From contig JAAHFU020000001.1 in NCBI GenBank assembly GCA_010672825.2, positions 2,542,001-2,606,000 on the forward strand: 64,000 nt of DNA, read 5' to 3'. The notes beneath the pieces were generated by a model. The model was not told the origin of the DNA and did no database searches. It saw nothing but the letters and a program-made list of their open reading frames with translations. This document shows positions 1-64,000 of the stretch, one piece after another. This stretch comes from Leptolyngbya sp. SIO1E4. GTDB taxonomy: Bacteria > Cyanobacteriota > Cyanobacteriia > Phormidesmidales > Phormidesmidaceae. The translations under genes and the position numbers were made by a program. Each line of letters opens with the position of its first letter. The first letter of the stretch is position 1.

Positions 1-249
1 AATCGGCGTGCCGCAAGTTGGGCAGAACCCCCGTCGGGCCGTCTGTGAGGATTGGTACCAGGTTGGCTCGTTGCCTATGAACTGGAGGGCAGACTGATTA
101 AACAGGGCTGCGATCGCAAAGGCGCTGCCAGAGTTTTTCTGGCACATGCGGCAATGACAATAACTTGCCTCCAGGGGAGTTTCACTTAGCTGATAGCGAA
201 TTGATCCACACAAGCACCCACCGCTGACAGTTTTCTGTTTCGTTGGCAT
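1..249 (-). CDS. GFA/CENP-V family zinc protein, 3' end beyond the window
   Basis: The first 83 codons are present, from an ATG at 249, and the gene runs off the left edge. The visible part holds the zinc-ligand pattern of the glutathione-dependent formaldehyde-activating (GFA) family: GGCLCGSIRY near residues 10-19, CHCRMCQK around 31-38, and RGFCPTCGTP near the truncated end. Family members are small cytosolic zinc proteins. A few act on S-hydroxymethylglutathione, but most have no proven reaction, so a formaldehyde role should not be assumed. Family membership is secure; function is not. Confidence 0.85.
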   Translation of the reverse strand, partial: MPTKQKTVSGGCLCGSIRYQLSETPLEASYCHCRMCQKNSGSAFAIAALFNQSALQFIGNEPTWYQSSQTARRGFCPTCGTPI

Positions 250-372
250 GGTGTCCTCTAGACCGACGGCTCTTCCCTTGAAAGTTTACTTGTCTGCTCC
301 ACCGTCTTATGACCGAGATCGGTGTTCCTGTCCATGGGGCTGTTTGGGCAGGGCAGGGCTGCATCCCTTTCT

Positions 373-468
373 CTTAGCCTTGTTCAGGTGAGTCCAGTAC
401 ATCCGGGTCAAGACAGGGTCTAGGGTTTGGGGTCTAGGGTGTGCTTGATTAGCCTGCATACCGCTATC
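373..468 (-). repeat. Dispersed repeat A, copy 1 (MITE-like)
   Basis: This is a reverse-oriented copy of a roughly 97-bp repeat. Its diagnostic core, read on the minus strand, is CACCCTAGACCCCAAACCC followed by a block ending TGTACTGGACTC. Outer ends resemble the inverted termini CTATAGC/GCTATAG seen best in the copy at 10333-10430. A 12-bp direct repeat CCTTTCTCTTAG lies at 366-377 and 473-484, flanking the element, and could be a target-site duplication. The copy fills most of the gap between the GFA gene and the MATE gene; nothing else is visible there. Confidence 0.8.
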
Positions 469-540
469 TATGCCTTTCTCTTAGGGTAGTCTGGCCCGGA
501 GTCGGGACCGCCAAGGGGCTATCCCGACAGGTGGGTGGAA

Positions 541-1944
541 CTAACGGGAGGCAGATGAATTCTGCCTTAACTGGGCAAACCGCCGGTGTGAAGTAAGGCT
601 GTGAAAACGCCACAGGAAAATTAAACCGGCAAACGCCACGCCGATAGACTGCCCTGTCCACAACCCGATGCCCCCCAGGCCTGCCCGAAATCCCAGCACA
701 TAGCCGCTGGTTAACCCCACCCCCCAAAAGGTCACAACACTCAAAATCATTGGGGTACGGATATCTTGAAGCCCATACAATGCCCCCATCGCGACACGTT
801 GAACCCCATCTAAAAATTGTGCTAGCGCGGCGATAATCAGCATGGGAATGGCTAGGGCTATCACCCCCGCAGAGGCTGGATCATTCACATCGAGATAGAT
901 ACCAATCACCTGCTGGCGAAAGAGTAGCAGGGCGATCGCCGTGAGTGCCATAAAAGCAGCAGCGGCAGCAACGCTGACATATCCGGCTTGCCTCGTGCTG
1001 GGGCGATCGCGCTGGCCTAGCCATTGCCCGACCCGTACCGTCACCGCGTAAGACATGCCCAGCGGCACCATAAATAATAGAAATACCGTCTGATAGACCG
1101 TTTGGTGGGCCGCAAGGGTCTCGGTGCCCAACGTGCCCATGAGGAAAGTCACTACCGTAAACAAGCCGTATTCAACCGCGATCGTGACGGCGATGGAGAA
1201 GCCAATCACAACGAGCTGCCAGAGCATTTGCGGCCTCAGTCGATGGAGTTCGCGCCAGAATGGGTACACCTTCAAGGTTTGGTTTCTGCAGGTGTAGAGG
1301 AACAACGCCAAAAACATCAGCCAGAAACTGAGCCCGCTGGCGAGCCCCAGCCCTGCCAGCTCCATCCGAGGAAAGCCGAATTTACCGTACCCCAGAATGT
1401 AATTGCCCGTGATGTTGGCGATCGCCCCTAACAAGACAATCATCATGACAGGGCGCGCTTGGGAGAGAGCCGCAACATACCCTCTCAACATTGCAAACCC
1501 TAGCGCCGGGAAAAATCCCCACAACACATAGTCGAGATAGCCATCCGCCAGCCTTACGGTTCGGGCTGCCTGCCCCAGATGAATCATTACTGCATCTAGA
1601 TGGCTAATCACAACCATCATCGGCAGGGCCAAAAGGAATGAGAGCCATAAGCCCTGCCGGGCAATTTTCTCAACCTGATGTTTTCTGCCAGCGCCATAGG
1701 CTTCAGCCACCAGCGGGCTCACGGACATAACCACCCCGCTGAGGGTATTCAACACAAGCTGAAAGACTGCAGAAGCGAGCCCCCCAGCGGCGAGGCTTTC
1801 GGCCCCCAAACGCCCCATCATTAAGGTATCGACAAAGCCTACTAAAGCTTGAGCTACTTGGGCCCCTGCGAGTGGCACCGCGAGTTTGACAAATTCTCGG
1901 ACTTCCAGGTTGATACCGGGTGTAACCAATGTTTTAACAACCAT
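541..1944 (-). CDS. MATE family multidrug/organic cation efflux transporter
   Basis: An integral membrane antiporter of the multidrug and toxin extrusion family, expected to export cationic compounds using a Na+ or H+ gradient. The product is about 467 residues with roughly 12 hydrophobic helices in two halves. The N-terminal segment PLAGAQVAQALVGFVDTLMM is typical of the first MatE repeat. The ATG at 1944 is preferred; an in-frame GTG at 1968 would add eight residues, and neither has a strong ribosome site. It is transcribed divergently from the AraC-type regulator at 2117, a common regulator/efflux arrangement, so control by that neighbour is a reasonable inference. The substrate is unknown. 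Confidence 0.93.
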   Translation of the reverse strand: MVVKTLVTPGINLEVREFVKLAVPLAGAQVAQALVGFVDTLMMGRLGAESLAAGGLASAVFQLVLNTLSGVVMSVSPLVAEAYGAGRKHQVEKIARQGLWLSFLLALPMMVVISHLDAVMIHLGQAARTVRLADGYLDYVLWGFFPALGFAMLRGYVAALSQARPVMMIVLLGAIANITGNYILGYGKFGFPRMELAGLGLASGLSFWLMFLALFLYTCRNQTLKVYPFWRELHRLRPQMLWQLVVIGFSIAVTIAVEYGLFTVVTFLMGTLGTETLAAHQTVYQTVFLLFMVPLGMSYAVTVRVGQWLGQRDRPSTRQAGYVSVAAAAAFMALTAIALLLFRQQVIGIYLDVNDPASAGVIALAIPMLIIAALAQFLDGVQRVAMGALYGLQDIRTPMILSVVTFWGVGLTSGYVLGFRAGLGGIGLWTGQSIGVAFAGLIFLWRFHSLTSHRRFAQLRQNSSASR

Positions 1945-2116
1945 TGCACTGCGTCTTTGAGACAACACTCGTGAACGGTCTACAATCTAGGGAATCTCAA
2001 GGATTCGCAACTACTCAAACTTTGCGCGACTATCAAATTCTTGCAATCAGTGTTCAGGGGTGACCGGTTATGCGTTAGCACCTCTGAAACTTGGAGTTTT
2101 AGGAGCAAGCCATCCC

Positions 2117-3010
2117 ATGCAAGCGCCGGTGCCACCCCTGAACCAGACGGCTAACCTGCTAGAAAACAAACACTATCCACCGCTGCGATCGAGTGAATCT
2201 CAGGGCTGGAAAAACATTATTGTGGAGGAGTTTTGTAAGGCACCTGGGCAGGGGAAGTATGAAAACCCGACAGAGCATACTATCTGCGTGTCTTTAAATC
2301 ATCGTCCGTCTCGATTGTTACAAGCGGTGAATAGCCGCCAACACATCAGTCCCTGTGTCAAAGGCGATATCTGCGTTGTCCCGGCTGGGTTACCGTTCTT
2401 CTGGCGCTGGCAGCAAGAAGACCAATATCTGCGCATTCGAATCGCCCCCGCCTTTCTCCAGCAGATTGCTCAAGAAGCTGCTGAAATGACATCCAGCACG
2501 GGAAATCTGCTCCCAGAATTTCGTGTCCGCCATCCCCAGATCGAACAGTTGGGGGGCATGCTCTTAAGTGAAATCAAGACCGGCGGGCTCGCGGGCCCCC
2601 TCTATGTTGAATCGCTGACGAATGCGCTGGCGGTGCACCTGCTCAGGAATTTTTCAGCGGCGCACCCCTGTGTGGTGCCCGATGGTGGGGGCTTGAGCGA
2701 TCGCCAATTACTGCAGGTGACTGATTACATCCATGACTGCTTAGGGCAAGACATTAAACTATCAGACCTCGCGGAATTGCTGAGTCTGAGCAAGTTTCAG
2801 TTCAGTCGGCGCTTTAAGCACTCAACGGGGATTACCCCTCATCAATATGTGCTGCAGCAAAGGTTAGAGCGGGCAAAACATTTGCTCAAGGAAACGAACC
2901 TTTCTGTAATGGAGATTGCGATGGTATGCGGTTTCAGTAGTCATAGCCATCTGGGCAAGCTGATTCGTCAACACACAGGGCTCTCTCCGAAAGCCTATCG
3001 GCTTGAGTAG
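2117..3010 (+). CDS. AraC family transcriptional regulator
   Basis: A DNA-binding transcription factor. The last 100 or so residues form a double helix-turn-helix of the AraC/XylS type, including the helices around LSDLAELLSLSKFQFSRRF and the signature MEIAMVCGFSSHSHLGKLIR. The N-terminal 180 residues form a divergent effector-binding region without a recognised ligand pocket. An ATG at 2117 with AGGAG eleven bases upstream is the chosen start; an in-frame GTG at 2060 would add 19 residues. The gene diverges from the MATE transporter, and its 3' end overlaps the convergent small zinc-ribbon gene by 16 bases. The target operon is unproven. Confidence 0.92.
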   Translation: MQAPVPPLNQTANLLENKHYPPLRSSESQGWKNIIVEEFCKAPGQGKYENPTEHTICVSLNHRPSRLLQAVNSRQHISPCVKGDICVVPAGLPFFWRWQQEDQYLRIRIAPAFLQQIAQEAAEMTSSTGNLLPEFRVRHPQIEQLGGMLLSEIKTGGLAGPLYVESLTNALAVHLLRNFSAAHPCVVPDGGGLSDRQLLQVTDYIHDCLGQDIKLSDLAELLSLSKFQFSRRFKHSTGITPHQYVLQQRLERAKHLLKETNLSVMEIAMVCGFSSHSHLGKLIRQHTGLSPKAYRLE

Positions 3011-3279
3011 GGTTCAATCACGATCCCCCCAAATCGAGCTTCATCGGCCCAGCATTGCACCCCGTCGATGTAGCAAATGTGACTCAGATATTCTGCTTGG
3101 GTGTCGGTGACGATCGCTTGGAAACCTCCACTCAGTGAGACGTTGGAAAACGTGAGCTTGCGGTCCCGTTCATCACAGGCCTTTTCGTAACAGGCGTGAC
3201 ACACAGACTGGGGATATCTGGCCGTATGAGGGGTGGAGCTTGCACAAATGGGACAAGCATGAAACGCTGCTTCGTTCAT
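2995..3279 (-). CDS. Small conserved protein with Cys-pair motif
   Basis: A 94-residue protein of unknown function. The N-terminal part holds two cysteine pairs, CPIC at about residues 9-12 and CHACYEKAC at about 28-36, arranged like a treble-clef or zinc ribbon. The rest is predicted mixed alpha/beta with no known domain. The ATG at 3279 has GAGGCAGG just upstream and is preferred over a GTG at 3291. The 3' end overlaps the convergent AraC gene by 16 bases. Zinc binding is inferred from cysteine spacing only. Confidence 0.65.
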   Translation of the reverse strand: MNEAAFHACPICASSTPHTARYPQSVCHACYEKACDERDRKLTFSNVSLSGGFQAIVTDTQAEYLSHICYIDGVQCWADEARFGGIVIEPYSSR

Positions 3280-3342
3280 AACCTGCCTCACAAGTCAGAG
3301 AAAGCTTTCAGGTGTGCCGCAGGCGGCCCTCACGTTGCCCGA

Positions 3343-4296
3343 TTACGCTGCCGCCGCAGAGGCCAAAATATGACCCAGGGTGGCGGCATCGACATTGCCC
3401 CCGCTAAGGATGACGCCCACCTTGCCATCTACCTTAACAGCACCGCTTAACAGTGCCGCCAGCCCCAGTGCTCCAGAGGGTTCAACCACCAGCTTCATGC
3501 GATAGAACAGAAATTCCATCGCCTTCATAATGGCGGTTTCTGAAACCGTTTGCATGTCGTCTACATGTTCGAGCACCAGTGGGAATGTGAGCGACCCCAG
3601 TGATGCGGTGCGGGTACCGTCTGCAATGGTGGGGGGATTTTTAACATGCTGCAGCTCGCCACTGCGAAACGAGTGGGTCGCATCATCTGCCATTTCTGGT
3701 TCAATGCCGATGACTTTACAGGCGGGGTTGAGATGTTTAGCCGCGATCGCGCAGCCACTGAGTAACCCACCCCCACCACACGGCACCAAAAGGCTATCGA
3801 CCCTCACCTCACGCAGTAATTCCAGGGCGACGGTGCCCTGCCCTGCAATGACCTGGGGGTGATTAAAGGGCGGGATCAAGGTATACCCGTGTTTTGCCTG
3901 CAGCCCCCCAGCGATGTCTTCACGGGTGGCCTGTTCTGGGTCATAAAGCACCACCTCAGCGCCATACCCCTGAGTGGCGAACCGTTTTGCCTGGGGTGCG
4001 TTAGTGGGCATCACAATTACGGTTTTAACACCCAAATCTTGCCCCACCCGCGCCACCGCCTGAGCGTGATTGCCCGAGGAATAGGCAATCACTCCCCGGT
4101 TCAGGTCTGTCTGAGAAAGTTGCGCGATCGCGTTGTAGGCCCCTCTGAATTTGAACGCGCCAATTTTTTGGAAATTCTCGCATTTGAAAAATACTTCTGC
4201 ACCGAGCATCTTATTGAGGGTGCTGGAGCTGGCGATGGGGGTAACGTGGGCTTTGTGATACAGGCGTGTGGCGGCAGCTAAGATTTGCTCTATCAT
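3343..4296 (-). CDS. PLP-dependent threonine/serine (hydroxyaspartate) ammonia-lyase or racemase
   Basis: A fold-type II pyridoxal-phosphate enzyme of 317 residues, the short form without a C-terminal ACT regulatory domain. The Schiff-base lysine is K49 in KIGAFKFRGAYNA. The substrate loop SSGNH is at 73-77, and the phosphate-binding glycine loop is CGGGGLLSG near 170. Such short enzymes include catabolic threonine dehydratase, serine racemase and threo-3-hydroxyaspartate ammonia-lyase. Sequence alone does not separate them. Lack of the ACT domain argues against the isoleucine-feedback-regulated biosynthetic IlvA. Three copies of the octamer CGATAGTT (one inverted) lie just upstream and may be a regulatory site. 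Confidence 0.92.
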   Translation of the reverse strand: MIEQILAAATRLYHKAHVTPIASSSTLNKMLGAEVFFKCENFQKIGAFKFRGAYNAIAQLSQTDLNRGVIAYSSGNHAQAVARVGQDLGVKTVIVMPTNAPQAKRFATQGYGAEVVLYDPEQATREDIAGGLQAKHGYTLIPPFNHPQVIAGQGTVALELLREVRVDSLLVPCGGGGLLSGCAIAAKHLNPACKVIGIEPEMADDATHSFRSGELQHVKNPPTIADGTRTASLGSLTFPLVLEHVDDMQTVSETAIMKAMEFLFYRMKLVVEPSGALGLAALLSGAVKVDGKVGVILSGGNVDAATLGHILASAAAA

Positions 4297-4317
4297 CGGC
4301 AGCGATGCTGAATTGTG

Positions 4318-4412
4318 AACTATCGACCATGCCTACGGTAGCCTGCAATTGTGCCACCGAGCATCTGTATAATTTTCTCTTCAATAAACGATAGTTGATA
4401 AACGATAGTTGA
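4318..4412. promoter_or_regulatory. Candidate operator: three CGATAGTT octamers
   Basis: AACTATCG at 4318-4325 is the inverse of CGATAGTT, which occurs at 4389-4396 and 4403-4410. The latter two are part of a perfect 14-bp tandem duplication, TAAACGATAGTTGA, at 4385-4398 and 4399-4412. All three sit between 22 and 116 bases upstream of the ammonia-lyase start. Direct and inverted copies of one octamer next to a promoter region suggest protein binding. No regulator can be named. Confidence 0.35.
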
Positions 4413-4433
4413 ACTCAGAGCGCTGTAATGCAG

Positions 4434-4612
4434 ACATTTGGCGGCATAATTGCAGACTAATCAAGCACACCCTAGACCCCAAACCCTAGACCCTGTCTTG
4501 ACCCGGATGTACTGGACTCAACTGAACAAGGCTTTGCATTCGGATAACGCCCCCCTAGCCCCCAAACCCTGTCATGATCCGGATGTACTGGACTCCACTA
4601 AACAAGGCGATA
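4434..4612 (+). repeat. Dispersed repeat A, copies 2a and 2b in tandem
   Basis: Two head-to-tail copies of repeat A. The first spans about 4434-4530 and is nearly full length. The second, about 4531-4612, is shortened in the CCCTAGACCC core and carries CCCCCTAGCCCCCAAACCCTG instead of the doubled unit. Both end with the conserved block GGATGTACTGGACTC followed by AACAAGGC. The end of copy one serves as the start of copy two, suggesting unequal recombination or insertion of one into the edge of the other. With the octamer cluster upstream, this accounts for the 4297-4705 gap. Confidence 0.8.
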
Positions 4613-4705
4613 AGATCACGGCGCTGGGCTGGCATTCTGTTAGAAAATACCGTGAGTGTCGGTGTGATCGCTACAGCCTGAGCTTGAACCTTGGGAGGGA
4701 AGGCC

Positions 4706-5116
4706 TTGGAGATTCAACAACTGATTTTGGGGGCAGGAACGCTGCTGCTGCCCTTGCTGATTGCCCTTTTCAAAAGTGAAATCGCAGCCTTGTACCAGTC
4801 TTGGGCGATTTATAACTCTAGACCCTTTGATCGAGACCGTAATCCTGATACTCCTGATAGATGCCAGCTCTACAACTCTGCGACAGGCGAGTGGGAAGAC
4901 ATCCTGATCGAGAAATATCAGTTCTCGGTAGATCGTGATAAGCGGGGTGTCTTTATCCGCCACGCTGTCAACGATGGCGAGACTGTTCTGTGGGCTCGCG
5001 AGCGGATTCCCTTTGATGTGTGGGCTACCATGCGCAAGCGCACCGTCCCCAAAACTGAAGCCCAGCACCCCTTTGAGGTGAAGCTGCCATCTTTCGACTC
5101 GACCGACTCACCCTGA
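4706..5116 (+). CDS. Conserved hypothetical protein with N-terminal membrane anchor
   Basis: A 136-residue protein I do not recognise. Residues about 5-22 form one hydrophobic helix (LILGAGTLLLPLLIALF); the remainder is soluble and charged, with a beta-rich stretch and a conserved-looking WEDILIEKYQFSVDRDKRG segment. It probably sits in the membrane with the C-terminal part in the cytoplasm. The start is TTG at 4706, with GGGAGGGA six to thirteen bases upstream; a TTG at 4691 is the alternative. It stands alone between tandem repeat A copies and moaB. Confidence 0.6.
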   Translation: MEIQQLILGAGTLLLPLLIALFKSEIAALYQSWAIYNSRPFDRDRNPDTPDRCQLYNSATGEWEDILIEKYQFSVDRDKRGVFIRHAVNDGETVLWARERIPFDVWATMRKRTVPKTEAQHPFEVKLPSFDSTDSP

Positions 5117-5243
5117 TGAGACCTCACAACTTCCCAGCGTTTGTAGACCCTGTGGCGGCAAGATCCTGCAGTTGTGGTGGTTGCTTAATCACAATTCTCC
5201 GTACAATCCTGCATGGAGATCAGAGATCCCTGACGACTAGCTT

Positions 5244-5774
5244 GTGAGCATTGATATGGTGAAGGCAAGGCAATTTATTTCCGTGAACATCGCGGTGCTG
5301 ACCGTCTCCGACACCCGTACTGAAGAGACGGATAAGTCGGGCCAGCTGTTGTGCGATCGCTTACTTGAAGCAGGGCACACCTTAGCGGAGAAGTGCATTG
5401 TCCCTGACGATATTTACCAAATTCGAGCGGTGGTTTCCCGCTGGATTGCTGACGAGGCCGTGCAGGCCATCATTACCACCGGAGGTACGGGGGTCACGGG
5501 GCGTGACGGCACGCCAGAGGCCATTCAGCCGCTGCTAGACAAAGAAATCCAGGGATTTGGTGAAATCTTTCGCATGGTGTCATATCAAGAAATCAAGACC
5601 TCGACGATTCAATCTCGAGCCTTGTCAGGGGTGGCCAATGGCACCTATCTCTTTTGTCTGCCAGGCTCATCGGGGGCCTGCCGTACAGGATGGGATGTAT
5701 TGATTAAAGACCAGCTGGATGCCCGTCACTCACCCTGCAATTTGGTAGAGTTGATGCCCCGGCTGCGGGAGTAG
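5244..5774 (+). CDS. moaB: MoaB/MogA-type molybdenum cofactor biosynthesis protein
   Basis: A 176-residue cytosolic protein of the molybdopterin-binding MoaB/Mog domain family. In this family MogA adenylylates molybdopterin before metal insertion; the role of MoaB is less certain. The motif IITTGGTGVTGRDGTPEAI and the loop LPGSSGACRTGWD are the pterin-binding segments. The start is GTG at 5244, with an in-frame ATG at 5256 as alternative. Its last 45 bases overlap, antisense, the 3' end of the large membrane protein gene. No other moa/moe genes are adjacent. Confidence 0.92.
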   Translation: MSIDMVKARQFISVNIAVLTVSDTRTEETDKSGQLLCDRLLEAGHTLAEKCIVPDDIYQIRAVVSRWIADEAVQAIITTGGTGVTGRDGTPEAIQPLLDKEIQGFGEIFRMVSYQEIKTSTIQSRALSGVANGTYLFCLPGSSGACRTGWDVLIKDQLDARHSPCNLVELMPRLRE

Positions 5775-7538
5775 GGTTGCGTCAATCTTCTCACCAGTCA
5801 CGTGATCGCGCACACAAGCCGCATCAATTAAAAACAGGTTACGCACCTCCAAGACGGTGCAGACTGGCTGTAGCTGTTGTAGCAAAGGCAGTCTGCCCGC
5901 TGTTTGCTGAGTTTCGAGCTGATGAATTGCATGGTCAAGCTCTGGCTGGAACGGGTATAGCCACTCTCGCCTACGCAAGTAATCGAGGGTAAAGCTGTCG
6001 TCGCGGGTGAGCAGATAGGTGATCGGGTAGTGATCGAGCAGACTCAGGAGCGGCCCCGGGGTGTTGGTGACATGGGCGGCGAGCAAGTCTTTGGCCCGCT
6101 GTCGTATCTGGTCATAGTAGGCCGGATGATAAGGCAAGGCGTACTCTCCCCCGACAAAGGTCGATCGCCCCGCAAAGATCGGCAGGTTGTTGCCTTCTTT
6201 ATCCAGGGTTGCGATTAAGGTCTCTGGGGGTGTGTCCTGTAAAAATTCGTAGAGTGCGCCCGCCCTGCCCGTGGCGTAAAGCTGGTTGTCAACACTTAAG
6301 TCTGGAGAAAATGGCAGCAACAGCAGCACAATTTGCAAAGCAGCCAGGGCTAAGTTGGCAGCCCGATACCGCCAACCTGGATGGGTTTGCCAGCGGCGAC
6401 TCTGCCAGCGTAAAAACTCAACCAGAACGATCGCTGCCATAATGGGCAGCACGGTTCGAAACCCGTGATAGGTATAGCGAGCCGGAAAATGCAGCTTGAA
6501 CAGCACTAGGTGCGCAACGCCGTAAAACAGAATGGTGCTGAGGGCAAACTGCCAGAGTAGCCTGATATCTGGATGAAGAGGGGATAGCTGAAATGAGGAG
6601 GGGTGGGGGGACTTCGAGCGCTGGTACTGCATCCACCCCCATCCCAACGCCACGAGATTAAGGGGGGCCATCAGGCCCCAAAAGAAAAAGCCGCTGCGGG
6701 GGCCAAATCCCCAGAAAATCAGCGGATTGTCGTGAAAGAAAAAAGCCCGCCCATAGTCATCCCCAATGGCATAAAACTCCGTCATTGATCGGGCTGCCTG
6801 GGCTGTGACCATCGGGCCAAACGGGTCTGCCCCCAGCACCAGCGGCAGCAGCCCCAACCCCAGGGCCAGGGTTGAAACAAGCCCCACGCTCCAGTTGCGG
6901 CGATCTCCTAGGCGTAGGCAGGCAGTTCCCCAAGAAATGAGCGCAGCAGGGGGGTAAAGCCCGCCCTGGAGGGTGATCGCAATGCCACAGCCCCACGGGT
7001 TCCGCCGGAGGGCATAAAACAAAAACGCCAGCATCAACGGCGTTGCGAAGGCGCGGGGTGTGGCTGAAACTAAGTCATCTTCCATCCACAACGTTTGTGC
7101 GCACAGCAGCCCGGCCAAACCTGCTACCAAGGGGGCAGGAGACAGGTGACGCCCGATCATGACTGCATAGCTAACGGCTATGAGCCCTAGCAGCAGCGGC
7201 AATCCAAGGGTTAAATCTGACGGGCTAATGCCGAACAGCTGCCAACCTGCTGCATACAGGGCGCGGTATGCCCAGGGGGCCATCGCTTGAAAATAATCCG
7301 CGATCGGATCATCCGGGAAGGCGCTGGGGTTGATGTATCGCAGCATCCAAAAAATGTGTTGCCGCCCATCTTCTTGAATGCGATAGTCAGCGTGAGTGAC
7401 CTTGACCCAGGCTTGCCAGGCCAACACCATTACCCCCGTCAGCGCAATGCCCCAGGCCAACAGCAATTGCAGCTGTTGTAATCTCTGTTGGTTGAGCCGG
7501 GGTTGTACTAGCAATTTGTTTGGTTGAGACTGTCGCAC
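5730..7538 (-). CDS. Polytopic membrane protein, GT-C glycosyltransferase-like
   Basis: A 602-residue protein with about 10-12 hydrophobic helices. The layout matches GT-C type membrane glycosyltransferases: an N-terminal helix, a first extracytoplasmic loop with an acidic motif (IQEDGRQHIFW near residues 53-63), many helices, and a soluble C-terminal part of about 160 residues. I cannot assign a specific family or sugar donor, and the catalytic role of the acidic motif is inference. Start is GTG at 7538. The 3' end overlaps moaB convergently by 45 bases. Confidence 0.8.
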   Translation of the reverse strand: MRQSQPNKLLVQPRLNQQRLQQLQLLLAWGIALTGVMVLAWQAWVKVTHADYRIQEDGRQHIFWMLRYINPSAFPDDPIADYFQAMAPWAYRALYAAGWQLFGISPSDLTLGLPLLLGLIAVSYAVMIGRHLSPAPLVAGLAGLLCAQTLWMEDDLVSATPRAFATPLMLAFLFYALRRNPWGCGIAITLQGGLYPPAALISWGTACLRLGDRRNWSVGLVSTLALGLGLLPLVLGADPFGPMVTAQAARSMTEFYAIGDDYGRAFFFHDNPLIFWGFGPRSGFFFWGLMAPLNLVALGWGWMQYQRSKSPHPSSFQLSPLHPDIRLLWQFALSTILFYGVAHLVLFKLHFPARYTYHGFRTVLPIMAAIVLVEFLRWQSRRWQTHPGWRYRAANLALAALQIVLLLLPFSPDLSVDNQLYATGRAGALYEFLQDTPPETLIATLDKEGNNLPIFAGRSTFVGGEYALPYHPAYYDQIRQRAKDLLAAHVTNTPGPLLSLLDHYPITYLLTRDDSFTLDYLRRREWLYPFQPELDHAIHQLETQQTAGRLPLLQQLQPVCTVLEVRNLFLIDAACVRDHVTGEKIDATLLPQPGHQLYQIAG

Positions 7539-8006
7539 TACGCTTATCCTTAACGCTCATACAGAGCCAATTGAGTCAGTGAGTTCAGATGAGCCAGTTA
7601 GAACGCGTCCTACAATACGCGACTCTCATCCCGCTTCTTCATATAACCCAGCTATTCTCTAGTGTTGTGAAGAGGGCGACACCTTTTGGATCGGTGCACA
7701 GGTGTGCCCCAGTGATGTGCCCCAGTGATGATTTATGGATGTACTGCGTATGAACGGCAGCAATGCTGAAAATGGCAATAACCCGCCGGGTAAAAAAGCT
7801 CAGCGCCCCTGATCATACTGCTCTGCTGGCTTATTTAATGTCAAAGGATGAGGTCGCCCTTATCGGCTGTTGGGCTGGTTTGGGTGTGTGTGACCAAATA
7901 TCGAGGGTGCCCTGGTTGAGACTAGGCCAGAGAACGAACCGGCACCCGGTGCTTTACGCTGGGTCTGTTGTGATTGTGTATCGATCAGCTTGTCAATGGG
8001 TGAATC
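7539..8006. other. Intergenic, no gene recognised
   Basis: This 468-base stretch lies between the divergent membrane-protein genes. It holds a two-unit tandem duplication of TGTGCCCCAGTGA near 7703-7731. A plus-strand open frame from 7763 overlaps the next gene out of frame and looks spurious. I see no RNA gene. Confidence 0.5.
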
Positions 8007-8408
8007 ATGTCTCTCAATGCTGCCATCGAATCTGCGCTGCAAAAAAATTGGACTGCTCTCTACGCCAAACTCATAGCGATCGCCCTCCTGTACGGCGCTG
8101 TAGTACATATCGGGAATATGTTGGGGCTAACCGGAACTCCCTGGTTATCAACCCCGCTGCTGTGGCGAATCATGGATGGGGTGCTGCTGGTCTTTAATGG
8201 GGTGGCCGCGATCGGGCTCTGGAGAAGATGCGCTTGGTCTGTGTGGCTAGTCTTTGGGGGGATTTTGCTGCTGCAGTTTGTTCCCTACACGCTATTGCGG
8301 GCTCAGTTTGTCCTCCAACCTGAAGACGCTCAAACCCTGAACGGGTTACTGGGAACAGAGGCACTGCTCCTTGCTATTTTTGCGCTCCTGCTCTGGCTCA
8401 AAAAATAG
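8007..8408 (+). CDS. Small four-helix membrane protein
   Basis: A 133-residue protein with four clear hydrophobic segments: about 22-40, 53-75, 77-98 and 113-131. It begins with a short amphipathic stretch. No known domain is visible. It resembles small uncharacterised integral membrane proteins common in cyanobacteria. ATG at 8007 has GGGTGA upstream. There is no close partner on the same strand, so no operon context is available. Confidence 0.7.
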   Translation: MSLNAAIESALQKNWTALYAKLIAIALLYGAVVHIGNMLGLTGTPWLSTPLLWRIMDGVLLVFNGVAAIGLWRRCAWSVWLVFGGILLLQFVPYTLLRAQFVLQPEDAQTLNGLLGTEALLLAIFALLLWLKK

Positions 8409-8752
8409 AAACTAGGAGGCCAAGGGTAGAGATGATTCATTCAATAGAGCCAATGTTCTCAGCACCTCCCGTGATAGCTCGTTTCTACTACGCGGCAAAC
8501 GACCCAACCGACATTGAGCTAAAACGATCCGTTAAATTTGCCTAACCAACCCCTCCCTTTCGCGAGTTCCAGGACGGCGGAACGTTCTGGTCATAGGCCG
8601 AAGGACGTGCGAAGCCGGGGTCTGGGGGCGAGTGAAAAGCCCCCAGTAGAACTGATATAGCTTCACCCAAACGGTTATCTGCTTCACTGTGCTGGGACAG
8701 CAAACACTCTGAATAAAGCCAAAGTCAATTTCCTTCCTTTAGAGAACTAAGC
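8409..8752. other. Intergenic with a perfect 8-bp hairpin
   Basis: These 344 bases between converging genes contain CTGGGGGC at 8622-8629 and its exact complement GCCCCCAG at 8639-8646. The hairpin is strong but has no T-run on either side, so it is only a possible transcript end. The GC-rich stretch about 8550-8650 differs from its AT-richer flanks. No gene is seen. Confidence 0.45.
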
Positions 8753-10120
8753 CTACCCCCGGGCGGTCATTTGCTCCAGCACCTGACCCGATCGCTGCCA
8801 GAGATCTTCCCACCAGGGGGTCGGTTCTACGGCTTCCTCAATGGTGGGGAGCTGACGCCGAATCTCATTGATGTCCCAACCTGTGAGCCGCGCCAGGGTT
8901 TGGGCCTCTGCTTCAAAGCGTTGGGGCAGCGATCTCCGGTAATTTTCCCCTGCGGGACAGCTCATTTCTCCCGTGAATGGATGCTGCAAGATGTAGCGCC
9001 CTTGGAAAAACGCCTGATTATTCGTCTGCTGGAACATCAGATCTTCGGGGAACTTGTCGCGGGCATAGCGCACATGCAGGCGTGTGATGAACACGTTCGT
9101 ATTCCAGAAATCAGTATTCGGGGACACCCAAAATACCCCAGCCTTGCGTAACTCCTCAGTGTTCAAGGGATCTGCTGAACACGGGTCGCAGCTCGCCATA
9201 TTCCAGGCATATTCCAAAAAGGCGACTTCTCGATTTTCCTGCTGATGGCTGCGATCGAACATCGCGGTGAAGAACTCTGGGAACTCCTCTTTCACAAAGA
9301 CAGGAATCTGAGCATCGGAAGGAATTCTGACGGTACGGTAGTTAGTCAGCTCTACCTGACCATCGGCAGAGAGCAGGTATACCACCAAGTCTTGCTCCCC
9401 TTGAGCATTCATCATGCCTAGGCGGATTGGGAGCATAAATCGGGGGGATTCATAGGCAATCTGCAGCGGTCTGAGGCTTTGGAAACCGCCGCGATCGAAC
9501 TCCTCTAGGTTGACCCGGGCAACAAAAAACTTGAGTCCCTGGCGAATGTAGGGCTGTAATAAACGACTGGCTCCGCTAGGGATCTGGTAATCATTTTGGA
9601 TGAGCCAGGTTTCTAGCCCGCTAGATTCCTCTGCACTGAGGATCACAATGTCGTATTCACCTACCGCAAACTCGGCTTCTACCGTGACGCCCAGGTCCCC
9701 GTTGCCTCTGGTTTGCAAATTGCCCGTTGGGGCTGGTGGTGAAAGGGCTTGTAATGCTTCGTTATAGAACACCTCAGGAGCGCAAGGATCAGGGTCAAAA
9801 TATTCCACCAGGCGAGGTGCGCTAAAGTCATCGAGGCGCTGCACGATCGCTGGATCACCCACATTCACCTGACCCTCTTGCAAAACCGTTGGCACGGGTA
9901 CCACCATGGCAAAGTCGGCTACCTCACCTTGATAGTCATTGGCCATGGTGAGAACGGTTCTGTCTCCCTGGCGAGCAATGATTACTTGAGAGGCTTGGTT
10001 ATACAAACTGGTGTCGGCCTTGGCGACGTAAAAACCGCAAAAAGCCCAGGCTGGGGAGGCCAGGAGCAGACCCGCGATCGCCGCGATCAGCCCAGCCAAA
10101 ATGGGACGAAGTCTATTCAT
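8753..10120 (-). CDS. DUF2330 domain-containing exported protein
   Basis: A 455-residue protein with a cleavable signal peptide, hydrophobic about residues 8-26 and ending ASPAWA before FCGFYVAKADTSLYNQASQV. That segment after cleavage, the VPVP element around residue 74 and the later LPIRLGMMNAQGEQDLVVYL segment are typical of DUF2330. The domain has no assigned activity. Conserved cysteines (DPDPC, CDPCSADP) suggest disulfides in the periplasm or lumen. A coding segment about 450 bases upstream encodes an RnfD-like membrane protein on the same strand; the gap between them is filled with mobile repeats. Confidence 0.88.
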   Translation of the reverse strand: MNRLRPILAGLIAAIAGLLLASPAWAFCGFYVAKADTSLYNQASQVIIARQGDRTVLTMANDYQGEVADFAMVVPVPTVLQEGQVNVGDPAIVQRLDDFSAPRLVEYFDPDPCAPEVFYNEALQALSPPAPTGNLQTRGNGDLGVTVEAEFAVGEYDIVILSAEESSGLETWLIQNDYQIPSGASRLLQPYIRQGLKFFVARVNLEEFDRGGFQSLRPLQIAYESPRFMLPIRLGMMNAQGEQDLVVYLLSADGQVELTNYRTVRIPSDAQIPVFVKEEFPEFFTAMFDRSHQQENREVAFLEYAWNMASCDPCSADPLNTEELRKAGVFWVSPNTDFWNTNVFITRLHVRYARDKFPEDLMFQQTNNQAFFQGRYILQHPFTGEMSCPAGENYRRSLPQRFEAEAQTLARLTGWDINEIRRQLPTIEEAVEPTPWWEDLWQRSGQVLEQMTARG

Positions 10121-10189
10121 GGGTTTAAGAAGAATGATGAGTTAGCAGTCTGGGTAGATGCAGCCTTGTCCAATGACAAGGAGATGCAG

Positions 10190-10279
10190 ATATCGCAAAA
10201 TACAGAAATCAGAAATCAAACCCTTGTTGCATAAGGATTCCAGCAAATCTGACTGTCCTAACCAGCCCTTCAGATGCAA
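10190..10279 (+). repeat. Dispersed repeat B, copy 1
   Basis: This matches repeats at 28375-28482 and 55921-56017. The shared core is GCATAAGGATTCCAGCAAAT followed by a block reading CTGTCCTAACCAGC and CTTCAGATGCAAT. The best copy (55921) contains the hairpin GGATTTC-AG-GAAATCC. This copy directly abuts repeat C on its right, so one probably inserted next to or into the other. No coding potential is visible. Confidence 0.7.
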
Positions 10280-10468
10280 TACAGCATTTCCTTTCTGGGT
10301 GAGGTACAGCTTATTTCCTGAGATCAAGGGTTCTATAGCGGTATGCAGGCTAATCAAGCACACCCTAAACCCCAAACCCTAGCCCCTGCCTTGACCCAGA
10401 TGTACTGGACTCACCTGAACGAGGCTATAGGTAGATCTGTGTACCTCACTGGATTCAGAAACGCTGTA
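10280..10468 (+). repeat. Dispersed repeat C, copy 1, split by a nested element A
   Basis: The left arm (10280-10332) starts TACAGCATTTCC and contains GTGAGGTACA. The right arm (10431-10468) contains TGTACCTCACT and ends AGAAACGCTGTA. Together the arms match the uninterrupted 95-bp copy at 26528-26622. Exactly between them sits a complete repeat A (10333-10430). This is a clear nested insertion and proves that A moved after C was in place. Confidence 0.8.
10333..10430 (+). repeat. Dispersed repeat A, copy 3 (complete)
   Basis: This is the reference copy of family A: 98 bp, starting CTATAGC (10333-10339) and ending with its exact inverse GCTATAG (10424-10430). The core CACCCTAAACCCCAAACCC and the block GATGTACTGGACTC are conserved with the other copies. 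Insertion into repeat C defines both ends precisely. It has no open reading frame, so movement in trans by another element's enzyme is inferred. Confidence 0.85.
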
Positions 10469-10569
10469 GAGGAAACGCAGACTGGTTGAGCTACAAAACG
10501 GTTATGAAGCTTGCCTGTTTGCTTCTCTTTAGTCGTGTTTCTTCGCGGGATGGTTGGCGTTGGTTCAGG

Positions 10570-11520
10570 CTAACTCCCAACCGGTATTTGGGCGGCAATG
10601 TGCTTCCAGGTAAAGCGTTCAGATTTCCACAGGGCATCTAGCATGATGGTCAGTGGTGACAGCAGGAAGAGAGCCCAAAAGACCGCTGTGGGTAAGTAGG
10701 CATAGTTCCGCAAGATAAAGGTGAGGGCTGCAATACTCAGCGCCCAAATTAACCGAGCCGGTCGCGCATTCGGGATGGAGCGTGGATCGGTCACCATGAA
10801 GAGCGCAAAAAGCAGCAGCGAACCGCTCATGAGGCGATGACTCCATACATCCCACGTCCAGCCCAGGTACAGATTGCGGCAGGCTTCCATCAGAGCGTAA
10901 CTGCCCAGAAATGCAGCGGTTGTATCCCACCGGCCTACCCGCTTTAGCACCATTCCCCCTGCCCCAATAAAGATGAGGGCATACCAAATTTCTTCGCCCC
11001 ATTGCCCAGGGGATACCCAGGCGTCTTGGGTGAGGGTTAAGGCGGCAATAATGCCGATATTGGCTGGGTTAAAGAAGTGTTTGCCGTCTACTTTCAGGAA
11101 AAATTTACTCGCGATCGCCACAAACGCTGCCAGTGCCATCGTGGGCAGATGATCGACCCGCAGCAATAAACTCAGACCCAGTGCCGTAATCAACGGACTG
11201 CGCCAATTGAGCGTTATGCCCTCAAGCCGGTAAGCTGCCTGGGCTAGCCAAGACCTTTTCTGAGACGGGTGTTCTACGGCCTGAGGCAACTGTAACGGAC
11301 TAGGTACGGCTGTCTGCTTGTCCGAGTGGAACCGATACCTCCAATAAGACAAGGCTCCCTGGGTCAGTAGGCTAGTGGCAATGGCTACCCCAACCACCTC
11401 GGGCTTCAGCGTCCAATCACGGGTCGCGAACCCTAGGAGCAAAAATAGCGCTAAAAATACAATCTGATAATCACGGGCGTCTCTCAACACGGGTGGTCTC
11501 TCCATCCAGTGCAACAACAT
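10570..11520 (-). CDS. RnfD/NqrB-like membrane protein (orphan)
   Basis: An integral membrane protein of about 316 residues resembling subunit D of Rnf and NqrB of Na+-NQR. Recognisable segments are KHFFNPANIGII in mid-protein and FMVTDPRSIPNARP near the C-terminal third. In true RnfD/NqrB a threonine in an (S/T)GAT motif carries covalent FMN; I find no such motif here. No other rnf or nqr genes are nearby. A redox role in the membrane is therefore doubtful and the protein may have been repurposed. The ATG at 11520 is chosen; a GTG at 11550 and an ATG at 11505 are alternatives. Confidence 0.8.
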   Translation of the reverse strand: MLLHWMERPPVLRDARDYQIVFLALFLLLGFATRDWTLKPEVVGVAIATSLLTQGALSYWRYRFHSDKQTAVPSPLQLPQAVEHPSQKRSWLAQAAYRLEGITLNWRSPLITALGLSLLLRVDHLPTMALAAFVAIASKFFLKVDGKHFFNPANIGIIAALTLTQDAWVSPGQWGEEIWYALIFIGAGGMVLKRVGRWDTTAAFLGSYALMEACRNLYLGWTWDVWSHRLMSGSLLLFALFMVTDPRSIPNARPARLIWALSIAALTFILRNYAYLPTAVFWALFLLSPLTIMLDALWKSERFTWKHIAAQIPVGS

Positions 11521-11586
11521 GGTTGTTAGTATGCCGGTGTCGTTAGACACTACGTACCCGGTTACCGCTTCTGTAACGCCCCTTGG

Positions 11587-12114
11587 TTAGGCACTGGCCT
11601 GTGTCATCCAATGGGGGTGGGTAAGGGGGGACGCAACCGGTTTGTTCTGGGGAAAGACGAGTTCTTCTACAGACCAATTACGGGGATTCCAGCCAGAAGT
11701 GATCCAAACATCTTTAACAGCATCATAGACCGAAGCATCTGCGCCCCGATAGTTAAAGCTGAAGAAGGAGCCGTTGGTCGTCGCGTGGGAGCCTGAGAAA
11801 ATAATTTCAGGTGTGTTGGTGCTGAACTGACCAAATACCGTATCAAAGTTTAATAATGGGCTGGCCTGGGGGTCGAGGCAAACTGCTTTGAGAGACCGCA
11901 AGTTAAAGACTAAATTAGGGGCAATGTGGAAGCGATCGCCCTCCACAATCCCGACGAGTTTATGACCAGATGCAAACGTGTAAGTAAAGCGAAAGTGTGC
12001 AGCTCGAATAGGGGACAACATTGGGGGGGGGCTAGAAGAGTTAACAGCAAATTTGACTGATGGGTGCCTGGGTAAAGGCTGAGTTATATCTGCCGACCAG
12101 GTAGAAGTTGCCAT
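11587..12114 (-). CDS. Conserved hypothetical protein, beta-rich
   Basis: A 175-residue protein I do not recognise. It has no convincing signal peptide or membrane helix. The middle is predicted beta-strand rich (HFRFTYTFASGHKLVGIVEG) with aromatic and glycine residues, and the C-terminal third contains GWNPRNWSVEELVFP. Similar architecture occurs in some exosortase-associated exported proteins, but no sorting signal is visible. It lies 66 bases upstream of the RnfD-like gene on the same strand and may share its transcript. Confidence 0.55.
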   Translation of the reverse strand: MATSTWSADITQPLPRHPSVKFAVNSSSPPPMLSPIRAAHFRFTYTFASGHKLVGIVEGDRFHIAPNLVFNLRSLKAVCLDPQASPLLNFDTVFGQFSTNTPEIIFSGSHATTNGSFFSFNYRGADASVYDAVKDVWITSGWNPRNWSVEELVFPQNKPVASPLTHPHWMTQASA

Positions 12115-12578
12115 ACTTCAGTAAGTCCTCGAAAAATCATGTTCACCAAAGTGATTTGATTCCGACATCCTGCCCGACTTTATGACAAAGGCCGAGATGG
12201 CGTGAGTAATTTTGCGGTAAAACAACACCCTTCTGAAAAAAATAATAAGGGCTTGCAGGCCAAGATCAGTGTTTTTCCCGATCTCCTTCACAGAGGCTTG
12301 CAAATTCTGTGAGGATTCTGAAGGGTGAGTAAAGCTGAATTGGCTTCTGGAACTCAAGAACTGGGTTGCTAGGGCAATCGCGAGGGTCAACTGTTGTCTG
12401 GTATCTCTGACCCTGGTGACGCCCTTACCTGTAGGCTGCTTCTCTTTGCAGATGCCGGGTTATGCCTGACTGGGATGGAGTCGGACTTTATACTCCTGTA
12501 CAAATCGCTTAACGGCTCTTTGATCAGGCAAGATCAGTACAGGTCATACTATCTGAGGGGTAACTCTAGAGGTCTGCC
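12115..12578. other. Intergenic, no supported gene
   Basis: This 464-base region lies between divergent genes. A 90-codon minus-strand frame (12118-12390) and a 76-codon plus-strand frame (12394-12624) are open, but neither shows a domain, a good ribosome site or coding-like composition. Promoters for both flanking genes should lie here; no consensus stands out. Confidence 0.45.
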
Positions 12579-13583
12579 ATGTACCGAGTCGTTGTCAATG
12601 CCTTTGGCGACATTGACCAGTTAACTCTGGAGGATGTTCCCGATCCGGCGCCTGCTGCAGGTGAGGTTGTGATTCGTCTCACCAGTATTGGAATGAATCA
12701 TGCAGAACTTATGGCTCGTCGCGGTGCCTATCGCCTGGTGTCTGGTAACCCGCCCTTTACCCCGGGGTTAGAAGGTGGAGGGGTAATCATTGCAGTGGGG
12801 TCGTCTGTGAGCGATCGCACCGCCGGGCAGCGAGTGCTCTTGACCTTGGACGCCCCGGCTAGTCGAGGGCTCGGTCAGGGTACTTACCAATCTCACTATG
12901 TGGTGGCTGCCGACAAAACCGTCCTGGCCCCTGATGCGCTCAGCGATCACCTCTTGGGGGCGCTGTGGTTACCGTACCTGACTGCCTGGGGATGTCTGGT
13001 GTGGAAACAAAATATTCAACCAGGGCAGCGGGTGTTACTGCCTGCCGCTAGCAGCAGCGTTGCGATCGCCGCTGCTCAGGTCGTTAGACATTATGGTGGG
13101 ATTGCGATTGGCACCACCAGCAGCCCCGAAAAAGTTGCCATCTTAGAGTCGATGCCCGAGGCTTGTTTTGACCACCTCATTGTCACGCAATCTCAAGACT
13201 GGTGGCGCACTGCCAAAAAACTGGCTCAAGGGAAAGGCTACGACATCATTTTTGACCCCATCGCTGCTGGAGATTTTCTCAACCAAGAAATTCGACTCCT
13301 GGCTCAACAGGGTGCTTTATGGATTTATGGTCTACTCGGTCAGCCTGATGTCGTTGATGTCACGCCACTCATTCGTAAAATGGCCTCCCTGCGCGGGTGG
13401 ATACTGAATGAACTCGTGGGCAGTGGATTAGAACAGGGGGCCTATCGCCATGTGATTGAGCGCGTCATCGACGGCACCTATCAACTTCCCATTGCGGGCA
13501 CCTTTCCCCTTAAAGACGTGCAACGCGCCCAGGCCACGATGGAGGCTGGCAAACACATCGGCAAGCTGATTTTAATTCCGTAA
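12579..13583 (+). CDS. Zinc-less MDR-type quinone oxidoreductase/alcohol dehydrogenase
   Basis: A 334-residue medium-chain dehydrogenase/reductase, cytosolic and NAD(P)H-dependent by family. The GroES-like N-terminal half contains GVGSSVSDRTAGQRVLL-type features (here IAVGSSVSDRTAGQRVLLT). The Rossmann half begins near GQRVLLPAASSSVAIAAAQ at about residue 150. The structural-zinc cysteine cluster of classical alcohol dehydrogenases is missing, favouring the quinone-reductase-like branch. The substrate is unknown. ATG at 12579 follows an AGAGG element. A pentapeptide-protein gene begins 30 bases downstream. Confidence 0.9.
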   Translation: MYRVVVNAFGDIDQLTLEDVPDPAPAAGEVVIRLTSIGMNHAELMARRGAYRLVSGNPPFTPGLEGGGVIIAVGSSVSDRTAGQRVLLTLDAPASRGLGQGTYQSHYVVAADKTVLAPDALSDHLLGALWLPYLTAWGCLVWKQNIQPGQRVLLPAASSSVAIAAAQVVRHYGGIAIGTTSSPEKVAILESMPEACFDHLIVTQSQDWWRTAKKLAQGKGYDIIFDPIAAGDFLNQEIRLLAQQGALWIYGLLGQPDVVDVTPLIRKMASLRGWILNELVGSGLEQGAYRHVIERVIDGTYQLPIAGTFPLKDVQRAQATMEAGKHIGKLILIP

Positions 13584-13613
13584 TTTAACCGTCAGCGAGT
13601 ACGATCTAGACTA

Positions 13614-14141
13614 ATGTCGAGCAAAAATTTAGTTGGCGCGATGATATCTATGCAGGTAAAGGCGATCGTGGGTCGTTTTATCGTCAGTTTCCTGATCTTG
13701 ACCATCATTTTGTTAACGGGCATTGCTCCTGCCAGTGCCGATAGCTACGACCGACAAAACCTCCGCATGGCTGATTTTTCCCACCGTGAGTTTCAGGGGG
13801 ATGACTTTACCCGAGCCGATATGGCCCGGGCTGATATGAGCTACACCAATTTGCGGGGGGCTCGGCTGTTTGACACTAACCTGAGCGAGGCCAATCTAGA
13901 AGGCGCCAACCTTACAGGAGCTACCATTGACGGAGCCCGGTTTATCCGGGCGAACTTAACTAATGCTGTGCTAGAAGGGGCCTATGCCTTTAACACCGAT
14001 TTTCGGGGAGCCATCATTGATGGGGCAGACTTCACCGACGTGATGTTAGCGCCTAAAGCGAATAACATGCTGTGTGAGGTGGCTCAGGGCACTAACCCTG
14101 TGACAGGTCGCGAAACCCGCGAGACCCTGTACTGCCCCTGA
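13614..14141 (+). CDS. Exported pentapeptide-repeat protein (thylakoid lumen type)
   Basis: A 175-residue protein with an N-terminal signal peptide, hydrophobic about residues 20-40 and ending IAPASADSY. About 16 pentapeptide repeats of the A(D/N)LXX form follow, from NLRMADFSHREFQ to GADFTDVML, predicting a right-handed quadrilateral beta-helix. The tail has two cysteines (MLCEV and LYCP). The layout matches lumenal pentapeptide proteins of cyanobacteria and plastids, whose function is unknown. It follows the oxidoreductase gene by 30 bases. ATG at 13614 is used; an internal ATG at 13641 is possible. Confidence 0.88.
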   Translation: MSSKNLVGAMISMQVKAIVGRFIVSFLILTIILLTGIAPASADSYDRQNLRMADFSHREFQGDDFTRADMARADMSYTNLRGARLFDTNLSEANLEGANLTGATIDGARFIRANLTNAVLEGAYAFNTDFRGAIIDGADFTDVMLAPKANNMLCEVAQGTNPVTGRETRETLYCP

Positions 14142-14198
14142 AGATTGTCTCTGAATCTTGTCCCTGTCCAGCGCCTACTGCATCAGACACGGCTGGGC

Positions 14199-14876
14199 TT
14201 AAAGATAGCCATGCTCTGCCAAAAACTCTAAAGAGAGATCCGTGGCAGCAGGGCTAGAAGACTCCACCGTTGCAGGGCCTAGATTGAGAAACTTTTCAGC
14301 ATATTTGCCCAAAATGTCTCCCTCCAGGTTGACGGCTTGCCCAGGCTGCAAATGCTGGAGGTTTGTTTCTGCATAGGTGACGGGAATAACGGCGACCGTA
14401 AACCAATCGCCGCTGGGGCTGCAGTCTGCCACCGTGAGGCTAATGCCATTCACTGCGATGCTGCCCTTTGGAACAATGTAGCGGGCAACGCTGGCATGGG
14501 GGACTAAGAACCGAAGCTCCCAGGAGGTTGCAATCGCGATCGTCTGCTCTAGCAGACCCAAGCCATCTACATGCCCGGTCACAAAATGACCCCCAATTTT
14601 GCTGCCCACCCGCAACGAGCTTTCCAGGTTCACTGTGGATCCATCAGCTAATTGCCCCAAGGTGGATCGAGATAACGTTTCAGGAGAAGCTGTCGCAATA
14701 AATCCCTGGGCAACCAGGGTTTCCACCGTCAGGCAGACACCATCCACGGAGATACTGTCCCCAATGGTCATATCCCGCAGCAATCCGTCCGCTGTTTCCC
14801 CATAACATTCAAGTTTGAGATGGCTTGCATCAACTCGTGTTAAGTTTCCCAGTGATTGTATTAAGCCTGTGAACAC
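14199..14876 (-). CDS. ribE: Riboflavin synthase, alpha subunit
   Basis: Catalyses dismutation of two 6,7-dimethyl-8-ribityllumazine molecules to riboflavin plus a pyrimidinedione, the last step of riboflavin synthesis. At 225 residues it has the two tandem lumazine-binding halves: MFTGLIQSLG at the start, a second barrel beginning near GGHFVTGHVDGLG, and SIAVNGISLTVAD in the second half mirroring SISVDGVCLTVET in the first. Start is GTG at 14876. No FMN riboswitch is visible upstream. Confidence 0.96.
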   Translation of the reverse strand: MFTGLIQSLGNLTRVDASHLKLECYGETADGLLRDMTIGDSISVDGVCLTVETLVAQGFIATASPETLSRSTLGQLADGSTVNLESSLRVGSKIGGHFVTGHVDGLGLLEQTIAIATSWELRFLVPHASVARYIVPKGSIAVNGISLTVADCSPSGDWFTVAVIPVTYAETNLQHLQPGQAVNLEGDILGKYAEKFLNLGPATVESSSPAATDLSLEFLAEHGYL

Positions 14877-15175
14877 AATCCTTTAACCAAAATATTCAAT
14901 ACAGCTAGCCCCATGGAGAGGGAGATGAGGGCATACTTAAAGACGATAACGATTTTTTTGTCGAATCCAACATCTCCTGAGGTGCTTGCTAGCGTAATAG
15001 TACAGGTGCTCGGCTTAGAATCCAGCGATTCGCTAACATCTGTATCCTTTGTCGGGATTGTGTGACGGACGTTAATGGAAACTGAGTCCCACCCATGGCC
15101 GTTGCATAAGATCTCACCTTATTAGGGAGTTCCCTTGTTGCTTACTCGGTTCAGCCAAGTCTAGAGGCCAAGCTA

Positions 15176-15688
15176 ATGATTGAGATGAAAGTCGCTGGTA
15201 TTGCTCTCGACGCGATTTCTCGCAATCCCGTGGTGCTTTTGCGAGATACGGAAGACCGTCGTGCATTGCCAATTTACATCGGGCAAGACCAGGCTAAGTC
15301 GATTATTCATGCTTTAGAAAATCAGCAGTCACCTCGTCCTCTGACCCATGACCTCTTTATTAATTTGCTTGGTGATTGGGAAATGACGTTAGAGCGCGTT
15401 GTTATCCATGCCCTGAAGGACAATACCTTCTATGCGCTACTTACCTTGAGTTCAGGCGAAACGCGTAAAGAGTTAGACGCCCGCCCCAGCGATGCGATCG
15501 CAATTGCCCTCCGTACCGATGCGCCCATCTGGGTGATGGAAGAGGTGATTGCTGATGCCTCTATTCCTGTAGATCGCGATGCTGATGAAGCTGAAAAGCA
15601 GGCCTTCCGAGAGTTTATTTCTAACCTCAGTCCTTCTGACTTTACTCAGCGGGGTGACTCCATCAGCAACGATACTTACGAGTCTTAA
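15176..15688 (+). CDS. Bifunctional nuclease family protein (DUF151)
   Basis: A 170-residue cytosolic protein of the DUF151/bifunctional nuclease family, named after plant members reported to have DNase and RNase activity. Typical segments are LRDTEDRRALPIYIGQDQA near residue 25 and RPSDAIAIALR near 105, with an acidic C-terminal tail. Activity of the bacterial proteins is poorly established. ATG at 15176. A 19-base gap separates it from the aldo/keto reductase, so the two are probably co-transcribed. Confidence 0.93.
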   Translation: MIEMKVAGIALDAISRNPVVLLRDTEDRRALPIYIGQDQAKSIIHALENQQSPRPLTHDLFINLLGDWEMTLERVVIHALKDNTFYALLTLSSGETRKELDARPSDAIAIALRTDAPIWVMEEVIADASIPVDRDADEAEKQAFREFISNLSPSDFTQRGDSISNDTYES

Positions 15689-15707
15689 GGGATAACCGCT
15701 TCAGGTT

Positions 15708-16838
15708 ATGCAATATCGCCGATTTGGCAAAACAGACCTCTCTCTGTCTGTTTTTTCTTTAGGAACCATGCGATCGCTGGCGTCAGCGGAGACCTTTCAA
15801 GCGACGTTGCTCGCAGCGATAGAGCAGGGTATTAATCATGTCGAGACGGCGCGGGGATATGGGCAGAGTGAACGGTTGCTCGGTCAAGCCCTAAAGACCC
15901 TGGCACCGCCTGAGCGATCGCAGCTGCTCATCACAACCAAAATTCCCCCTACGCCAGATGCGACGACAATGGCTGCGCATCTGGAGGATTCTCTGGCTCG
16001 TCTACAGGTAGACACCATTGACTGCCTGGCGGTTCATGGTATCAATACGCCTCAACACCTGGCTTGGGTCACTGACCCTGAGGGCTGTATGGCAGCCTTA
16101 CAGACTGCCCAAGTGGCTGGAAAGATTCGCCATATTGGGTTTTCCACCCACGGCCCCCAGGCAGTTATTATGGCGGCGATCGCAACGGGACTCTTTGCGT
16201 TTGTAAACCTACACTACTATGTCTTTTTCCCGCACCATGACCCGGTGGTGACCCAGGCGCAGCAGCAAGAGATGGGCGTCTTCATCATTTCCCCGGCAGA
16301 TAAAGGAGGGCAGCTTTACACACCCCCTGATAAACTGCGGCAATTGTGTGCCCCCTTCGAACCGCTGCATCTGACCTATCGCTGGCTGCTGAGTGACCCC
16401 CGCGTCACAACCCTGAGCGTTGGGCCTTCAATGCCTGAAGAACTTATGCTGCCGCTGGCTGTCTGCGATCGCACTGAGCCGCTGACCTCAGCGGAAGCCG
16501 CCGCTTTTCAACGCCTAGAGACCTCTGCACACCGGGCCTTGGGCACAGATCAGTGCCGCCAATGCTACCGCTGTCTCCCCTGTCCAGAGGAAATTAATAT
16601 CCCTGAAGTCTTGCGCTTGCGTAATCTGGCGATCGCCTATGACATGGTGCAATTTGGCCAGTACCGCTACCGCATGTTTGAAAATGCTGGGCACTGGTTC
16701 CCTGGAGGCAAGGCTAACCGCTGTACTGACTGTGGTGATTGCCTTCCCCGTTGCCCCACCCAGTTACCCATTCCTGAACTGCTGCGGGATACTCATCAGC
16801 GCTTAAATGGGCCTGAGCGGCGGCGGCTTTGGGGCTAA
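15708..16838 (+). CDS. Aldo/keto reductase with C-terminal ferredoxin-like 4Fe-4S domain
   Basis: A 376-residue oxidoreductase. Residues 1-270 form the NADPH-type aldo/keto reductase barrel, with GYGQSERLLGQAL in the cofactor/active-site region and HGINTPQHL later. The C-terminal 100 residues contain CRQCYRCLPCPEEINIP and CTDCGDCLPRCPTQLPIP, two four-cysteine motifs that would hold two 4Fe-4S clusters. This fusion suggests electron exchange with a ferredoxin-like partner instead of, or as well as, NADPH. The substrate is unknown. It lies 19 bases after the nuclease-family gene. Confidence 0.92.
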   Translation: MQYRRFGKTDLSLSVFSLGTMRSLASAETFQATLLAAIEQGINHVETARGYGQSERLLGQALKTLAPPERSQLLITTKIPPTPDATTMAAHLEDSLARLQVDTIDCLAVHGINTPQHLAWVTDPEGCMAALQTAQVAGKIRHIGFSTHGPQAVIMAAIATGLFAFVNLHYYVFFPHHDPVVTQAQQQEMGVFIISPADKGGQLYTPPDKLRQLCAPFEPLHLTYRWLLSDPRVTTLSVGPSMPEELMLPLAVCDRTEPLTSAEAAAFQRLETSAHRALGTDQCRQCYRCLPCPEEINIPEVLRLRNLAIAYDMVQFGQYRYRMFENAGHWFPGGKANRCTDCGDCLPRCPTQLPIPELLRDTHQRLNGPERRRLWG

Positions 16839-16864
16839 TTAATTTCAGGGCATCCAAAGGAATA

Positions 16865-16891
16865 TTGACAAAACTCTACTTAAATTATAGT
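16865..16891 (+). promoter_or_regulatory. Candidate sigma70-type promoter for the chelatase gene
   Basis: TTGACA at 16865-16870 is followed after 15 bases by TATAGT at 16886-16891, in an AT-rich setting about 115 bases before the chelatase-like start. Spacing is two bases short of ideal. No other regulatory motif is seen in this 166-base gap. Confidence 0.45.
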
Positions 16892-17004
16892 TTCGATGCC
16901 TTAACGATTCGTTCTTTGAAATTTAAGCTTGATCAACGATTCAGCCCGATGCCCCAGAGGGGGATATTGTTACCCTAGAGAGCGGACACCACTTTCCAGG
17001 GTAT

Positions 17005-18192
17005 ATGACGGTTACTACTGAATACACACAACAGCCTACGCCTGATACCGCTGCAACAGAGCCTAGAGTGGCCGTACTTTTGATGGGTTATGGCGAAGTT
17101 GAAAGCTACGAAGACTTTGCTAACTACAACGAGCAAGCCCTGAATTTGCTCACGGCTAAGTTTGCCCCAGTGCCTCTGTGGCTGTATCCCCCCCTGGCCA
17201 AACTCCTGGCCGTGTTTGACTGGCATGAGTGGAGTCACCAACACGATCATTTCATCTCGCCCCATAACGCTATTTTCGAAAAGCAGCGGGCTGGAATTGA
17301 GGAAAATCTGCAGGCTACTTGGGGCGATCGCATCAAAGTTTTCAAAGCCTTCAACTTTTGTGCGCCGTTTTTGCCCCATCAAGTTCTCGAACAGGTTCGT
17401 CAAGAGGGCTTTGATCGAGTCTTGATTTATCCCTTGTTGGTGGTAGATTCTATCTTCACCAGCGGCATTGCCGTCGAGCAGGTCAATCATGCTCTGGCTG
17501 CCTTTGAGGCGGGCAAAACCGATGAACACTGGCTCAAAGGCACCCGCTACATTCCATCTTTCTTCAATGAAGCTGCCTACATCGACCTGCTGGCCGACAT
17601 GGTCGTGGAAAGAATCCAGCGCGATCTGGCGGTGGCTCATCTACCCTCCCAAACTGGGATTGTTTTGATGAATCACGGATGCCCTCACAAAGCCAAAGGG
17701 TTCACGTCTGGCATTGATGAAAGTCAGGCGCTTTACGAGCGCGTGCGAGAGCGGCTAATTTATCGCTATCCTTTGATTTCTATTGGCTGGCTAAACCACG
17801 ATACTCCCCTCATCGAATGGACCCAGCCTAATGTGACACTCGCTGCGAAAAACCTGATTGACCTAGGGGCAACTTCCCTGGTGTTTATGCCTATTGGGTT
17901 TGCGACTGAAAACCATGAGACCCTATTGGATGTAGAGCACATTATGCAAAGCCTGCGCCGCAAGCGTCCCGACGTCACCTACGTCCAAATGCCCTGTGTC
18001 AACGATGATCCTCGCTTCTTGAAGATGGTGGCTAATTGGGCTCATCCCCAAATTGCAGCCTTGCTAGAAGAAGACGCACTCGCTGTAGTACCCGCAATGG
18101 CGGCTGCGCAGGCACAGGTTTTCAACAGCCACAGCCATAGCCATGACCATCATCATGATCATCACTCTGGTGGTCATCACCATCATCACTGA
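17005..18192 (+). CDS. Ferrochelatase-superfamily chelatase with polyhistidine tail
   Basis: A 395-residue class II chelatase. Ferrochelatase-like signatures are VLLMGYGEVESYEDFANY near residue 25, LMNHGCPHKAKGFTSG (putative metal/proton His) near 220, and PIGFATENHETLLDVEH near 300, matching the conserved PxGFxxDxxExLyD segment of HemH. The usual cyanobacterial HemH has a C-terminal chlorophyll a/b-binding-like helix; this protein instead ends with a run rich in histidine (HSHSHDHHHDHHSGGHHHHH). His tails are common on nickel/cobalt chelatases and metallochaperones. It is therefore probably a paralogue handling another metal or storing metal; whether it makes heme is uncertain. Confidence 0.82.
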   Translation: MTVTTEYTQQPTPDTAATEPRVAVLLMGYGEVESYEDFANYNEQALNLLTAKFAPVPLWLYPPLAKLLAVFDWHEWSHQHDHFISPHNAIFEKQRAGIEENLQATWGDRIKVFKAFNFCAPFLPHQVLEQVRQEGFDRVLIYPLLVVDSIFTSGIAVEQVNHALAAFEAGKTDEHWLKGTRYIPSFFNEAAYIDLLADMVVERIQRDLAVAHLPSQTGIVLMNHGCPHKAKGFTSGIDESQALYERVRERLIYRYPLISIGWLNHDTPLIEWTQPNVTLAAKNLIDLGATSLVFMPIGFATENHETLLDVEHIMQSLRRKRPDVTYVQMPCVNDDPRFLKMVANWAHPQIAALLEEDALAVVPAMAAAQAQVFNSHSHSHDHHHDHHSGGHHHHH

Positions 18193-18212
18193 GACTCGTC
18201 CCAGTCTCTGTA

Positions 18213-18245
18213 GAAAAACAGAAGGGCATGGCAGTGTCGTGCCCT
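18213..18245 (-). terminator. Rho-independent terminator of pstS
   Basis: Read on the minus strand, AGGGCA pairs with TGCCCT (positions 18240-18245 and 18223-18228) across an 11-base loop, followed by TCTGTTTTTC. It lies about 40 bases past the pstS stop. A second weak hairpin, AGACT/AGTCT, lies at 18192-18207. Confidence 0.6.
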
Positions 18246-18282
18246 CCTTGGCCCTGACCATACCCTTCCTGTTCAATACATC

Positions 18283-19377
18283 TCAGGGGGTCTGGATGCT
18301 GTCGACGGCTGCTGCGGCCTGTTCTACGACGGCAGAAGGTAAGGGGATATAGCCGAGTTGCTCGCTAAACTGCTGCCCTTCCGACAGGCCCCACTTTAGA
18401 ACTGCCTTTAGCGCCTCCCCTTTAGCGGCCTCTTCATACTGTTGATAGGCCAAAATCCAACTGTAGGTGACGATGGGGTAGGCCTCGGGGTCAGCTGGGT
18501 CGGTCACAAAAACTTTCAGATTCTCAGGCATGGTCACCGCTGCTAGCCCTTTGGCTCCGGCGGCTGGGCTGGGCTCAACAAACTGACCGGCTTGGTTCTC
18601 TAGGGCAGCGATGGGGAGCCCTAGCTGGTTGGCATAGCTGTACTCTACATATCCGATCGCGCCTTCTGCCTGCTGAATTTGAGCGCTCACCCCAGCATTG
18701 GCTTTGATACCTACACCCGCTGGCCAATTGACATTCAACCCAGTGCCCACTTGGGCATCCCAGTCTGGGCTAATGGCGCTGAGATGAGCTGTCAACACAG
18801 CGGTTGTGCCGCTGCCATCAGAGCGATGCACTAAGGTGATGGGCAGATCGGGCAGGGTTACCTCTGGATTAGCAGCCGCTATCTCTGGGGCATTCCATTG
18901 GGTCAGCTGCCCTAAAAAGATATTGACCAGGGCCGTGCGGGTGAGCTTTAAGCCGCTTTCAACCCCCGGCAGGTTATAGGCGATCGCAACAGTGCCTGCT
19001 GTCATTGGAATCAGCACCACCCCCGGTTCTACCTGGGCGATTTCATCATCAGTCATGGCAACGTCGCTGGCACCAAAGTCCACCGTTTGAGAAATCATCT
19101 GCTGAATCCCCGCAGCACTGCCGGTGGGTTGGTAGTTGATCAATAGGTTCGGGTCTACCGTTTGGCGATATTCGCCAAAAATGCGCTCGTACAAGAACAG
19201 GGGAAAACTAGCGCCTGTGCCGTTAAGGGTAATGGGGGCCGCCGTTGGAGCCGGATTAGCAGCGGTCTCTGGGGCATCGGAAGAGTCCACTTGCGGGCGT
19301 TGGCAGGCCACCGTCAGGGCAATCGCCGCGATCGCAATCAACATCCATTGCAGCCAACGAAATCTGCGCCATGCCAT
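18283..19377 (-). CDS. pstS: Phosphate ABC transporter substrate-binding lipoprotein
   Basis: Binds periplasmic phosphate and delivers it to the PstCAB importer. At 364 residues it starts with a lipoprotein signal, hydrophobic about 10-23 and ending LTVACQ with the lipidation cysteine. The phosphate-binding region begins GTGASFPLFLYERIFGEY, and FGASDVAMTDDE and HRSDGSGTTAVLT are typical PstS ligand loops. No pstC, pstA or pstB is adjacent, so this is an isolated copy; cyanobacteria often have several. No convincing Pho box was found in the upstream 339 bases. Confidence 0.94.
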   Translation of the reverse strand: MAWRRFRWLQWMLIAIAAIALTVACQRPQVDSSDAPETAANPAPTAAPITLNGTGASFPLFLYERIFGEYRQTVDPNLLINYQPTGSAAGIQQMISQTVDFGASDVAMTDDEIAQVEPGVVLIPMTAGTVAIAYNLPGVESGLKLTRTALVNIFLGQLTQWNAPEIAAANPEVTLPDLPITLVHRSDGSGTTAVLTAHLSAISPDWDAQVGTGLNVNWPAGVGIKANAGVSAQIQQAEGAIGYVEYSYANQLGLPIAALENQAGQFVEPSPAAGAKGLAAVTMPENLKVFVTDPADPEAYPIVTYSWILAYQQYEEAAKGEALKAVLKWGLSEGQQFSEQLGYIPLPSAVVEQAAAAVDSIQTP

Positions 19378-19716
19378 GCTGTTGACCTCGCTTCAGTAAA
19401 GAAGTTCTCTAAAGAATGTCCCTCAAAATAATGAGGCTAGAACCCCAGACGCTTCCAATCCCCAGCTACTGTCTGATGAGACCCCACAGAACCTGAGGGT
19501 ATCGCGGGGGCTGTTTTGCCTAGACTCCTTGCCAAGGGGGTGAGTGAGACCCGATAGGGAGATTACACACCGAAAAACCTACACCTACGACAGATTTTAC
19601 AGTCTGTCCGGCACAGGTTTTTCGCCTCTTCTGATGAAAGCGGTTTGAGTTCTCTTTGAGCGCTCAAAGAGAGGCGCTTAAGCAGAGCCTCTCTAGTGCA
19701 GAGATGCCATCAAGCC
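19378..19716. other. Intergenic with a perfect 22-bp palindrome
   Basis: This 339-base gap separates two minus-strand genes (ftsH upstream, pstS downstream). TCTCTTTGAGCGCTCAAAGAGA at 19651-19672 reads the same on both strands with no loop. It lies about 45 bases past the ftsH stop and has no T-run, so it could be a dimeric protein site or a transcript-stabilising hairpin. The pstS promoter must lie here too, but no clear consensus is visible. Confidence 0.55.
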
Positions 19717-21594
19717 CTAAACTGTGACGACCTCTTTGTCAGGCAGCGTAACTTGAGCAAGAAAGTCTCGCAGGGTTTCGCCTTCAATGACTTCTGCTTC
19801 CAGTAGCTCCGTGGTAATGCGCTCTAGCAAATCGCGGTTATGGCGCAGAATGTCTAAGGCTCGCTGATGACAGCCTTCCACCAGCCCTTTAACCTCTTTG
19901 TCGATCTCTTGGGCCGTTTCGCCACTGACGGCCCGGCGAGGATTGGGCATCATGCCATTTTCTAAAAAGGTATTCTGGTTGCTGCGATCGTAGGCGAGGG
20001 GCCCCAACACCTTACTCATGCCGTACGTGGTCACCATCTGTTCGGCCAAATCAGTGGCCCGTTGCAGGTCATTCGCGGCACCGGTGGTGATGCTGCCAAA
20101 CACAATCTCTTCAGCAGAGCGACCGCCCAGCAGGGTGGCAATTTGCCCTTTAAGCTCCGCTTCATCCCGCAGGAAGCGGTCCTCTGTGGGCAACTGCAGC
20201 GTGTAGCCGAGGGCAGCCATGCCTCGGGGCACGATGGAGATTTTGGCCACCTGGTCGCTACCCGGCATCATGGCCCCCACGATCGCATGGCCCACCTCGT
20301 GATAAGCCACAATCTTCTTCTCTTTGTCGTTGAGCACACGACTCTTTTTCTCAAGTCCAGCAACGACTCGCTCAATCGCTTCTGAAAAGTCAGACTGCTC
20401 TACCGTGGCGTGATTATTTCGCGCCGCCAGCAGTGCCGCCTCATTCACCAGGTTGGCTAAATCCGCACCGGCAAACCCTGGGGTACGGGTTGCGATCGCC
20501 TTGAGATCCAGGTTGGGAGACAGTTTGACATCTCTCGCATGAATCTTGAGAATCGCTTCTCGTCCTTTTAGATCAGGCCGGTCTACCAGCACCTGGCGGT
20601 CAAAACGGCCCGGCCGCAGCAGTGCCGGATCTAGGGTTTCAGGACGGTTGGTTGCTGCTAGCACAATGACCGTCGTATCCCCAGCATTAAACCCATCCAT
20701 CTCCGTCAGCAGCTGGTTGAGCGTTTGTTCACGTTCATCGTTGCCACCGTAGAAGCCGCCAGCGCTGCGGGATTTCCCAATGGCATCCAGCTCGTCAATG
20801 AACACAATACACGGTGCTTGTTTCTTGGCCTGCTCAAATAAGTCTCGTACCCGTGAAGATCCCACCCCCACAAATAATTCGATAAACTCCGAGCCAGAAA
20901 TGCTGAAGAAGGGTACCCCTGCTTCCCCGGCTACCGCCTTAGCCAGCAGGGTTTTCCCGGTTCCCGGTGGCCCTACTAAGAGAACCCCTTTGGGAATTTT
21001 GGCCCCCAACTGGGTGAAGCGACGCGGGGTTTTGAGAAAATCTACAATCTCGACCAGCTCGGTCTTAGCTTCCTCAACACCGGCCACATCTTGGAAAGTG
21101 GTTTTGGTTGCCTCATCCTCAACATATGCCTTGGCTTTGCTCTTGCCTATCGAGAGGGCTCCCTGGGCGCCACCGCCGCCACGGGTTAGGAACAACCGCC
21201 AAATGCCGACAAAAATTAGCGGTGGGATCACCCAGCTCAGTAAACTGGTGAACCAGCGATTTTGAGGGGGTGGGACGGCGGCAAACTCCACGCCGTGATC
21301 TTCTAAGAGTTGCGGGAGTTGGAGATCGAAAATGGGCGTCGTTGCGTACACCTGTTCGGGTTCGCCGACTTCATTTTTGACCTGGTAGCGAATCTCGTCT
21401 TGACCTACCGAAACCCGCACAACCTCATTTTCCTGTATTTGATGAATGAACATGCTGTAAGGTTCGCGGGGGATGGGCGTACCAAACAAGTTCGGGAAGA
21501 AGAGATTGATTAGGAGAAAGCCAGTACTGATCAAAAACAAAAGGTTAATGATCTGGCGCGATCTCGGTGGTTGGAGATCTTTTTTCACGGGCAT
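19717..21594 (-). CDS. ftsH: FtsH ATP-dependent membrane zinc protease
   Basis: A membrane-bound AAA+ protease that extracts and degrades membrane proteins; in cyanobacteria FtsH hetero-hexamers remove photodamaged D1 and act in iron and carbon responses. The product is 625 residues. Two membrane helices lie at about 15-33 and 115-136. Walker A GPPGTGKT is at 208-215, Walker [10 protein letters not shown] near 263-271, and the arginine-finger region RPGRFDRQ near 327. The zinc motif HEVGH is at 432-436. Which of the usual four cyanobacterial FtsH types it is cannot be fixed here. It diverges from lnt. Confidence 0.97.
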
Positions 21595-21820
21595 GGATAC
21601 ACTCCTTTAGGACAGATGTTATGAACGGTAGGGAGAGTCTGGAGCCTTTCAAAGCAGTCCCATCGCAGATGAGATCGATCGTACTGCGCTTGAATTGCCA
21701 TCCTCTGCTTTTTGGGCACGGAAACATTGGAGAATGCTTGCAGGTTACTGCACACGATTTTGTGATCGAGTGCGATACTGCAGTTAAGCTCATCCCGACC
21801 TGCACTCTTTGATCTTGCCA

Positions 21821-23527
21821 ATGGGAAAACCCCACGCACGGGGCAGAAACCGTCCATCTTCAGTCGCAAAAGCCGAAGACGTCGGACAACCGCATGTGTC
21901 GGTTGCCGCTGGAACATCTGTCAGGGCTCGTTTTAGCGGACGATCGCCCGTAGTCTTAGTTCTTCTCGGCGGTCTGCTCATGGGGCTGACCCCAGATCCG
22001 GTGAATGCCTGGCCCCTTGCTTGGATAGCGCTAGTCCCGCTATGGCGAGTGGTGATCGCACCGTCACAGCCTAGATCACAGGGATCAGTTTTTTTGCTCG
22101 GGTTCTTATGGAGCGGTCTCTACCATGGCATCGCCCTTTCTTGGATTACAGCCCTGCATCCCCTCACGTGGATGGGTGTTCCTTGGATAGCCAGCGTGGC
22201 GATCGCGCTGTTTGCCTGGGCTTTTATCACGGGCTTAGGAAGCGTCACGTTTGGGCTGTGGGCCGTCTTATTCAAACGGGCCAGCGATCGCTGCCGTCTG
22301 AATGCCACAGGGCGAATTTTAGTGGGCACGGCGCTCTGGTGTGCCCTTGAGACGATTTTGAGTTGGGGGCCGCTGTATTGGCCGTCTCTGTCTTATACAC
22401 AAAGTCCGCACAATCTTTGGATTTTGCACCTGGGTCAGATCGCGGGTCCTATGGCAGTGACAGGGGCGATCGTCGCCGTCAATGGTTGTTGGGCAGAGTT
22501 CAGCCTGCGGCGCGCCCAGTCAAGTCTGACGATACGCTCGCTGTACTGGCAACCGGCGTTAGCCGGTTTGGCTTTATTCATTGCATTACATGGCATTGGC
22601 TGGGGGTTGTATGGCCAACCCTTAGACCGTGATCCTCAAGAGCCCTTACGTATTGGCCTGGTTCAGGGCAATGTGCCGACTCGTATCAAGCTGACGCCAG
22701 CGGGTATCCGGCGCGCTGCCTGGGGCTATGCCAACGGGTATCGGACTCTGGTTGAGCAAGGGGCAGAGGCTGTCTTGACCCCAGAAGGTGCGATTCCTGA
22801 GATTTGGACTCGTGCTTATCAGGCCCGCAGCCCTATTCGCCAAGCGGTTTTAGAGGAGAATGTAGTGCTGTGGCTAGGGACCTTTCGGCCAGCGGTTCGT
22901 AATTCCACTCGGGAGCTGACTCAAAGTTTGATTACGCTGGATGACCGCGGGCAGGTGGTCAGCCAGTACAACAAAGTCAAGCTGGTGCCACTCGGAGAAT
23001 ACATCCCGTTTCAAGCTGTTTTAGGGCGTCTCATTGCACGGTTATCGCCGGTCAGCAGCAGCCTGCTAGCAGGCAGTCCTGATCAGGTATTTGAAACCCC
23101 GTTTGGGCGAGCCATTATCGGCATCTGCTATGAATCTGCCTACAGTGAGCTGTTTCGGAAGCAGGCGGCGCAAGGGGGAGCTTGGATCATGACCGCGTCT
23201 AATAATGATCCTTACCCGCCTCGCATGATGAGGCAGCACCATGCTCAGGATGTGATGCGAGCGATTGAGAGCGATCGCTGGTCTGTACGGGTCACCAATA
23301 CTGGAATTTCGGGGGTGGTAACGCCCCACGGCAATACCCTATGGCTCTCTGAGCCCAATCAGTATGTCACCCACCTGACTGAAATTTATCGACGCCAATC
23401 GCAGACGCTCTATGTCCGCTGGGGTAACTGGCTGACCTATGCTCTCGGGGTAGGGGCGATCGGGTGGGGGATAACCAGCCTCCGTACGAATACTGAACCA
23501 ACAGGTTTAGGAAAAAATAAATATTGA
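21821..23527 (+). CDS. lnt: Apolipoprotein N-acyltransferase
   Basis: Transfers a third acyl chain to the N-terminal cysteine of lipoproteins in the cytoplasmic membrane. About 568 residues: an N-terminal block of about six helices (roughly residues 45-245), then a nitrilase-fold domain. Catalytic triad candidates are the glutamate in LTPEGAIPE, the lysine in YNKVKLVPLGEYIP and the cysteine in GICYES. The first 40 or so residues are polar and unusual. ATG at 21821 is chosen; the longer frame starts with TTG at 21809. It stands divergent from ftsH. Confidence 0.94.
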   Translation: MGKPHARGRNRPSSVAKAEDVGQPHVSVAAGTSVRARFSGRSPVVLVLLGGLLMGLTPDPVNAWPLAWIALVPLWRVVIAPSQPRSQGSVFLLGFLWSGLYHGIALSWITALHPLTWMGVPWIASVAIALFAWAFITGLGSVTFGLWAVLFKRASDRCRLNATGRILVGTALWCALETILSWGPLYWPSLSYTQSPHNLWILHLGQIAGPMAVTGAIVAVNGCWAEFSLRRAQSSLTIRSLYWQPALAGLALFIALHGIGWGLYGQPLDRDPQEPLRIGLVQGNVPTRIKLTPAGIRRAAWGYANGYRTLVEQGAEAVLTPEGAIPEIWTRAYQARSPIRQAVLEENVVLWLGTFRPAVRNSTRELTQSLITLDDRGQVVSQYNKVKLVPLGEYIPFQAVLGRLIARLSPVSSSLLAGSPDQVFETPFGRAIIGICYESAYSELFRKQAAQGGAWIMTASNNDPYPPRMMRQHHAQDVMRAIESDRWSVRVTNTGISGVVTPHGNTLWLSEPNQYVTHLTEIYRRQSQTLYVRWGNWLTYALGVGAIGWGITSLRTNTEPTGLGKNKY

Positions 23528-23742
23528 GGGACCTTGGCGATGCCGAAACAAGATCGTTATGCTGTTCTTAGCAGTTTCTTTACAGAAACTTTCAGGAATT
23601 TGGCTTGGCTTGATGGTTACTTTATTAGGGGTAGCTACCTACCAAGAGATCTCAGTCTCTTGAAAGATGGTTGCCTGGTCGCTGATTTTTGATAATCGGG
23701 GTGTCACTTGCAAAACCATTCTTTAAGTAGAAACTTGGGGAT

Positions 23743-24039
23743 ATGAACTTAGCCCATACCCTGACGGATGATTATGTTATCTGCTACCAGCTAAAACAAG
23801 AGTTGGGCTGTATCAAGCTGAAGCTTTGGGAACCTTCGATATCAGCTCCGAATCAGGATCAGGCTGAACATCCCTACCTTTATGCCGTCAACTTCAGCTT
23901 TAAACACCTCAGCGAAGCAGAAGCGTTTCTGCGCGATCACCTGCTGGTGAATGGCGCTTTTGATGTGCCAGAAACTGACTTCCCAAAAGAAGGGCAGGTC
24001 GCGATTCTGCCTTTCCCGACTTGGGGCATGGAGCAATAG
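23743..24039 (+). CDS. Small conserved hypothetical protein
   Basis: A 98-residue acidic soluble protein of unknown function. It has a central aromatic stretch (YLYAVNFSFKHLSEAEAFL) predicted alpha/beta and a C-terminal proline-rich end (PFPTWGMEQ). No signal, membrane helix or known motif is present. ATG at 23743 follows GGGGAT. It lies alone between lnt and a repeat A copy. Confidence 0.55.
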   Translation: MNLAHTLTDDYVICYQLKQELGCIKLKLWEPSISAPNQDQAEHPYLYAVNFSFKHLSEAEAFLRDHLLVNGAFDVPETDFPKEGQVAILPFPTWGMEQ

Positions 24040-24055
24040 CCTCGTCTGAACAGAG

Positions 24056-24152
24056 CTATTGCGGCTTGCATTTGGAGCAAGTACACCCTAGACCCCAAAC
24101 CCTAGACCCTGCCTTCACCAAAACGTACTGGATTGACCTGAATAGGGCTATA
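24056..24152 (+). repeat. Dispersed repeat A, copy 4
   Basis: Starts CTATTGC (24056-24062) and ends GGCTATA (to 24152). It keeps the core CACCCTAGACCCCAAACCC and the block ACGTACTGGATTGACCTGAA, with several point changes relative to the reference copy at 10333. It fills much of the gap before mraY on the convergent side and has no reading frame. Confidence 0.8.
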
Positions 24153-24255
24153 TCTCCTCAGTGTGCCTATTCCCTGGGAACCTCTCCAGCGCAAAAGGCG
24201 TCTTTTACCCAGGTTGCTGATTACAGACCACACCAGAAACATAGAAACACGGATT

Positions 24256-25359
24256 TTACATGAGCGTGGCCATTGCGAGTGCTGCTAAGATTGCCGTCAC
24301 GCCGCAAAACACACCGACAACCTGAAGCTCAGACCATCCCGATAACTCAAAATGATGATGTAGGGGGGCCATGCGAAAGAAACGCCTGCCAACACCATCG
24401 GTGCCTTTAGTCGCTTTGTAATAGCTGACTTGAATGATGACGGAAACTGTCTCGGCAAAGAATAGCAGGGTCACAATCAGCAAGCCAAACAAATTTCCGC
24501 TTAAAATCCCGGCTGCTGCAAGCGCGCCACCTAGGGCAAGTGAACCCGTATCACCCATGAAAACTTTGGCAGGGTTGCGATTGTAGAGAAGAAAGCCTAG
24601 GCAAGCCCCACTCATGGCTGCACAAAACACCATAAGGTCAGGGTGGTTGGGGCTGACCAGCGCCCCGAACCCAATAAGGGCTATGGCACCGGTGCCTGCC
24701 ATCAATCCGTCTAACCCATCGGTCAAATTAGTGGCGTTGCTTTCTGCCACTAAAACGAACCCTGCCAAGGGCCAGAAAAATATGCCCAGAGGCAGACTGA
24801 CACCAAAAGGTAGCGCGATAGTGCTGAGATCAACTGGCTGAGTCCCGAGTACCCACAGGCAGAACGCTACAGAAAAAATGATTTGCAACGCTAGCTTTGT
24901 CTTAGGAGAAATCCCTCGGTTGGATTTGCGACGAAGCACTTGCCAGTCATCTAACCAGCCAATAGAGCCATAAGCGAGTGTGAGTATCCCTGCGGCGATT
25001 ACATTGGGAGACAACCCAGAAACGGCAATAGCGATCGCCACGCCCACTGGAATAAAGAAAACCCCGCCCATTGTTGGGGTTCCGGCTTTCTTAAAATGAG
25101 CCTGTGGCCCTTCCTCTCGGATAAACTGTCCCGTTTTCAGCGCTCGGAGTATGGGGAGTACGACCAGTCCGGCTGCCGCTGCACCCAACCACGCTAAGGC
25201 TAAGGGGAACGTTAGAGACTGTAGCTGCCCTGCTCTACCAGCTACGCTATCTAGCGCGAAACTACTGAGCAGAACCCCCATACTGATCAGCCAAAGTAGC
25301 ACTTGTCCTGAGAACGCAAATGTCCTCAGAGACCTGTTCGACAAGAATTTGGCATCCAC
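24256..25359 (-). CDS. mraY: Phospho-N-acetylmuramoyl-pentapeptide transferase
   Basis: Makes lipid I by moving phospho-MurNAc-pentapeptide from UDP to undecaprenyl phosphate at the inner membrane. At 367 residues with about 10 helices it carries the family motifs: GWLDDWQVL (aspartate pair), NATNLTDGLDGLMAG, FMGDTGSLALGG, and the HHHFELSGW loop. Start is GTG at 25359. No other mur genes are adjacent, which is usual in cyanobacteria, where the dcw cluster is dispersed. Confidence 0.97.
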   Translation of the reverse strand: MDAKFLSNRSLRTFAFSGQVLLWLISMGVLLSSFALDSVAGRAGQLQSLTFPLALAWLGAAAAGLVVLPILRALKTGQFIREEGPQAHFKKAGTPTMGGVFFIPVGVAIAIAVSGLSPNVIAAGILTLAYGSIGWLDDWQVLRRKSNRGISPKTKLALQIIFSVAFCLWVLGTQPVDLSTIALPFGVSLPLGIFFWPLAGFVLVAESNATNLTDGLDGLMAGTGAIALIGFGALVSPNHPDLMVFCAAMSGACLGFLLYNRNPAKVFMGDTGSLALGGALAAAGILSGNLFGLLIVTLLFFAETVSVIIQVSYYKATKGTDGVGRRFFRMAPLHHHFELSGWSELQVVGVFCGVTAILAALAMATLM

Positions 25360-25458
25360 AACTGCGTTGACTCCTCACACACAACCTTTGACCCACACCA
25401 CGAAGCCTTTAACGAGAGGCGAATGACCTTAAAACGCCTAACTTACTGATTCAAACGA

Positions 25459-25692
25459 CTACACATCGTCGTCGTCTAAATCCATATCGTCATCAAAGTC
25501 TTTATCAGAATCCCCCATCAAATCTGAGATTTCCTCGTTATCGGCCTCTTTTGCAAGAGAGGCTACCTCTTCACGAGGTTTCAGTCGCCCGGTGCCTTCT
25601 AGCCAAACTAGGATAGAGGGCTCTTGCTGAGTCGGTAAAACATCTGCTGTTTGCCGACGAGGAATCTCGCGTAAGGATGGATTGTACGTCAT
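25459..25692 (-). CDS. DUF3134 family protein
   Basis: A 77-residue cyanobacterium-specific protein. It begins MTYNPSLREIPRR, contains EPSILVWLEGTGRL in the middle, and ends in a highly acidic tail (about a dozen Asp in the last 17 residues). These match DUF3134; no function is known. The mraY gene starts about 100 bases downstream on the same strand, so the two may share a transcript. Confidence 0.8.
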   Translation of the reverse strand: MTYNPSLREIPRRQTADVLPTQQEPSILVWLEGTGRLKPREEVASLAKEADNEEISDLMGDSDKDFDDDMDLDDDDV

Positions 25693-25917
25693 TGCTACTT
25701 AAAATTAAACAAAAATACGAAAGGCTTACGGTTTCTACGCTCTGGGTACCTCAACCTCTCTGCCATCGACATAGCCGCTGATAAGCTGATTGAGTACAGA
25801 TATGAGTCTACCATCGGAGGAATAGCTTACGATCTGACGAATGTCAATTAGAACCCACGTAAGCTTACAGTCATATCTGATTCTGGGCACAAACTTTGCA
25901 AACCTTCATTAATCATT

Positions 25918-26526
25918 ATGTTAGGCAAAACAGAGCTGCTGGAAGCGATCGCTTCCACAAATCGAGGCCTTTTAGCATCTCCAGCTGATCAGCAAGCCAT
26001 CCAGATTTTAGTAGCTCGTTTAGAAGATCGCACCCCAACTCCCAATCCACTGGCAGCAACAGCACAGCTTGAGGGGGCATGGCGACTGCTATACACCACC
26101 AGTCGCGATCTTTTGGGCATTGACCGTATCCCTACTTACAGGCTGGGGCAAATATATCAGTGCATTTATTTGGCTGAACAGCGTATCTATAACATTGCTG
26201 AGGTAATTGGGTTGCCTTTTCTGGAGGGGCTGGTTGCAGTCTCAGCTCAGTTTGAGGCTGTTTCTCAAAAACGAGTCACTATTGCATTTAATCGAGGCGT
26301 TTTTGGCCTTCAACGGGTGTTGGCCTATAAAACACCTCAATCTTTTATCCAAAAATTGCAGGTAGAGCAAAAACTTCCCGTTTGGCAGGGAATTGATTTT
26401 CAGATCAACCGCGATCGCCAATCTGGCTGGCTAGAAGTCACCTATTTAGATGATGACCTACGCATCGGACGTGGCAACCAGGGCAGTATTTTTGTGCTGC
26501 GCAAGGTGATGATCTCAACGTCATAG
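25918..26526 (+). CDS. PAP/fibrillin family (plastid lipid-associated) protein
   Basis: A 202-residue lipocalin-like protein of the PAP/fibrillin family. Plant fibrillins bind lipids in plastoglobules and thylakoids; cyanobacterial members are linked to photoprotection. Diagnostic segments are LEGAWRLLYTTSRDLLGI near residue 50 and a C-terminal VTYLDDDLRIGRGNQGSIFVL. ATG at 25918. A repeat C copy begins two bases after the stop codon, so that element's hairpin may end the transcript. Confidence 0.92.
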   Translation: MLGKTELLEAIASTNRGLLASPADQQAIQILVARLEDRTPTPNPLAATAQLEGAWRLLYTTSRDLLGIDRIPTYRLGQIYQCIYLAEQRIYNIAEVIGLPFLEGLVAVSAQFEAVSQKRVTIAFNRGVFGLQRVLAYKTPQSFIQKLQVEQKLPVWQGIDFQINRDRQSGWLEVTYLDDDLRIGRGNQGSIFVLRKVMISTS

Positions 26527-26527
26527 A

Positions 26528-26622
26528 TACAGCATTTCCTTGCCTGGTGAGGTACATCAATTTATCTGAGCACAAGGGCTTCAGGTCATTATTTGTACCT
26601 CACTAGCTTCAGAAACGCTGTA
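26528..26622. repeat. Dispersed repeat C, copy 2 (uninterrupted)
   Basis: A 95-bp imperfect palindrome starting TACAGCATTTCC and ending GAAACGCTGTA, with inner arms GGTGAGGTACA and TGTACCTCACT. It is the undisturbed counterpart of the split copy at 10280-10468. It begins directly after the PAP/fibrillin stop codon. Confidence 0.75.
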
Positions 26623-27130
26623 AAGAGGGTTATCTTGGTGCTGTTCTCGGGGCACCTCTAAGGGGCTTTGCTGAAAGCTAGAGCGCCGCCGCATCCTCTA
26701 AGAGGAGTCTAGATAAAAAAATCATCCCGCGATAGGAACCCAGTTTCTCTCAAGCCCCAACCTCTTTGGTTGGTCTTTGCAGAAACTCAGTTCCTGGGCA
26801 CATTACTTTTGGTAGCACTCTAAATATTGAGATAGCGAAAGTGATCTCAAAAATTTAGAGTGCTCAGGAACTCTGCTTGACGTTCTACGTCTGGGTTTGA
26901 TGCGGGAGACTGTATCTTTAGGCTAGGCTTTTCAGCGAAGGTTCAGAACCTAAGCTTCGCTAGCTCTATAGGACTGGATCCTTGAAAAATTGTTCTCGAC
27001 GTCGCCCTGTCTCTATAGATGGGAGATCATAATCCCTATGTTAGAGAAGTAGCTGAGCTACCTAAAATTCGGTAAGCTCCAGGGTGAGCACACGCCCCAG
27101 TTCTGAAGTCCTGTTTACAGAAATCGGGTT
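26623..27130. other. Highly structured intergenic region
   Basis: Apart from repeat D, three further hairpins are present. A long one pairs AGCACTCTAAATATTGAGAT (26814-26833) with its near-complement at 26844-26864. Outer arms AGTTCCTG (26789-26796) and CAGGAACT (26865-26872) are exact complements but compete with the repeat D pairing. A third pairs AGCGAAG (26934-26940) with CTTCGCT (26955-26961). No gene is visible. A leader, small RNA or nested repeats are all possible. Confidence 0.55.
26720..26798 (+). repeat. Dispersed repeat D, copy 1, with inverted arms
   Basis: AGGAACCCAGTTTCT at 26734-26748 pairs with AGAAACTCAGTTCCT at 26781-26795 (two mismatches). The left part, AATCATCCCGCG to GTTTCTCTCAA, recurs on the minus strand at 60629-60662. 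Palindromes of this GTTTCT type are widespread in cyanobacterial genomes as small mobile repeats; that link is from general knowledge, not from a search. Confidence 0.6.
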
Positions 27131-28252
27131 ATGCTACCAAATTCACTAGAAAACGCTATCTCTTCTTTATTACCCCTGACGGTTACCCCTGATCAGGAGT
27201 TTCTAGAGGCCACTTCTTTTCTTGACATTGTTTCCACCATTAGTCCTGAGGCCGGGGAGTTTCTACTGTCTGGCTTAGATGAACTTGGCACCGCAACTGG
27301 TGATCTGACGATTACGGCTGGAGTTGCGACTGGTAACTTAACAACGACCACCGGAGAAACTATCTCAGGTAGTTTTGATGCGCCTACCTTTTTGTCAGAG
27401 TTTGGCGAAACGCTGGCGACGTCAACGGGTACGTTGTCGCTAGCGGGGGGCATCTTAAACGCGAGTCTCCAAACCGGCGATGACCTGTACACCGTAGAAA
27501 ACTTTGACCTAGCGACTTTTGCCGCTGAGGGGTTAGCGTTTCTACTCTCCTCTGTGGATACAACAATTCCACTGGAGAATGGCGTTTTTCTCATCAATGC
27601 TGAGACTTCCCTCGGCCCTATCAGTGGCTCCATTGATATTGCTGATGGCGATCTCGATCTATCGTTTGACACCTTCGCTGGAGACATTGATGTCTCTTTC
27701 GACTTTGGCCCTGAAGCTCAGTTCCCGTTTGCTGTTGCTTCTCCCTTGGGGAATGTTGAAGCTGTTGTCAACTTAGATAGCGGCAGCATTGAGGTACCCC
27801 TAGTTGGAACCAACCCCGTTAGCATTCCGCTGTCTAGCTTATCTGGTGGGCTAGGGCTGGCAGACGGTATTGCGACCTTGGATCTTGACACTCAATTAGG
27901 CCCCATCAACACAAGCTTTGAAATTGCGCCTCTTCTGAACGATGTTGTGGTTGATACACTGACCGGGCTGACGGTTGATGCTAACCTCACTGGCGGGCAG
28001 CTTGGTCTACTCGCTACTCGCGGAACTGAGCAGTTTCAAACTGATGTTGATCTCGTGGCTCTGAACGAAGAGCTCGTGGCTACGCTACTGACAACGAATG
28101 GGAGCTTTACGTTAGGCAGCGGAGTCTTTAGCGGTGAGTTGACGATTGGAGACGATGTAATAGCGGTGAATCAGACCGTTGATGGTATTTCTCAACTGTT
28201 AACGACGCCTTTTGGGGATCTAGATCTGTTATCCCCCCCTCCTATCGCTTAA
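27131..28252 (+). CDS. Acidic beta-repeat protein almost free of basic residues
   Basis: A 373-residue protein I do not recognise. It contains no lysine, histidine, cysteine or tryptophan, and only one arginine, but many Asp, Glu, Thr, Gly and Leu. It consists of loosely repeated beta-rich units of about 45 residues, with phrases such as TSLGPISGSIDIADGDLDLS and TQLGPINTSFEIA recurring. There is no classical signal peptide. Composition resembles proteins secreted by type I systems or S-layer-like surface proteins, but no GGXGXDXXX calcium repeats are present. Two hairpins follow the stop codon. It appears monocistronic. Confidence 0.72.
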   Translation: MLPNSLENAISSLLPLTVTPDQEFLEATSFLDIVSTISPEAGEFLLSGLDELGTATGDLTITAGVATGNLTTTTGETISGSFDAPTFLSEFGETLATSTGTLSLAGGILNASLQTGDDLYTVENFDLATFAAEGLAFLLSSVDTTIPLENGVFLINAETSLGPISGSIDIADGDLDLSFDTFAGDIDVSFDFGPEAQFPFAVASPLGNVEAVVNLDSGSIEVPLVGTNPVSIPLSSLSGGLGLADGIATLDLDTQLGPINTSFEIAPLLNDVVVDTLTGLTVDANLTGGQLGLLATRGTEQFQTDVDLVALNEELVATLLTTNGSFTLGSGVFSGELTIGDDVIAVNQTVDGISQLLTTPFGDLDLLSPPPIA

Positions 28253-28329
28253 GCTGATGTGAATTTACGGATGTCGCGGCGCTCAGGCTAGACATCCGTG
28301 AATTTGTCTCTAGGACTGAGTGAGCACGC

Positions 28330-28371
28330 GAATCGTTGAGAGAGGCGACTTACTGCTTCTCTCAACGATTC
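28330..28371 (+). terminator. Strong hairpin downstream of the acidic protein gene
   Basis: GAATCGTTGAGAG (28330-28342) pairs perfectly with CTCTCAACGATTC (28359-28371), followed by TGTTTATAG. A second hairpin lies nearer the stop: ACGGATGTC (28267-28275) with GACATCCGT (28291-28299). The T-run is weak, so this is a probable rather than classical terminator. Confidence 0.5.
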
Positions 28372-28374
28372 TGT

Positions 28375-28482
28375 TTATAGCGGTATATGGTAAGAGGCAG
28401 AAATCAGAAATCAGAAATCAAAGCCTTGCTGCATAAGGATTTCAGGAAATTTGATTGTCCTAGCTAGCGCTTCAGATGCAAT
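28375..28482 (+). repeat. Dispersed repeat B, copy 2
   Basis: Begins TTATAGCGGTAT, the same terminal sequence as repeat A, then runs through GCAGAAATCAGAAATCAG repeats to the family B core GCATAAGGATTTCAGGAAAT and TTCAGATGCAATA. The right end is not well defined. It lies between the acidic-protein gene and sbcD. Confidence 0.65.
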
Positions 28483-28528
28483 AGCAGGTTTGTCTGCAGA
28501 CGATGTGCTGCTTGCTATGGCAATGCGT

Positions 28529-29785
28529 TCATTTTGCAAACAAGCCATCGACATAGCGATAGAGCATCTCATCCCCTTGACCGGCAAGCCGCTGGCTTTT
28601 GAGGTCAACCAGGGCAACGGCGAGTTCATCTGCACGTTTCTTATAGTCACGGTGCCCTGCCAACACGTCTAAAAATGCGGTGCGCTCAATCTGTTCTCGG
28701 CTGGCTTCATCTGCAGTCGGTGACTGAAATTCCACTTCTTCAACGTCGTACTTTAGAAGAAAAATGAGTGCCTGACTCAAAGACTGCAAGGTTTGCTGTA
28801 GCTGACGGGTATCGAGTGAGAGTCGCTCAAACCCAACTTGACCTTCAATGCGGAGTTCGACAATTGGTTGAGCGTCAGGCATGAGATCCCCACGGGCGAT
28901 CGCGTCTTCCACTTTTGCAACTGCTAGCGCTGCTAACTCCGTTTCACTCTCTTCTCCCTGGGTGCTCACCTTGAGCCGCACGATGGCTCGCTGTTGATAG
29001 TCTTGCTTCAAAACGGCCTGGATGCCATCAGGTGTCAATTCAACCAGGTAAGCGCCGCGATCGTAGCCACCTTCTTCCACATTGTTGGCTTCTAAAGAGC
29101 CTGGATTAAAAATCCAATTCTCAACACTGTAATTTTTATGGATGTGTCCTAACGCCAGGTAATCAACCCCCGCTTCCTGTAAGGGTTGTAATTCCTTATA
29201 TCGCAATGCACCCTTGTAGCGAGCAATCTGATCTTCTAAGCCATGGTGAAACATGAGGACTGTGCATCCTGGCCCAGGAGGCAAGGTTTGTATCGCATCA
29301 GCAATTTGAGGAATCGCTTGGGCGGCCGCTGCTCCATACCAGGCAGATCCTAAAACGCGGACACCACAGGGTAAATCGATATAGCCGCCACACCTTTTGT
29401 GCTCATTCCAAGGAGCGTATAAGGGTTCTCCAGCCGCCAGATTTCCCGGTTCTAAGAGCTGTAAGAGCCCCCACTGCGACAGATATTTGAGCCAGCTAGT
29501 AGACGTTCCGTAGGGCGTATTGTCGTGATTGCCTTCGATCGCCAAAACCGGAATTCCGGCTGCTTTGAGTTGTTGAAAGCAAAGCTGCGCTTGATTCAGA
29601 ATTGCAGGCTGAATCACACGGTGTTCAAACAAATCTCCCGCAACCAAAACAAAATCAACTGACTCAGCGATCGCATACCGTTGGATGACATCTGACAGCG
29701 CAAAGTAAAAGTCTTTGGTGCGCTCAGGGCTGTTGTAGCGGTCAAATCCAAGGTGGATGTCTGCCAGGTGAAGAAACCGAGCCAT
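28529..29785 (-). CDS. sbcD: SbcD/Mre11-like DNA repair exonuclease
   Basis: A metallophosphoesterase nuclease of the SbcD/Mre11 type, normally working with the SbcC/Rad50 ATPase on DNA ends and hairpins. At 418 residues it has the metal motifs in order: ADIHLG (residues 8-13), VAGDLFEHR, EGNHDN, FHHGLEDQ and LGHIHKN. The C-terminal 150 residues are the variable capping part. No sbcC is adjacent. It ends downstream of prfA with a 17-base gap and probably shares its transcript. Confidence 0.9.
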   Translation of the reverse strand: MARFLHLADIHLGFDRYNSPERTKDFYFALSDVIQRYAIAESVDFVLVAGDLFEHRVIQPAILNQAQLCFQQLKAAGIPVLAIEGNHDNTPYGTSTSWLKYLSQWGLLQLLEPGNLAAGEPLYAPWNEHKRCGGYIDLPCGVRVLGSAWYGAAAAQAIPQIADAIQTLPPGPGCTVLMFHHGLEDQIARYKGALRYKELQPLQEAGVDYLALGHIHKNYSVENWIFNPGSLEANNVEEGGYDRGAYLVELTPDGIQAVLKQDYQQRAIVRLKVSTQGEESETELAALAVAKVEDAIARGDLMPDAQPIVELRIEGQVGFERLSLDTRQLQQTLQSLSQALIFLLKYDVEEVEFQSPTADEASREQIERTAFLDVLAGHRDYKKRADELAVALVDLKSQRLAGQGDEMLYRYVDGLFAK

Positions 29786-29802
29786 AGGGTTGCTGTAGGG
29801 CT

Positions 29803-30903
29803 TTAGGTCGACGGTGTCGATGCCGCGAGTGCTTCTAACTGCTCTTGTTGGTCCTGGGAAATGCAGGACTGGATCATATCTTCAATATTGCCTTCCAGGG
29901 CCGGAGCCAGGGAGAAATTTTGCCCCAGGCGATGATCGGTAATACGGTTGTCTTTGTAATTGTAGGTGCGGATCTTCTCTGACCGGGCTCCGGTTCCTAC
30001 CTGAGATCGCCGCATTGAGGTAACGGCTTCTTGCTGCTCACGGAGTTTCATCTCATAGAGCTTGGCCCGCAGGATTTGCATGGCCCGCTCTCGGTTTTGC
30101 AGTTGCGATCGCTCCTCTGTACAAAAAATGCGAATCCCGGTGGGCTTGTGAAATAGGTCAACCGCTGTTTCTACCTTGTTGACGTTCTGGCCGCCAGCAC
30201 CACCAGACCGGGCCGTTGAAATTTCTACTTCCGAAGGGTCAATGTGAATTTCAACATCATCGACTTCAGGCATAATGGCCGCCGTTGCCGTAGAGGTATG
30301 AACCCGTCCGCCTGCTTCCGTTACAGGTACCCGCTGGACTCGGTGAACCCCCGCTTCATATTTCAGCTTGCTGTAGACGCTATCGCCTTTAATCTCAAGC
30401 ACGGCCTCTTTAAAGCCACCCGAATCTGCTCTAGACTCGCTGACCAGGCTAACGCGCCAATGTTGAGACTCTGCATAGCGAGAATACATTCTCACCAGAT
30501 CGCCTGCCCAGATGCCCGCTTCATCGCCGCCAGTACCGGCTCGAATCTCCAACATGATGTTCTTTTCATCATTAGGATCCTTGGGCAACAGCAAAATCTT
30601 GAGTTGGTCTTCTAAGGTGGTTAGGCGTTCTTCTAACTCGCTGACCTCTTGAGCGGCCATTTCTTTCAAGTCGAGATCGCCATTGGCTTCCCGGTAAATC
30701 TCTTGGGCTCCAGCCAACTCTGTTTGAACTTGCTTCCAGGTGTCATAAGTGGTGACAGTCTCTTCTAAGGATGACCGGGCCTTTGCAATACGCTGGAATT
30801 CCTCAGGATCTTTAGCCACATCTGGATCGGCCAACCGTCGCGTCAACTCTTGAAACGTTTGGTCAACAGAATTCAGCTTCTCTAATAGATAAACCTCAGC
30901 CAT
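29803..30903 (-). CDS. prfA: Peptide chain release factor 1
   Basis: Recognises UAA and UAG stop codons and triggers peptide release. At 366 residues, the stop-codon recognition region is [14 protein letters not shown] (carrying the P-x-T motif), and the catalytic GGQ is in [15 protein letters not shown], whose glutamine is normally methylated. ATG at 30903. It is the last clear translation gene of the ribosomal cluster, 64 bases after rpmE. Confidence 0.98.
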
Positions 30904-30967
30904 AGGTCAGTCCGTCACCTTTCTCAAAACAACTGGATTCAGCACAAATCGCGCAAGAGTCCAGCTC

Positions 30968-31207
30968 CTAAGAGTTCGTGTCAGAAGCCTGATTGCTAGC
31001 GTCAGACATCCCATATTTCCGTAGGAAGCGCTCTACCCGCCCTTCTGTATCAATGATCTTCTGGGTACCCGTATAGAAAGGATGATTCCCAGACCAAACA
31101 TCTACATGGAGCTCTGGCTTGGTAGAGCCGACCGTCATGATTAACTTACCGTCACAGTAGACTTTGGCCTCGGGATACCATTCAGGATGAATTTCAGATT
31201 TTGGCAT
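30968..31207 (-). CDS. rpmE: 50S ribosomal protein L31
   Basis: A 79-residue large-subunit protein starting MPKSEIHPEWYPEAKVYCDG. Only one cysteine is present, so the zinc-binding CxxC form is excluded. The C-terminal tail is Ser/Asp rich. The ATG at 31207 has GGAG nearby and matches family starts; the open frame reaches further upstream but the extension is not L31-like. Confidence 0.95.
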   Translation of the reverse strand: MPKSEIHPEWYPEAKVYCDGKLIMTVGSTKPELHVDVWSGNHPFYTGTQKIIDTEGRVERFLRKYGMSDASNQASDTNS

Positions 31208-31293
31208 GGTTGACTCCAACTTCTTGTAGACAGTTGATATGTAGGGCAGTGAGTGACCTGAGTTGACTTCGGGATGAGTACCGAAGCCAGCCA

Positions 31294-31707
31294 TCAGCGT
31301 TTGGAAAACTGGGGAGCTTTACGAGCTTTCTTCAAGCCGTACTTCTTACGCTCTTTCTTACGAGGGTCGCGGGTCAAATACCCTTCGATCTTAAGCGGTT
31401 TTCGATTTTCAGGATCTAACTCGCAAAGTGCTCGAGCAACGCCCATCTTGATGGCATCGGCATGGCCTGTTAAGCCGCCCCCTCGAACGTTAACCAGCAC
31501 GTCATATTCATTTTCCAGTCCCAATGTTTCTAGCGGGGCTGTGACGGCAGACAGATAGGCAGCGTTACCCTGTAAATGCTGTTCTCCAGGGCGACCGTTA
31601 ATCAGAATGTGACCATTGCCAGGCACCAAGCGAACACGGGCGATCGCCGATTTACGACGACCTGTACCCCAATAAACAACGCGGTCATTTGTGTCAGTGG
31701 CTTGCAT
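31294..31707 (-). CDS. rpsI: 30S ribosomal protein S9
   Basis: A 137-residue small-subunit protein whose basic C-terminus, ending [12 protein letters not shown], reaches the P-site tRNA anticodon arm. The core [19 protein letters not shown] near residue 14 is diagnostic. It lies six bases after rplM, the normal rplM-rpsI pair. Confidence 0.98.
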
Positions 31708-31713
31708 AATTAT

Positions 31714-32163
31714 TTATTCTCCAGGGATCGTTTTAATCACGAGGGTTTCGGGCTGCTGTGCTTGATGTGGATGTTCTGATCCAGCATAGACTTTCAATTT
31801 GGTGAAAAGCTTGCGTCCTAGAGCATTCTTAGGCAGCATGCCCTTGACCGCTTTCTCAATAATGCGCTCTGGAATCCTGGCCTGTAACTGGTTAAAGGTT
31901 TCAGACTTCATACCGCCCGGACGCCCAGAGTGGCGACGATAGAGCTTGGTATTCGCTTTGTTGCCGGTCACAACGACCTTGTCAGCATTCACAACCACAA
32001 CAAAATCCCCAGTATCCATATGGGGGGTATAGGTTGGCTTATTTTTGCCGCGCAGAATGCTAGCAACTTCACTGGCCAGGCGGCCTAAGCGCTGATCGGC
32101 GGCATCCACAACATACCATTTGCGCTCTAGAGCATCAGCAGCAGGGACATAGGTCTTGGTCAT
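31714..32163 (-). CDS. rplM: 50S ribosomal protein L13
   Basis: A 149-residue protein and early assembly component of the 50S subunit. Diagnostic segments are [16 protein letters not shown] and [20 protein letters not shown]. It lies 61 bases after truA, with S9 following directly. Confidence 0.98.
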
Positions 32164-32224
32164 GACTTTCCTTGATGTGATTCAGATCGATAAGGGACTC
32201 AGTGAGTCAGGTTAAAAAACACGA

Positions 32225-33109
32225 TTAGACGGCGAGGGGGGGAGAAAACTGAGGTAGGTAAAACTGCGGTTGCGTATCGTACCAAACGCTGGGGGCAAAG
32301 GGGAAATGGTCATAACCAACCCTTAATAAGCAGAGCCCACAGGCAGGGGCAGAATACTTGACCCGGCTGCGTTGCTGGTTCTGCCATAGGTGAGTAAACT
32401 CTTCAACGCTCAAGATGCCTCGGCCGACTTGAACCAGAATCCCCATGATGAGGCGTACCATCCCGTAGAGGAAACCGCTGGCCTGCAGCTCAACTGTTAC
32501 AAATGCGTCTTGGCGACGACACTCAGCAGAGTGCAAATCGACCCAAGAATGAGCGCGCCCGGAGCCAGCTCGATGAAAGGCTGCTAGATCGTGATGGCCC
32601 ACGAGGGGATCTAGGGCTGCCTGAATGCAGTCTTCGTCGAGGGGCTCATAGTAATAGTGCCAGGCGAATGGACGGACAAAGAGATTCGGTACTGTATCTG
32701 TGTAGAGGGTGTACCGGTACCGCCGCCACCGTGCAGAAAACTGAGCGTGCCAATCATCTGGAACGTGAGCTGAAGCCCGGATGAGAACATCATCCGGAAG
32801 GCGATGGTTGAGAATGCTGGCCCATCGACAAGCTGGAATGGTCGCGGGCGCATTAAAATGAGCCACTTGAGCCGCTGCATGAACCCCTGCATCGGTTCTT
32901 CCGGCACCATAGAGCGTGACCGGACAACCAATGATGTTGGCAATTGCCGTTTCGATGTCGCCTTGAACGGTGCGCTCTTTTAGCTGGCGCTGCCACCCAT
33001 GAAAACGGGTGCCAACGTACTGAATGACCAGGGCAATCCGTTGGAGTTGTTGCCAACGTCCTGTGCTATCAGCACTTAGCTGCGTTTGTAAAGAGTCGAC
33101 CTGAGGCAT
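32225..33109 (-). CDS. truA: tRNA pseudouridine(38-40) synthase
   Basis: Isomerises U38-40 in the anticodon arm of many tRNAs. At 294 residues, the catalytic aspartate is in GAGRTDAGVHAAAQ near residue 65, and the RNA-binding region RWRRYRYTLYTD follows. The C-terminus is about 20 residues longer than the E. coli enzyme. It sits 15 bases after rplQ, as usual in cyanobacterial ribosomal clusters. Confidence 0.96.
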   Translation of the reverse strand: MPQVDSLQTQLSADSTGRWQQLQRIALVIQYVGTRFHGWQRQLKERTVQGDIETAIANIIGCPVTLYGAGRTDAGVHAAAQVAHFNAPATIPACRWASILNHRLPDDVLIRASAHVPDDWHAQFSARWRRYRYTLYTDTVPNLFVRPFAWHYYYEPLDEDCIQAALDPLVGHHDLAAFHRAGSGRAHSWVDLHSAECRRQDAFVTVELQASGFLYGMVRLIMGILVQVGRGILSVEEFTHLWQNQQRSRVKYSAPACGLCLLRVGYDHFPFAPSVWYDTQPQFYLPQFSPPLAV

Positions 33110-33124
33110 CTGGCTTCGTGTTCC

Positions 33125-33475
33125 TTAGGTCAGCTCGACGATAGCCATCTCAGCGTTGTCGCCGCGACGGCTGACGGTTCGGAGGATACGAGTGTACCCG
33201 CCATTACGATCGCCATAGCGCTCTGCTGCCGCATCAAACAAGGCATGCACGAGTTGCTTGTCATACAAATACCCTAGGGCGCGACGGCGGGCATCCAAAG
33301 AGCCATCCTTCGCCAATGTGATCATCCGATCCGCTTCAGAGCGCACCGCTTTAGCCCGTGCCTTTGTCGTCGTGATCCGACCGTTGCGAATCAACTCTGT
33401 TGTGAGCGATCGCAACAAAGCACGACGCTGATCAGCGGGCTTACCCAGCTTTGGAATCCGGCAACCGTGACGCAT
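33125..33475 (-). CDS. rplQ: 50S ribosomal protein L17
   Basis: A 116-residue protein starting [20 protein letters not shown]. The ATG at 33475 fits all family members; the upstream in-frame extension to 33550 is not conserved in type. It lies near the polypeptide exit tunnel. It follows rpoA by 98 bases. Confidence 0.97.
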
Positions 33476-33573
33476 TGTGACTCCCCTCCAATGAGACAAC
33501 TGAACAAGAAAAATCCGAAGCATGTTGCCTCGGAAACTTTCTCCTAGCAAATCTGCTAGGAACGATAGCCTTT

Positions 33574-34521
33574 CTAAGAAGGCTTAGCGGACTTCTCAGC
33601 AGGCAGCGTAATTCCCAAACGCTGTTGAAGTGCTTCAATAACTTCTTCCGCCGATTTCTGACCAAAATTCTTGATCTCTAAAAGATCTTCCTGGGTGAAA
33701 TCAAGTAAGTCCGCAACTGAATTCACCTGGGCCCGCTTGAGGCAGTTGTAAGCTCTCACAGAGAGCTGTAATTCCTCGATCGGGATGTGATTGGTCGGAT
33801 CTTCTTCTTTGGCTTCTTCATCCGGCTTGGGTTCCAACGTTACATCCTTCAGTGGATTAAACAAGGAAACCAAGATTGATGCAGCCTCACTCATCGCCTG
33901 TTGGGGGGTGAGGCTCCCATTCGTTGAGACCTCAATGATGAGGCGATCTTTCTGCAAAGACCCGCCCACAATGACGTCCTCAACGGTGTAGTTGACCTTT
34001 CTGACCGGCATGAAGATAGCATCGATTTGCATGAAATCTAATGCTGCGGTTTCGTCATGCCCGCGATCAACAGCGCGATACCCTTGCCCCTGTTCAATGC
34101 GAAACTCCATCTCTAGGGTATGGCCCTCTGCAACTGAGGCAACATACTGCTCTGGGTTGATCACCTCAACCTCAGACGGCAGGTCGAAATGCCCCGCAGT
34201 TACCTTAGCTGGCCCTTGAATGATCAACCGCCCTATCTGAGGCTGAGAAGAATAACTCTTCAGGACAATCTCCTTCATATTAAGAAGAATATCCAGTACG
34301 TCCTCACGAACTCCAGGAACTGTAGAGAACTCATGGGTAGCCCCCGCAATTCTTACAGCTGTAATTGCGGCACCATCTAAGTTAGATAACAATACTCGCC
34401 TTAGAGCATTCCCGACTGTAATGCCTTGGCTGCGCTCCAGAGGCTCAATTACGAACCGGCTGAAATAACTCTGATCGTCACCAATCGAAGATTCAACGCA
34501 CTCAACCTGAAACTGTGCCAC
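33574..34521 (-). CDS. rpoA: RNA polymerase alpha subunit
   Basis: A 315-residue subunit that dimerises to nucleate the RNA polymerase core and contacts activators and UP elements. The N-terminal domain includes [19 protein letters not shown]. The C-terminal domain includes [27 protein letters not shown]. Start is GTG at 34521 with a strong GGGAGG eight bases upstream. It is placed between rpsK and rplQ, the standard alpha-operon order. Confidence 0.98.
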
Positions 34522-34566
34522 TGATGTGACCTCCCTTGCCTCGTCAGTATTCTGATGCGCTCTGTA

Positions 34567-34959
34567 CTAAACCCGTCGCCGCTTAGGCGGACGACATCCG
34601 TTGTGAGGAATGGGCGTCACGTCACGAATCAACGTAATTTCCAATCCTGCTCCCTGCAGAGCTCGAATGGCTGTTTCCCTACCTGCTCCAGGCCCACTGA
34701 CCATGACTTCAATCTGGCGCATCCCCTGATCCATCGCTCGGCGCGCAGCGCTATCCGCAGCCGTTTGAGCTGCAAATGGAGTTCCTTTCTTAGCTCCTTT
34801 GAAGCCGCTGGCTCCTGCAGAAGACCAAGAAACGGTTTCACCATTCGTATCAGTGATGGTCACAATCGTGTTGTTGAACGTAGACTGAATATGAGCCACG
34901 CCACTCGGCACATTCTTCTTTGTTTTACGCCCGCCTGACTTTCTAGTTGGTTTAGCCAT
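34567..34959 (-). CDS. rpsK: 30S ribosomal protein S11
   Basis: A 130-residue protein of the 30S platform near the mRNA exit. Diagnostic segments are [19 protein letters not shown] and the C-terminal [13 protein letters not shown]. It lies between rpsM and rpoA. Confidence 0.98.
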
Positions 34960-35064
34960 TTAACTGCCTGCTGTCTGCTCTCACTCTGCCATGACTAAAC
35001 TGATGCAGCCCAGCATAAGCGTCTAGAAAACAAGACGACGTGCTGGAATACATCAGCAAATACG

Positions 35065-35445
35065 TTACTTCTTAGGTGCTTTCTTCTTGCCTGCGACGGT
35101 ACGTCGTCCACCTCGACGAGTACGACCGTTGGTACGAGTGCGCTGCCCTCTAACAGGCAACCCTGCCCGATGGCGGCGACCCCGATAGCACCCGATGTCC
35201 ATCAGGCGCTTGATATTCATACCTTCCCAACGACGCAGATCACCCTCGATCTGATAATCGTTTTCAACTGAATCCCGCAACTTAGCGACGTCTGAATCAC
35301 TCAGCTCTCGAACCCGAGTGTCTGGATTAACACCCGTTTTCTGAAGAATCGCTTGGGAGCGGCTCAGCCCAATACCATAGATATAAGTTAGACCAATTTC
35401 AACCCGCTTATCCCTTGGCAGGTCAACGCCAGCAATCCGTGCCAC
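35065..35445 (-). CDS. rpsM: 30S ribosomal protein S13
   Basis: A 126-residue head protein of the 30S subunit that touches the 50S subunit and P-site tRNA. It begins [19 protein letters not shown] and ends with a basic tail containing [19 protein letters not shown]. Start is GTG at 35445. Confidence 0.98.
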
Positions 35446-35570
35446 TGCCTATTCTCTCTCCTAAACCTCACTTTAGCGATGCAACTTTAGCCCTTCATCA
35501 AGGTAAAGCCGATTGTCTCTTAAGACTCTCAAGACACTAGTTCCCACTCAAATCGCAACCTATAAGGTGA

Positions 35571-35684
35571 TTATCCTTGTCGTTGCTTATGCTTGGGGTT
35601 CGAACAAATCACCATTACCCGCCCTTTACGGCGGATAACGCGACATTTATCGCACATTTTCCGGACGGATGCGCGGACTTTCAT
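35571..35684 (-). CDS. rpmJ: 50S ribosomal protein L36
   Basis: A 37-residue protein, [20 protein letters not shown] onward, ending with NPKHKQRQG. Cysteines 11, 14 and 27 and histidine 32 form the zinc site of the C+ form of L36. It is the first gene of the ribosomal cluster in this window; the usual upstream neighbours infA, adk and secY are absent. Confidence 0.97.
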
Positions 35685-35718
35685 GCGCCTCAACCCTGGA
35701 CTCCACTACAGAATTGCG

Positions 35719-35748
35719 ATTCTAGCAAAGTTTTAGGAACCCTGTCAA
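35719..35748 (-). promoter_or_regulatory. Promoter of the rpmJ-led ribosomal operon
   Basis: On the minus strand TTGACA (35743-35748) is separated by 18 bases from TAGAAT (35719-35724), a near-consensus sigma70-type promoter. It lies 35 bases upstream of the rpmJ ATG and just after the psb27 terminator, so the operon starts here independently. Confidence 0.7.
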
Positions 35749-35755
35749 ACATATT

Positions 35756-35789
35756 AAAAACCCCACCCCTATGCTGAGAAGAGGTGGGG
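35756..35789 (-). terminator. Rho-independent terminator of psb27
   Basis: On the minus strand CCCCACC (35783-35789) pairs with GGTGGGG (35761-35767) across a 15-base loop, followed directly by TTTTT (35756-35760). It lies about 57 bases after the psb27 stop codon. Confidence 0.85.
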
Positions 35790-35845
35790 AAATATCACAA
35801 TTCTAGAGGCTTAAAAGTTTAGGTGCATAGATGCTGTTAATGAAA

Positions 35846-36256
35846 TTAACTGCCTCGCTTAAGGGCGGCCTCAACCTGCCTAAACTCTTGCTCTAAGCGC
35901 TGCTTCAGTTTGTCTGGAACAGGTCGATTTGGGTAAGAGCTGTAGTGACCTGCCAAAGCATTTAATGCCGTGCGGATAGTTGTAAAGGAACTCAGGTTAG
36001 TAACGGTGCTGTCTCGACGGTAGCGAGAGGCGAAGTCATTGATTAAATTGCGAGCATTCGCTTCTTCCATAGCCTTGTCAGGCGCATCGTTTGGAAGATT
36101 GATAGCTGTTCTTAAGCTATCGATAACGGTAAGCGTGTCTTGGCGATAGTCACCGGTCATTTGGCCACTGACGCCGGCATTGCTGCAACCTGCAAGACCG
36201 ATCACAACAACCAACACTAAAGAAAATAAGCGAGTTAATAGCTGTCTCATGGGCAC
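35846..36256 (-). CDS. psb27: Photosystem II assembly lipoprotein Psb27
   Basis: A lumenal lipoprotein that binds CP43 during assembly and repair of photosystem II, keeping the manganese site open. The product is 134-136 residues. The lipobox is VIGLAGCSN, with the cysteine about 24 residues in. The mature part contains YRQDTLTVIDSLRTAINLP and ASRYRRDSTVTNLSSFTT, both family hallmarks. Start may be GTG at 36256 or, perhaps more likely, ATG at 36250. A clean terminator follows. Confidence 0.95.
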   Translation of the reverse strand: MPMRQLLTRLFSLVLVVVIGLAGCSNAGVSGQMTGDYRQDTLTVIDSLRTAINLPNDAPDKAMEEANARNLINDFASRYRRDSTVTNLSSFTTIRTALNALAGHYSSYPNRPVPDKLKQRLEQEFRQVEAALKRGS

Positions 36257-36673
36257 CTACCCGGTTACAAACAGTGAGGCCAAACCTAAAGGGGTTGTTC
36301 AGGCCATATTACCGTGTTGCGTACGCCCGATGTTGCGTTTCAAAAATTCAGTTTCAATATTAATACTCTGCTGCTGCTGGTGAGTACAGCCCCTCAGGGC
36401 GAGCCTACTTGGATATCTGGAGATGGGCTGACGACTGGATTGCCATGCGAGTGTGGTGATGCCGGAGCAGTTGCATCGGGGCAGTTACATTGAGATATTA
36501 ACGCAGAAGCCGTTTGCTAAAGCGATGGCACGCAGTCGGAATGATGTGCGAAGATTTTTCTAGATTTGAATCCCCGGTAAACCAATGGGGATAAAGTGGA
36601 TTAACTGGGCTTTCCGATAAATTTGGTAAGATTCCGGCATATCTTGATAAATATCTAGATACATAAGTTTGCT
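36257..36673. other. Intergenic between psb27 and the cyclotransferase gene
   Basis: This 417-base region separates divergent genes. A 34-codon plus-strand frame from an ATG near 36460 (MPEQLHRGSYIEILTQKPFA onward, ending at 36561) is open but matches nothing I know; it may be a gene remnant. ACGCAACATCGG and ACGCAACACGG, direct partial repeats near 36310-36330 on the minus strand, lie in the psb27 upstream region. Confidence 0.4.
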
Positions 36674-37204
36674 ATGACGTCTCATACGCGCGCTCAACTC
36701 GACTCGGAAAAACGAAGTTTCTATTATTTTGCTTATGGGTCTTGCATGTGCCCAGTAGACCTGAAGCGATCGCTGGGGGAAAGCACGCATCATTATGTCG
36801 TTGGGCCAGCGACGTTGCCAGGCTATCGTTTAGGCTTTTTTCGACGATCTGAGCGCCGCAATTGTGGCGTGCTGGATGTGGTCAAAGATCCGAATCACTC
36901 TGTGGAAGGGGTGCTGTATCGCCTGCCCCATCGTCTGAGTGGTTTGTTAGATCAGCGGGAAGTTGGCTATCGCCATGAATCTGTTACAGTATCTTGCCAA
37001 GGTAAGGGATACAGGCGGACTCGCACCTACACCGTGAAAGACAAGCTGACTCAAGAAATTGCCCCGAATGACTGGTACTTCAATGTGGTGCTGCGGGGGG
37101 CGTATACCTGTGGTTTGCCCGAACAATATTGCTGGAAGTTGTTTCACCACATGCACTACTTGCAGCGCACACAATTAGCTGACGCTTACCCTGAAACGGC
37201 TTAG
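36674..37204 (+). CDS. Gamma-glutamylcyclotransferase-like protein
   Basis: A 176-residue cytosolic protein of the GGCT/AIG2-like fold. The substrate-binding YGS motif is in YYFAYGSCMCPVDLKRS near residue 17, and EGVLYRLPHRLSGLLDQREV contains the region expected to supply the catalytic glutamate. Family members cleave gamma-glutamyl amines or glutathione to 5-oxoproline. The actual substrate cannot be read from sequence. Monocistronic; a repeat A copy lies just downstream. Confidence 0.85.
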   Translation: MTSHTRAQLDSEKRSFYYFAYGSCMCPVDLKRSLGESTHHYVVGPATLPGYRLGFFRRSERRNCGVLDVVKDPNHSVEGVLYRLPHRLSGLLDQREVGYRHESVTVSCQGKGYRRTRTYTVKDKLTQEIAPNDWYFNVVLRGAYTCGLPEQYCWKLFHHMHYLQRTQLADAYPETA

Positions 37205-37290
37205 AGATCTGCAGGCAGCAGGTTTACGGTTGGAAGCTTCGGCGGCTTTCTTGAAAAGTCGGATCGAGCAAATTGCCTGAGGCTACTGCG

Positions 37291-37388
37291 CTATATGGCG
37301 GTTTACATTCGGATAAAGTACACCTCAACCCCAACCCCTAGGCCCTGTCTTGACCCAGATATACTGGACTCGACTGAGTAGGGCTATA
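37291..37388 (+). repeat. Dispersed repeat A, copy 5, ending in the tsaB stop codon
   Basis: Begins CTATATGGCGG (37291) and ends GGGCTATA (37388). The core reads CACCTCAACCCCAACCCCTAGG, with GATATACTGGACTCGACTGA after it. The terminal CTA at 37384-37386 is, on the minus strand, the TAG stop of tsaB, so the element borders the gene's last codon exactly. Confidence 0.8.
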
Positions 37389-38013
37389 AATGCACTGGGT
37401 GCTGCCCATAGAAGGGTAAGACTGTATGCCAGTCTGGGCGATCACCTGCTGCCCACTGAATTTTTGCCAAGGCGAGTACGCCTGTGACCGAGGCCGCTAG
37501 TCCTCCCTCTGCAGTAATCAATTGATAGGGGAGAGGCCATGATTGCAAGCACGTTTCCCAGTCTGCTTGAGTATGAATTGCCTCTGCCAGGGCAACGGTG
37601 AGGCCGGTTTGTTGGCGCTGATAGATGGCCCCGAATATTTCTCCCCGTTGGGCCTTCATGGCAACAGCAATATAGGCGGGTGAGTCTGAAGTGAGGGGGG
37701 CAGACTGATGGTGACGTTGCGCGATCGCTGCCAGGCTGGATACCCCAAATAGGGGAACTGAGAGCTGCTGGGCCAGGGTGCGGGCGACGACCACGCCAAT
37801 GCGGGTTCCGGTAAACCCGCCAGGGCCTTTAGCGACTGCCAAAAATCCTAAATCTGCCCAGGTGTAAGGGTGCAGGAATTCTATTAGGCAAGGATGTAGG
37901 TAAGCGGTGAGGTCACGCCCTAGGGGCCAAACCTGATGACGGTCTCCGTTGTCCAAATCGGTTAAGGCCAGTCCCAATTCAGGGCTACTGGTGTGAATTG
38001 CCAACCCAATCAT
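37384..38013 (-). CDS. tsaB: tRNA threonylcarbamoyladenosine synthesis protein TsaB
   Basis: Partner of TsaD and TsaE in making the universal t6A37 tRNA modification. At 209 residues it starts MIGLAIHTSSPELGLALTD and contains FLAVAKGPGGFTGTRIGV near residue 57, the family hallmark. The C-terminal part is short. Its start overlaps the pentapeptide gene's stop (ATGA). Its stop codon lies inside the terminal repeat of a repeat A copy, implying that the original end may have been altered by insertion. Confidence 0.93.
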   Translation of the reverse strand: MIGLAIHTSSPELGLALTDLDNGDRHQVWPLGRDLTAYLHPCLIEFLHPYTWADLGFLAVAKGPGGFTGTRIGVVVARTLAQQLSVPLFGVSSLAAIAQRHHQSAPLTSDSPAYIAVAMKAQRGEIFGAIYQRQQTGLTVALAEAIHTQADWETCLQSWPLPYQLITAEGGLAASVTGVLALAKIQWAAGDRPDWHTVLPFYGQHPVHL

Positions 38014-38852
38014 GGTTCAGTGCGAACGGTGCCATCCGGCATCACTGTGTTGCTAAAGGTCGCACCGTCTAACATGGCGTTTTCTAAGTTGGCTTCCTGG
38101 AAGCTGGCTGTGGTCAAATCAGCTCCGCTGAGGTTCACATTGGTTAACTCTGCTTTTTCTAAGATTGCAGCGTTGAGGTTTGCGCCTAAAAGGTTGGCCT
38201 CTTTCAAGTTGGCTGCTTTGAGATTGGCTTTCTCTAGGTTGGCCCGGTTAAGACGAGCGCCACTCAGATTACTGCCTGCCAAACTGGCTTCTTTCAAATT
38301 TGCGCTAGAGAGACGGGCGTCGATTAAGATGGCCTCTGCTAAGTCTGCCTGGGCTAAGTTGGCCCGCTGCAGTTCAGCGCGTTTGAGGTTTGCGGCACTC
38401 AGGTTTGCGGCACTTAGGTTGGCCCGACTCATTTCGACACCAATCAAGCTGGCTTTGCTGAGATTACATTGACTCAGATTTACATTGCTCAGATCTGAGC
38501 GGTTGAGGTTGACTCCGGTGAGAATGGCTCTGTTGAGAATCGTGTCTGCCAGGTCAGCCCCGAGTAAATTCGCACCGGTGAGATCAGCCCCTGTCAGGTT
38601 GGCCTTATTGACGTCCGCGCCACTGAGGTCAGCGCGGGTGAGGGTGGCGTCAGTTAAGTCTGCCTCAGAGAGAGAGGCCCCGATGAAGTTTGTGCGGGAA
38701 AAGTTCACGCCTTTGAGGTTAGCCGCATTGAGGGAGGCGTTGCTCAGGTTGGCCCGGCTCAAATCAATCTCCAAGCCTGGGTTTTCTTCACGCCAATGAT
38801 TCCAGTCTTCAATGCCTGCCCTGAGTTTTGCAAGTTGCTCTTCATTCGCCAT
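38010..38852 (-). CDS. Cytosolic pentapeptide-repeat protein
   Basis: A 280-residue protein with no signal peptide. After about 30 residues (starting MANEEQLAKLRAGIEDWNHW) it has around 45 uninterrupted A(N/D)LXX pentapeptides up to the last 15 residues, predicting a long right-handed beta-helix. Some such proteins mimic DNA and protect gyrase; most have no known role. Translation is coupled to tsaB by an ATGA overlap. Confidence 0.9.
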   Translation of the reverse strand: MANEEQLAKLRAGIEDWNHWREENPGLEIDLSRANLSNASLNAANLKGVNFSRTNFIGASLSEADLTDATLTRADLSGADVNKANLTGADLTGANLLGADLADTILNRAILTGVNLNRSDLSNVNLSQCNLSKASLIGVEMSRANLSAANLSAANLKRAELQRANLAQADLAEAILIDARLSSANLKEASLAGSNLSGARLNRANLEKANLKAANLKEANLLGANLNAAILEKAELTNVNLSGADLTTASFQEANLENAMLDGATFSNTVMPDGTVRTEP

Positions 38853-38950
38853 CTTGCCGCCTCACCCTCCCTGACAGCCCACCGTTTCAGGGTTTATCAT
38901 GACACACTTCCTCCGTGTTCTAACGGGCATTCTACGGACTTATAGACAGT

Positions 38951-40807
38951 CTAAACGGGCAACGATCGCTGGGTGAGGCTTCCTGTCTGGGTCACGCTGA
39001 ACAGACTTGGAGTCGCCCGAGCATCAGGAGACTGCAGCCAAAGGCCCATGATCGCAGATGAGGTTTGAGCCGCTAAGGCGATCGCCGGAATTTGATCGGC
39101 ATAGATATCTTCGGTAGCAGGAAAATCCCAACACTGGAGATGCCCATCTTGGCTGCCGGTTATGACATAGGGGTGGGTGGGGTGTGCGAGTAGCGATCGC
39201 ACCGGTAAGAAAAATCCTTGCGCTTTAACGGCGCGCAAAATACCGGCTGTTGCCGGGCAGCACCAGCGCAGGGTCATATCCCACCCGGCTGTGATCAAGG
39301 CCTGATCCTCAGCGAGCCAGCACAGCGCCGTAATCGCCCCTGCGTGGCGGCTTAACGTTCTTAAACACTCGCCTGTCGGGAGGTGCCAAAGTTTAACCTG
39401 GCCTAGAGCGTCGCCGCTGGCCAAGGTGGTGCCGTTATGGCTGATTGCCAGGCTGGTGACCGCTTTGGCATGGTCTTGCCAAGTTGCTTTGAGAGTGCCA
39501 TTGACCCAATCCCACAGGTGGATGTGGCCCTGATCGTCCCCACTGATTAAGGTATTGCCATTGGGTGTGAAAACCAACTGTGAAATGCAGGTGGGAAGAG
39601 CGGATAATGGGCGACACTGCCAGGTCCCTTGATTGAGGCTCCAGATTTCTATCGACCCGGATCGGGTGCCTAGGGCAAAAGTCGGTTCATTGGGGTGCGG
39701 TGTGAGGGTTGATGGGGCATGGGTATGGGGGGCCAGGGTGTGTAGGAGGGTTGGAGGGGTTTGGAGTGATCTCAGCCCAATCGTTCCTGCGGGTGTTAAC
39801 TCCAGCAATAGATCGGCACCAGGGAGAGGGGCCATGGCTAAAATCTCAGTCTCTAAGGTGCCTTCCCAGAGGGCTGGCCATGGGGTTTGGGAAGGTTTGG
39901 AGGAAGGCTTTGGGGCTGGTACCGCTGGCATAGATGCTCCCAACCGGGTCATCAGGGCTGCCATAGAGGGGATGCGATCGCGCACGACCGGCTGCACCAT
40001 GCCATCTACGGCTGCGGCCAATCGGTCATCCACCTCGGGAACAATGCTACGCCAGCGCCAACAGCCCTGGCCCCCATCAAACAGCTCAAAAGGACGCAGC
40101 CCGGTCAGTAAATGCAAACAGACGACCCCCAGACTGTAAATATCACTGGCGAAGGTCGCGTCTCCGCGGAGCTGTTCTGGGGCCGTATATTCGGCGCTAC
40201 CGACAACGGTGCCGGGGTGTACTGCAGAAGTTGCCGTGAGTGGTTTGGCAGCCCCCAAATCCACCAGCCACCAGTGTTCCTGACCAGGGGGGTGACATAG
40301 ATTAAGGGGCTTCAGGTCTCGGTGAATAATCTGGTGACGGTGAAGATGATTCAGGATGGGTAACACATCCTGCAGCAGTGCTAACACCTCCTCACTGCTG
40401 AAGGGGCCGCCCTTATCCTGCAGTCGTTGCTCCAGGGTCGGCCCGACCACAAACTGCTGGACTAAAAACTGCTGCTGTTTGCGCTCAAAGTAGCCCAGCA
40501 AATCAGGAATTTGCGGGTGTCGGCTGGCCATCGCCAAATGCACGACATCTTGGCGAAAGCGCTCTGCGGCGGCCTCACGGGCCAATGGCGTTGCCCCTGT
40601 TGGGGTAAATCGCTTGATCAGGCACTGGGGGTGTACCAGCGTGGTGCGATCGCGGCCTAAAAAAGTGCGGCTATGGTGTCCGGTGCCGATGGGATAAAGG
40701 GCCTCGTAGCGATCGCCGAATCGCAGCCGCCAACCGCAACTCTGGCAGAAGCGATGGGTCGCAGGATTTTTAGGCGTTTGGCAGGTGGGGTTGAGGCAAT
40801 GGGTCAT
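38951..40807 (-). CDS. Serine/threonine protein kinase with zinc ribbon and WD40 repeats
   Basis: A 618-residue Hanks-type kinase. An N-terminal zinc ribbon (C4, C9, C21, C24) is followed by the kinase domain at about 34-290: glycine-rich loop from residue 40, ATP lysine likely K65 in CLIKRF, catalytic HRDLKPLNL at 162-170, a DLG in place of DFG at 183-185, and TAPEQL near 208. From about 320 to the end lie around six WD40-type beta-propeller repeats, e.g. GTTLASGDALGQVKLWHLPTG. It is probably a cytosolic signalling kinase with protein-docking propeller. Its start overlaps the EEP gene stop by four bases. Confidence 0.92.
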   Translation of the reverse strand: MTHCLNPTCQTPKNPATHRFCQSCGWRLRFGDRYEALYPIGTGHHSRTFLGRDRTTLVHPQCLIKRFTPTGATPLAREAAAERFRQDVVHLAMASRHPQIPDLLGYFERKQQQFLVQQFVVGPTLEQRLQDKGGPFSSEEVLALLQDVLPILNHLHRHQIIHRDLKPLNLCHPPGQEHWWLVDLGAAKPLTATSAVHPGTVVGSAEYTAPEQLRGDATFASDIYSLGVVCLHLLTGLRPFELFDGGQGCWRWRSIVPEVDDRLAAAVDGMVQPVVRDRIPSMAALMTRLGASMPAVPAPKPSSKPSQTPWPALWEGTLETEILAMAPLPGADLLLELTPAGTIGLRSLQTPPTLLHTLAPHTHAPSTLTPHPNEPTFALGTRSGSIEIWSLNQGTWQCRPLSALPTCISQLVFTPNGNTLISGDDQGHIHLWDWVNGTLKATWQDHAKAVTSLAISHNGTTLASGDALGQVKLWHLPTGECLRTLSRHAGAITALCWLAEDQALITAGWDMTLRWCCPATAGILRAVKAQGFFLPVRSLLAHPTHPYVITGSQDGHLQCWDFPATEDIYADQIPAIALAAQTSSAIMGLWLQSPDARATPSLFSVTQTGSLTQRSLPV

Positions 40808-41805
40808 CGCAACCGCAGGCGCATGATAAGGGGCAGATGGTCAGACGCTTGAGCGGCAGCGGCCAACACACTGACCTCCAGAAGTTCCAGGGTTTGGGGC
40901 GTGTAGAAAATGTAGTCTAGCTTGTATTGTGGGGTGTCAGCGGGATAGGTAAATTGGGCAGCGTCGGTAAACTGATCGGCTGGAATCGCTGGGGAAAAGA
41001 CCGGTGACTCCAACATGGTTTGGATAGAGCGAGGCTCGCCTTCCAGGTCGCGATTGAGGGCGCTGTTGAAGTCACCGACCAGCAGAACAGGATGCTGTTT
41101 GGCATAGTCTTCTGCTAACTGGCGCACAAAGGTAGTTTGGTTCAATCGGGTTGACCCATCAAAGGCTTCTAAGTGGATGTTGATGACGATCAGGGTGCGA
41201 TCGCCGATGGCAACTTCAGCGACTTGAGCCAGCCGATCTAGATAGAGGGCGTTGTAATAAAAAGGGTTACTGGGCACCTTCTCGAGCACAAGGCGCTCAT
41301 GGCGAGTGACGGGAAAGCGACTCAAAATCGCCTGCCCTGAGAGAATTGCACCAAAGTGCGCCGATGGAGGCCAGCTCGGAAACGGGACATATCGTTTGTC
41401 CCAGTTGATAGCGATCGCCTGCTGGGGAGATTCAATTGCCTGGGAAATTTCAGCGACCTGATCGACGTTGAACGAGCGCTTTGAGCCAAGATCAACCTCC
41501 TGCAGTGCTACCAGATCAGGGTTCACAGACTGGAGACTGGCGATCGCTGTAGCCAGATTTTTGTCATAGAGCTGGCGGCTGCGGCTGACCGCCTGATTAT
41601 TGGTTAACCCCGATAGGTAGCCGATGTTGTAAGACACAACGGTGACTTCCTCGGCCTCGGTTTTGAGGGGATAGTCATCGCGTGTGACCTGATGGGCGTA
41701 GCGATCAACGGGGTAGCGTCCAGAACTGGCCCAGAGAAAAAAGAGAACCAGGGCGGCGATGCCGCTGCTAATTAGAATGAACAGCCCCAGCAGAAGTGGT
41801 TTCAT
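40804..41805 (-). CDS. Endonuclease/exonuclease/phosphatase (EEP) family protein
   Basis: A 333-residue phosphodiesterase-fold protein with an N-terminal membrane anchor (about residues 3-27). The Mg-site motifs are VVSYNIGYLSG, ALQEVDLGSKR, LIVINIHLEAF, LVGDFNSALN and QASDHLPL. Members hydrolyse phosphodiester or phosphomonoester bonds in nucleic acids, sphingomyelin or inositol lipids; the substrate here is unknown. The anchor suggests an extracytoplasmic catalytic domain. It is translationally coupled to the WD40 kinase (ATGA). Confidence 0.9.
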   Translation of the reverse strand: MKPLLLGLFILISSGIAALVLFFLWASSGRYPVDRYAHQVTRDDYPLKTEAEEVTVVSYNIGYLSGLTNNQAVSRSRQLYDKNLATAIASLQSVNPDLVALQEVDLGSKRSFNVDQVAEISQAIESPQQAIAINWDKRYVPFPSWPPSAHFGAILSGQAILSRFPVTRHERLVLEKVPSNPFYYNALYLDRLAQVAEVAIGDRTLIVINIHLEAFDGSTRLNQTTFVRQLAEDYAKQHPVLLVGDFNSALNRDLEGEPRSIQTMLESPVFSPAIPADQFTDAAQFTYPADTPQYKLDYIFYTPQTLELLEVSVLAAAAQASDHLPLIMRLRLR

Positions 41806-41908
41806 GTTGCCGTGTTACCTTGCGTGCAATGCTCTGTTCTACAGCATCAATAGCAGGCATTAAGTGAAATCTCGGGTATTCTGACACTGTTCTTTAACTC
41901 CACGCTCC

Positions 41909-43072
41909 ATGTTGGTCAGAAACCTCATTTTTTACGGTCTGCTCGTGTTTGTTCCGATCTCAATTGCGGCTCATTTTCTGAGCTGGGGCGACCTTGTGGT
42001 TTTTGTCACGGCAGCCCTCGCCATTATTCCGCTAGCAGGCTGGATGGGGACGGCCACCGAAGAAATTGCCGTGGTGCTGGGACCCTCTTGGGGGGGCTTG
42101 CTGAACGCTACCTTCGGCAATGCCACAGAACTCATCATCGCCCTTTTAGCCTTAAAGGAGGGGCTAGTCAATATTGTCAAATCCAGCATTGTGGGCTCGA
42201 TTGTCGGTAACCTGCTGCTGGTCATGGGATTGTCAATGTTGTTGGGTGGTATTCGATATAAAGAACAGACGTTTCAATCGGTGGTGGCTCGGGTGAATGC
42301 GTCTGCTATGAATCTGGCTGTGATCGCTATTTTGCTGCCCACCGCCGTTAACTTCACGTCAGAGGGGATTCCAGACCCAGTCCTGCAAAAACTATCACAG
42401 GCAGTTGCGATCGTCCTGATTGGGGTTTATGCGCTAACGCTGTTGTTTTCCATGAAAACTCACAGCTATTTATACGATGCCGGAACCGCAGAGGACGAAG
42501 TCGAAACCGCAGCGGTGTCAGCAGAAAAGGGAATGGCCCCTGCCTCAAAACTCCCTGCGGAAACCCATTCAACCGCTCATGCCCATGGACACAAACCCAA
42601 TTTAAAAGTTTGGATTCCAGTGTTGCTCGTAGCGACTCTTGTGGTTGCCGTAGAATCTGAGCTGCTCGTGGATGCCTTGGAAGTGGCCACAGAAGAGCTG
42701 GGCTTTACCAAATTATTCACAGGGGTGATCGTGTTGCCCATCATTGGTAATGCTGCAGAGCATGCAACGGCGGTCACAGTGGCCATGAAGAACAAGATGG
42801 ATCTCTCGGTTTCTGTTTCAGTGGGATCCAGCCTGCAAATTGCCCTGTTTGTGGCCCCGTTGCTCGTGCTGGCTGGCTGGGTGTTAGGGCAGCCTATGGA
42901 TTTAAACTTTAATCCCTTTGAGCTGGTCGCGGTCGCGGTTGCGGTATTGATTGCCAATTCCATCAGTTCTGATGGTCGTTCTAACTGGTTAGAAGGCACT
43001 CTATTGCTAGCAACTTATGTGGTTTTAGGCTTAGCGTTTTACTTTCACCCGGTGATTGAGGGAATAGGGTAG
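41909..43072 (+). CDS. cax: Calcium/proton exchanger (CaCA family)
   Basis: A membrane antiporter that exports Ca2+ in exchange for protons. At 387 residues with about 11 helices, the two ion-binding alpha repeats are GNATELIIALLALKEGLV near residue 72 and GNAAEHATAVTVAMKNKMD near 278. The central cytoplasmic loop is acidic and His-containing (HSTAHAHGHKPN). ATG at 41909. It is divergent from the EEP gene. Confidence 0.95.
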   Translation: MLVRNLIFYGLLVFVPISIAAHFLSWGDLVVFVTAALAIIPLAGWMGTATEEIAVVLGPSWGGLLNATFGNATELIIALLALKEGLVNIVKSSIVGSIVGNLLLVMGLSMLLGGIRYKEQTFQSVVARVNASAMNLAVIAILLPTAVNFTSEGIPDPVLQKLSQAVAIVLIGVYALTLLFSMKTHSYLYDAGTAEDEVETAAVSAEKGMAPASKLPAETHSTAHAHGHKPNLKVWIPVLLVATLVVAVESELLVDALEVATEELGFTKLFTGVIVLPIIGNAAEHATAVTVAMKNKMDLSVSVSVGSSLQIALFVAPLLVLAGWVLGQPMDLNFNPFELVAVAVAVLIANSISSDGRSNWLEGTLLLATYVVLGLAFYFHPVIEGIG

Positions 43073-43393
43073 ACGGCGGAAGTAGATGAGTCGTGAGTGT
43101 AGGGGAGAATCGCTAGGGTGAATTTTTGATGTAGCCCAGCGATTGCGTGGTCGCACAGTCAATATCCGCGTTACGCTGAGGAAATTGATTTCAGCAGCGT
43201 CTGTGCCTTTGCGGCGATCGCGTTGGATGTCTCGCTTCATGGCGTCGTTGCTTTCCCGCCTTGCTTCGGTATCGTGCCTTTAGGCATAGCTATCGCTCTA
43301 TCTTTCATTCCCTAGGGCAATGTGCCCTGCCGCTTCGCCGTGGCCCTAGTTGGTGCTGTTGAAGCTGATGATCGCCCTTTTCCTGAATCTGCC
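43073..43393. other. Intergenic upstream of glgP, no gene
   Basis: This 321-base stretch contains GCATAGCTATCGC-type short inverted pieces and one HIP1-like site, but no RNA gene, promoter consensus or repeat I can support. An in-frame extension of glgP into it (from 43322) is not family-like. Confidence 0.4.
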
Positions 43394-45589
43394 ATGAATC
43401 CCATCACTCGACTCAAAGCTAAACTCCCGTCACCCCTGCGCCGTCTAGCCGATCTTGCCTACAACTACTGGTGGAGTTGGACGCCAGAGCGGATATCCCT
43501 GTTCAGCACAATCGAGCCTACGATTTGGCAAAATTGCCACCACAACTCAGTGGCTTTGCTAGAGTCTGTAGCCCATGAGCGCCTGTCTCAGATTGCTGAA
43601 GATCCGCAATACCTTAAGCGCTTGCAGATTTTAGCCCATCAGTTTGATTTGTACATGCGGGACCAGGCAACGTGGGCTGATCATGTCGCCCCTCACCTCA
43701 CCCCCGAAGATCCGGTGGCTTATTTTTGCTTAGAGTATGGCTTACATGAATCTTTACCGATTTATTGCGGCGGGTTAGGGGTTCTGGCTGGAGATTATTT
43801 GAAATCGGCCTCTGATTTAGGGGTGCCGACGGTGGGCGTGGGGCTGCTCTACAAACAAGGGTATGTGCGCCAACATCTCAATCGCAGCGGTTGGCAAGAA
43901 GATTTTTACCGCGACAATGATTTCGAGCACATGCCTCTAGAACTGGTGCGCGATGAGTACGGGCAACCCATTACCGTCAAGGTCATGGTGCGACAGCGCA
44001 CGGTGCGGATTCAGGTATGGAAGGTGCGCATTGGTCGGGTTGATCTGTACCTGCTGGATGCCGATCGCCCCGATAATGACCCCATTGATCGTCGATTGAC
44101 GGGGCAGCTCTATGGGGGCAACCGCGAAACCCGTATGGCCCAAGAGATTTTGCTGGGCATTGGTGGGGTGCGAATGCTCCATGCGCTGGAAATTGAGCCT
44201 GCGATTTATCACATCAATGAAGGGCATTCGGCCTTTGCCCTTTTAGAAGTGGCGCGGCAAGAGATGCAGTACTCTGGGCAGTCCTTTTACGAGGTCGAGG
44301 GCTGGGTGCGCGATCGCTCGGTGTTCACGACCCATACCCCGGTGCCGGATGGGAATGATGTCTTTTCCGCAGACATGATGGATTCTTTCTTTGGGGACTA
44401 CTGGCCCCAGCTTGGGCTGACTCGAGAGGAGTTCTTAAACCTGGGGGCCCGACGCTTTGGAGATCCTTGGGAGCCATTTGGCATGTCGGTGCTGGCGCTG
44501 CGAATGACGCGTCAAGCGAATGGGGTGAGCCAGCGCCACGGAGAAGTGTCTCGCCAGATGTGGCAAATTCTGTACCCCGATAAAGCGGAAGACGCAGTGC
44601 CCATTGGGCATATCACCAATGGCGTGCATGCCCGCAGTTGGATAGCACCCCTCATGGCTGATTTATATAGCCAGCATTTAGGGGCAGACTGGTCTCTGCA
44701 CCTGTCCGATGAAGATCGTTGGCGTAAGGTAGAGGCCATCTCCGATCGAGAACTGTGGCAGCGTCACTGCATCTTAAAAGAACGGCTGGTGGCTTACACT
44801 CGGGCCCAGGTGCTGGCTTCCCGATTGGCGCGGGGAGAGGCTGCCGATGACATTACCGCCGTTGATCGTCTGCTGGACCCTCAGGTGCTGACCCTCGGCT
44901 TCGCCCGTCGCTTTAGCCCCTATAAGCGGGGGGCGCTGTTATTCAAAGATTTACAGCGGGCTATTCGCATCCTGTCCCATGTTCGTCGACCGATCCAGAT
45001 CATTTTTGCAGGCAAAGCGAGGCCCGGTGATGACGAGGGAAAACGCATTATCCAGCGGCTGATGGAATGGTGCCGTCACCCAGCCTTGCGCGATCGCGTC
45101 GCCTTCATCGAAGACTACGATATGTATACGGCTGAGCTGATGGTGCATGGCGTGGATGTTTGGCTCAATACCCCACGCCGCCCCACAGAAGCCTGTGGCA
45201 TTGGGGGGCAAAAAGCCGCTTTCAACGGCGTTATTAACTGCAGCGTGTTAGATGGGTGGTGGTGCGAAGCCTATGACCCTGGTCGGGTAGGTAAGCCCAG
45301 CAATGGCTGGGCCATTGGTGAAGAAATCGACACTAGCGATCAAGAAGTGCAAAACCAAGTAGATGCCGAGTCCCTGTACACGCTGCTAGAACGAGAAATT
45401 GCGCCCTTGTTCTATGATCATGATCGCAGTGGGATTCCCCACAAATGGGTCGCCATGATGAAAGCCTCGATCTATACCCATGCCCCTCGGTTCAACAGCG
45501 ATCGCATGGTCGCTGAGTATGTGACCCAGGCCTACCTTGGAGAAACCCCCTCTGAACTCGGGGCAGTGGTCGCTAGCCAAGTTGCCTAA
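43394..45589 (+). CDS. glgP: Alpha-glucan (glycogen) phosphorylase family protein
   Basis: Releases glucose-1-phosphate from glycogen or malto-oligosaccharides. At 731 residues it belongs to the shorter alpha-glucan family phosphorylases found in cyanobacteria, distinct from the 800-residue classical form. The substrate-site segment YFCLEYGLHESLPIYCGGLG lies near residue 115, LGFARRFSPYKRGAL near 505, and EACGIGGQKAAFNG near 600. The ATG at 43394 begins MNPITRLKAKLP, a typical start. A remarkable inverted repeat follows the gene. Confidence 0.94.
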   Translation: MNPITRLKAKLPSPLRRLADLAYNYWWSWTPERISLFSTIEPTIWQNCHHNSVALLESVAHERLSQIAEDPQYLKRLQILAHQFDLYMRDQATWADHVAPHLTPEDPVAYFCLEYGLHESLPIYCGGLGVLAGDYLKSASDLGVPTVGVGLLYKQGYVRQHLNRSGWQEDFYRDNDFEHMPLELVRDEYGQPITVKVMVRQRTVRIQVWKVRIGRVDLYLLDADRPDNDPIDRRLTGQLYGGNRETRMAQEILLGIGGVRMLHALEIEPAIYHINEGHSAFALLEVARQEMQYSGQSFYEVEGWVRDRSVFTTHTPVPDGNDVFSADMMDSFFGDYWPQLGLTREEFLNLGARRFGDPWEPFGMSVLALRMTRQANGVSQRHGEVSRQMWQILYPDKAEDAVPIGHITNGVHARSWIAPLMADLYSQHLGADWSLHLSDEDRWRKVEAISDRELWQRHCILKERLVAYTRAQVLASRLARGEAADDITAVDRLLDPQVLTLGFARRFSPYKRGALLFKDLQRAIRILSHVRRPIQIIFAGKARPGDDEGKRIIQRLMEWCRHPALRDRVAFIEDYDMYTAELMVHGVDVWLNTPRRPTEACGIGGQKAAFNGVINCSVLDGWWCEAYDPGRVGKPSNGWAIGEEIDTSDQEVQNQVDAESLYTLLEREIAPLFYDHDRSGIPHKWVAMMKASIYTHAPRFNSDRMVAEYVTQAYLGETPSELGAVVASQVA

Positions 45590-45644
45590 AAGCCAGCAAT
45601 AGAAATTGCAATCGTCAAGCACGATCACGATATTGGAGGCGGGA

Positions 45645-45697
45645 CAGGGTTGGCTAGACAGGGTTGAGTCTTGTTGAACCCTGTCTAGCCAACCCTG
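45645..45697. repeat. Perfect 21-bp inverted repeat
   Basis: CAGGGTTGGCTAGACAGGGT plus T (45645-45665) and its exact complement (45677-45697) flank an 11-base loop, GAGTCTTGTTG. It lies 55 bases after glgP. There is no T-run, so it is a hairpin or cruciform of unknown role: a terminator-like element, an mRNA stabiliser or a binding site. No similar sequence was seen elsewhere in the window. Confidence 0.85.
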
Positions 45698-45755
45698 CCT
45701 GCTAATCCAGCGATTGATTCTTGAAGTATTTTGTGAATGACTATGGGTGGAGTAG

Positions 45756-46592
45756 ATGGTTATTTGGGAAGCTGATTGCTATCGTCGTCCTCTTCAAGAT
45801 GATGCAGGACGCCCCCTCTGGGAGTTACTGGTGTGTGATGCCCCTTTCCAATTTACCTATGGGGTGATGGCGCCCCAATCTGACGTGAATCGTGACTGGG
45901 TGCAGCACCACTTGCAAATTGCGATGCAAAAAGCTGCTCAGAAACCCACAGAAATTCGAGCATTTCGCCCCCAGTCTGTATCTTTGCTGCAGGCAGCTGG
46001 TCAAGCTTTGGGCTTGCCGGTGCGGCCCATGCGATATACCCCAACCTTGAAGCAGTGGTTGGTACAGCGATCGCGCTGGTATCCATCACAGCCCACCTTC
46101 TCAGGGGAAGCCTACGACCCGCTGACCCTAGATCACCCCGCCCCTGTCCCAGTTCCAGAGTCTTTATGGGGAGAACAGTGGCGCTTTGGCAGCCTTTCTG
46201 CCCAAGATTTTCAGGAGAGCTTAAGACATGAGCCGATCCCAATTCAAGCTGTCCCCGGAGACTGGCTGCCGCTCCAGGTGGGGCTCGCGAGCACAACGGC
46301 CATCCCCGGCATGATTATTGATGCCGGACGACAAGCCATGGCTTTGGCGCAGTGGCTGCAGGCACAACAGCCTGCGGCTTTAACATACATGCCGGGTGCC
46401 CCCGATGGGGTGGTGCTGTCAGCGGGACTGGTGGAGCGCTGGGTGCTCACCACCTTCGAAGATGACCAGGTAAAAGCTGCCGCCAGAACCTTTAGCGATC
46501 GCCAACATCAGGCGAAAGGCCTCCACTTTTTACTCGTGCGCCCGGATGATTCTGGGATGACTTTCACGGGGTTATGGCTATTACGCCTGTGA
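45756..46592 (+). CDS. Tab2/Atab2 family RNA-binding protein
   Basis: A 278-residue protein of the Tab2 family. The algal and plant members bind A/U-rich RNA and are needed for translation of photosystem I (and II) mRNAs; cyanobacterial roles are less clear. Diagnostic segments are MVIWEADCYRRPLQDDAGR, PQSVSLLQAAGQALGL, and a C-terminal GLHFLLVRPDDSGMTFTGLW. It lies 44 bases before mtnP. Confidence 0.92.
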   Translation: MVIWEADCYRRPLQDDAGRPLWELLVCDAPFQFTYGVMAPQSDVNRDWVQHHLQIAMQKAAQKPTEIRAFRPQSVSLLQAAGQALGLPVRPMRYTPTLKQWLVQRSRWYPSQPTFSGEAYDPLTLDHPAPVPVPESLWGEQWRFGSLSAQDFQESLRHEPIPIQAVPGDWLPLQVGLASTTAIPGMIIDAGRQAMALAQWLQAQQPAALTYMPGAPDGVVLSAGLVERWVLTTFEDDQVKAAARTFSDRQHQAKGLHFLLVRPDDSGMTFTGLWLLRL

Positions 46593-46636
46593 ACAATAGC
46601 CGCTACAATCGACGGCGTTGAGCAATAACAGCCCCT

Positions 46637-47512
46637 ATGACAGCACAGGCTCAGATCGGCATTATCGGTGGCAGCGGTCTTTACCAAATGGATGCCCTCA
46701 CCGATGTAGAAGAAGTTCAGATAGATACCCCTTTTGGTGCGCCCTCAGATGCGCTAGTGGTAGGAACGTTAGAGGGGGCACGGGTTGCCTTTTTGGCCCG
46801 TCATGGGCGTAACCATACCTTGATGCCCTCAGAACTCCCCTTTCGCGCCAACATTTATGCCATGAAGGCGATCGGGGTAGGGTATCTCATTTCAGCTTCA
46901 GCAGTGGGGTCTCTACAGGCTGAGGTCAAGCCGCTGGATATGGTCATTCCCGATCAGTTTATTGACCGCACTAAAAACCGCATTTCCACCTTTTTTGGGG
47001 ACGGCATTGTTGCCCACATTGCCTTTGGAGACCCTATCTGTCCCCATCTCGCTAAGGTTTTGGCGGATGCGGTTGCCAGCCTTGAACTGCCGGAAGTGAC
47101 CCTGCACCGAGGTGGTACCTACGTCTGTATGGAAGGGCCTGCCTTTTCTACTAAGGCCGAATCCAATTTGTATCGCAGCTGGGGTGCAACGGTGATTGGC
47201 ATGACTAACTTGCCCGAGGCAAAACTTGCCCGGGAAGCCGAAATTGCCTATGCGACCCTGGCCCTGGCGACCGACTATGATTGCTGGCATCCTGACCACG
47301 ACAGCGTCACGGTTGAGATGGTGATTGGCAACTTGCAAAAGAATGCCAAAAATGCCCAGGAAGTTATTCGAGCGGCAGTCCGACAGCTCAGCAAACAGGC
47401 TCCCGTATCTGATGCGCACCATGCCCTGAAATATGCCGTGCTGACGCCTTTAGATAAAGCACCCCAGGCTACTTTAGAGAAACTGAACCTGCTGTTACAG
47501 AAATATTTGTAG
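46637..47512 (+). CDS. mtnP: S-methyl-5'-thioadenosine phosphorylase
   Basis: Cleaves methylthioadenosine with phosphate, starting the methionine-salvage path. At 291 residues, phosphate-site and base-site motifs are [47 protein letters not shown] and [16 protein letters not shown]. It is probably co-transcribed with the Tab2 gene. Confidence 0.96.
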
Positions 47513-47672
47513 CAGCGTTGTGGCTAGAGAAGTTGATGGTTGTTTGTAACACAAGATACTGCTTTTGTTTGGCGAAAAACCGCCATTAAGGATTTTAGAA
47601 TTTCTCAGTATCTCGTCCCTTTATCTGGTAGGTTTTGGAAAAATCTTTACGTAATTAACGAAATTAAACGGT

Positions 47673-48431
47673 ATGCCAAGAGTTGTTTCAGTACACTCCT
47701 ATCGAGGCGGTACGGGTAAGTCTAACTTTACGGCTAATTTGGCAACAACGGTGGCGCTGCAAGGGTGTCGAGTAGGGGTGGTTGATACCGATTTACCCTC
47801 CCCGGGAATTCACAATCTCTTTGGTCTAGAGCCGGAGCAAACCCATCAAACTTTGAACAGTTACCTCTGGGGTGAAAGCTCGATCGCAGATGCTGCCTAC
47901 GATGTCAGCGACAATGTGGGTATTGGCGGAGAAGGAACGTTGTTTCTGGTTCCTTCCAGCGTCAAAGCGGATGATATCGCCCGAATTTTAAAGAATGGCT
48001 ACGATGTTAAGTTGATGAATGACGGGTTTCGCAGTCTCGTCAAAGCGCTGCAGTTAGACTATTTGTTCATTGATACTCATCCAGGATTATCTAAGGAAAC
48101 CTTTTTATCGATCGCGATTTCCCATGTGTTAATCCTGATTTTGCGTCCTGACAAGCAAGATTATCAGGGCACAGCGGTCACGGTAGATGTGGCGCGGCAG
48201 CTTAAGGTTCGCAAAATGCTGTTAACCCTTAATAAGGTTTACAGCACGTTGAATCAAGCTGCTCTGAAACAGAAAGTTGAGGAAACCTACCACGAAACAG
48301 TGGCAGGGGTTTTTCCTTTGTCGGAAGACGTGGTGCAGCTAGCGAGTGAAGGCGTGTTTTGTATGAAATATCCAGACCATTCGGTGAGCCAAGAGTTTCG
48401 TAAAGTTGCCCAGCAAATTACGGAGGCATAG
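47673..48431 (+). CDS. MinD/ParA-type P-loop ATPase
   Basis: A 252-residue SIMIBI-class ATPase. The deviant Walker A is HSYRGGTGKSNFTANLAT (residues 8-25); the lysine needed for ParA-type dimerisation is replaced by R11, but the catalytic K16 is present. Later motifs are VVDTDLPSPGIH and LFIDTHPGLS. It is the first gene of a tight operon: glsA starts five bases after its stop. A chromosome or plasmid partition role is unlikely, given no parB; spatial organisation or signalling with its neighbours is more plausible. Confidence 0.85.
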   Translation: MPRVVSVHSYRGGTGKSNFTANLATTVALQGCRVGVVDTDLPSPGIHNLFGLEPEQTHQTLNSYLWGESSIADAAYDVSDNVGIGGEGTLFLVPSSVKADDIARILKNGYDVKLMNDGFRSLVKALQLDYLFIDTHPGLSKETFLSIAISHVLILILRPDKQDYQGTAVTVDVARQLKVRKMLLTLNKVYSTLNQAALKQKVEETYHETVAGVFPLSEDVVQLASEGVFCMKYPDHSVSQEFRKVAQQITEA

Positions 48432-48436
48432 GCAGG

Positions 48437-49465
48437 ATGTCGGATATTGGAGATTTGCAGTCCCTCGCTAGTTCAATTACTGCGGTTACTTCGCCCTTCC
48501 GAAATTATTTGACCGAGCTACACGAAAAACATCAAGCCCTCGACGAGGGAGCTGTTGCCGATTACATTCCTGAACTGGCGCTAGCGCAACCCGAGTGGTT
48601 TGGCATTTGTGTCGTCACTCAGGATGGGCAGGTCTTTGACGTGGGTGATTGTGACCAGCTATTTACCATTCAATCTATTTCAAAGGCGTTTGTATTTGGC
48701 CTCGCCCTAGAAGATCACGGACGGGAATACGTCAATAGCAAGGTCAGCGTAGAGCCAACGGGGGAGGCCTTTAACGCGATTGTGCTGGATGAAGCCACAA
48801 ATCGCCCCTATAACCCCATGGTGAATGCAGGGGCGATCGCCACCGCAGATTTAATCAAGGGCAATAATGGCACTGAGCGTCTCAAGCGATTGCTGGCGAT
48901 GTTCAAACGCTATACAGGCCGTGAGCACGACATCAACGTGCCTGTCTTCTTATCAGAAAAGGCTACGGGGTATCGCAATCGGGCGATGTCGTACCTGATG
49001 CTTAACTTTGGCATGGTGGGCGACAAAATTGACGAAACCTTGGATCTGTATTTTCAGCAATGCTCGATCATGGTAACTGCGCGCGATTTGGCCATGCTGT
49101 CGGCGACGCTGGCAAATGGCGGCGTAAACCCCGTGACCCAGGAACGGGCATTAGATGAACGCTACGTGCAAGATGTGATTAGCGTGATGTTGACCTGTGG
49201 TATGTATGATGCCTCGGGTGAATGGGCCTACCAGGTGGGGATGCCTGCCAAGAGTGGGGTGGGGGGCGGCATTTTAGCGGTGGTTCCTGGCAAACTGGGC
49301 ATCGGCACCTTTTCACCCCGGTTGGATGCCAAAGGCAACAGTGTACGAGGCATTCAGGTCTGCCAAGATTTGTCCAGAGATTTTGGCTTGCATTTGTTTA
49401 ATGTGGCCAAACCAGAGCGGGATCTTGCCGCTTGGTTGGATGGCAGCGATGTTGATAGCTGGTAA
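48437..49465 (+). CDS. glsA: Glutaminase A
   Basis: Hydrolyses glutamine to glutamate and ammonia. At 342 residues it has the serine-hydrolase/beta-lactamase-like fold; the catalytic Ser-x-x-Lys is in FTIQSISKAFVFGLAL (near residue 78). Also conserved are NPMVNAGAIATADL and GVGGGILAVVPGKLGIG. It lies five bases after the ParA-like gene and five before the sensor gene, so the three are very likely translated together. Cyanobacterial glutaminases are often found fused or linked to signalling modules. Confidence 0.95.
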   Translation: MSDIGDLQSLASSITAVTSPFRNYLTELHEKHQALDEGAVADYIPELALAQPEWFGICVVTQDGQVFDVGDCDQLFTIQSISKAFVFGLALEDHGREYVNSKVSVEPTGEAFNAIVLDEATNRPYNPMVNAGAIATADLIKGNNGTERLKRLLAMFKRYTGREHDINVPVFLSEKATGYRNRAMSYLMLNFGMVGDKIDETLDLYFQQCSIMVTARDLAMLSATLANGGVNPVTQERALDERYVQDVISVMLTCGMYDASGEWAYQVGMPAKSGVGGGILAVVPGKLGIGTFSPRLDAKGNSVRGIQVCQDLSRDFGLHLFNVAKPERDLAAWLDGSDVDSW

Positions 49466-49470
49466 CGACT

Positions 49471-51285
49471 ATGCCCTCCTCTCCTCGATGGAAGCCCCCT
49501 CAGACGTTTAAGCTGCCATTGCGAGTCTTGCTGATTTTGATGTTTGTAGGGCAGATTGTTGGGGCCGTCGGGTTGGTGGGGTATCTATCCTTTCGCAATG
49601 GGCAAAAGGCCGTCAATAACCTGGCCACACAGCTACGACAAGAGCTAACGGCCCGCATTGAACAAGAACTCCAGGGGTATTTTGAAACCCCTCACGAAAT
49701 CAACCGGCTCAATGCCAATGCATTTGCACGGGGCATTTTAGATGTGAGGACTGCGGCCTTCGGGGAAAGTCAGTTTTATCAACAGATGAAGATTGCCCCG
49801 ACCGTAGCGCTGGTCTACTGTGGAAGTGCTCAAAATGGCGAGTTCTTTGGGGTGTTGAGATCGCCCGAAGACGGCTCGCTGCAGCTGTCCTATAGCAATC
49901 AATCGACAAACTATCTGCGTCGCTATTATGGGCTAGATGTGCGGGGTGAACGGGCCTATTTCTTACGCCAAACCGATGGCCTTTACGACTCTCGTCAACG
50001 CCCTTGGTATGTGGCTGCTGCCCTCGGGGAGAAGCCTGCCTGGACCGATATTTACATTGCATTTACCACCGGTCTGCCAAATATCACCGCAAGTCTGCCG
50101 GTATACGACCGCTCTGGGAAAGATCTGATCGGCGTTTGTGCCACGGACGTGGTCTTACCCGAAGAATTCAGAGGGTTCTTACAGCGGTTAGACATTGGCG
50201 AAACGGGACAGGCCTTTGTCATCGATCGCCAAGGTAACCTGATCTCAAATTCGACCGATGAGCCCTTGATGGCGCAGCTTGGCGACACGGCTCAGCCACT
50301 CTTAGCGATTAACAGCCAAGATTCCCTGGTGCAGCAGACCGCACACTACTTAGCGGCACGGTTCAATGGGTTTGAGCAGATCACACAAGCCCAACGGCTC
50401 GAATTTCAAATCAACGGTAAACGCCAATTTTTAGAAGTCCTGCCGTTTCAAGATGGGTTCGGATTAGACTGGCTGATTGTGGTGGTGGTGCCTGAAGCCG
50501 ATTTTATGGCACAGATTAACACCAACACCCGCAACACGATTTTTCTGTGTGGGGCGGCACTCCTGCTGGCGATCGTCATTAGCGTGTTCACAGCCCGGCG
50601 AATTACGCGTCCCCTGCGGCGTCTCTCCCAGGCATCTGACAAGCTGGCCCAGGGCCAGCTCGATCAGCAGGTAGAGCCCAGCTTTATTGCTGAGATTGAT
50701 ACCTTAGCCGAGTCTTTTAACCAGATGACCGGGCAGCTAAAACACTCTTTTGAAGCCCTTCGCATCGCAGAAGAAAACTATCGCAGCATTTTTGAAAACG
50801 CTTTAGAAGGTATTTTTCAATCGAGTCCAGAGGGGCACTTTATCAATGTCAATCCGGCCCTGGCAAAGATTTACAGCTATGACTCACCCCTTGAGATGCT
50901 AGAAAGCATTACCAACATCGGTGAACAAATTTACGTTGATCCGGAAAAACGACTTGCATTTAAAACGGAGTTAGAAACCCAGGGTGTCGTCAAAGGGTTT
51001 GAATATCGCTGTTATCGCAAAGATAACAGCATTATCTGGACCCAAATTGATGCCCGCGCGGTTAAAGACAGCCACGGCAAAGTGCTGTATTACGAAGGCA
51101 TTGTGCAGAACATCACCGAACGCAAGCGTCGCGAAGATGAGCTTAGACAGCAACTCAAAGAATTGAAGATTGAAATTGACCAGAACAAACGCGATGAAGA
51201 AGTGGCAACCCTGACCGCCAGCGGCTACTTTCAAGAAGTGCAGCAAGCGATGGCAGAAGTCAACCTCGATGAATTTTGGAGCTAG
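49471..51285 (+). CDS. Membrane sensor: Cache, HAMP and PAS, no output domain
   Basis: A 604-residue transmembrane receptor. TM1 is at about 16-37, a double-Cache-type periplasmic sensor at about 45-340 (containing RQRPWYVAAALGEKPAWTDI), TM2 at about 350-370, a HAMP domain at about 370-420, then a PAS/PAC domain at about 440-560. The tail ends in coiled coil and ASGYFQEVQQAMAEVNLDEF. No kinase, cyclase, GGDEF or phosphatase domain is present, so the signal must pass to a partner, perhaps the upstream ATPase or glutaminase. Confidence 0.88.
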   Translation: MPSSPRWKPPQTFKLPLRVLLILMFVGQIVGAVGLVGYLSFRNGQKAVNNLATQLRQELTARIEQELQGYFETPHEINRLNANAFARGILDVRTAAFGESQFYQQMKIAPTVALVYCGSAQNGEFFGVLRSPEDGSLQLSYSNQSTNYLRRYYGLDVRGERAYFLRQTDGLYDSRQRPWYVAAALGEKPAWTDIYIAFTTGLPNITASLPVYDRSGKDLIGVCATDVVLPEEFRGFLQRLDIGETGQAFVIDRQGNLISNSTDEPLMAQLGDTAQPLLAINSQDSLVQQTAHYLAARFNGFEQITQAQRLEFQINGKRQFLEVLPFQDGFGLDWLIVVVVPEADFMAQINTNTRNTIFLCGAALLLAIVISVFTARRITRPLRRLSQASDKLAQGQLDQQVEPSFIAEIDTLAESFNQMTGQLKHSFEALRIAEENYRSIFENALEGIFQSSPEGHFINVNPALAKIYSYDSPLEMLESITNIGEQIYVDPEKRLAFKTELETQGVVKGFEYRCYRKDNSIIWTQIDARAVKDSHGKVLYYEGIVQNITERKRREDELRQQLKELKIEIDQNKRDEEVATLTASGYFQEVQQAMAEVNLDEFWS

Positions 51286-51330
51286 GGAGCGATTTATCCA
51301 TCCACCCCTCTACCCATCCACCCTCCAACA

Positions 51331-52389
51331 CTACGCCATCCACCGTAACTGCTGCGTTTTGACCGGGGAAACGAACTCACGGTTTTCGGCCTGCGATCGC
51401 TGATACTCTGCCTTAAGTTGGTAATACCAGCGGATCAGCACATCGGCGTCTTTCACCAGGCGCAGCACTGGTTCATGTTGAAGGCCAATGTGCTGCTTCA
51501 TCAACACTTCCCTATCTTGAGCTAAAAAGGTTCGCGTCAGGGGATGCAGGATGGGTTTCAGTAGCCACCCCCAAGGAATGTCCCAGAAAAACTCGAAAGT
51601 AAATGCGGTCTGATCCTGAGTGATGGGGGTAATTGCGATGAAGTTCACGACCCGATGTTTAGCGGTGGTGGTTTCTTCAGTGCGCACTCCAGGGAGATGG
51701 AACACAATTTCATTCTCAGGGACACCGCCAATGAGCCAATAGCCAAAGGCCATGTTTGCCATTTTGTGACGTCGCATGGTGAACCCGCAGGGAGAAGGAT
51801 CAAACCATTTCACTTCTGGATTCAGCTTGGCACCCCGCCACCACCATGACCGATGGACAAAGGGGCCATGGGCTGGGTCTATCAATCCCAAGACAGCATT
51901 ATCCACAAAGCAGGGAACCTGCATTGTGTAGGTCAGATTTGGTTTTGCATCGTCTGGAAATCCGGGGACTCTGGGAATGTCAAATCGAGGGGGCTGGGCC
52001 TTGCCGGAGTCTGGATCTGGTAGATAAATCCACAGATTGCCCTGAACTTCTTGAACGTCATAACGCTGGATGTTGAAGCGGCTCAGATCCGTCTTTTGAT
52101 CCGCCATCAAGGACGGGATTTCGACACAGTGCCCTTGGGAATTAAAGCGCCAGCCATGGTAGCAACACTGCACCTCTTCTCCGTTAAACCAGCCGCCACT
52201 CAAGGGAACGCCTCGATGGGGGCAGAGATCTCTGATGGCAAAAGCCTGGCCCGCTTTCGTGCGGCCAAACATAATGGGTTCGTTAAGTAAGGTTTTGCCG
52301 ATCATCTGGCCAGGTTTTAGAGCCTGGCTGGGCATCACGTGATACCAGGTATTGCGGAGGAAAGACTGGTTTTCGGTGGTGAACACCAT
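51331..52389 (-). CDS. Rieske-type aromatic ring-hydroxylating oxygenase
   Basis: A 352-residue soluble oxygenase. The Rieske 2Fe-2S ligands are in LCPHRGVPLSGG (CxH) and CCYHGWRFN (CxxH). The mononuclear iron site is likely in GLIDPAHGPFVHRSWW. This resembles the cyanobacterial branch related to pheophorbide a oxygenase and Tic55, but the C-terminal CxxC of that group is missing. The substrate is unknown. ATG at 52389; the gene diverges from cobU. Confidence 0.9.
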   Translation of the reverse strand: MVFTTENQSFLRNTWYHVMPSQALKPGQMIGKTLLNEPIMFGRTKAGQAFAIRDLCPHRGVPLSGGWFNGEEVQCCYHGWRFNSQGHCVEIPSLMADQKTDLSRFNIQRYDVQEVQGNLWIYLPDPDSGKAQPPRFDIPRVPGFPDDAKPNLTYTMQVPCFVDNAVLGLIDPAHGPFVHRSWWWRGAKLNPEVKWFDPSPCGFTMRRHKMANMAFGYWLIGGVPENEIVFHLPGVRTEETTTAKHRVVNFIAITPITQDQTAFTFEFFWDIPWGWLLKPILHPLTRTFLAQDREVLMKQHIGLQHEPVLRLVKDADVLIRWYYQLKAEYQRSQAENREFVSPVKTQQLRWMA

Positions 52390-52474
52390 TACTGAACGTC
52401 TCTAGTAAAAGGAGCAAATATCAAGCAATCCATAATTTAGCAGGCATTGTGGAGTAGAAGATAGCAATCATGGG

Positions 52475-52645
52475 AGGAGCGAACCATGGGGATATCGGGT
52501 GAAGCAACGAGAACCTGCAGGGCGCGGTTGCTGATCCAGAGAGGAACGCATTATGATACAAACCCTCCTGATGGGAATAGGCATGGCGTGCTTGATGAGA
52601 TGGGCCACGCATGCGCTACACGAATGCCCAGGAGAAGACCTCTGA
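52475..52645 (+). promoter_or_regulatory. Possible cobalamin riboswitch upstream of cobU
   Basis: Several elements fall in the order expected of a B12 riboswitch: GGGGATATCGGGTGAAGC (52488-52505) near the GGGAA-GGTG core, GAACCTGCAGGGCGCGGTTG, then CTGATGGGAATAGGC, and GCCCAGGAGAAGACCTCTG just before the cobU ATG, similar to the B12 box. Matches are imperfect and I have not folded it. The gene downstream makes cobalamin, which supports the reading. Confidence 0.4.
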
Positions 52646-53230
52646 ATGGCAAGTGGTAAGCGAATCTTAGTGACAGGCCCAGCGCGTTCGGGCAAAAGTG
52701 AGTGGGCCGAGCATCTGGCATTGCAGTCACAACAGCGGGTCATTTACGTGGCCACTTCCCAAATAAACCCTGCCGATCTGGAATGGCAGGCCAGAATTGC
52801 TGCCCATCGCCAACGCCGCCAGGAGACTTGGGACACGCTTGAGGTTCCAGTTGAGTTAGCTGAGACATTGAAAGCGGCAACCTCTGAAGAATGCTGGCTG
52901 ATAGATTCCCTCGGCACATGGTTAGCGAATTGCCTAGAGCAGTCAGCCATAGACTGGCAGGAAACCGTTGAGGGGTTGATGACAGCGATCGCGGCTTTTC
53001 CCGGCACCCTCATTTTCGTAGCCGAAGAAACCGGTTGGGGGGTTGTGCCTGCCTATCCTATGGGGCGAACGTTTCGCGATCGCCTGGGTACCTTAACCCG
53101 TCGCATTGGGGCAATCACCGACGTCACCTATTTAGTGGTTGCTGGATATGCGATCGACCTCAGTGCCTTAGGCACGCCCGTGCCTGTAGAGGGGAGTAAC
53201 CCAAAGTCTCGAAATATTACAACATCTTGA
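52646..53230 (+). CDS. cobU: Adenosylcobinamide kinase/guanylyltransferase
   Basis: A bifunctional enzyme of cobalamin (or pseudocobalamin) nucleotide-loop assembly: phosphorylates adenosylcobinamide, then adds GMP. At 194 residues, Walker A is VTGPARSGKSEWAE near residue 8, and the guanylyl-acceptor histidine is expected in IAAHRQRRQETWD. FVAEETGWGVVP is the conserved second half. ATG at 52646 is preceded by a possible B12 box. Other cob genes are not in the window. Confidence 0.94.
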   Translation: MASGKRILVTGPARSGKSEWAEHLALQSQQRVIYVATSQINPADLEWQARIAAHRQRRQETWDTLEVPVELAETLKAATSEECWLIDSLGTWLANCLEQSAIDWQETVEGLMTAIAAFPGTLIFVAEETGWGVVPAYPMGRTFRDRLGTLTRRIGAITDVTYLVVAGYAIDLSALGTPVPVEGSNPKSRNITTS

Positions 53231-53344
53231 GAAGCCCCGAGAAAAGGGCGTCTTGGTAATGTGCCCACTAGGATCAAATTAGATGAAATATATACTCCGG
53301 CATCAGCAGGGTATTCCAAAACGCCGAAAAGCCGGGAGAGGTCT

Positions 53345-53842
53345 ATGGCATCCGTCTCACAAGTTCGAGCGTATTTAGCGTACTGGTTTCAGTTAGGTAA
53401 GCCCATCGTTTTCCAAAAGGAGCAAAACGAATGTTTGCCCTGTCCAATTTTTCAGGGCGATCGCTTTAGCCAGGCGTTTGAAACCTGTTGGCAACGCATT
53501 GTTCAAAACGCTTCAGATTGTTACTTACAAGGCACTGATCAAACCGCTGCAGATTTGCTAACTGAAAATTGGGAAATTACTGGGTGTGCTCGCTGTACTA
53601 TGCCTGTTCCGATGCCCGTGAATGTCGTCGCACCCACTGCCTGCCCCTGCCATGACTTACCCTTGTGGCCCAATAATGAGGTGCCACAGCCTCGGATGCG
53701 CATTAATGGCAATAATCATTTAGAAGGGATTTGCGATCGCTTGTCTGCCTCTTCGGTCGAGCGCGATCGTCTACGCTCAGCTTATCTCCAGAGTCCTGAT
53801 TTACCCAAACTCACAACTGATGAGATTCCCCCCAAGACTTAG
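53345..53842 (+). CDS. Cysteine-rich conserved cyanobacterial protein
   Basis: A 165-residue protein of unknown function. It contains several cysteine pairs: ECLPCPIFQG near residue 31, GCARCTMPVP near 80, and TACPCHDLPLWPNNE near 98, suggesting metal or cluster binding. No membrane segment or signal is present. The ATG at 53345 follows GGGAGAGG; the frame remains open to a GTG at 53261 without family-like sequence. It lies about 115 bases after cobU on the same strand. Confidence 0.68.
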   Translation: MASVSQVRAYLAYWFQLGKPIVFQKEQNECLPCPIFQGDRFSQAFETCWQRIVQNASDCYLQGTDQTAADLLTENWEITGCARCTMPVPMPVNVVAPTACPCHDLPLWPNNEVPQPRMRINGNNHLEGICDRLSASSVERDRLRSAYLQSPDLPKLTTDEIPPKT

Positions 53843-53883
53843 GGCGATTTCCAGGGAAAATATGCCAAATCCGTAAGCGCAGG

Positions 53884-53980
53884 CTTAGCGCGGTTTGCAT
53901 GGGGATCAAGGACATCCTAGACCCCAACCCCTAGACCTGGTCGTGACCGAGATGTACTGGACTCAACTGAATAAAGCTAT
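53884..53980 (+). repeat. Dispersed repeat A, copy 6
   Basis: Begins CTTAGCGCGG (53884) and ends AAAGCTAT (53980), both worn versions of the CTATAGC/GCTATAG ends. The core CATCCTAGACCCCAACCCC and the block GAGATGTACTGGACTCAACT are conserved. It lies between two convergent genes. Confidence 0.78.
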
Positions 53981-54058
53981 CGTCAGGCACATTTGGGGCT
54001 GACCGATATTCCACAATCAAAACCTGCCCTTACGGGGAGTCTCAGGGCCAGAGTTCTC

Positions 54059-55015
54059 CTAAGACGCCATCAAGGTGGCCGGTTCCTGGCGCCCAATCTT
54101 GTGAGTGTAAAAGTCTCGTGCCATTACTGTATTTGGGAAAATAGCCTGGGCCTCTGCCAACAGATCATGGAGTTGAATGGTATTCCCCGGCGCATACCGG
54201 GGGCTAAAGTGCGTGATAATGAGCTGCTTGACTTGTGCCGAAAAAGCGGTTTGGGCAGCCATGGTTGAGGTTGAATGGAGCCGTTGATACGCCATTTCAG
54301 CATCTTGATGGGCAAACGTCGCTTCATGAATCAGCACATCGGCTTGATGGGCTAACTCAACCGCATTTTCACAAAAAACAGTATCGGTGCAGTAAACGAC
54401 ACTGCGCCCTGGCAATGTGGGGCCACACAAATCCTTACCGTTGATCCGACGCCCATCGGGCAAGGTTACCACCTCACCGTTTTTCAGCTTGCCGTAAACG
54501 GGCCCGGGGGGGATTCCCATCGCCTGGGCTCGCTTGACGTCAAATCGTCCTGGGCGATCTTTTTCATCGACCCGGTAGCCAAAAGCGGGTACCCGGTGTT
54601 CTAGCTGGGTGCAAGAGACGGCAAACTCATCGTCCTGATAGACCGCACCCGGTTGGACAGTGTGAACTTTAATTGGGAAAGAGAAGCGGGTTTGAGAATA
54701 GCGACGGCACGCTTGAAGATAGTCGTTGAGCTTGGGGGGGCCATAGATGTCTACTTTCTGTTGCGGATTACCCGCAAGACCGCAGCTTGCCAGCAGCCCC
54801 ATCAGACCAAAAATGTGATCCCCATGCATATGGGTGATAAAAATTCGGCGAATCTGGCTGGCTTTGAACTCACTGCGGAGAAACTGGTGCTGGGTTCCCT
54901 CGCCACAGTCAAATAGCCAAATTTCAGCCCGCTGAGGTAGCCGCAATGCCACGCTTGAGACATTGCGCGATCGCGTCGGCACTCCAGAACTCGTCCCTAG
55001 AAACGTAATCTCCAA
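54059..55015 (-). CDS. rnz: Ribonuclease Z (tRNA 3' endonuclease)
   Basis: Removes 3' trailers from tRNA precursors. At 318 residues it begins [19 protein letters not shown]. The metallo-beta-lactamase motif [10 protein letters not shown] binds two zinc ions, and LIHEATF and ITHFSPRY add further ligands. The start is a TTG at 55015 with a very strong GTAGGAGGGT seven bases upstream. It follows the SAM-hydrolase-type gene by 47 bases. Confidence 0.96.
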
Positions 55016-55062
55016 GCCCCACCCTCCTACTGACGGCCAGCACGTTCTCTATCTTGACATGC

Positions 55063-55857
55063 CTACTTCAGATGTTGTTTAACAAAGAGCCGCACAGTAT
55101 CCCCGACGGCTAAACGAAAGCGTTGTTGGGCGCTGCTGCCATTCACTGCAATTTCTACCCAGCCGTGGCTGCCAACGAGGGCTAACGCCTGACCGATGGG
55201 CACCTCCCCATAGGTGCGGCATAGCGGTATATCTATTTCACCGACCTGCATCTGCCAAGATTGCTGATGGGCCACAGTGGCTGGGAGGGTGGTGATGATA
55301 TTGCCGAAGTGATCGATGTGTTGCACGTGCCCGATCGCACTTGTTTCTGTAATCGTGGGTGTGGGGAGGGCAATTTTCACCAAAGACTCAGGGGCGATCG
55401 CTGTCCCTAAGGCTGATAACGGTATCCCAGCAGCCAGATGTGCCGCTACAGGGGCAAACACGTCTCGTCCGTGAAAGGTGGTGCTGGGGTCAGTCGTGCG
55501 CCAGTACTGAGGGTTGGTAAGAGCCACTACGGCGATCGGCCCTGCCTCATCGACAACGCCACTCAGTACCCCGTTGTCTGGCCCCACTAAATAGCCATCG
55601 GGGGTTTGCACCGCGATCGCGCGGCGTTCAGTGCCGACCCCGGGGTCTACAACGACAGTATGAATGGTGCCTGGGGGAAAGTAAGCGTAGGCGTTCAGCA
55701 GGGTAAACCGAGCCGCTGCAATGTTTTGAGGCGAGATGGCATGGGTCAGGTCAATGACTTTTGCCGTTGGGCAAAGACTGGCGATCACGCCCTTCATGAC
55801 GCCCACATAGCCATCCTGATAGCCAAAATCGGTCAGTAAGGTGATGACTGCAGCCAT
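55063..55857 (-). CDS. SAM hydroxide adenosyltransferase (DUF62 family)
   Basis: A 264-residue enzyme converting S-adenosylmethionine to adenosine and methionine (duf62-type). Motifs are ITLLTDFGYQDGYVGVMKGV at the start, VVDPGVGTERRAIAV and LVGPDNGVL in the N-terminal domain, and IDHFGNIITT in the C-terminal beta-barrel. A physiological role in SAM homeostasis is proposed for the family but unproven. Confidence 0.92.
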   Translation of the reverse strand: MAAVITLLTDFGYQDGYVGVMKGVIASLCPTAKVIDLTHAISPQNIAAARFTLLNAYAYFPPGTIHTVVVDPGVGTERRAIAVQTPDGYLVGPDNGVLSGVVDEAGPIAVVALTNPQYWRTTDPSTTFHGRDVFAPVAAHLAAGIPLSALGTAIAPESLVKIALPTPTITETSAIGHVQHIDHFGNIITTLPATVAHQQSWQMQVGEIDIPLCRTYGEVPIGQALALVGSHGWVEIAVNGSSAQQRFRLAVGDTVRLFVKQHLK

Positions 55858-55920
55858 TGCTGTGGGCTCCCAAAGACATGAACCTTGTCCAATCTTGTAG
55901 TCAGACCAGATCCTGGGGGC

Positions 55921-56017
55921 CTATAGCAAAAGGTAGAAAGTAGAAGGCAGAAGGCAAAACCCTGCTGCATAAGGATTTCAGGAAATCCGATTGTCCTAAC
56001 CAGCACTTCAGGTGCAA
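55921..56017 (+). repeat. Dispersed repeat B, copy 3
   Basis: Starts CTATAGC (55921-55927), as in family A, then a purine-rich stretch (AGGTAGAAAGTAGAAGGCAG) and the family B core. The core here holds a perfect hairpin, GGATTTC-AG-GAAATCC. The copy ends at CAGGTGCAATA. No matching GCTATAG right end is seen. Confidence 0.7.
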
Positions 56018-56091
56018 TATTCAGAGTTGGCAGTCACGATTAGGACATCACAGGAACCCCAGGATCTGGTCTCCCCGAACGGTCAATCCCA

Positions 56092-56847
56092 TCACGCAGT
56101 TAGCGCTTTGGGCACGGTAGGTAGTTTACCGAATCGCCGATCGCGCTGCTGAAAACTCAACAAAGCCTGATGAAAGGCTGTGCGATCAAACTCTGGCCAA
56201 AGACAATCGGTGAAATACAGCTCGGTGTAGGCTAATTGCCACAGCAAGTAGTTGCTCAATCGCCGCTCTCCACTGGTGCGAATCAGCAAGTCAGGATCGG
56301 GGTAACTGCCTGTATAAAGCTGTTGGGTTAAGAGGGTTTCATCAATGTCCTCCGGGGTCAAGAGCCCCTGCTGTACCCGATGTGCGACTTGACGACACGC
56401 CTGGACAATTTCGAGACGGCTGCCATAATTGACGGCTACGTTAAAGGTCACTGCCTGGTTATGAGCCGTTGTCGCGATCGCCCGATGCATTTCCGTTTGT
56501 AGTGTGTCTGGTAATTCGGACAAATCGCCCAAAAACTGAAGCCGTACCCCTTCTTGATGCAGCTCAGCCAGTTCTTTTCGCAATAGCCGCTCAAACAGGC
56601 GCATCAAAAACTGCACCTCCACCGGAGGACGCTGCCAGTTTTCTGTCGAAAAGGCATAGACCGTCAGCATCGGAATTCCCCAGTCTTTGCAACAGCGCAC
56701 AAGATCTTTAAGAACACGGGCACCTTGGCGATGACCTGCCATGCGCGGCAAGCCCTGCTGCGTGGCCCAGCGACCATTGCCGTCCATGATGAAGGCAACG
56801 TGATTCGGTAAACAAGTGGGATCCAGATCTAATGGCAATGTTTTCAT
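56092..56847 (-). CDS. uppS: Isoprenyl transferase (undecaprenyl diphosphate synthase type)
   Basis: A cis-prenyltransferase making the C55 lipid carrier for cell-wall and polysaccharide synthesis, or long polyprenols. At 251 residues it has the catalytic [20 protein letters not shown] segment and the C-terminal [19 protein letters not shown] and [12 protein letters not shown] blocks. ATG at 56847. No close operon partner. Confidence 0.96.
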
Positions 56848-57001
56848 GGGTTAAGAAGTTCGTAATTTAGGGAATCAAAACAGAACGGTGCTGTTCTCCC
56901 TTTCTGTGAGACACAACCAGGTTGCCCAGGGTGAAAGCCTTTCTCCCTCAGCAATCGGTGAATATTTAGGAGAAGTAAATACAGGGTGCTAAAGTGCCAG
57001 G

Positions 57002-57967
57002 CTAGCCCTCAGACCGTTTGCCAAACAGCGAGTCTAAATAGTTGGGCGTGAGGCAGATATGGTGCCAGCGCCAGAGAATTTTGATCACCTGGTCGAAGGT
57101 GTAAAGAAATGTCAGGCGGTTGAGCGGTGACCACTGGTTCCAGGCAAGTTCATTCTGCATACGGTGCAGGGTGTGCAATAGACTGCCCTGGGTATCTCGA
57201 TAGCGAAATTTGCGGAGCATGGCTTTACTCAGGGTTTGGCCAATCTTGATGAGAGAAGACTCTGGGTAAGCCCACATGCCGAATCCCCAGAATTTAGTCA
57301 TGTGGTTCACTTCATCCACCAGCAGTTCGGCAAGTACCGCTTGCAGGGCTCCAGTGGTGTGGACCATCATCCACAAATATAAACACGCGGCTCCATATTC
57401 TGTGGCGACGCGGTGAAGCCCATGTCGGTAAAGGGCTTCACGGGCGTTGGTTGCGGGCTGATAAGGGCGCGCTGCATGGGGCACAATCTCAGGCTTGTGA
57501 CCGCTGAGGAGGGTGTAGAGCTTGGCCAGAGCCGGGGTATGACGCTTTTCTTCCCGCTCCCATAGGCCAATTTCGACCAGATTACCGGCGTTATCTACTT
57601 GCCCACCGACAAATCGGGCCATGGTGGGATACAGCGTTTCTAAATACTGACGGCTGCTTTGGGTATACCCGCGAATCGGGGCTTCGGTGTTGATGGTACC
57701 CAAGAGCAAGGCGCAGAAAGCGTCCCGATCCATGCCAATGAGTTGGTTGGAGTGAACGCTGCGCCAGTCGATGGCCCCCCAAGGTCGCAGGGTTGGGCAT
57801 TCAAACTGGGTCGAGAGGTCTTCGAGGCGATCGCACAAGGTCGCTTCGTTGACATAATGATGGGTCAGTTTCCGGATCCGTTGCAGGAGCTGTAACAGAT
57901 GAGGGTGAGTATCAAATTCTCCGGCAAGATCCGTATTGTAGAGAGCGGGAGCGATCGCATGGCTCAT
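57002..57967 (-). CDS. Diiron protein resembling acyl-ACP desaturase (ferritin-like)
   Basis: A 321-residue helical protein. Two carboxylate-histidine motifs typical of a four-helix diiron site are present: EEKRH at 139-143 and, after E190, DEVNH at 218-222. They resemble the EENRH and DEKRH motifs of soluble plant-type acyl-ACP desaturases. The N-terminal 60 residues and the C-terminal 80 do not match desaturases closely. It is probably a diiron oxidase or oxygenase acting on an unknown substrate. ATG at 57967; the STAND gene starts 221 bases away, divergently. Confidence 0.75.
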   Translation of the reverse strand: MSHAIAPALYNTDLAGEFDTHPHLLQLLQRIRKLTHHYVNEATLCDRLEDLSTQFECPTLRPWGAIDWRSVHSNQLIGMDRDAFCALLLGTINTEAPIRGYTQSSRQYLETLYPTMARFVGGQVDNAGNLVEIGLWEREEKRHTPALAKLYTLLSGHKPEIVPHAARPYQPATNAREALYRHGLHRVATEYGAACLYLWMMVHTTGALQAVLAELLVDEVNHMTKFWGFGMWAYPESSLIKIGQTLSKAMLRKFRYRDTQGSLLHTLHRMQNELAWNQWSPLNRLTFLYTFDQVIKILWRWHHICLTPNYLDSLFGKRSEG

Positions 57968-58188
57968 GGCAGCACCGTTGGCTGTAGGTCTTCATAACCC
58001 TATCTGCAGAGACTTTGTCAGGTCAGTCGGGCACAGTCGGCAATGTCACTCACCCCAAAGCGGGAAAAAGTCGGAAAATGTAAGGGGTGTCATAATTTTG
58101 ACGCCAACATCAGGAATACCTATATCGGTTACTGAAGCAATGATCTACCCTGTCCAGGCTAGATTAGGAGAAAGCGCAGGATAAGCAT

Positions 58189-60615
58189 ATGAGCGCAGAG
58201 GCGGCTTTAGCACTGGCAGACTCTCTGGTCTGTACCGCAACCGGAAAACACCTCAACGATCTGCAGCGCATGATTTTGCAAAATGTGTGGCAGCGCCAGA
58301 CCTACAGTGAAATTGCCCGTCACCTGCGCTATACCGAAGGACACGTTAAAGATGTGGCTGCTCAGATCTGGCAGGCCCTCTCCCAAGCATTAGATGAACG
58401 CGTCACAAAGAACAACAGTCGCGCCGTTTTAGAACGCTATTTACAAACGGAACCTGTCAAACTTGCTCAACAGCTCCCGACCTCTAAACTGCCCTTCGAG
58501 GCCCCAGGATTTATTGGGCGGGAAGCGGCAATTGCCCAGCTGGACGACTTTATCTGCCGAGGGCAGCGAGCGATTGTTCTGCAAGGTGAAGGGGGCATTG
58601 GCAAAACCACCCTGGCCCAGCAGTACCTAGAGCATCAACCCTTTGAAATTGTTCTAGAACTGCTGATGGCCAAAGAAGCGGTCAATATTACTCCGGTAGA
58701 ACAGGTGGTGGAGGAATGGCTGCGACAAGATTTTCAGGTAGAACCCGGACAGGTGTTTGGGGTCACGCTGGATCGCTTGAAGCGGCAACTGCGCGGGCGA
58801 CGGGTAGGGATTCTGATTGACAATCTAGAGCCCGCCTTAGATGCCCAGGGGCGTTTTGGGACGCCCCATTCCCGTTATGGCGATCTGTTGCGGGTATTGT
58901 GTGACCCTAGAGGGCACACGGTGACATTGCTAACCAGCCGCGATCGCTTGTGTGAGCCAGGCGTCACCGTTACCCACTACCGGTTGCCGGGCCTTAGCCT
59001 GGAGACATGGCAGCTTTTTTTTAAGCAGCACGCGATCGCCCTCAATCCTGACAACCTCACGGCTCTGCACCGGGCCTATGGAGGGAATGCCAAAGCCATG
59101 AACATTCTCTGTGGCGCAATCAGCGGCGACTTCGATGGGGATGGCGATGCTTACTGGCAAGAAAATGAGGCTGATCTGCTGACAGCACTAGATTTAAAGA
59201 ATCTTGTCACGAGTCAGGTGACCCGGTTACAGGCCCTTGATCCGAAGGCTTATCAGCTTTTCTGTCGCTTAGGGGGGTATCGCTACCAAGATGTGCCGCG
59301 TATTCCTAGCGAGGGGGTGCGGGCATTGATGTGGGACGTTGCCCCGGCTCGTCAGCGTCAAGTGATTACCTCCCTGCGTAATCGATCCCTGGTAGAAAGC
59401 TATAAAGGGCAGTACTGGTTGCATCCAGTTGTGCAAGCGGAAGCCCTGGAACGATTGCGCCTGAGCTGCGATTGGCAAACCACCCACACCCAGGCCATCC
59501 AGTTCTGGACTCAGCGCATCCCCATGATCACCTCGATTACCGAGGCCACCCAGGCTTTCGAAGCCTATTACCATGCCCTCGCGATCGCTGACTATGGGGC
59601 GGCGGCGGCGGTCTTGCTCAATAGCCGCCATAACCAATGGGGACAGTACCTTACCTTGGGGAGCACCCTCTACCGCATGGGGTTGCTACAGCCCGTGATG
59701 ATGGCCATTCCTACCCTGCTGTCCCATTTGCCAGAAGATCAACGGGCCAGCGAACTCCGGAATATTCTGGCCGACGCATACTGGATTTCTGGACAGATTC
59801 ATGAGGCGATCGCCACCCAAAAACAGGCGAGAACCATCGCCTGCCAAGGGCTAGAAGTTGCTCTGAAAACAGGTGCAGACCCTCATCAGCTCTATTGCTG
59901 GCGTATGTTAGAGGTTGATGCATGGTTGAGCCTGGGGCTGTATTACCTGGATTTGTGGGAGCTGGCAGAAGCCGGTCAATTTTTCCAGCGGGTGATCACG
60001 GCTGCCCAAGGCACAGCCCATCAAAGTTGGGCCGACAAAGCGTCTTTATGCCTGGCGCTAATTGCTTCTTATGGCATCAACGATGAGGCCGTTGACCTGT
60101 CTGCCTATGCCCCTCATCAGTCACCCCAAGCTCTAGCAACGACCCTGGCAGAACAGGCATATTGCACGATCGCAGACATTTCACGCCCAGAATACACGGG
60201 GCGCTTTGCATTCTTCATTCAACTCTTGGCCCAGACCTATGCCAACCTGGGCAATGCTGAACGGGCCAGCGAGTTATCTCAGCGGGCGATTGCCTTGGCC
60301 GAGGAGAGTCACTATGTACAGGTTAAAGCTAAAGCGCTGGTGGGTCTGGGTGCCTTAGCTCGGCAGCAAGGCATTGAGCTGCAGGCGATCGAAGTTTGCA
60401 AGACAGCCCTCACCTTACTGGAAGAGCTGGGGGCAAAAGGAGACTTAGCGGAAGCCCATTACCAATTAGGACTCACGTACCAACATCAGGGGCAGGCGGA
60501 GATCGCCCAAACCCATTTCAAAACGGCAGTCCGTTACTTCTCAGAAATTAATGCTCCTCGCCAGGTAGACAAGGTCTGTGCCGCGCAATCGGGTAGGGCT
60601 GCGCTCAGGTTGTGA
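58189..60615 (+). CDS. STAND NTPase: N-terminal HTH, NB-ARC, TPR repeats
   Basis: An 808-residue signal-transduction ATPase. Residues 15-85 form a helix-turn-helix module of the kind found at the start of cyanobacterial vWA-MoxR-associated proteins (HLNDLQRMILQNVWQRQTYS). Residues about 105-420 form an NB-ARC domain with Walker A GEGGIGKTT (133-141), Walker B GILIDNLE (207-214) and a sensor-like LLTSRDRL. The rest is helical, with TPRs clear from about 655 to 800. The TPRs likely sense a ligand and trigger oligomerisation. Roles in defence, stress or transcription are all possible. Confidence 0.88.
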   Translation: MSAEAALALADSLVCTATGKHLNDLQRMILQNVWQRQTYSEIARHLRYTEGHVKDVAAQIWQALSQALDERVTKNNSRAVLERYLQTEPVKLAQQLPTSKLPFEAPGFIGREAAIAQLDDFICRGQRAIVLQGEGGIGKTTLAQQYLEHQPFEIVLELLMAKEAVNITPVEQVVEEWLRQDFQVEPGQVFGVTLDRLKRQLRGRRVGILIDNLEPALDAQGRFGTPHSRYGDLLRVLCDPRGHTVTLLTSRDRLCEPGVTVTHYRLPGLSLETWQLFFKQHAIALNPDNLTALHRAYGGNAKAMNILCGAISGDFDGDGDAYWQENEADLLTALDLKNLVTSQVTRLQALDPKAYQLFCRLGGYRYQDVPRIPSEGVRALMWDVAPARQRQVITSLRNRSLVESYKGQYWLHPVVQAEALERLRLSCDWQTTHTQAIQFWTQRIPMITSITEATQAFEAYYHALAIADYGAAAAVLLNSRHNQWGQYLTLGSTLYRMGLLQPVMMAIPTLLSHLPEDQRASELRNILADAYWISGQIHEAIATQKQARTIACQGLEVALKTGADPHQLYCWRMLEVDAWLSLGLYYLDLWELAEAGQFFQRVITAAQGTAHQSWADKASLCLALIASYGINDEAVDLSAYAPHQSPQALATTLAEQAYCTIADISRPEYTGRFAFFIQLLAQTYANLGNAERASELSQRAIALAEESHYVQVKAKALVGLGALARQQGIELQAIEVCKTALTLLEELGAKGDLAEAHYQLGLTYQHQGQAEIAQTHFKTAVRYFSEINAPRQVDKVCAAQSGRAALRL

Positions 60616-60628
60616 GTGAACCAACGAT

Positions 60629-60662
60629 TTGAGAGAAACTGGGTTCCTCGCGCGGGATGATT
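60629..60662 (-). repeat. Dispersed repeat D, copy 2 (partial)
   Basis: On the minus strand this repeats AATCATCCCGCG, two variant bases, then AGGAACCCAGTTTCTCTCAA from 26720-26757. It lies just after the STAND gene stop; the right-hand inverted arm seen in copy 1 is missing. Confidence 0.55.
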
Positions 60663-60678
60663 GTTATCGAGACACTTC

Positions 60679-60972
60679 TCAGGAAGACTCTTCTAGAATT
60701 TTCGGCACCTTGAAAAAGTCATCTTCTCGATCCGGCGCTTTGCCGAGCAAGCCCTCGCGATCGCTAAACAGTTCTAGCTGATCAGAGCGAGTAATGTTAC
60801 TGACCTCAATCGCGCGGGTCGTGGGTGGCACGTCCGCAGTCTCTAACTCGTTCAGTTGCTCAATATAATCCAGGATGCCATTGAGCTGGGTGGTGAACTG
60901 TGTTTCCTCTTCTGGGGTCAGTTCAAGCCGCGCTAAATGAGCCACCTTATGGACTTGTTCGAGATCAATCAT
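60679..60972 (-). CDS. gatC: Aspartyl/glutamyl-tRNA amidotransferase subunit C
   Basis: A small 97-residue subunit that links GatA and GatB in converting Glu-tRNA(Gln) (and Asp-tRNA(Asn)) to the amide form. The sequence [20 protein letters not shown] and the C-terminal [15 protein letters not shown] are typical. gatA and gatB lie elsewhere, as usual in cyanobacteria. It lies 51 bases after ycf3 and probably shares its transcript. Confidence 0.96.
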
Positions 60973-61023
60973 GGTTAGGGTGGGGAGAAAACAAAAATTG
61001 GCGAGTCTTGAGTTGGCGAGTCT

Positions 61024-61545
61024 TTAAAAGAACGTATCGACCTTCATGCGCCCGGTGTTTTTCAACCAGTTTTGCGCCTCAATATAGTTGTTAGGGGCGA
61101 TACGAATTGCTTCCATCCAGTAATTGGCTGCCTCGTCATACATTGCGCTAGCCGCTTGACTGTCTCCAGAAGCCTCCGCCTGTTCACCCTTGTAGTGATA
61201 AATCACGGCGATGTTATTCAGCGCCTGGCACATGCGAGGGTTGAGATCCAACGCACCACGATATCGTTCTAGAGCCCTTTCATGCTCTCCGTTACTGGCG
61301 TGAATTAGCCCCATGTTGTACAGAATGAAGCTCTTATCGTAGGGATCTTCCTCTAGTTCTAGAGCTTCTTCATAGTTTTGCATGGCCTCGGCGTACTCGC
61401 CATCCGCCTGGGCAGACATGCCGTCTCGGTAATAAGCAAAGGCTTCTTTCGCACTCTGCTTGGTGGGCATCATCTTAAGGATCATATCTGCCATGACCGT
61501 AAAGGTCTTATCGATGAAGTTGTCGTTGCGCTGGGTTCTAGGCAT
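61024..61545 (-). CDS. ycf3: Photosystem I assembly protein Ycf3
   Basis: A 173-residue TPR chaperone needed for PSI assembly, peripheral on thylakoids. It begins [20 protein letters not shown], the conserved start (ATG at 61545; a TTG at 61557 would add four residues). Three TPRs follow, e.g. [20 protein letters not shown] and [20 protein letters not shown]. The gene is intact and of normal length. Confidence 0.97.
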
Positions 61546-61608
61546 GACAGGCAGCAAATACAGTGAACGAGTGTGTAACTACTTTAGCGTTCACTGGGGC
61601 GATCGCTG

Positions 61609-62049
61609 CTACCCAGATGAAACAGAATCGATCCAAGGCAGCCGTCGATTTAAGAACCAGACCAGGTCTGCCACGGTTTCTAGTAGAGACTCGTCAAATT
61701 CATCGCTGATATCTACCTGAAACATTTCGAAAAAGTCGTCACAGAGCTGATTTGGCCAGTCAAACCAGCACACCAACGGTAGCCGCAAGTCTTCAATCAA
61801 GCGATCGGTGGCTCGAATGCGGCCTACATCCAATCCGGAATATTCCTGCAACTGTCGGTAAATAAAAGCAAGTAGTGACTGAGAAAGCGGGGTGCCCTTG
61901 GTCTGGATGAATAAATTCGACCATGCTTCTAGGGAGAGCTTGGGGCGGTCTTGCAACCATGCATTGACCTGACGTCGGATCTCCTCATCAGGGCTCAGAT
62001 CTCGATACGTCCACAGGCTACGGAAGTAGTTAATCGCTGATTGCCACAT
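61609..62049 (-). CDS. Small helical conserved protein, carrier-protein-like
   Basis: A 146-residue protein of unknown function. After MWQSAINYFRSLWTYRDLSP the C-terminal half, with TDRLIEDLRLPLVCWFDW and FFEMFQVDISDEF then TVADLVWFL, recalls the four-helix acyl-carrier-like DUF1493 fold. The serine that would carry phosphopantetheine is absent, so it would not be a working carrier. ATG at 62049 is chosen; TTG at 62088 is an alternative. It lies next to ycf3 on the same strand. Confidence 0.6.
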   Translation of the reverse strand: MWQSAINYFRSLWTYRDLSPDEEIRRQVNAWLQDRPKLSLEAWSNLFIQTKGTPLSQSLLAFIYRQLQEYSGLDVGRIRATDRLIEDLRLPLVCWFDWPNQLCDDFFEMFQVDISDEFDESLLETVADLVWFLNRRLPWIDSVSSG

Positions 62050-62153
62050 CGAAGGTGCCTGGGGGCTGTCTGTCTCCAGTGTTCCCAAGAACTTTGCCAG
62101 GAATCGGATGACACGGGTGGATTTCGTCTCATCGCGATGTAATCTCTAGAACG

Positions 62154-63854
62154 CTAAATTTTCTGGGCAAGTTCGGCAGCAACCATCGGTAAACCGACCC
62201 AATAGCCTTGAATTAGATCACAGTGGTAACCTCTCAAGAGTTCCATTTCTGACTGCATTTCAACCCCTTCTGCCACGACTTTGAGGTTGAGATCATGGGC
62301 CATTTCAATCACGCGTTTGATAATGATTTGGTTTTTGGTATCTTGGTCAATTCCACGCACAAAACAGGTATCGATTTTGAGAATGTCAATGGGTAACTGT
62401 CGCAAATAACCGAGAGATGCATAGCCTGTGCCAAAATCATCGATCGCCAGCCGCACCCCTAATTCTTTGAGACGATGAAGTAAGGTTAATGCGGTCTCGA
62501 CATCCTGCATCAAAGCTGTTTCCGTGACTTCCAGCTCTAGATGGTCTGGAGGTAGATGCGTTTCCTTTAAGATGTCATCTAAAATCTGGCAAAGATTAGA
62601 CTGGTTAAGCTGCACGCTGGACAGGTTAACCGCCACAGAAATCGGCCTTTGACCGTCGTGTAACCAGCGAGCGACCTGCGCACAGACGGTTCGCAGCACC
62701 CAATCTCCAATGGGCACAATCAGCCCAGTTTCTTCTGCTAGGGGCACAAAGCGGGCTGGAGAAATGTAGCCATGCTCAGGATGTCGCCACCGAATCAGCG
62801 CTTCTGCCCCTTCAATGCGATTGGTTTGCAAGCTATGTTTGGGTTGATAGTAGATTTCAAATTCTTGCCGCTCGAGGGCATAGCGTAACCATGTTTCGAG
62901 CTGCAGCTCATCCCCAGAGACGACGGGCATATCTGGACGATAAAATCGATAAGAATTGCTCTTTTGTAGCTTGGCCCAGTCTAGGGCGGCATCAGCCTGG
63001 CGCAACAGGGTGCTGAGGTCGTCAGTATCGTCCGGAAAAATCGCAATACCGATACTCGTCGTGACAAAGACCTCTTGCCCAGGCAACGAAAAGGAACGAG
63101 ATAGGCTATCAAAAATGTCTTCTGCGATCGCCGCTATCGTGGCTTGATCGGGGGGGGCTGGCACCACAATGGCAAATTGATTGCCTGTGAGACGTGCCAC
63201 TGCCGTAGAGCGAGGCAAACTCCCGGTCAAGCGGCGTGCGGTTGCTCGCAGAAGCGTGTCGCCTGCAGGGTAGCCCAATGTGTTATTCACCTGGCGCAAT
63301 CGATCCAAACTGAGGGATAACAGGGCAACCCGTTGTTGGCCGATTGCTGCCCGCTGCATAGCCTGCATCAACCGCTGCCGCAGCAGCTGATAATTTGGCA
63401 GGTCGGTCAAGCTGTCGTAATGGGCTAGGCGGTTTAAGCGCTCAGCCGTGTGCCGCATGAGGGTGTTATAGCGATTGGTGAGCGCATCTTGCTTCCGCAG
63501 CCTTCCAGAGATGGCCTCTACCAGGTCTTTTTCTGTAAACGGAGCCACAAGACAATCATCGGCACCTAAGACGACGCTCTGGCGCCAACGGTCGATATCG
63601 CGGGTGTGGGTCAGCAGCACCACAGGGATTGCTAACAAATCTTGCTTGTTTTGCAATTGTTGCAGCAGTTCATGATTGTCGCCCCCCGTTAAATCAAGGC
63701 CACACAGAATTAAATCGGGGGGTTGTTGGCGAGCGAGATCCAGAGCCGACGTCAGGCTATCTGTAACGATGGTTTCGTAACCTTCCTGAGTCAAAATGGC
63801 AAGATGCGATTGGCGTTGCGCTCCCTCTTTTTCGATAACCAACAATTTTCGCAT
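62154..63854 (-). CDS. Response regulator with degenerate GGDEF and intact EAL domain
   Basis: A 566-residue signalling protein. Receiver at about 1-120, with probable phosphoacceptor D in LILCGLDLTGG (near residue 54). A GGDEF-fold domain at about 140-300 has TGNQF where the active-site GGDEF should be, so cyclase activity is unlikely. The EAL domain, about 315-560, keeps EALIRW, EVTETALM, DDFGTGYASLGYL, LKIDTCFV and EGVEMQSE, all needed for c-di-GMP hydrolysis. Expected role: phosphorylation-controlled c-di-GMP phosphodiesterase. Confidence 0.92.
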   Translation of the reverse strand: MRKLLVIEKEGAQRQSHLAILTQEGYETIVTDSLTSALDLARQQPPDLILCGLDLTGGDNHELLQQLQNKQDLLAIPVVLLTHTRDIDRWRQSVVLGADDCLVAPFTEKDLVEAISGRLRKQDALTNRYNTLMRHTAERLNRLAHYDSLTDLPNYQLLRQRLMQAMQRAAIGQQRVALLSLSLDRLRQVNNTLGYPAGDTLLRATARRLTGSLPRSTAVARLTGNQFAIVVPAPPDQATIAAIAEDIFDSLSRSFSLPGQEVFVTTSIGIAIFPDDTDDLSTLLRQADAALDWAKLQKSNSYRFYRPDMPVVSGDELQLETWLRYALERQEFEIYYQPKHSLQTNRIEGAEALIRWRHPEHGYISPARFVPLAEETGLIVPIGDWVLRTVCAQVARWLHDGQRPISVAVNLSSVQLNQSNLCQILDDILKETHLPPDHLELEVTETALMQDVETALTLLHRLKELGVRLAIDDFGTGYASLGYLRQLPIDILKIDTCFVRGIDQDTKNQIIIKRVIEMAHDLNLKVVAEGVEMQSEMELLRGYHCDLIQGYWVGLPMVAAELAQKI

Positions 63855-64000
63855 AGTAGTAGTTGAGGCTGTGTTAATTCAGCGGGCAGAGTGATTCGTC
63901 GGAAAAGGTCTCAGCAACTTTCTTGGTTTGAGGGCTGATGAGCCTGATTAGAGGTAAGAAGCGGCCTACCTCATAGCAAGGCGTCAGGGAAAACGAAAAA

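What the first reader, a model, noticed from the sequence alone, without database searches (positions are those of the whole stretch)
10280..10468. Nested insertion: repeat A sits exactly inside repeat C
The two arms of C at 10280-10332 and 10431-10468 match the uninterrupted C copy at 26528-26622, and the interruption is a complete 98-bp repeat A with ends CTATAGC/GCTATAG. This defines A's boundaries and shows it has moved as a unit. Repeat B abuts C on the left, making a three-element cluster between DUF2330 and the RnfD-like gene.
Basis: seen in the sequence. Interest (0 to 1): 0.62.

Follow-up and report, generated by a model that had tools for sequence, protein, structure and literature searches.

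The report
Jumping DNA repeat inside another repeat
In what looks like a cyanobacterial genome, one tiny jumping DNA repeat has landed inside another, and the same two spots of the host repeat are occupied in several other copies too; this is ordinary behaviour for such elements, here visible in unusually clear detail.

Summary
The nested insertion is real. Repeat C (95 bp, hairpin, TA at both ends) is interrupted at 10334-10429 by repeat A. The proper empty form is not the 26528 copy (arms 79-80% identical) but a second subfamily, C2 (arms 91-100% identical), whose consensus reads GGGTTC-TA-GGTAG where the window has A. Insertion adds 94 bp: a 92-bp element plus a duplicated TA; the outer C and G of "CTATAGC/GCTATAG" belong to C. 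A is best explained as an IS630 (Tc1/mariner)-type MITE: TA duplication, an ANHTADNT-like target profile, and ends resembling those of an IS630-type element in the same genome.

It is not a single event: 9 of 23 C2 copies carry A, at only two TAs, in both orientations at one of them. Same-site A's are 81-97% identical to each other but each compared has a free A at 98-100%, so most are probably separate landings, though composite spread plus gene conversion is not excluded. The two TAs are the best of C2's six by A's own target profile; the remaining 6-14-fold excess cannot be told apart from that for A in repeat B. In 26 of 26 sampled C copies from other genera C holds no A. A well-resolved new member of a known kind.

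The parts
10280..10468 (+). repeat C, subfamily C2, interrupted by A
10280..10333 (+). left arm of C2 (TACAGC...GGGTTC)
10334..10429 (+). repeat A with the duplicated target TA at both ends (92-bp unit between the TAs)
   Evidence: empty against filled C2
10430..10468 (+). right arm of C2 (GGTAG...CTGTA)
10191..10281 (-). repeat B, sharing the TA 10280-10281 with C
   Evidence: model match 10194-10280
375..467 (-). A copy
4450..4534 (+). A copy, incomplete at one end
4533..4612 (+). A copy, incomplete at one end
24057..24152 (+). A copy
37294..37388 (+). A copy
53887..53980 (+). A copy
28390..28482 (-). B copy
55925..56018 (-). B copy

Best explanation
A and C are two different non-autonomous mini-transposons (MITEs) that use TA as target. 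An IS630/Tc1-mariner-type transposase pasted A into the TA of a CTAG inside an already resident C2 element, duplicating TA. Shown: empty and filled forms, the TA duplication, the resemblance of A's ends to those of an IS630-type element in the same genome, A's target profile, and the presence of A in 9 of 23 C2 copies at two TAs. Inferred: that the transposase acted in trans on A, that most of the nine are separate landings, and that C2 collects A because two of its TAs fit A's target preference and because landing in a MITE in intergenic DNA does little harm. No function for the host cell is needed to explain it.
For: Empty C2 (GGGTTCTAGGTAG) against filled (GGGTTC-TA-A-TA-GGTAG). Nine filled among 23 C2 with a recognisable right arm: TA55 with A forward in L031, L032 (window), L034, L027; TA55 reversed in L029; TA33 reversed in L033, L035, L036, L067. 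Typed A consensus against the ends of an IS630-type element, L051, with HTH_32 and DDE_3 domains: 25, 21, 21 and 17 identities of 30 for the four end pairs, with 0, 0, 0 and 2 of 5000 shuffles as good. 107 free A sites: A at -3 in 49%, T at +3 in 50%, G at -1 in 7%, C at +1 in 4%; by that profile TA33 and TA55 are the two best of C2's six interior TAs (87th and 93rd percentile of sampled genome TAs). A's of same-site copies are 89.6-93.8% (TA55 forward, three compared) and 81.2-96.9% (TA33, four compared) identical, while each of nine nested A's tested (L027 left out, L068 included) has a free A at 97.9-100%. L033 and L035 differ at 21 of 96 A bases but 1 of 95 arm bases; 4 of 9 same-site pairs are separated in this way at uncorrected p under 0.05. 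38 of 42 A hits in a 464-kb sample lie outside ORFs of 100 aa or more.
Against: No transposition was observed; both copies found of the candidate parent IS are damaged. A's two ends are imperfect repeats of each other. All four A's at TA33 point the same way and four of five at TA55, as a spreading composite would also give. Five of nine same-site pairs are not separated by the A-against-arm comparison. Three landings are certain from place and orientation; up to nine are possible.
Confidence: 0.9

Rival explanations
1. A landed only three times in C2 (TA55 forward, TA55 reversed, TA33 reversed); the composites then spread as units by C's own transposition, and their A's were later overwritten by gene conversion from free A's.
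For: Same orientation in 4 of 4 TA33 copies and 4 of 5 TA55 copies. The outer TAs of C are intact in 8 of 9 filled copies and the flanks differ by eye, so composites could have moved. Expected landings in C2 are 0.7-1.5, so three would not be remarkable.
Against: Nested A's fall one by one among free A's on a tree (9 changes for 9 labelled rows; random labels give 9 in 144 of 200). Of seven differences shared by two or more C2 copies (21 compared, L027 and L072 not among them), two join empty copies only and five involve filled copies; none of the five joins two copies filled at the same place. With so few differences this last test is weak. The idea needs conversion over most of a 96-bp tract in several composites.
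Confidence: 0.12
2. C2 is a genuine hot spot: its hairpin extrudes as a cruciform and the transposase prefers the DNA at its tip.
For: All nine insertions, and a tenth in L068, lie outside the main stem (positions 30-66), none at TAs in the stem. C2 and C1 fold better than shuffles (RNA z -4.1 and -6.7, DNA z -2.8 and -4.5). After weighting by target motif and restricting to non-ORF DNA the excess is 6-14-fold. C1 has no complete A in 9 copies against 9 of 23 for C2 (Fisher p 0.035).
Against: The two TAs within the stem nearest the middle score badly on A's profile anyway (19th and 9th percentile), and motif alone puts 72% of C2's weight on TA33 and TA55. A in B shows an excess that cannot be told apart (2 seen among 148 A's, 0.19-0.44 expected). 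C1 folds better yet is not hit; one truncated C1 (L194) does sit beside an A fragment. TA55 is weakly paired in the predicted folds.
Confidence: 0.2
3. A and C are not mobile elements but parts of a host structure (RNA or terminator module) that vary by recombination.
For: C is a strong hairpin with conserved arms.
Against: No Rfam match at gathering score in the window; clean TA duplication among differing flanks, C inserted into B with TA duplicated (L002), IS630-like ends on A.
Confidence: 0.02

Closest known systems
IS630 / Tc1-mariner elements and MITEs moved by them; ISY100 of Synechocystis
   Same: TA target duplicated on insertion; ISY100 inserts almost only at TA and slightly prefers A/T in the three bases on either side (PMC2170065, abstract and passages; PMC6400869, abstract and passages). 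IS630 is credited with preferring TA in CTAG in the title of Tenzen and Ohtsubo 1991 (title seen in a reference list); TA55 here is in CTAG.
   Different: A has no transposase; its supposed parent (L051) was not compared with ISY100; A's profile is ANHTADNT-like rather than merely A/T-rich.
RUP (with BOX and SPRITE) of Streptococcus pneumoniae
   Same: About 107-bp repeat thought to be moved in trans by IS630-Spn1, TA target; [quoted passage not shown]
   Different: No sequence relation was tested. Here one host subfamily is occupied at the same two places in several copies.
Nezha and the MITEs of Anabaena sp. 90
   Same: Short repeated elements in cyanobacteria; in Anabaena 90, 132 of 147 are intergenic (PMC3542288, passages). 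Nezha is only named in passages seen.
   Different: No sequence comparison was made; the Anabaena 90 MITEs were reported to share no ends with that genome's ISs.

Membership tests
IS630-derived MITE (repeat A) | TA target duplicated on insertion | tested here: met
   empty against filled C2; TA at both ends of 116 of 148 collected copies
IS630-derived MITE (repeat A) | terminal sequences shared with an IS630-type element of the same genome | tested here: met
   25, 21, 21 and 17 of 30 identities between A's and the L051 element's ends; 0, 0, 0 and 2 of 5000 shuffles as good; DDE_3 and HTH_32 domains
IS630-derived MITE (repeat A) | short, many copies, no transposase gene | tested here: met
   96 bp with the TAs, too short for a transposase; 330 pattern matches in 8.2 Mb
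IS630-derived MITE (repeat A) | perfect or near-perfect terminal inverted repeats | tested here: inconclusive
   TATAGC at both ends, imperfect further in (sequences)
IS630-derived MITE (repeat A) | moved by that transposase | not testable with these tools
   needs an experiment; both IS copies found are damaged
TA-target MITE (repeat C) | TA duplication | tested here: met
   C inside B at ATCCT-TA...TA-TGCAG, L002
TA-target MITE (repeat C) | terminal inverted repeats | tested here: met
   TACAGCRTTTC at both ends; hairpin folds
TA-target MITE (repeat C) | parent IS with the same ends in the genome | tested here: not met
   none of 18 DDE_3 loci inspected (of 21 matches) shows TACAGCRTTTC ends; C is therefore not filed under a named IS family

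The most novel reading that the evidence does not exclude
The tip of the C2 hairpin is a true structural hot spot: an IS630-type transposase homes to extruded small hairpin elements, so that one MITE family serves as a landing pad for another beyond what sequence preference and neutrality explain.
Probability: 0.17. Interest if true: 0.5.

Novelty: new member of a known kind. Interest (0 to 1): 0.3.

Why it matters
Repeats inserted into one another are reported in bacteria, but here nine occupied copies of one small host element act as replicate targets, so the target preference of a little-studied IS630-type system can be read from a genome and compared with the sites it did not use. It also shows that repeated landings at one place can look like a spreading composite. 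It changes no general picture.

Tried and rejected
Composite spreading as one unit: set aside as the main reading because same-site A's are on the whole more different from each other than from free A's. The one-clade (AU) test of treekit stopped with an error asking for two different rows on each side, so no such test exists. Structural hot spot: kept as a rival. Host RNA: no Rfam match. Parent of C: none found; L059's ends begin TACAGCGTAAATT, not C's. My first inverted-repeat scan, threshold 17 of 24, did not show the L050/L051 element; it was found by end motif. The exact pattern CTATAGC...GCTATAG matched only 7 places, one of them another repeat, because the outer C and G come from the target. 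Paper searches gave precedents but no report of this pair; only that open library was searched, and one search returned nothing.

Left out of counts: L027 (its A lacks 13 bp) is among the 9 filled but not in the tree or; L068 (a C2 without right arm, A at a third place) is in the tree but not in the 9 of 23; L024 (decayed C2) is in neither; L007's C1 right arm is too diverged. C1/C2 labels are mine, by letters. The 464-kb sample is a grid of 20 stretches plus the window, and the window was not chosen at random. Non-coding DNA is approximated as DNA outside ORFs of 100 aa or more. In one search the number of B copies was set to 70, 110 or 160, run at the same time, counts 128 pattern matches. 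The 148 A's used there are a convenience set. The genome search scored only part of the first-look candidates for DNA queries (40 of 516, 40 of 50, 40 of 194), so those lists are lower bounds; the pattern counts are whole. Searches list only part of the places.

Full report
Setting. The window is part of an 8.22-Mb, 12-contig genome; no other genome of its genus appears among those searched. The named records in which a C left-arm pattern matches exactly are Leptolyngbya sp. RL_3_1, Leptolyngbyaceae cyanobacterium SM2_5_2 and Vasconcelosia minhoensis, so a cyanobacterium is inferred. The finding lies between a DUF2330 gene and an NQR2/RnfD/RnfE-family gene.

Observation. C runs from 10280 to 10468 and is interrupted by A at 10334-10429 (with TA at each end). 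C copies in this genome fall into two subfamilies. The 13 listed empty C2 copies (L009-L019, L021, L022) match the arms at 91-98% (left) and 92-100% (right); all have the target TA, and 8 of 13 read GGGTTCTAGGTAG exactly. Filled copies have 94 bp more: a 92-bp unit plus a duplicated TA. B ends at the TA with which C begins (10280-10281), so B and C share a TA. L002 shows C inserted at a TA inside B, which shows C's own TA duplication.

How often. The C right-arm pattern (up to 3 mismatches) has 32 matches and none for the reversed control. By their letters 23 are C2 and 9 are C1. Nine of the 23 C2 hold A: at TA55, forward in L031, L032 (the window), L034 and L027 (A lacking 13 bp at one end), reversed in L029; at TA33, reversed, in L033, L035, L036 and L067. 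The other 14 hold no A, one of them (L072) with a small internal duplication near TA55. L068 is a further C2 in which A follows position 64 and the right arm is gone. None of the 9 C1 holds a complete A; one truncated C1 (L020/L194) abuts an A fragment.

Separate landings or one composite? The A's of same-site copies are 89.6-93.8% (TA55 forward; three compared) and 81.2-96.9% (TA33; four compared) identical to each other, while each of nine nested A's tested (L027 left out, L068 included) has a free A at 97.9-100%. L033 and L035 differ at 21 of 96 A bases but only 1 of 95 arm bases; L032 and L034 at 10 of 96 against 2 of 95. Four of nine same-site pairs are separated at uncorrected p under 0.05, five are not. 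On a tree of 150 A's the nine nested ones need nine changes, as random labels do in 144 of 200 draws. Of seven base differences shared by C2 copies, five involve filled copies and none joins two filled at the same place, a weak test. Against separate landings: orientation is the same in 4 of 4 and 4 of 5 copies, and gene conversion of A within spread composites is not excluded. Three events are certain from place and orientation; most of nine is the likelier reading.

Why there. From 107 free A insertions the target profile is A at -3 (49% against 22% background), T at +3 (50% against 23%), little G at -1 (7% against 22%) and little C at +1 (4% against 22%). With it, TA33 and TA55 are the best two of C2's six interior TAs (87th and 93rd percentile of TAs in the sample; the others 74th, 73rd, 19th and 9th). 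Weighting by profile and restricting to DNA outside ORFs of 100 aa or more, 0.7-1.5 landings in C2 are expected for 330-744 A copies; nine are seen, 6-14-fold (with slightly different training gave 0.7-1.6). If only three landings took place, the excess would be small. For B the same sum gives 0.19-0.44 expected among 148 A's against 2 seen, an excess whose interval overlaps. So sequence preference explains which TAs are used, and a general tolerance of landings in MITEs may explain the rest; a hot spot made by C2's hairpin is not excluded.

What moves A. The genome holds 21 DDE_3 matches. One element, L051 (contig 1, about 2119095-2120625), begins and ends with TATAGCGGTGTGCA and encodes HTH_32 and DDE_3 domains. 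Its right end is identical to A's left end at 25 of 30 bases and to A's right end at 21 of 30 (typed A consensus). It has an extra stretch of about 510 bp relative to the second copy, L050, which lacks the right end (by eye); a search shows these two copies and one 28-bp match (40 of 194 candidates scored). So the likely source of the transposase is damaged here, although several A's are identical, which speaks for activity not long ago. No element with C's ends was found among 18 DDE_3 loci inspected.

Relatives. The C left-arm pattern matches in 11 of 63 genomes of the family, this one included. The 26 fetched matches from other genomes (of 63 such matches) each cover the C model in one piece (63-113 bp), with no A in those loci. 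The nine stretches do the same but overlap this set. Distant A-like copies, not in C, occur in G022 and G006.

Known or new. ISY100 work shows TA insertion with duplication for an IS630-family element from a cyanobacterium (PMC2170065, PMC6400869; abstracts and passages). [quoted passage not shown] The case is a new member of a known kind, with unusually many occupied copies of one host element.

Noticed in passing
L057 1766-1898 (contig 2, near 1222250): An A-like copy abuts a truncated IS630-type transposase gene of another type (end TATAGCAATCCG).
   Followed up: partly
L067 346-534: In this filled C2 a stem base pair has changed on both sides (T to G in the left arm, A to C in the right), keeping the hairpin paired.
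   Followed up: no
L072 240-355: A C2 without A has a short direct duplication around the TA55 target, perhaps a trace of an excised element or a plain tandem duplication.
   Followed up: no
L002 1501-1595: C inserted at a TA inside a B element, with TA duplicated.
   Followed up: yes
L012 1594-1595: An A-like copy and a C2 share a single TA, as B and C do in the window at 10280-10281: flanking TAs seem to be reused as targets.
   Followed up: partly
L078 154-249: An A inserted within another A.
   Followed up: no
window 38173-38753: Degenerate repeats in steps of 15 bases, as in pentapeptide-repeat protein genes (recalled, not tested).
   Followed up: no
window 26702-26753 and 60629-60680: A further inverted pair of 52 bases (81% alike), perhaps another repeat family.
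   Followed up: no
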